Assembly: GCA_012962595.1 (NCBI GenBank)
Contig: DTXE01000220.1
Span: 1-11,608 of the forward strand
DNA: 11,608 nucleotides
Reading direction: 5' to 3'
Source: Syntrophaceae bacterium
GTDB lineage: Bacteria; Desulfobacterota; DTXE01
Shown: one piece after another, positions 1 through 11,608 of the stretch
Numbering within the stretch: the stretch's first letter is position 1
Layout of the letters: every line of letters starts with the position of its first letter
Program-made: the position numbers and the translations under genes
Notes under the pieces: generated by a model
The model's input: only the letters and a program-made list of their open reading frames with translations
Databases searched by the model: none
Told to the model about the DNA's origin: nothing

Positions 1-909
1 GAGGTTATAATTGTAGGCGGCGGGCCAGCGGGCCTGACAGCCGGGTTGTACACGGCACGTGCTAGGTTGAACACATTACTGATCGAAAGGCTTGCACCCG
101 GAGGACAGGTTCTATTGAGTGACTGGATAGAAAATTATCCAGCTTATCCCGATGGCATATCCGGTATTGATCTCATTCAGAAGATGGTCACCCAGGTCCA
201 AAAATTCGGCCTCCATATCTCCACAGGAGTGGTGGAGTCAATAAACCTTCCGGGGAAAGTGAAGGAGGTCAGGGTCAATGGCCATGTCCTGAGTTGCAGG
301 TGTGTCATTATTGCTACAGGAGCGCAACCCAAACGATTAGGTGTAGAGCGGGAATCGGATCTTATGGGTAGAGGAGTTTCCTTCTGTGCCACCTGTGACG
401 CACCCTTTTTCAAGAATCAAGAAATAGCAGTGGTAGGTGGAGGAGATACTGCCATACAGGAAGCCCTTTTCTTAACCAAATTTGCTAGTAAGGTATTCGT
501 TATTCACCGAAGAAACAGGCTAAGGGCCACGGGTATTTTACAGGAGCGGGCATTTTCCAACAAAAAGATCGAATTTGTGTGGGATACTGTGGTGGAGAAA
601 ATACTGGGATCAGATAAGGTTGAAGGGTTAACTCTCAGAAATGTTAAGACCAACTCTCACTTTGTACTTCCCCTTCAAGGAGTATTTATCTTTATAGGAA
701 TAAGGCCCAATACAGATTTTATTAAAGATTCACCCATAGTAAATCAGGAAGGATTTGTTGTCACCAATGAGAACATGGAGACCTCCATCCCTGGTATCTT
801 TGCTGCAGGGGATGTTCGAGATAAATTGCTCCGTCAAATCAGTACCGCGGTGGGAGATGGTGCTGTAGCTGCCTTTGCCGCCGAGAAATATTTAGAACAT
901 CAGAAGTAA
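1..909 (+). CDS. trxB: Thioredoxin reductase, 5' end cut by window edge
   Basis: This is an FAD- and NADPH-dependent thioredoxin-disulfide reductase, which keeps cytoplasmic thioredoxin reduced. The frame is open from base 1 (E-V-I-I-V), so only the first few codons are missing; the TTG at 46 lies after the FAD-binding glycine motif and is not the real start. In the 302 visible residues, GGGPAG is at 6-11. The redox-active pair is C129-A-T-C132 followed by D, the classic low-Mr TrxB motif. A second nucleotide-binding motif, GGGDTA, lies at 436-453, and the NADPH 2'-phosphate motif HRRNRLRA at 505-528. The C-terminal FAD motif (AAGDVRDK) is at about 802-825. Order and length match the approximately 310-residue family with nothing broken. 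It is followed after 79 bases by the BamD-like gene on the same strand. Family assignment is secure; the exact thioredoxin partner cannot be told. Confidence 0.95.
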   Translation, partial: EVIIVGGGPAGLTAGLYTARARLNTLLIERLAPGGQVLLSDWIENYPAYPDGISGIDLIQKMVTQVQKFGLHISTGVVESINLPGKVKEVRVNGHVLSCRCVIIATGAQPKRLGVERESDLMGRGVSFCATCDAPFFKNQEIAVVGGGDTAIQEALFLTKFASKVFVIHRRNRLRATGILQERAFSNKKIEFVWDTVVEKILGSDKVEGLTLRNVKTNSHFVLPLQGVFIFIGIRPNTDFIKDSPIVNQEGFVVTNENMETSIPGIFAAGDVRDKLLRQISTAVGDGAVAAFAAEKYLEHQK

Positions 910-988
910 ATCATGCCTGTGTCCAAATCTCAATATCCCCTTCTACATTCCCCTAAATATAGGTTCTCAAGCGGCTGGTAGTCGCATC

Positions 989-1993
989 ATGAGCAACACC
1001 AAAAATGTAATCATACTTTTGCTACTTTGCTTCATACTAAGTAGTTGCGCCCCGTTGCAGTCTGCAATAGAGGACAAATTCTTCAGGAAAAGAATAAGGG
1101 GTGGAGAAACTCCCAGAGAATTGGCCAGAGTGGGTATGATCTATTTTCAAGAAAAAGATTATAACAAGGCCATCGAGACCTTTCAGAAGATCAGAGACCT
1201 TCATCCCTTTAGCCCTTACACCATCTTAGCTGAGCTTAAGATCGCTGATTCTCACTATTATAAAAAGGACTATGAGGAGGCACTTGCTGAATATGAAGAT
1301 TTTGAAAAGCTTCATCCCAGAAATGAAGTAGTTCCCTATGTAATTTACCAAATGGGCATGTGTCATTTCAATCGCATGCTTGGCATCGACAGAGACAAAA
1401 CTGCTACTTATGAGGCCTTACAACTCTTTGAAAGACTAGTAAGAACATACCCTAAGAGTAAATATGCTGCCCAAGCCAAGGAACGGATAAAAGAGTGCCG
1501 AGAGGTTTTGGCAAGGCATGAATTTTACGTGGGGAAATTTTATTTCAAGACCAAGCAATATAAGGCGGCCTTAGGGAGGTTTGAGGATATCTTAAGGAAG
1601 TATCCAGATAGTGAACTAAAAGAAGGGGCTATGGAGTATATCAAAAGGTGTCAGATCAAATTAGGTCATATGGCCACCGCTGAGGCATCAACTTCCCAAG
1701 CGTGGATAGAGGATTATTCAGAAAAAAAGCCCGTTATGGAGGAGAGATCTACAAAGCAACCCGCAGAAAAACTGGCTATTAAAGAGGAGTATAAAATAGC
1801 TCCTTGGGAAACTCTGGCAAGGCATGAATTTTACGTGGGGAAATTTTATTTCAAGACCAAGCAATATAAGGCGGCCTTAGGGAGGTTTGAGAAGATCCTG
1901 AGAGAGTACCCGGATACCAAATTAAAGGAAGAGGTTTTGGAGTATATTAATAGATGTAAGGAAGAGCTGGAAAACTATGGGAGTGGCTTCTAA
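989..1993 (+). CDS. bamD: BamD-like TPR outer-membrane lipoprotein with duplicated C-terminal repeat
   Basis: Probable BamD (YfiO), the lipoprotein that works with BamA to insert beta-barrel proteins into the outer membrane. Residues 1-20 form a lipoprotein signal: short basic start, hydrophobic core, lipobox LSSC with C20 as lipidation site. Residues about 44-220 carry consecutive TPRs; the segment from G132-IDRDK through LVRTYPKSKYA and the following LARHEFYVGKFYF resembles E. coli BamD (DRD...LVRGYPNSQY...). BamD is usually about 245 residues, and this one is 334. After a charged linker (about 225-270, rich in K/E/S/T/P) the last TPR is repeated at 276-323. Copy residues 174-199 and 276-301 are identical. 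The start ATG has only a weak upstream Shine-Dalgarno, but the signal peptide supports it. It converges with the actin-like gene, with 35 bases between the stops. BamD identity is likely; the role of the extra repeat is unknown. Confidence 0.82.
   Translation: MSNTKNVIILLLLCFILSSCAPLQSAIEDKFFRKRIRGGETPRELARVGMIYFQEKDYNKAIETFQKIRDLHPFSPYTILAELKIADSHYYKKDYEEALAEYEDFEKLHPRNEVVPYVIYQMGMCHFNRMLGIDRDKTATYEALQLFERLVRTYPKSKYAAQAKERIKECREVLARHEFYVGKFYFKTKQYKAALGRFEDILRKYPDSELKEGAMEYIKRCQIKLGHMATAEASTSQAWIEDYSEKKPVMEERSTKQPAEKLAIKEEYKIAPWETLARHEFYVGKFYFKTKQYKAALGRFEKILREYPDTKLKEEVLEYINRCKEELENYGSGF
1509..1585 (+). repeat. 77-bp perfect direct repeat, copy 1 (inside bamD-like gene)
   Basis: The bases 1509-1585 and 1815-1891 are identical over 77 positions by direct reading, 306 bases (102 codons) apart and therefore in frame. 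This copy encodes residues 174-199 of the TPR lipoprotein, its fifth-TPR-like unit. Identity stops abruptly at both edges. Confidence 0.97.
1815..1891 (+). repeat. 77-bp perfect direct repeat, copy 2 (inside bamD-like gene)
   Basis: Second copy of the repeat at 1509-1585, encoding residues 276-301 in the C-terminal extension. The 66 bases following each copy still align codon for codon, but by my count differ at 19 positions. The perfect block is therefore embedded in an older, diverged duplication. Confidence 0.97.
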
Positions 1994-2028
1994 TACCGAA
2001 TTAAATCACCTAATCAACCATGTAGCCA

Positions 2029-3033
2029 TTACTTGGTAGCCTCCCAGTAGTCTGCAGGCATATCCATGGCAAGTTTAAGGGCCCCTTTGGCACATGCAAA
2101 AACTGGATCATCAACAGTTCTAATATGAACCAAACCTATACTTTCTAATCCCTCCCGAAGCATATCCGGCAATCCCTCTATCTGACTGCCACCACCAGCT
2201 AGATATATATTATCCTTTAAGGTCTTCTGAAACTCAGGGTCGAAAGTAGAAATCATCCTTTTTATATTATCTATAATATCAGGAACAATGCTCTCACACG
2301 CATTTCTTAAATCTTCTGTTACATCGAATACCTCCAGCCTACCTTCTACTGGAAATACTGCCGATACAGATCTGCTCACATTGTGAACGAAGGCATATCG
2401 TTCTTTAATGGCCTGAACCATTCTTTTAGTAAAATTTGCAGCAGGATATCTTGACTTCAATAACCCATAGAAAACTTCATCAATATAATCCCCTGCCTTG
2501 TAAGAGGTAATCTGATCATGCTCTTCGGGTACAGTCCCATGAACACGACAAACATCAATGGTTCCTGCACCGATATCAACCACCAAAGTATTATCCATTA
2601 TCCCCTCATGGTATGCCACAGCAAATGGCTCCGAGACCACCGTCACATTGTCCATAATCTCCTTACTTATGTCAAAAAGCCTTCTCTTGTTTTCATATGT
2701 GGTCTGAGCGGGAACACCAATGATGGCATATACCATGGAATCCTTTTTTACCCCTGCAGAAGTTACAAGATGCTCAAGGAGGTGCTGAGCCATCATTTTA
2801 TCTCGAGCATCGTTCTTAACCACACCTCTCTCCACAGGATGACAAACATTGAGAGAAAGGCGGTGTTTCAAAACCTCCTCCCCAAATAAAAGCTCCCTTT
2901 TTAAAAATCTTTTAGCAATAATATCCTTAGGCCAGCCTGCTACACTGAAAACCATCTTTTCCACCCCGTAACTTGTGACAATCTTGCTTCTATGAGTACC
3001 TAGATCAATTCCCAGATATATCTTGTTATCCAT
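2029..3033 (-). CDS. MamK-like bacterial actin ATPase
   Basis: A filament-forming actin-like ATPase of the MamK branch, expected to polymerise in the cytoplasm with ATP. Actin-fold motifs appear in order: phosphate-1 loop GIDLGT (8-13); V-V-S-E135-P-F, where E135 matches the residue implicated in MamK ATP hydrolysis; phosphate-2 loop DIGAGTID (153-160); and adenosine motif AGGGSQIEGL (279-288). Stretches recalled from Magnetospirillum MamK also match: GTVP..-DQ-T..-KAG.Y.DE (166-186), GWPKDII (33-39), and a C-terminal P..YW (326-330). The length, 334, is close to MamK (about 347), with no truncation. A strong Shine-Dalgarno (GGGGAGGA, 3041-3048) sits 7 bases before the ATG. It follows the coiled-coil membrane protein by 38 bases and ends the operon. 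Motifs distinguish it from MreB, FtsA and DnaK. Magnetosome function is not implied, since no other magnetosome genes are visible. Confidence 0.88.
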   Translation of the reverse strand: MDNKIYLGIDLGTHRSKIVTSYGVEKMVFSVAGWPKDIIAKRFLKRELLFGEEVLKHRLSLNVCHPVERGVVKNDARDKMMAQHLLEHLVTSAGVKKDSMVYAIIGVPAQTTYENKRRLFDISKEIMDNVTVVSEPFAVAYHEGIMDNTLVVDIGAGTIDVCRVHGTVPEEHDQITSYKAGDYIDEVFYGLLKSRYPAANFTKRMVQAIKERYAFVHNVSRSVSAVFPVEGRLEVFDVTEDLRNACESIVPDIIDNIKRMISTFDPEFQKTLKDNIYLAGGGSQIEGLPDMLREGLESIGLVHIRTVDDPVFACAKGALKLAMDMPADYWEATK

Positions 3034-3071
3034 AAAATTTTCCTCCCCATCTTATGGAAATAACCTGGCTC

Positions 3072-4106
3072 TTATCTTTTTGATTTCTGCAAGATGGCAC
3101 TATGCTTGGAAGTTATGGCATTCAATCTCTCAACAGCCTTTTTGAGTTTTGCCAGCTCCGAGCCTGTTCCATATAGTTGTTTGGACTGATCGTCGCTCAT
3201 TTGAATTAACTCAGCAATCCCACCATCTATGTTATTTAACCTCCTCTCCTGCGTGGAAATCTTCTCTTGAGTCATTTCAAGGTCTGATTCCAAACGCTCT
3301 AAGACATCCTGCAGGGTACCCACATGTATCCTTATATTACGAATCTCCCTTTCCCCACTTCTCAGACCTTCTTCTAACGACGCCATTTTTGGAATATACT
3401 CATTTATAGCCTCTATAGTCTTGCTGCTATTGCTTATCTCCTTGCGCAATGCATCTATACCTTCCAATCTTTCATTGAACAATTCTCTGTTTTTATCTGA
3501 TGCCGCTTTTAGTCTGGCAATTTTCCCTTCCACCATCCTGTTAGTGTGGTATTGAAAAAACCATCCCACTCCTAAGGCAACAGCCAATAAAATAAAGACG
3601 AAGATGTTTATAATACCCAGTTTTTTAAGACTCTGGGTTCCTTTGAAGGGCCATAAGAGGCTAACTTTCTCAAGCTTTTCCGTCAAATCCCCAAGGCGTT
3701 TTTCATGTTCATTAACGGTGTTTTGGACCTCTGAAAGATTTGTGTGATTTGATACATCTTGGAGATGGGAAATCCGTTTAGAATTTTCCTCAAGTTGTGA
3801 CTTCAATTTTGATATCTCTGCCATCAAGGGCTCGGCAGCTTCCCCTTTCACTCCTTGCAACTGATCTGCAAGTCCTGAAATACGATTCTCTTGAGACTGG
3901 ATAGCATTCTGCAATCTATCAACGTTGGCCTTTAATTCCTCTATTACAGTCTTGTATGACACCCCTTCAGATATTTGATTTTTAAGGGCATCTATTAATT
4001 CTCTCTGAACATTCATTTCCTTTAACATATCCCAAAGGGGGTCTAGCTTATAGGACTTTGATCTGGCCACTTCAGCAAAGTCTCCGGATTTATTGGAGTT
4101 TATCAT
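3072..4106 (-). CDS. Single-span membrane protein with coiled coils on both sides
   Basis: Not recognised as a named family. The 344 residues have a short N-terminal region (1-50) with a conserved-looking hydrophobic patch (L21-D-P-L-W-D-M-L), then heptad-rich coiled coil at about 52-148. One transmembrane helix follows at about 164-185 (I-N-I-F-V-F-I-L-L-A-V-A-L-G-V-G-W-F-F), then a second long coiled coil at about 186-340. There is no signal peptide and no enzymatic motif. K161-K162 before the helix is compatible with a cytoplasmic N-terminus, but R190/K195 after it make topology uncertain. The start is supported by GGAGGA at 4115-4120, 8 bases upstream. It lies 49 bases after alaS and 38 before the MamK-like gene, so the two are likely co-transcribed. 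From context I infer an anchor, adaptor or regulator for the actin filament; chemoreceptor or SMC/chromosome roles are not supported by any domain. Confidence 0.8.
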   Translation of the reverse strand: MINSNKSGDFAEVARSKSYKLDPLWDMLKEMNVQRELIDALKNQISEGVSYKTVIEELKANVDRLQNAIQSQENRISGLADQLQGVKGEAAEPLMAEISKLKSQLEENSKRISHLQDVSNHTNLSEVQNTVNEHEKRLGDLTEKLEKVSLLWPFKGTQSLKKLGIINIFVFILLAVALGVGWFFQYHTNRMVEGKIARLKAASDKNRELFNERLEGIDALRKEISNSSKTIEAINEYIPKMASLEEGLRSGEREIRNIRIHVGTLQDVLERLESDLEMTQEKISTQERRLNNIDGGIAELIQMSDDQSKQLYGTGSELAKLKKAVERLNAITSKHSAILQKSKR

Positions 4107-4108
4107 AA

Positions 4109-4120
4109 GGGTCTTCCTCC
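4109..4120 (-). promoter_or_regulatory. Strong Shine-Dalgarno leader of the coiled-coil gene
   Basis: On the minus strand the leader reads GGAGGAAGACCC, then TT and the ATG. The same 12 bases occur directly before the recA ATG (7828-7839). The purine-rich core is a near-ideal ribosome binding site and fixes the start of this gene. Confidence 0.75.
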
Positions 4121-4155
4121 AATTTTCTTTTTTATTGAAATCAGGCTATCCGAAC

Positions 4156-6801
4156 TTAAGAAGATTTATATTCCGAGATTATAGTGTAGGCGGCATCGAG
4201 GGCTTCGGATAATCTTTGGGGCTGGATTCCGCCTGCCTGTGCCATATCAGCCTTACCTCCTCCTCCACCACCCACTATCTGTGCTATTTTACCTATGATA
4301 TGCCCTGCATGATAAGAATTTATAAGGTCTTTGGTAACTGCTGCCACCAGCAACGCCTTTCCATCAGCCTCTCCACCCAGAACCACAATTCCTGACTTAA
4401 TTTTATCTCTCAACCTATCTGCCAGACTCCTAAGCTCCTTTTCACTACCTACTGTAACTTTAGCAGATACTACAGAAATTCCTCGGATGTGCTTCACGTG
4501 TTTTAAAATATTCTGGGATTCATACACTCTCAAGTGCCTTTTTAAGGATTCTAAGTCCTTCTCTAATTGCTTCTGATAAGCTAATAATCTCTCAACCTTG
4601 TCTGCCACTTCTCCTACGTGGGCTTTAACCATGTGGCCAATTTTTCTGAGCACCTCCTCATCTTCCTGAACCTTGTGAAGGGCCACTTTCCAAGTTAGGG
4701 CCTCAATGCGCCTTATACCTGCTGCCACTCCGGTTTCACTTACAATTTTAAAAAGACCAATATCCCCTGTCCGTGAAACGTGGGTACCTCCACATAACTC
4801 ATGACTGAGACCTGGTATTTTTACCGAGCGAACCACCTCATGGTATCGTTCCCCAAATAAGGCTGTGGCACCTTGTCTTAAGGCCTTCTCTAACTGTGTA
4901 ATTTCTACCTCCAAAGGAATATTTTGGCAAATCTTCTCGTTTACCAAGGCCTCGATCTTTCTCAAATCCCCTCTCTTTATAGGGGAATAATGGGTAAAAT
5001 CAAATCTCAGTCTATCAGGAGCTACCAGAGAACCCGCCTGTTTCACATGATTGCCCAAAAATTTTCTTAAGATGGCGTGAAGGATATGGGTAGCTGTATG
5101 ATTCTTCTTGACTGCCTCCCGTCTTTCCTTATCGATAGACAGTTTAACCATATCTCCCACACGTATCTGGCCCTTCTTGACCTCTCCTTTATGAACTATT
5201 AAATCTTCTTCTATTCTCACGGTATCTTTGATTTCTATAACAAGATCGCCATTACCTATCCACCCCGTATCTCCTACCTGACCACCTGATTCACCATAAA
5301 ACGGTGTCTGTTCCACAATCACCTCTACTTTATCCCCTGTCTTGGCCTGAATAACCTCCTGACCATTCTTTAGGATAGAGAGAATTCTAGATGTATCCTG
5401 TTCCTTATCATACCCCATGAATCTGGAGGAAATCCCCCGAGAGAGGAGTCCTTGGTAATATTCTGGGACTTGCTCACTCTTGGTCTCTCTTAAGCGCCTC
5501 CTAGACCTCTCCTTCTGTTCCTTCATCAGGGCATGGAAACCTGCTATGTCCATGGCAAGCCCTGTCTCATAGACCACATCAGAGATGATATCAATAGGAA
5601 AGCCGTAGGTATCGTAGAGTTTAAAAATAACACTGCCCGGTATTTCCTTTAGGCCTTTTGACTTCAATTCCTCAACAGAGTGATTAAGAATCCTCAAACC
5701 ATAATCTAAGGTTTCCGAAAATCTTTGCTCTTCATGGAGGACCACTCTCGAAATTACCTCCCTTGCAGATAGCAAATCGGGGTAGCTTTCCTTCATCACA
5801 TCTAGTACTACACCTGCTGTTTTGTGAAGGAATGGGCCTTCTATGTTAAGTGTCTTTCCATGACGGATAGCACGCCTGATAATGCGTCGAAGAACATAAC
5901 CACGTCCTTCATTAGAAGGTAAAATACCATCGCTTATGAGGAAGGCAATGGCTCGACTATGATCAGCAATAACCCTGATAGAGATATCATGGGCTTCCTG
6001 TTTGTCAAACCTCTTTTTGGTCAGCTGCTCAATAAAGCTCACGATGTCACGGAAAAGATCTGTATGATAGTTGGATTTAACACCTTGAAGAACACAGGCA
6101 ATTCTCTCTAAGCCCATTCCGGTATCCACACCTGTTTTTGGAAGAGGGGTCAGTGCCCCATCTTGGTCTCTATTGAATTCCATAAATACCAGATTCCATA
6201 ATTCCAAAAATCTATCGCAATCACAACCTATCCCGCACCCTGGTCTCTTACATCCAAATTCCTCCCCTCGATCAATTACAATCTCAGAACAAGGGCCACA
6301 AGGTCCTATCTCCCCCATAACCCAGAAGTTGTCTTTTTCACCCATAAGGGCGATATGGTCCTGGGGCACGCCCATCTTGTCTTTCCAAATCCTATATGCC
6401 TCATGATCTTCCTTAAACACTGTAACCCATAGCTCATGCACAGGGAGACCCATTTTCTTGGTCAATAACTCCCATGCAAAATATATGGCTTCCTCTTTGA
6501 AGTAATCTCCGAAGGAGAAGTTCCCTAACATCTCAAAAAAGGTGTGGTGACGGGTAGTCCTCCCCACATTCTCAATATCACTATGCCTTCCTCCAGCCCT
6601 GAGGCACTTCTGAACAGATACCGCTTTGGTGTAAGGTCTCTGCTCTTGACCCAAAAAGACCTTTTTGAATTGAACCATACCTGCATTGGTAAATAAAAGT
6701 GTGGGGTCATCAGAAGGAACCAATGGGGAACTTCTAACTACCTTGTGACCTTGCCCCTTAAAATAATTCAGGAAACACTCTCGTATTTGATTACTGGTCA
6801 T
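4156..6801 (-). CDS. alaS: Alanyl-tRNA synthetase
   Basis: Charges tRNA-Ala with alanine and hydrolyses mischarged Ser/Gly-tRNA-Ala. All family modules are present in 881 residues (usual 860-890). The class II catalytic core has RHHTFFEMLGNFSFGDYF (84-101) and GMGLERI (228-234). The editing domain zinc/active-site motifs are HTATH (568-572) and CGGTH (670-674). A coiled linker is at about 715-765, and the C-Ala domain carries a glycine run GGGGGGK (844-850). Between motifs 2 and 3 there is a cysteine cluster: C168, C171, C184, C189, C193, C195. The ATG lies 3 bases after the recA stop. The nearest good Shine-Dalgarno (6824-6832) is 22 bases upstream, within recA, too far for ordinary use. Translation is probably coupled to recA. 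The start is nevertheless right, because MTSNQIRECFLNYFKGQGH aligns with normal AlaRS N-termini. There is no recX between the two genes. Confidence 0.98.
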   Translation of the reverse strand: MTSNQIRECFLNYFKGQGHKVVRSSPLVPSDDPTLLFTNAGMVQFKKVFLGQEQRPYTKAVSVQKCLRAGGRHSDIENVGRTTRHHTFFEMLGNFSFGDYFKEEAIYFAWELLTKKMGLPVHELWVTVFKEDHEAYRIWKDKMGVPQDHIALMGEKDNFWVMGEIGPCGPCSEIVIDRGEEFGCKRPGCGIGCDCDRFLELWNLVFMEFNRDQDGALTPLPKTGVDTGMGLERIACVLQGVKSNYHTDLFRDIVSFIEQLTKKRFDKQEAHDISIRVIADHSRAIAFLISDGILPSNEGRGYVLRRIIRRAIRHGKTLNIEGPFLHKTAGVVLDVMKESYPDLLSAREVISRVVLHEEQRFSETLDYGLRILNHSVEELKSKGLKEIPGSVIFKLYDTYGFPIDIISDVVYETGLAMDIAGFHALMKEQKERSRRRLRETKSEQVPEYYQGLLSRGISSRFMGYDKEQDTSRILSILKNGQEVIQAKTGDKVEVIVEQTPFYGESGGQVGDTGWIGNGDLVIEIKDTVRIEEDLIVHKGEVKKGQIRVGDMVKLSIDKERREAVKKNHTATHILHAILRKFLGNHVKQAGSLVAPDRLRFDFTHYSPIKRGDLRKIEALVNEKICQNIPLEVEITQLEKALRQGATALFGERYHEVVRSVKIPGLSHELCGGTHVSRTGDIGLFKIVSETGVAAGIRRIEALTWKVALHKVQEDEEVLRKIGHMVKAHVGEVADKVERLLAYQKQLEKDLESLKRHLRVYESQNILKHVKHIRGISVVSAKVTVGSEKELRSLADRLRDKIKSGIVVLGGEADGKALLVAAVTKDLINSYHAGHIIGKIAQIVGGGGGGKADMAQAGGIQPQRLSEALDAAYTIISEYKSS

Positions 6802-6804
6802 ATG

Positions 6805-7827
6805 TTAAGCCGATTTGGCCTTTTCCTCCTTTAATAGACCAAAATGGGCCATAAGTTTCCTTTCTATGTCATCCATCATTTCAGGGTGTTCTTTAAGATA
6901 GTTCCTTACGGTCTCTCTACCTTGTCCAATCCTTTCTCCACCATAGGAATACCATGAGCCGCTTTTTTCCATGATGTTAGTGCTGATTGCCATATCCAAA
7001 AGATCGCCTGCTTTAGATATACCCTGTCCGTACAAGATATCAAATTCTGCCTCCTTAAATGGAGGGGCCATCTTATTTTTGACCACCTTTACCCTGGTTC
7101 TATTTCCGATTACATCTGCTCCCTCCTTGATGGGGCCAATCCGCCTCACATCCAACCTCAAACTGGCATAGAATTTAAGGGCCATCCCGCCGGTAGTGGT
7201 CTCAGGATTTCCCATAAAGCTTCCAATCCTCATCCGTGTTTGATTGATAAATATAACAGAGGTCATAGATTTGCTAATATTAGAAGTTAGCTTCCTTAAG
7301 GCCTGGGACATAAGCCTAGCCTGTAAGCCTACATGTTGATCGCCCATGTCTCCCTCAAGCTCTGCCCGGGGAACCAGTGCGGCAACCGAATCTATAACCA
7401 AGGCATCAACTGCACCAGATCTAACAAGTATATCGGCGATTTCCAAGGCCTGTTCACCGGTATCCGGCTGTGAGACCAAGAGGTCATTACAATTTACCCC
7501 TAATCTCCTGGCATAGTTCACATCCAAGGCATGTTCTGCATCGATGAAGGCAGCAACGCCCCCTTTTTTCTGGGCCTCCGCCACAATGTGCAGGGCAATG
7601 GTGGTCTTTCCAGAGGCCTCTGGACCAAATATCTCGGTAACTCTTCCCCTGGGAATACCTCCTATTCCCAGTGCAATATCTAAGGAAACTGCACCTGTAG
7701 GTATCACTGGGATGTCTACGATTTGACCTTTGCTACCTAGTTTCATAATAGACCCTCTCCCAAACTGCTTTTCGATTTGGGTAAGGGCTACATCAATGGC
7801 CCGCTCTCTATCCGAAGATGCACTCAT
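6805..7827 (-). CDS. recA: Recombinase RecA
   Basis: ATP-dependent strand-exchange protein of homologous recombination, and co-protease for LexA-type repressors. The 340 residues show the N-terminal oligomerisation helix, Walker A GPEASGKT (68-75), Walker B region [11 protein letters not shown] (141-151), DNA-binding loop L2 with GNPETTTGG (206-214), and the family signature ALKFYASLR (216-224). It has a typical basic C-terminus, slightly shorter than E. coli's acidic tail. The start has the strongest ribosome site in the right arm (AGGAGG, 5-7 bases of GACCC spacing), suggesting higher translation than its neighbours. Only 21 bases separate it from thpR, leaving no room for a promoter of its own there. 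I see no E. coli-type (CTGT-N8-ACAG) or Bacillus-type LexA box directly upstream. Damage control, if any, would act from further upstream or through a lineage-specific box. Confidence 0.99.
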
Positions 7828-7839
7828 GGGTCTTCCTCC
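7828..7839 (-). promoter_or_regulatory. Strong Shine-Dalgarno leader of recA
   Basis: The minus strand reads GGAGGAAGACCC immediately followed by the recA ATG. It is identical over 12 bases to the leader of the coiled-coil gene. It is the only textbook ribosome site among cinA, thpR, recA and alaS. Confidence 0.75.
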
Positions 7840-7848
7840 TATAAATTT

Positions 7849-8415
7849 TTATCTCTGCCCTCCTAAAGGCATGGTCTTTAAAGGGGTGTAAATAGGACCA
7901 TGGGGGTAGAGGTCGCTTTTAAATAAAATGATCTCCCCTACTTTAAATGGCTGTGATAGATAGTCCTTTAACGCTACTAACCGATCTAGCAGGGTTTTAT
8001 GCACCTTGGTCTTAACACGCCCAATAGTTAGGTGTGGACTAAAGGTCCTCTCTTCAGGTCTGAAACCGATGGTCTCAAGCTCCCCCTCCATCCTCCTATG
8101 GATATCCCTTAAGCGGTCAACCTCACCTGATATTCCCACCCAGATGACCCTGGGACTTCTGATATGAGGAAAGGCTCCAACTCCCTCCGCTCGTAAAATC
8201 AGGTGGGACTCCTTTGCTACTATCTTAGATACCATACCATCGATTCTTTCCACATCCCTGGATTCTATATTGCCTAAGAACTTCAGGGTCAGATGAATAT
8301 TATGTGGTGTTACCCATTTTACCTTGGTATCGGTTTCTTTAAGCCTCTCTTGAATACTTTTAAGTTCCTTGTGTATTGGTTCTGGAAGCCTAATAGCTAA
8401 AAAGGAGCGTATCAT
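7849..8415 (-). CDS. thpR: RNA 2',3'-cyclic phosphodiesterase (ThpR/LigT, 2H family)
   Basis: A small cytoplasmic 2H-phosphoesterase that hydrolyses 2',3'-cyclic phosphate RNA ends to 2'-phosphate; the family was first described as a 2'-5' RNA ligase. The two catalytic H-x-T/S-x motifs are intact: H41-L-T-L in the N-terminal half (before KFLG) and H128-L-T-I in the C-terminal half (after FSP). The length of 188 residues fits the family (175-190). I chose ATG at 8415. A TTG one codon upstream (8418) is also possible, and both lie inside the end of cinA. The gene overlaps cinA by 26 bases in another frame and lacks a good Shine-Dalgarno, so coupling to cinA translation is likely. It ends 21 bases before recA. 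Its physiological RNA substrate in bacteria is not established. Confidence 0.93.
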   Translation of the reverse strand: MIRSFLAIRLPEPIHKELKSIQERLKETDTKVKWVTPHNIHLTLKFLGNIESRDVERIDGMVSKIVAKESHLILRAEGVGAFPHIRSPRVIWVGISGEVDRLRDIHRRMEGELETIGFRPEERTFSPHLTIGRVKTKVHKTLLDRLVALKDYLSQPFKVGEIILFKSDLYPHGPIYTPLKTMPLGGQR

Positions 8416-9646
8416 CAATCAGGTATCTTCTCACCCAATCAAGGGCATACTCAGAGGCTATAATCTTTATACTTTCACGGGAACCTTGGAATCTAAATCC
8501 CCTGGCCACAGTGGCCCTACTGGTAGACATACCCATAAAAACCGTTCCTACAGGCTTTTCATTAGTGCCTCCAGTGGGTCCCGCTATACCTGTCACACTG
8601 AGGCCCAAATCGGCTCCGCTACTAATCCTTATATTCCTTGCCATCCATTCAGCACACTCACCGCTTACCGCACCATAATCCTCCAGCACCTTCTTAGGAA
8701 CCTTCAATAACTCCTCCTTAGAGCGATTACTATAAACCACCACATCTCGATCCAGATAATCTGAACTCCCAGGAATATCAGTTATTCTATGCCCGATTAG
8801 GCCTCCGGTGCAGGATTCAGCGATAGCAAGAGTAAGTCTCCTAGACCTCAAAAGGTGACCTATAACTTCCTCCAAGGTCTGGCCATTCCGTCCAAAGACA
8901 TAACTACCCAATCTCTTCCTGATAGCCTCTTCAGTCTCTCTCAGTTTATCCTGTGTCTGCTGAAACTCTTTGCCTCTCACAGTAATGATAATATGAGTTT
9001 CCGGGAACCTAGGCAGGAAACTGATGGTAACCCCCTTTTGCTCTTCCCCTATCCCCTGGCAAAGTTGGTTAACCTTGGTTTCTTCCAAACCGAAAACCTT
9101 AAGAATGCGCTCTTTAATATATGTTCTGTGGGACATCTTATCTAGAAGGCCAGGTATAACATGGCTATCGAGCATATTTCTCATTTGTTCAGGCACTCCT
9201 GGTAGAAAGAACAGTGGTTTTTCATGGTGAATGATGAAAAAACCACAAACATGATGCACAGGATCAATGACTTCTGCCCCTTGGGGTAGCAGAGCAAGCT
9301 TTTGATGCTCGGGGGTCATAGCTATACCTCGATCTCTAAGTGAGCTTTCTAGTCGACTCAGTATATCAGCATTTTGAACAAGTGGCCTTTCAAGGGTCTT
9401 AGCAATAATCTCAGTGGTTATATCGTCCGAGGTAGAACCCAGACCTCCAGTTATTATAGCAAAATCGGAGCGTGCAATGGCACATCTTAGGGTAGACTCG
9501 ATGGTGCTAGCCTCATCCCCTATTATGGTTATACCTCTAACATAAAATCCTGCCAGTGTCAGCCTGCGGGCTGCATAGCATCCGTTGAGATCAGAAACTT
9601 GACCTGTTACAAGCTCATTCCCAATAACTATAATTTCACCTCTCAT
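8390..9646 (-). CDS. cinA: CinA: nucleotide pyrophosphatase/NMN deamidase two-domain protein
   Basis: A full-length CinA-family protein (418 residues, usual 410-425). The N-terminal MoaB/MogA-like COG1058 domain (about 1-165) contains GNELVTGQ (9-16), TGGLGSTSDDIT (66-77) and LPGVPEQM (148-155). In characterised members it hydrolyses ADP-ribose or related pyrophosphates. The C-terminal PncC domain (about 255-410), which deamidates nicotinamide mononucleotide, has AESCTGG (276-282) and VTGIAGPTGGT followed by KPVGTV (351-369). The common GLGPT appears here as GLGST, a mild variant. Whether both activities are retained cannot be told from sequence. The ATG lies 2 bases after the pgpA stop with no Shine-Dalgarno, so it is probably translationally coupled. 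The name comes from competence-induced Streptococcus; no competence genes are present here. The cinA-recA neighbourhood is widespread in bacteria. Confidence 0.96.
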   Translation of the reverse strand: MRGEIIVIGNELVTGQVSDLNGCYAARRLTLAGFYVRGITIIGDEASTIESTLRCAIARSDFAIITGGLGSTSDDITTEIIAKTLERPLVQNADILSRLESSLRDRGIAMTPEHQKLALLPQGAEVIDPVHHVCGFFIIHHEKPLFFLPGVPEQMRNMLDSHVIPGLLDKMSHRTYIKERILKVFGLEETKVNQLCQGIGEEQKGVTISFLPRFPETHIIITVRGKEFQQTQDKLRETEEAIRKRLGSYVFGRNGQTLEEVIGHLLRSRRLTLAIAESCTGGLIGHRITDIPGSSDYLDRDVVVYSNRSKEELLKVPKKVLEDYGAVSGECAEWMARNIRISSGADLGLSVTGIAGPTGGTNEKPVGTVFMGMSTSRATVARGFRFQGSRESIKIIASEYALDWVRRYLIDDTLLFSY

Positions 9647-9648
9647 GA

Positions 9649-10143
9649 CTAATGCCAGAAATGAAGAATTATCCTCTGAGAAAGATTGGCATAAATGCCG
9701 GCCATCACATCATCCAAGACTACTCCATAACCCCCGGAGAGTCGCAACTGGATAAGGCGGATGGGAAATGGCTTTGCAATGTCAAAGAACCTAAATAGTA
9801 AAAAGCCCAAGAATATATTCCTCCATGTAGCAGAGAACTGAAACATAGTCACTAAATAACCTAGAACTTCATCAATAACAATATGGGGGCTGTCCCTCTG
9901 ACCCAGTATCTGCTCTGCACGCCCGGAAACGAAGCATGCCAAAACCAAAATGCCCAATACCGTGAAGCTATAAATATATATTATATCGAGAGAAGAAAGA
10001 AGGACAAATAGCAGAATACCCACAAGTGTGCCAGCAGTACCAGGTGCTATAGGAGAGTAGCCTGCATAGGCTCCAGTGGCAACAAAAGTAACTACTCGTC
10101 TCACTGGCTTACACCCCAGATGCAAGAGTACAATCTGCACCAT
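9649..10143 (-). CDS. pgpA: Phosphatidylglycerophosphatase A
   Basis: An inner-membrane lipid phosphatase converting phosphatidylglycerol phosphate to phosphatidylglycerol. Family signatures align with E. coli PgpA: ATGAYAGYSPIAPGTAGTL (22-40), the acidic IVIDEVLG, FRFFDIAKPFPI, and GGYGVVLDDVMAG near the C-terminus. Hydrophobic membrane segments separate them, including about residues 36-70. The longest frame opens with ATG at 10143 (164 residues), and I keep it as the outer boundary. However, its purine tract (AAAGG) touches the ATG. A GTG at 10104 is better placed: it has GGGGTG (10112-10117) 7 bases upstream and would give a 151-residue protein beginning shortly before the conserved block. 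A promoter-like sequence also points to the later start. The gene lies 60 bases after larC and 2 before cinA. Confidence 0.95.
   Translation of the reverse strand: MVQIVLLHLGCKPVRRVVTFVATGAYAGYSPIAPGTAGTLVGILLFVLLSSLDIIYIYSFTVLGILVLACFVSGRAEQILGQRDSPHIVIDEVLGYLVTMFQFSATWRNIFLGFLLFRFFDIAKPFPIRLIQLRLSGGYGVVLDDVMAGIYANLSQRIILHFWH
10112..10117 (-). promoter_or_regulatory. Shine-Dalgarno favouring the GTG start of pgpA
   Basis: GGGGTG on the minus strand, 7 bases before GTG 10104-10102. The same hexamer serves larC (11394-11399). It supports the shorter pgpA product over the ATG at 10143. Confidence 0.45.
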
Positions 10144-10153
10144 CCTTTGTCAA
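10125..10153 (-). promoter_or_regulatory. Possible sigma-70 promoter at the start of pgpA
   Basis: The minus strand has a perfect TTGACA (10148-10153), a 17-base spacer and TACTCT (10125-10130). The -10 box matches the TATAAT consensus at only three positions. Transcription would start a few bases further on, around 10115-10120. That would exclude the ATG at 10143 but leave GTG 10104 with at most a very short leader. It could supply pgpA-cinA-thpR-recA-alaS independently of larC. Sequence-only call. Confidence 0.3.
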
Positions 10154-10203
10154 GGACTATTGTTGAAGGCCCCTGCCCTTACCACGTAGCCAGAATTTAG
10201 GCT

Positions 10204-11388
10204 TTAAGAACATTTCTCAAACATTTTTTTGGCAAACACAATAGCTTCATGGTAGATCTCTTTTAAGGGTATATCTTTCTTTTTGGCAATACACCTGCAG
10301 TCTTCATATTCTGGAAGGAAACGAGTGCTGCCAGAGGGATCCACCGCCACCTTCACCCGAATATCCCCATATGGAGTTTTCACCTTTTTTAAGCAACGTT
10401 TGGCAGTAATCCTCTCCACCTGGTGGCAACGGACGCCCAGGGTTGTTGATTCTCTGAAGAGAATATCCATAAGCCTGTCTCGATCCTCTCTTCGGGAGAC
10501 TACTCTAAGGAGTATACCGGGTCTGTTCTTTTTCATGTGTATGGGCAGAAGGGATACATCCAATGCCCCACATTCAAAAAGTTTCTCCATTATGTATCCA
10601 TGAAACATGGGATTCATATCATCAATATTGGTCTCCAGAACATCTACCTCTTGTGACAAAAGTCCCTTTTGTTCTTCACCCAAGACAATCCTTAAGAGAT
10701 TTGGGATAGGTGGCATATCACTTTCCCCTACTCCATAGCCTATGGAGGTGGGTCTCATAGGTGGAAACTCACCAAAGCCCTGAGAAATGGTAGCTATAAT
10801 GGCTGCACCTGTAGGGGTAACCAATTCCTGCTCCATGCCCGTGCAGTAGATGGGTATCCCTTTAAGAAGGGCAAGAGTGGCTGGGGTAGGGACTGGAAGG
10901 GTTCCATGCGAACATGTAACAAAACCTCTCCCCACCGGAATTTTTGAGGCATATACCTTGCTTATACCCAATGAAACCAGGCCTATAGCCGTTCCCACAA
11001 TATCGATAATGGAGTCGGTGGCCCCAATTTCGTGAAAATAGACCTTTTCCACATGACATCCATGGATACCTGCCTCCACCCTTGCTAGTTTTTGGAATAT
11101 TTTGAGTGCTATGCCCCTTACCCTTTCTTCTAAGGGGCTTTTTTGAATGAGTTCCTTTATATACAAGTAGCTTCTGGGGCTCTGTTTCCCCTTGTGGACT
11201 CCCACCCTTACCTTGCAACCCAAAATGCCGCATCTTTCCTCTCGGCTGAGTTTTATAGTATACCCAGAGAGCGGAAGTTTCTTTAATTCTGCCCTTAAGT
11301 GCTTTATAGAAAGCCCTGCATCTATCAGGGCACCTAAAACCATGTCACCACTTATTCCTGAAAAGCAATCAAAATAGGCAATGGGCAT
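10204..11388 (-). CDS. larC: LarC: nickel insertion protein for the nickel-pincer nucleotide cofactor
   Basis: CTP-dependent cyclometallase that inserts nickel to finish the nickel-pincer nucleotide cofactor used by LarA-type racemases and epimerases. The 394 residues hold the LarC1-like part with YFDCFSGISGDM (5-16), FHEIGATDSIIDIVG (118-132), HGTLPVPTPATLALL (161-175) and ELVTPTGAA (188-196). The LarC2-like part has ETNIDDMNP (252-260), GALDVSLLPIHMKKNRPG (274-291) and FLPEYEDC. Both parts are in one frame, unlike Lactiplantibacillus, where a programmed frameshift joins them. The start is ATG 11388: GGGGTG lies 5 bases upstream and it sits just after the small membrane ORF. A TTG at 11421 would add 11 atypical residues and overlap that ORF. 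LarB, LarE and LarA are not in the window, so the enzyme that needs the cofactor is unknown. Confidence 0.95.
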   Translation of the reverse strand: MPIAYFDCFSGISGDMVLGALIDAGLSIKHLRAELKKLPLSGYTIKLSREERCGILGCKVRVGVHKGKQSPRSYLYIKELIQKSPLEERVRGIALKIFQKLARVEAGIHGCHVEKVYFHEIGATDSIIDIVGTAIGLVSLGISKVYASKIPVGRGFVTCSHGTLPVPTPATLALLKGIPIYCTGMEQELVTPTGAAIIATISQGFGEFPPMRPTSIGYGVGESDMPPIPNLLRIVLGEEQKGLLSQEVDVLETNIDDMNPMFHGYIMEKLFECGALDVSLLPIHMKKNRPGILLRVVSRREDRDRLMDILFRESTTLGVRCHQVERITAKRCLKKVKTPYGDIRVKVAVDPSGSTRFLPEYEDCRCIAKKKDIPLKEIYHEAIVFAKKMFEKCS

Positions 11389-11393
11389 TTTGG

Positions 11394-11399
11394 CACCCC
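11394..11399 (-). promoter_or_regulatory. Shine-Dalgarno deciding the larC start
   Basis: GGGGTG on the minus strand, 5 bases before ATG 11388. Its first base is also the last base of the small membrane protein's TAG stop. Terminating ribosomes would therefore sit on the larC start site, an arrangement suited to translational coupling. Confidence 0.6.
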
Positions 11400-11563
11400 T
11401 ATCTTTTCTTGGAATATTCAAGGGCGTAGGCCAGGGCCATCATCAAAATGGCCAATCCACCTACTATCCAGATGCTACTTCCCAGAAACCGAAAAAAACG
11501 GGTCAAAAGAATGGCAAAGCCGATGGAAAGGATGAGGCGGATAATGAATATCTCAAATTGCAT
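11399..11563 (-). CDS. Small two-helix membrane protein, 54 residues
   Basis: Unrecognised family. It starts MQFEIFIIRLILSIGFAILL and ends in SKKR. Two hydrophobic stretches (about 4-24 and 29-47) are separated by a short R-F-F-R-F-L-G-S-S turn, and the basic tail suggests a cytoplasmic C-terminus: a helical hairpin with a very short loop. The ATG at 11563 has AAGG 6 bases upstream and a better AAGGAG 19 bases upstream. An in-frame stop lies 15 bases before the ATG, so it cannot extend. The TAG ends 10 bases before larC and overlaps its ribosome site, the strongest argument that it is translated. It also overlaps the end of a preceding frame by 11 bases. It may be a membrane accessory to the larC or pgpA products, but nothing in the sequence shows this. 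Confidence 0.6.
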   Translation of the reverse strand: MQFEIFIIRLILSIGFAILLTRFFRFLGSSIWIVGGLAILMMALAYALEYSKKR

Positions 11564-11608
11564 AGTATACCTTGTTTGCTAGCTCCTTTTCTTTAAATTC
11601 CAAATCCC
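11553..11608 (-). CDS. Possible C-terminal end of an upstream gene (partial)
   Basis: Reading from the right edge on the minus strand, one frame gives DLEFKEKELANKVYYAI followed by TGA at 11555-11553, overlapping the start of the 54-residue ORF by 11 bases. The charged composition and the short stop/start overlap are typical of adjacent operon genes. Another frame (ending KKRS and TAG) is also open to the edge, so the assignment is tentative. Seventeen residues are too few to name a family. Confidence 0.35.
   Translation of the reverse strand, partial: DLEFKEKELANKVYYAI

Follow-up and report, generated by a model that had tools for sequence, protein, structure and literature searches.

What would an actin of the MamK type, a family studied mainly as the actin of magnetosomes, do at the end of a housekeeping gene run, beside a gene for a membrane-spanning coiled-coil protein? 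The question is raised by a contig (C220) of a Syntrophaceae bacterium, analysed here over its entire length of 11,608 nucleotides (hereafter, the window) and belonging to a genome of 2.09 Mb in 564 contigs that is 91.25% complete. An initial annotation, made from the letters of the window, had proposed a membrane-anchored filament system that positions an organelle, an envelope complex or a polar structure, possibly as an ancestor or relative of the magnetosome cytoskeleton.

The locus and its two genes

Both reading frames named in the initial annotation are present on the minus strand. One encodes the MamK-subfamily actin of 334 amino acids (2029..3033) and the other its partner, a putative membrane adaptor of 344 amino acids (3072..4106) with a coiled coil, a transmembrane (TM) helix and a second coiled coil, an assignment that draws on the reading frame, six homologues and their alignment, TM and heptad analysis, and a profile match to a coil-TM-coil protein of a sister clade, f17. 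Upstream lie alaS (4156..6801, minus strand), an open reading frame named AlaS through its homologues (53-57% identical where named, a few closest unnamed ones aside, among the 120 matches listed), and, by eye, a recA-like reading frame (6805-7827). Transcription runs from the recA-like gene through alaS and the partner to the actin; 49 bp separate alaS from the partner and 38 bp the partner from the actin. The pair does close a housekeeping run after alaS, as had been described. The named AlaS homologues carry the labels Desulfobacterales, Thermodesulfobacteriota, Deltaproteobacteria, Syntrophobacterales and, in some cases, Pseudomonadota, and for each of the 58 other genomes drawn as closest to the host the label goes no further than a shared phylum; the host would therefore be a deep lineage, belonging probably to the Desulfobacterota side. 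Ribosome-site-like sequences precede the partner (GGAGG, 4116..4120) and the actin (GGGGAGG, 3042..3048), both on the minus strand. Among the part of the window's reading frames scanned by eye, no mam-type gene other than the actin was seen, in agreement with the earlier description. The neighbours on the opposite strand are a thioredoxin-reductase-like reading frame (by eye; cut by the contig end) and the gene of a BamD-type lipoprotein (window 989-1993, plus strand), which carries an internal near-exact duplication, LARHEFYVGKFYFKTKQYKAALGRFE occurring twice. Elsewhere in the host genome, contig C178 (L118) holds by eye a pilMNO/PQ-like run; type IV pili are possible and, if made by the host, would be a possible client of a polar scaffold.

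The signatures on which the initial annotation based its MamK assignment are all found in the actin: S134-E135-P136, DIGAGTID, AGGGS, GTVPEEHDQITSYKAG and a C-terminal DYWEATK. Homology to the MamK of PDB 5jyg is beyond chance (E 3e-77), and 2083 proteins are homologous at E<=1e-3. The assignment to MamK is borne out by the NCBIfam model NF040964, on which residues 5-332 score 409.5 bits against a curated cut-off of 400, and by the MamK fold of the predicted model, to which both Foldseek and VIA-align match 5ljv first, at an rmsd of 1.4-1.5 A across 324 columns/residues. Viral contigs scanned with the actin and with the partner gave no match, and a contig scan across genomes returned one planctomycete locus.

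Three other actin classes were considered and rejected. BeeR identity fails on its model (195.3 against a cut-off of 530 bits) and on the absence of the 30-50-residue N-terminal extension, the window actin beginning MDNKIYLGIDLG. The NCBIfam mreB models score below their cut-offs (71.1 against 293, 51.2 against 365.75 and 43.5 against 515 bits), whereas Pfam MreB_Mbl is passed (71.6 against 27) as a superfamily match; an MreB-like actin is encoded elsewhere in the host genome (L117), by eye with an MreC-like gene after it. Mad28 is described, in the pertinent passage of PMC10653835, as having S for D in phosphate-2 and no EP signature in connecting region 1, unlike the window actin with its DIGAG and SEP.

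For the partner, the succession of coiled coil, single membrane helix and second coiled coil proposed earlier is supported by hydropathy and heptad analysis: there is a single hydrophobic helix at residues 163-183 (3558..3620, minus strand; Kyte-Doolittle hydropathy 2.49), and a heptad-like hydrophobic periodicity on either side is equalled by 2/1000 and 0/1000 shuffles. In a search of 5.8 billion proteins the partner has six homologues besides the window's own protein (49-84% identity), and 111 of its 344 positions are invariant across the seven sequences; it is a conserved gene. At 1e-8 it is absent from all other genomes among the 395 sampled in the phylum. Six of the seven family members (P0005 being contrary) carry a more positive net charge ahead of the TM helix than behind it, as do all four f17 coil-TM-coil proteins. 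Since the charge is more positive ahead of the helix, by modest differences, an N-in topology is favoured, and therefore residues 15-34 would be cytoplasmic and residues 265-310 periplasmic. The former (4005..4064, minus strand; RSKSYKLDPLWxxLKEMNVQ in part) have 17 of 20 positions invariant in the seven sequences and form a candidate actin-docking segment; the latter (3177..3314, minus strand) form a predicted periplasmic conserved coil with 35 of 46 positions invariant. AlphaFold's model of the partner alone is nearly all helix; its confidence is very low (pLDDT 42), it offers no usable fold, and it was set aside as evidence. No RodZ-type match to the partner was found among the best 25 of 69 and the best 25 of 34 rows. 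A second partner-like gene lies at the end of host contig C81 (L116:10301-10571); it begins with a similar block, MAPSNKSRDLADIARAKSYKFDPL, adjoins an AAA ATPase gene that stands before it, and is cut by the contig end.

How far the gene order extends to relatives was judged by matching contig sizes. AlaS and partner are linked in this way on two contigs (11012 and 8776 bp) and AlaS and actin on one (9518 bp), which is suggestive of a conserved alaS/partner/actin order but is not proof of it. Among the 120 actins and 120 AlaS proteins listed, size-matched contigs place partner and actin together in no relative, and the most distant partner homologues (P0006, P0007) have no actin from their contigs among the 120 listed.

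The sister clade provides another view. Among the f17 actins, the members P0011-P0017 are 59-62% identical to the window actin, and the window actins group with the f17 actins at a support of 100/100. All four f17 genomes have a gene for a coil-TM-coil protein of 603-663 amino acids, then a 117-aa gene, then the actin (split in two frames in G147), and three of them, whose contigs extend far enough, show neighbours other than those of the window. Profile comparison of the f17 protein with the window partner gives a score of 53.5 (probability 89.7%), against 16-17 for reversed controls, at most 29.9 for 30 block-shuffled ones and at most 31.4 (hhalign) for 13 other coil-rich proteins of MamK loci, which were rejected as relatives of the partner. 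It is around the TM helix that the match is strongest, with 36.8 (probability 69.6) for the TM helix and C-part by themselves, 26.2 (7.2) for the N-parts and 14.3 (0.4) for the post-TM coils by themselves. The two proteins are probably homologous. A coil-TM-coil gene near the actin, the kind of co-occurrence for which the initial annotation proposed a search, is found in the sister clade too.

MamK-type actins with and without magnetosome markers

The sample of the phylum comprised 395 genomes, the host included, and the MamK family, called at 1e-50, is present in 15 of them (13 passing the cut-off). A magnetochrome domain over its cut-off is found in four of these 15 (G350, G004, G041 and G209), with a single sub-threshold match in G300 (E 0.009) and none in the host genome at 0.01. 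The same four genomes match the MamB model at E<1e-69, although none of the genomes searched passes its strict cut-off; the ten other MamK-bearing genomes reach at best 9e-42, and the host has no match at 1e-20 and no candidate at all, in a search that found CDF transporters in 14 of the 14 other genomes. By eye, other magnetosome-type genes also lie close to mamK in the four, and CDF genes there are best matched by MamB or MamM in the two loci scanned. These absences leave ten relatives and the window host with a MamK-type actin free of magnetochrome and MamB markers. The genome-wide scan for magnetosome genes suggested by the initial annotation therefore returned none in the host for the two families searched, and as far as these families go the window system appears not to be magnetosomal. 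In Planctomycetota, MamK-family actins at 1e-50 occur in 77 of 199 genomes (53 over the cut-off), and of these MamK-bearing genomes at least 2 of 77 have magnetochrome, with up to 89 candidates scored in some large genomes.

At 9 of the 11 marker-free loci of the phylum, a protein whose hydrophobic window exceeds 1.7 is encoded next to the actin or one gene away (the window, four f17, two f64, the f7 and one f77 locus), against a background of 73 of 190 local reading frames; the second f77 locus (1.65) and f34 (1.48) fall below. The f64 and f77 loci have a coil protein with an N-terminal TM helix between two actins, and these partners share a C-terminal GSHYLPxxVVRN; the flanked coil genes are at L055:9842-10324, L056:3300-3788, L057 (about 9600-10180) and L058 (about 9260-9830). 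At the loci of two other families of the phylum, f7 and f34, the actin reading frame as called is overlapped by a gene that encodes both an N-terminal tail and an amidase domain (L061:7786-8940, L062:600-1880). The f34 protein passes the Pfam Amidase_3 cut-off, and the f7 protein has matches at 4e-34 to NCBIfam models of N-acetylmuramoyl-L-alanine amidases that stay below the cut-offs of these models; the stretch after the tail reaches a hydropathy of 2.27 in f7 and, below threshold, 1.48 in f34, whose actin is cut by the contig end.

Could actin and coiled-coil protein be accidental operon neighbours behind recA and alaS that do not interact, the partner being a lone envelope protein? The contigs of P0006 and P0007, which have no actin among the 120 listed, would fit such an accident, as would the paralogue of the partner's N-terminus on C81, with no actin in view up to the point where the contig ends inside the gene. 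We nevertheless consider it unlikely, given that all four f17 genomes have a probably related coil-TM-coil gene close to their actin in a genomic setting unlike that of the window, and that at most of the 11 marker-free MamK loci a partner with a hydrophobic helix is encoded close by.

Unlikely too, in our judgement, is a role of the pair in placing an organelle or storage body within the cytoplasm, in the manner of magnetosomes and with the membrane protein residing on that organelle. The function of the MamK family speaks for it, as do the coil/actin networks that organise magnetosomes in RS-1, according to the relevant section of PMC12748827, and a weak encapsulin-type match in the f17 genome G147 (25.2 against a cut-off of 24.3). 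In the host genome, however, the magnetosome markers searched, BMC shells and encapsulins are all without a match, and the f7/f34 partner is a homologue of wall amidases. For an organelle, one of the targets that the initial annotation had considered, no candidate was found in these searches.

The phylogeny bears on the origin of the window actin. From a family set of 177 rows (the actins L042 and L043 removed as truncated and L083 as a duplicate, L048 replaced by the right G209 copy, and 7 MreBs kept) we built a quick tree of 81 rows and a careful tree of 53; the 28 rows left out of the latter include BeeR, G209a, P0120 and the second f77 copies, dropped for their long branches. The magnetosome MamKs, of which five were sampled in a tree with long branches, fall in two places: those of AMB-1 and G209 with f64/f77 (99/79), and those of G350, G004 and G041 near Planctomycetota (86/89, weak). 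No bootstrap tree of 200 unites the five, and the AU test rejects a single clade of them (p 7.9e-13) as well as a clade of the five together with the window and f17 actins (p 9.9e-10); the AU tests were done after the quick tree had been seen, with groups defined by gene content. When only strongly supported branches are considered, the quick tree forces two origins and the careful tree is compatible with a single one. The closest group to the window clade is that of the non-magnetosomal f17 actins (100/100), outside both magnetosome groups, and the sampled magnetosome MamKs are not one clade; the idea of the window system as an ancestor of the magnetosome cytoskeleton is not supported. That it is instead the remnant of a lost magnetosome cluster, mamK and adaptor alone surviving from a magnetotactic ancestor, fits the patchy spread of MamK (15 of 395 phylum genomes at 1e-50, four with magnetosome markers) but is highly improbable, since the window clade stands apart from the sampled magnetosome MamKs and most MamK-bearing genomes of Planctomycetota show no magnetochrome (75 of 77, with the candidate numbers given above).

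A motif in the partners of MamK

The proteins encoded upstream of MamK in Planctomycetota differ; there are coil-rich ones and one with a GGDEF domain (Pfam). By eye, 23 of 30 such loci contain the motif x-[LFM]-[LM]-x-x-[IL]-[FLV]-x-x-N-[LVR]-x-L-[RQK]. A matrix of these 23 instances was tested on 40 further loci, fetched afterwards from 39 genomes that were all outside the training set. Scores of at least 8 (in fact at least 14.6) were obtained on the coding strand in 28 of the 40, which are not 40 independent cases because some are near-copies of each other. At the same threshold, the antisense strand yielded 2 hits in 40 loci (10.2, 9.1) and the regions upstream of MreB genes 1 in 24 (10.0); among the seven non-training loci of the original 30, four score above 22 and three do not. 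The distance from motif to stop is 2-28 residues in 18 of the 28 and 89-214 residues in the other 10. G431 and G587, the planctomycete genomes with magnetochrome, each have the motif upstream at a mamK locus (L155 26.9, L124 27.7). In L088, upstream of a planctomycete actin, the Asn motif is in tandem repeat, GLVQENAKLRETPRGGQR..., which suggests a possible multivalent filament binder.

Outside the Planctomycetota the motif had already been noticed by eye in the f34, f7, G350 and G004/G041 genes, none of them in the training set. A matrix of 53 planctomycete instances (one identical and one near-identical motif copy left out) was run on 75,717 fifteen-residue windows from the reading frames of 18 loci in the phylum of the window, which was itself among them. 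The best scores are those of the f34 amidase at residue 15 (15.4) and the C-terminus of the G350 partner (14.5), followed by the partner C-termini of the congeneric G041 and G004 (11.6) and a coil protein of the G041 locus (10.3). The 23-instance matrix also ranks f34 and G350 first and second, with G041/G004 only seventh and eighth. The motif genes of f34, G350, G041 and G004 lie directly upstream of mamK, three of them at magnetosome-type loci. The f7 amidase copy aligns with that of f34 by eye and scores only 3.2, and f77 has a weak look-alike (1.3 and 4.8). The window partner reaches at best 1.3, a score attained by 582 of 2000 shuffles, and its conserved segment ranks 36 of 330 positions; the matrix likewise did not find the motif in the f17 and f64 partners or the G209 neighbour. 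The motif therefore characterises only some members of the family, and the window itself contributes no evidence for it.

The motif may bind the actin. A WH2-like nature, which its LLxxI pattern might suggest, finds no support in Pfam: the WH2 model gave no row for seven motif-bearing partners at E up to 10 (for two of the seven, among the best 25 rows), in a search whose HMMER filters drop weak matches. In the open-licence PMC literature we found no MamK docking motif, and no non-magnetosomal MamK with an amidase or membrane coiled-coil partner. The motif is the more surprising part of this study, more so than the window pair itself.

A probable tethered filament and its known counterparts

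Taken together, these results make it reasonably probable that the pair is a non-magnetosomal MamK-type filament with a dedicated membrane adaptor that tethers it to the envelope, and the membrane-anchored filament system of the initial annotation is plausible. Going by family and fold, the actin would polymerise in the cytoplasm. The partner would sit in the inner membrane with its N-terminus inside; on the cytoplasmic side its invariant segment SKSYKLDPLWxxLKEMNVQ would bind the filament, and on the periplasmic side its coiled coil would bind a component of the envelope or cell wall. The filament would in this way position or hold an envelope complex. The system is real and conserved, and it combines a MamK-type actin that, by the marker searches above, lies outside magnetosomes with a membrane-spanning partner peculiar to its lineage.

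Tentatively, and with somewhat more doubt than confidence, we extend this to MamK-type actins at large. They may be a general, mostly non-magnetosomal cytoskeleton, coupled by a docking helix in the partner (xLLxxIFxxNLxLR) to very different clients, which would include coiled-coil membrane proteins, a GGDEF protein, a peptidoglycan amidase and magnetosome proteins; magnetosomes would have captured it at least twice, and the window pair would be a trans-envelope version whose docking segment has diverged or been replaced by SKSYKLDPLWxxLKEMNVQ. The results suggest that the filament of the magnetic organelle is part of a broader bacterial cytoskeleton. Should these actins, paired with dedicated partners in the membrane or among the wall enzymes, also serve bacteria that are not magnetotactic, then the magnetosome chain apparatus would look recruited from an older envelope or positioning system.

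The nearest prior work, from the parts of these sources that concern MamK, is that on BeeR (PMC11929497) and an abstract line on "MamK actin-ancestors" in Planctobacteria (PMC7203096). BeeR (PDB 8r2n) is described in the former as a MamK relative of unknown function in non-magnetotactic Verrucomicrobiota. In this it resembles the window actin, which is 27-29% identical and lacks the N-terminal extension. Planctomycetota MamKs from magnetotactic bacteria are mentioned in a passage of PMC10653835, and the existence of further MamK partners is inferred in one of PMC11628618. The magnetosome MamK of AMB-1 (PDB 5jyg/5ljv) is of the same subfamily and fold as the window actin, which differs in falling outside both magnetosome groups of the tree, in its TM coiled-coil neighbour and in a host genome that is marker-free by the searches run. 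Within the same broad phylum, RS-1 combines actin-like and coil proteins (PMC12748827, PMC12713370): coiled-coil Mad proteins work with MamK and Mad28, and its coiled-coil magnetosome proteins are predicted without TM helices (PMC12748827), unlike the window partner.

Closest in gene arrangement are the adaptors MamJ, MamY and the MamJ-like proteins. Mg-1g50 of MV-1 (PMC10653835) and the MamJ-like protein of G2-11 (PMC9938234) are presented in the passages devoted to them as products of genes on the upstream side of mamK, with an adaptor role, that ordinary whole-protein searches missed. The window partner shares the upstream position and is similarly hard to recognise by homology; it differs from MamJ and MamY in its coil-TM-coil architecture, and the likeness is one of gene position and recognisability rather than of compared MamJ or MamY sequences. 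RodZ, known in complex with MreB from PDB 2wus, spans the membrane and binds a bacterial actin in the cytoplasm. The window actin is not an MreB, and the comparison is one of how the two pairs would work: as MamJ or MamY does with MamK, or RodZ with MreB, the partner would link its filament to the membrane.
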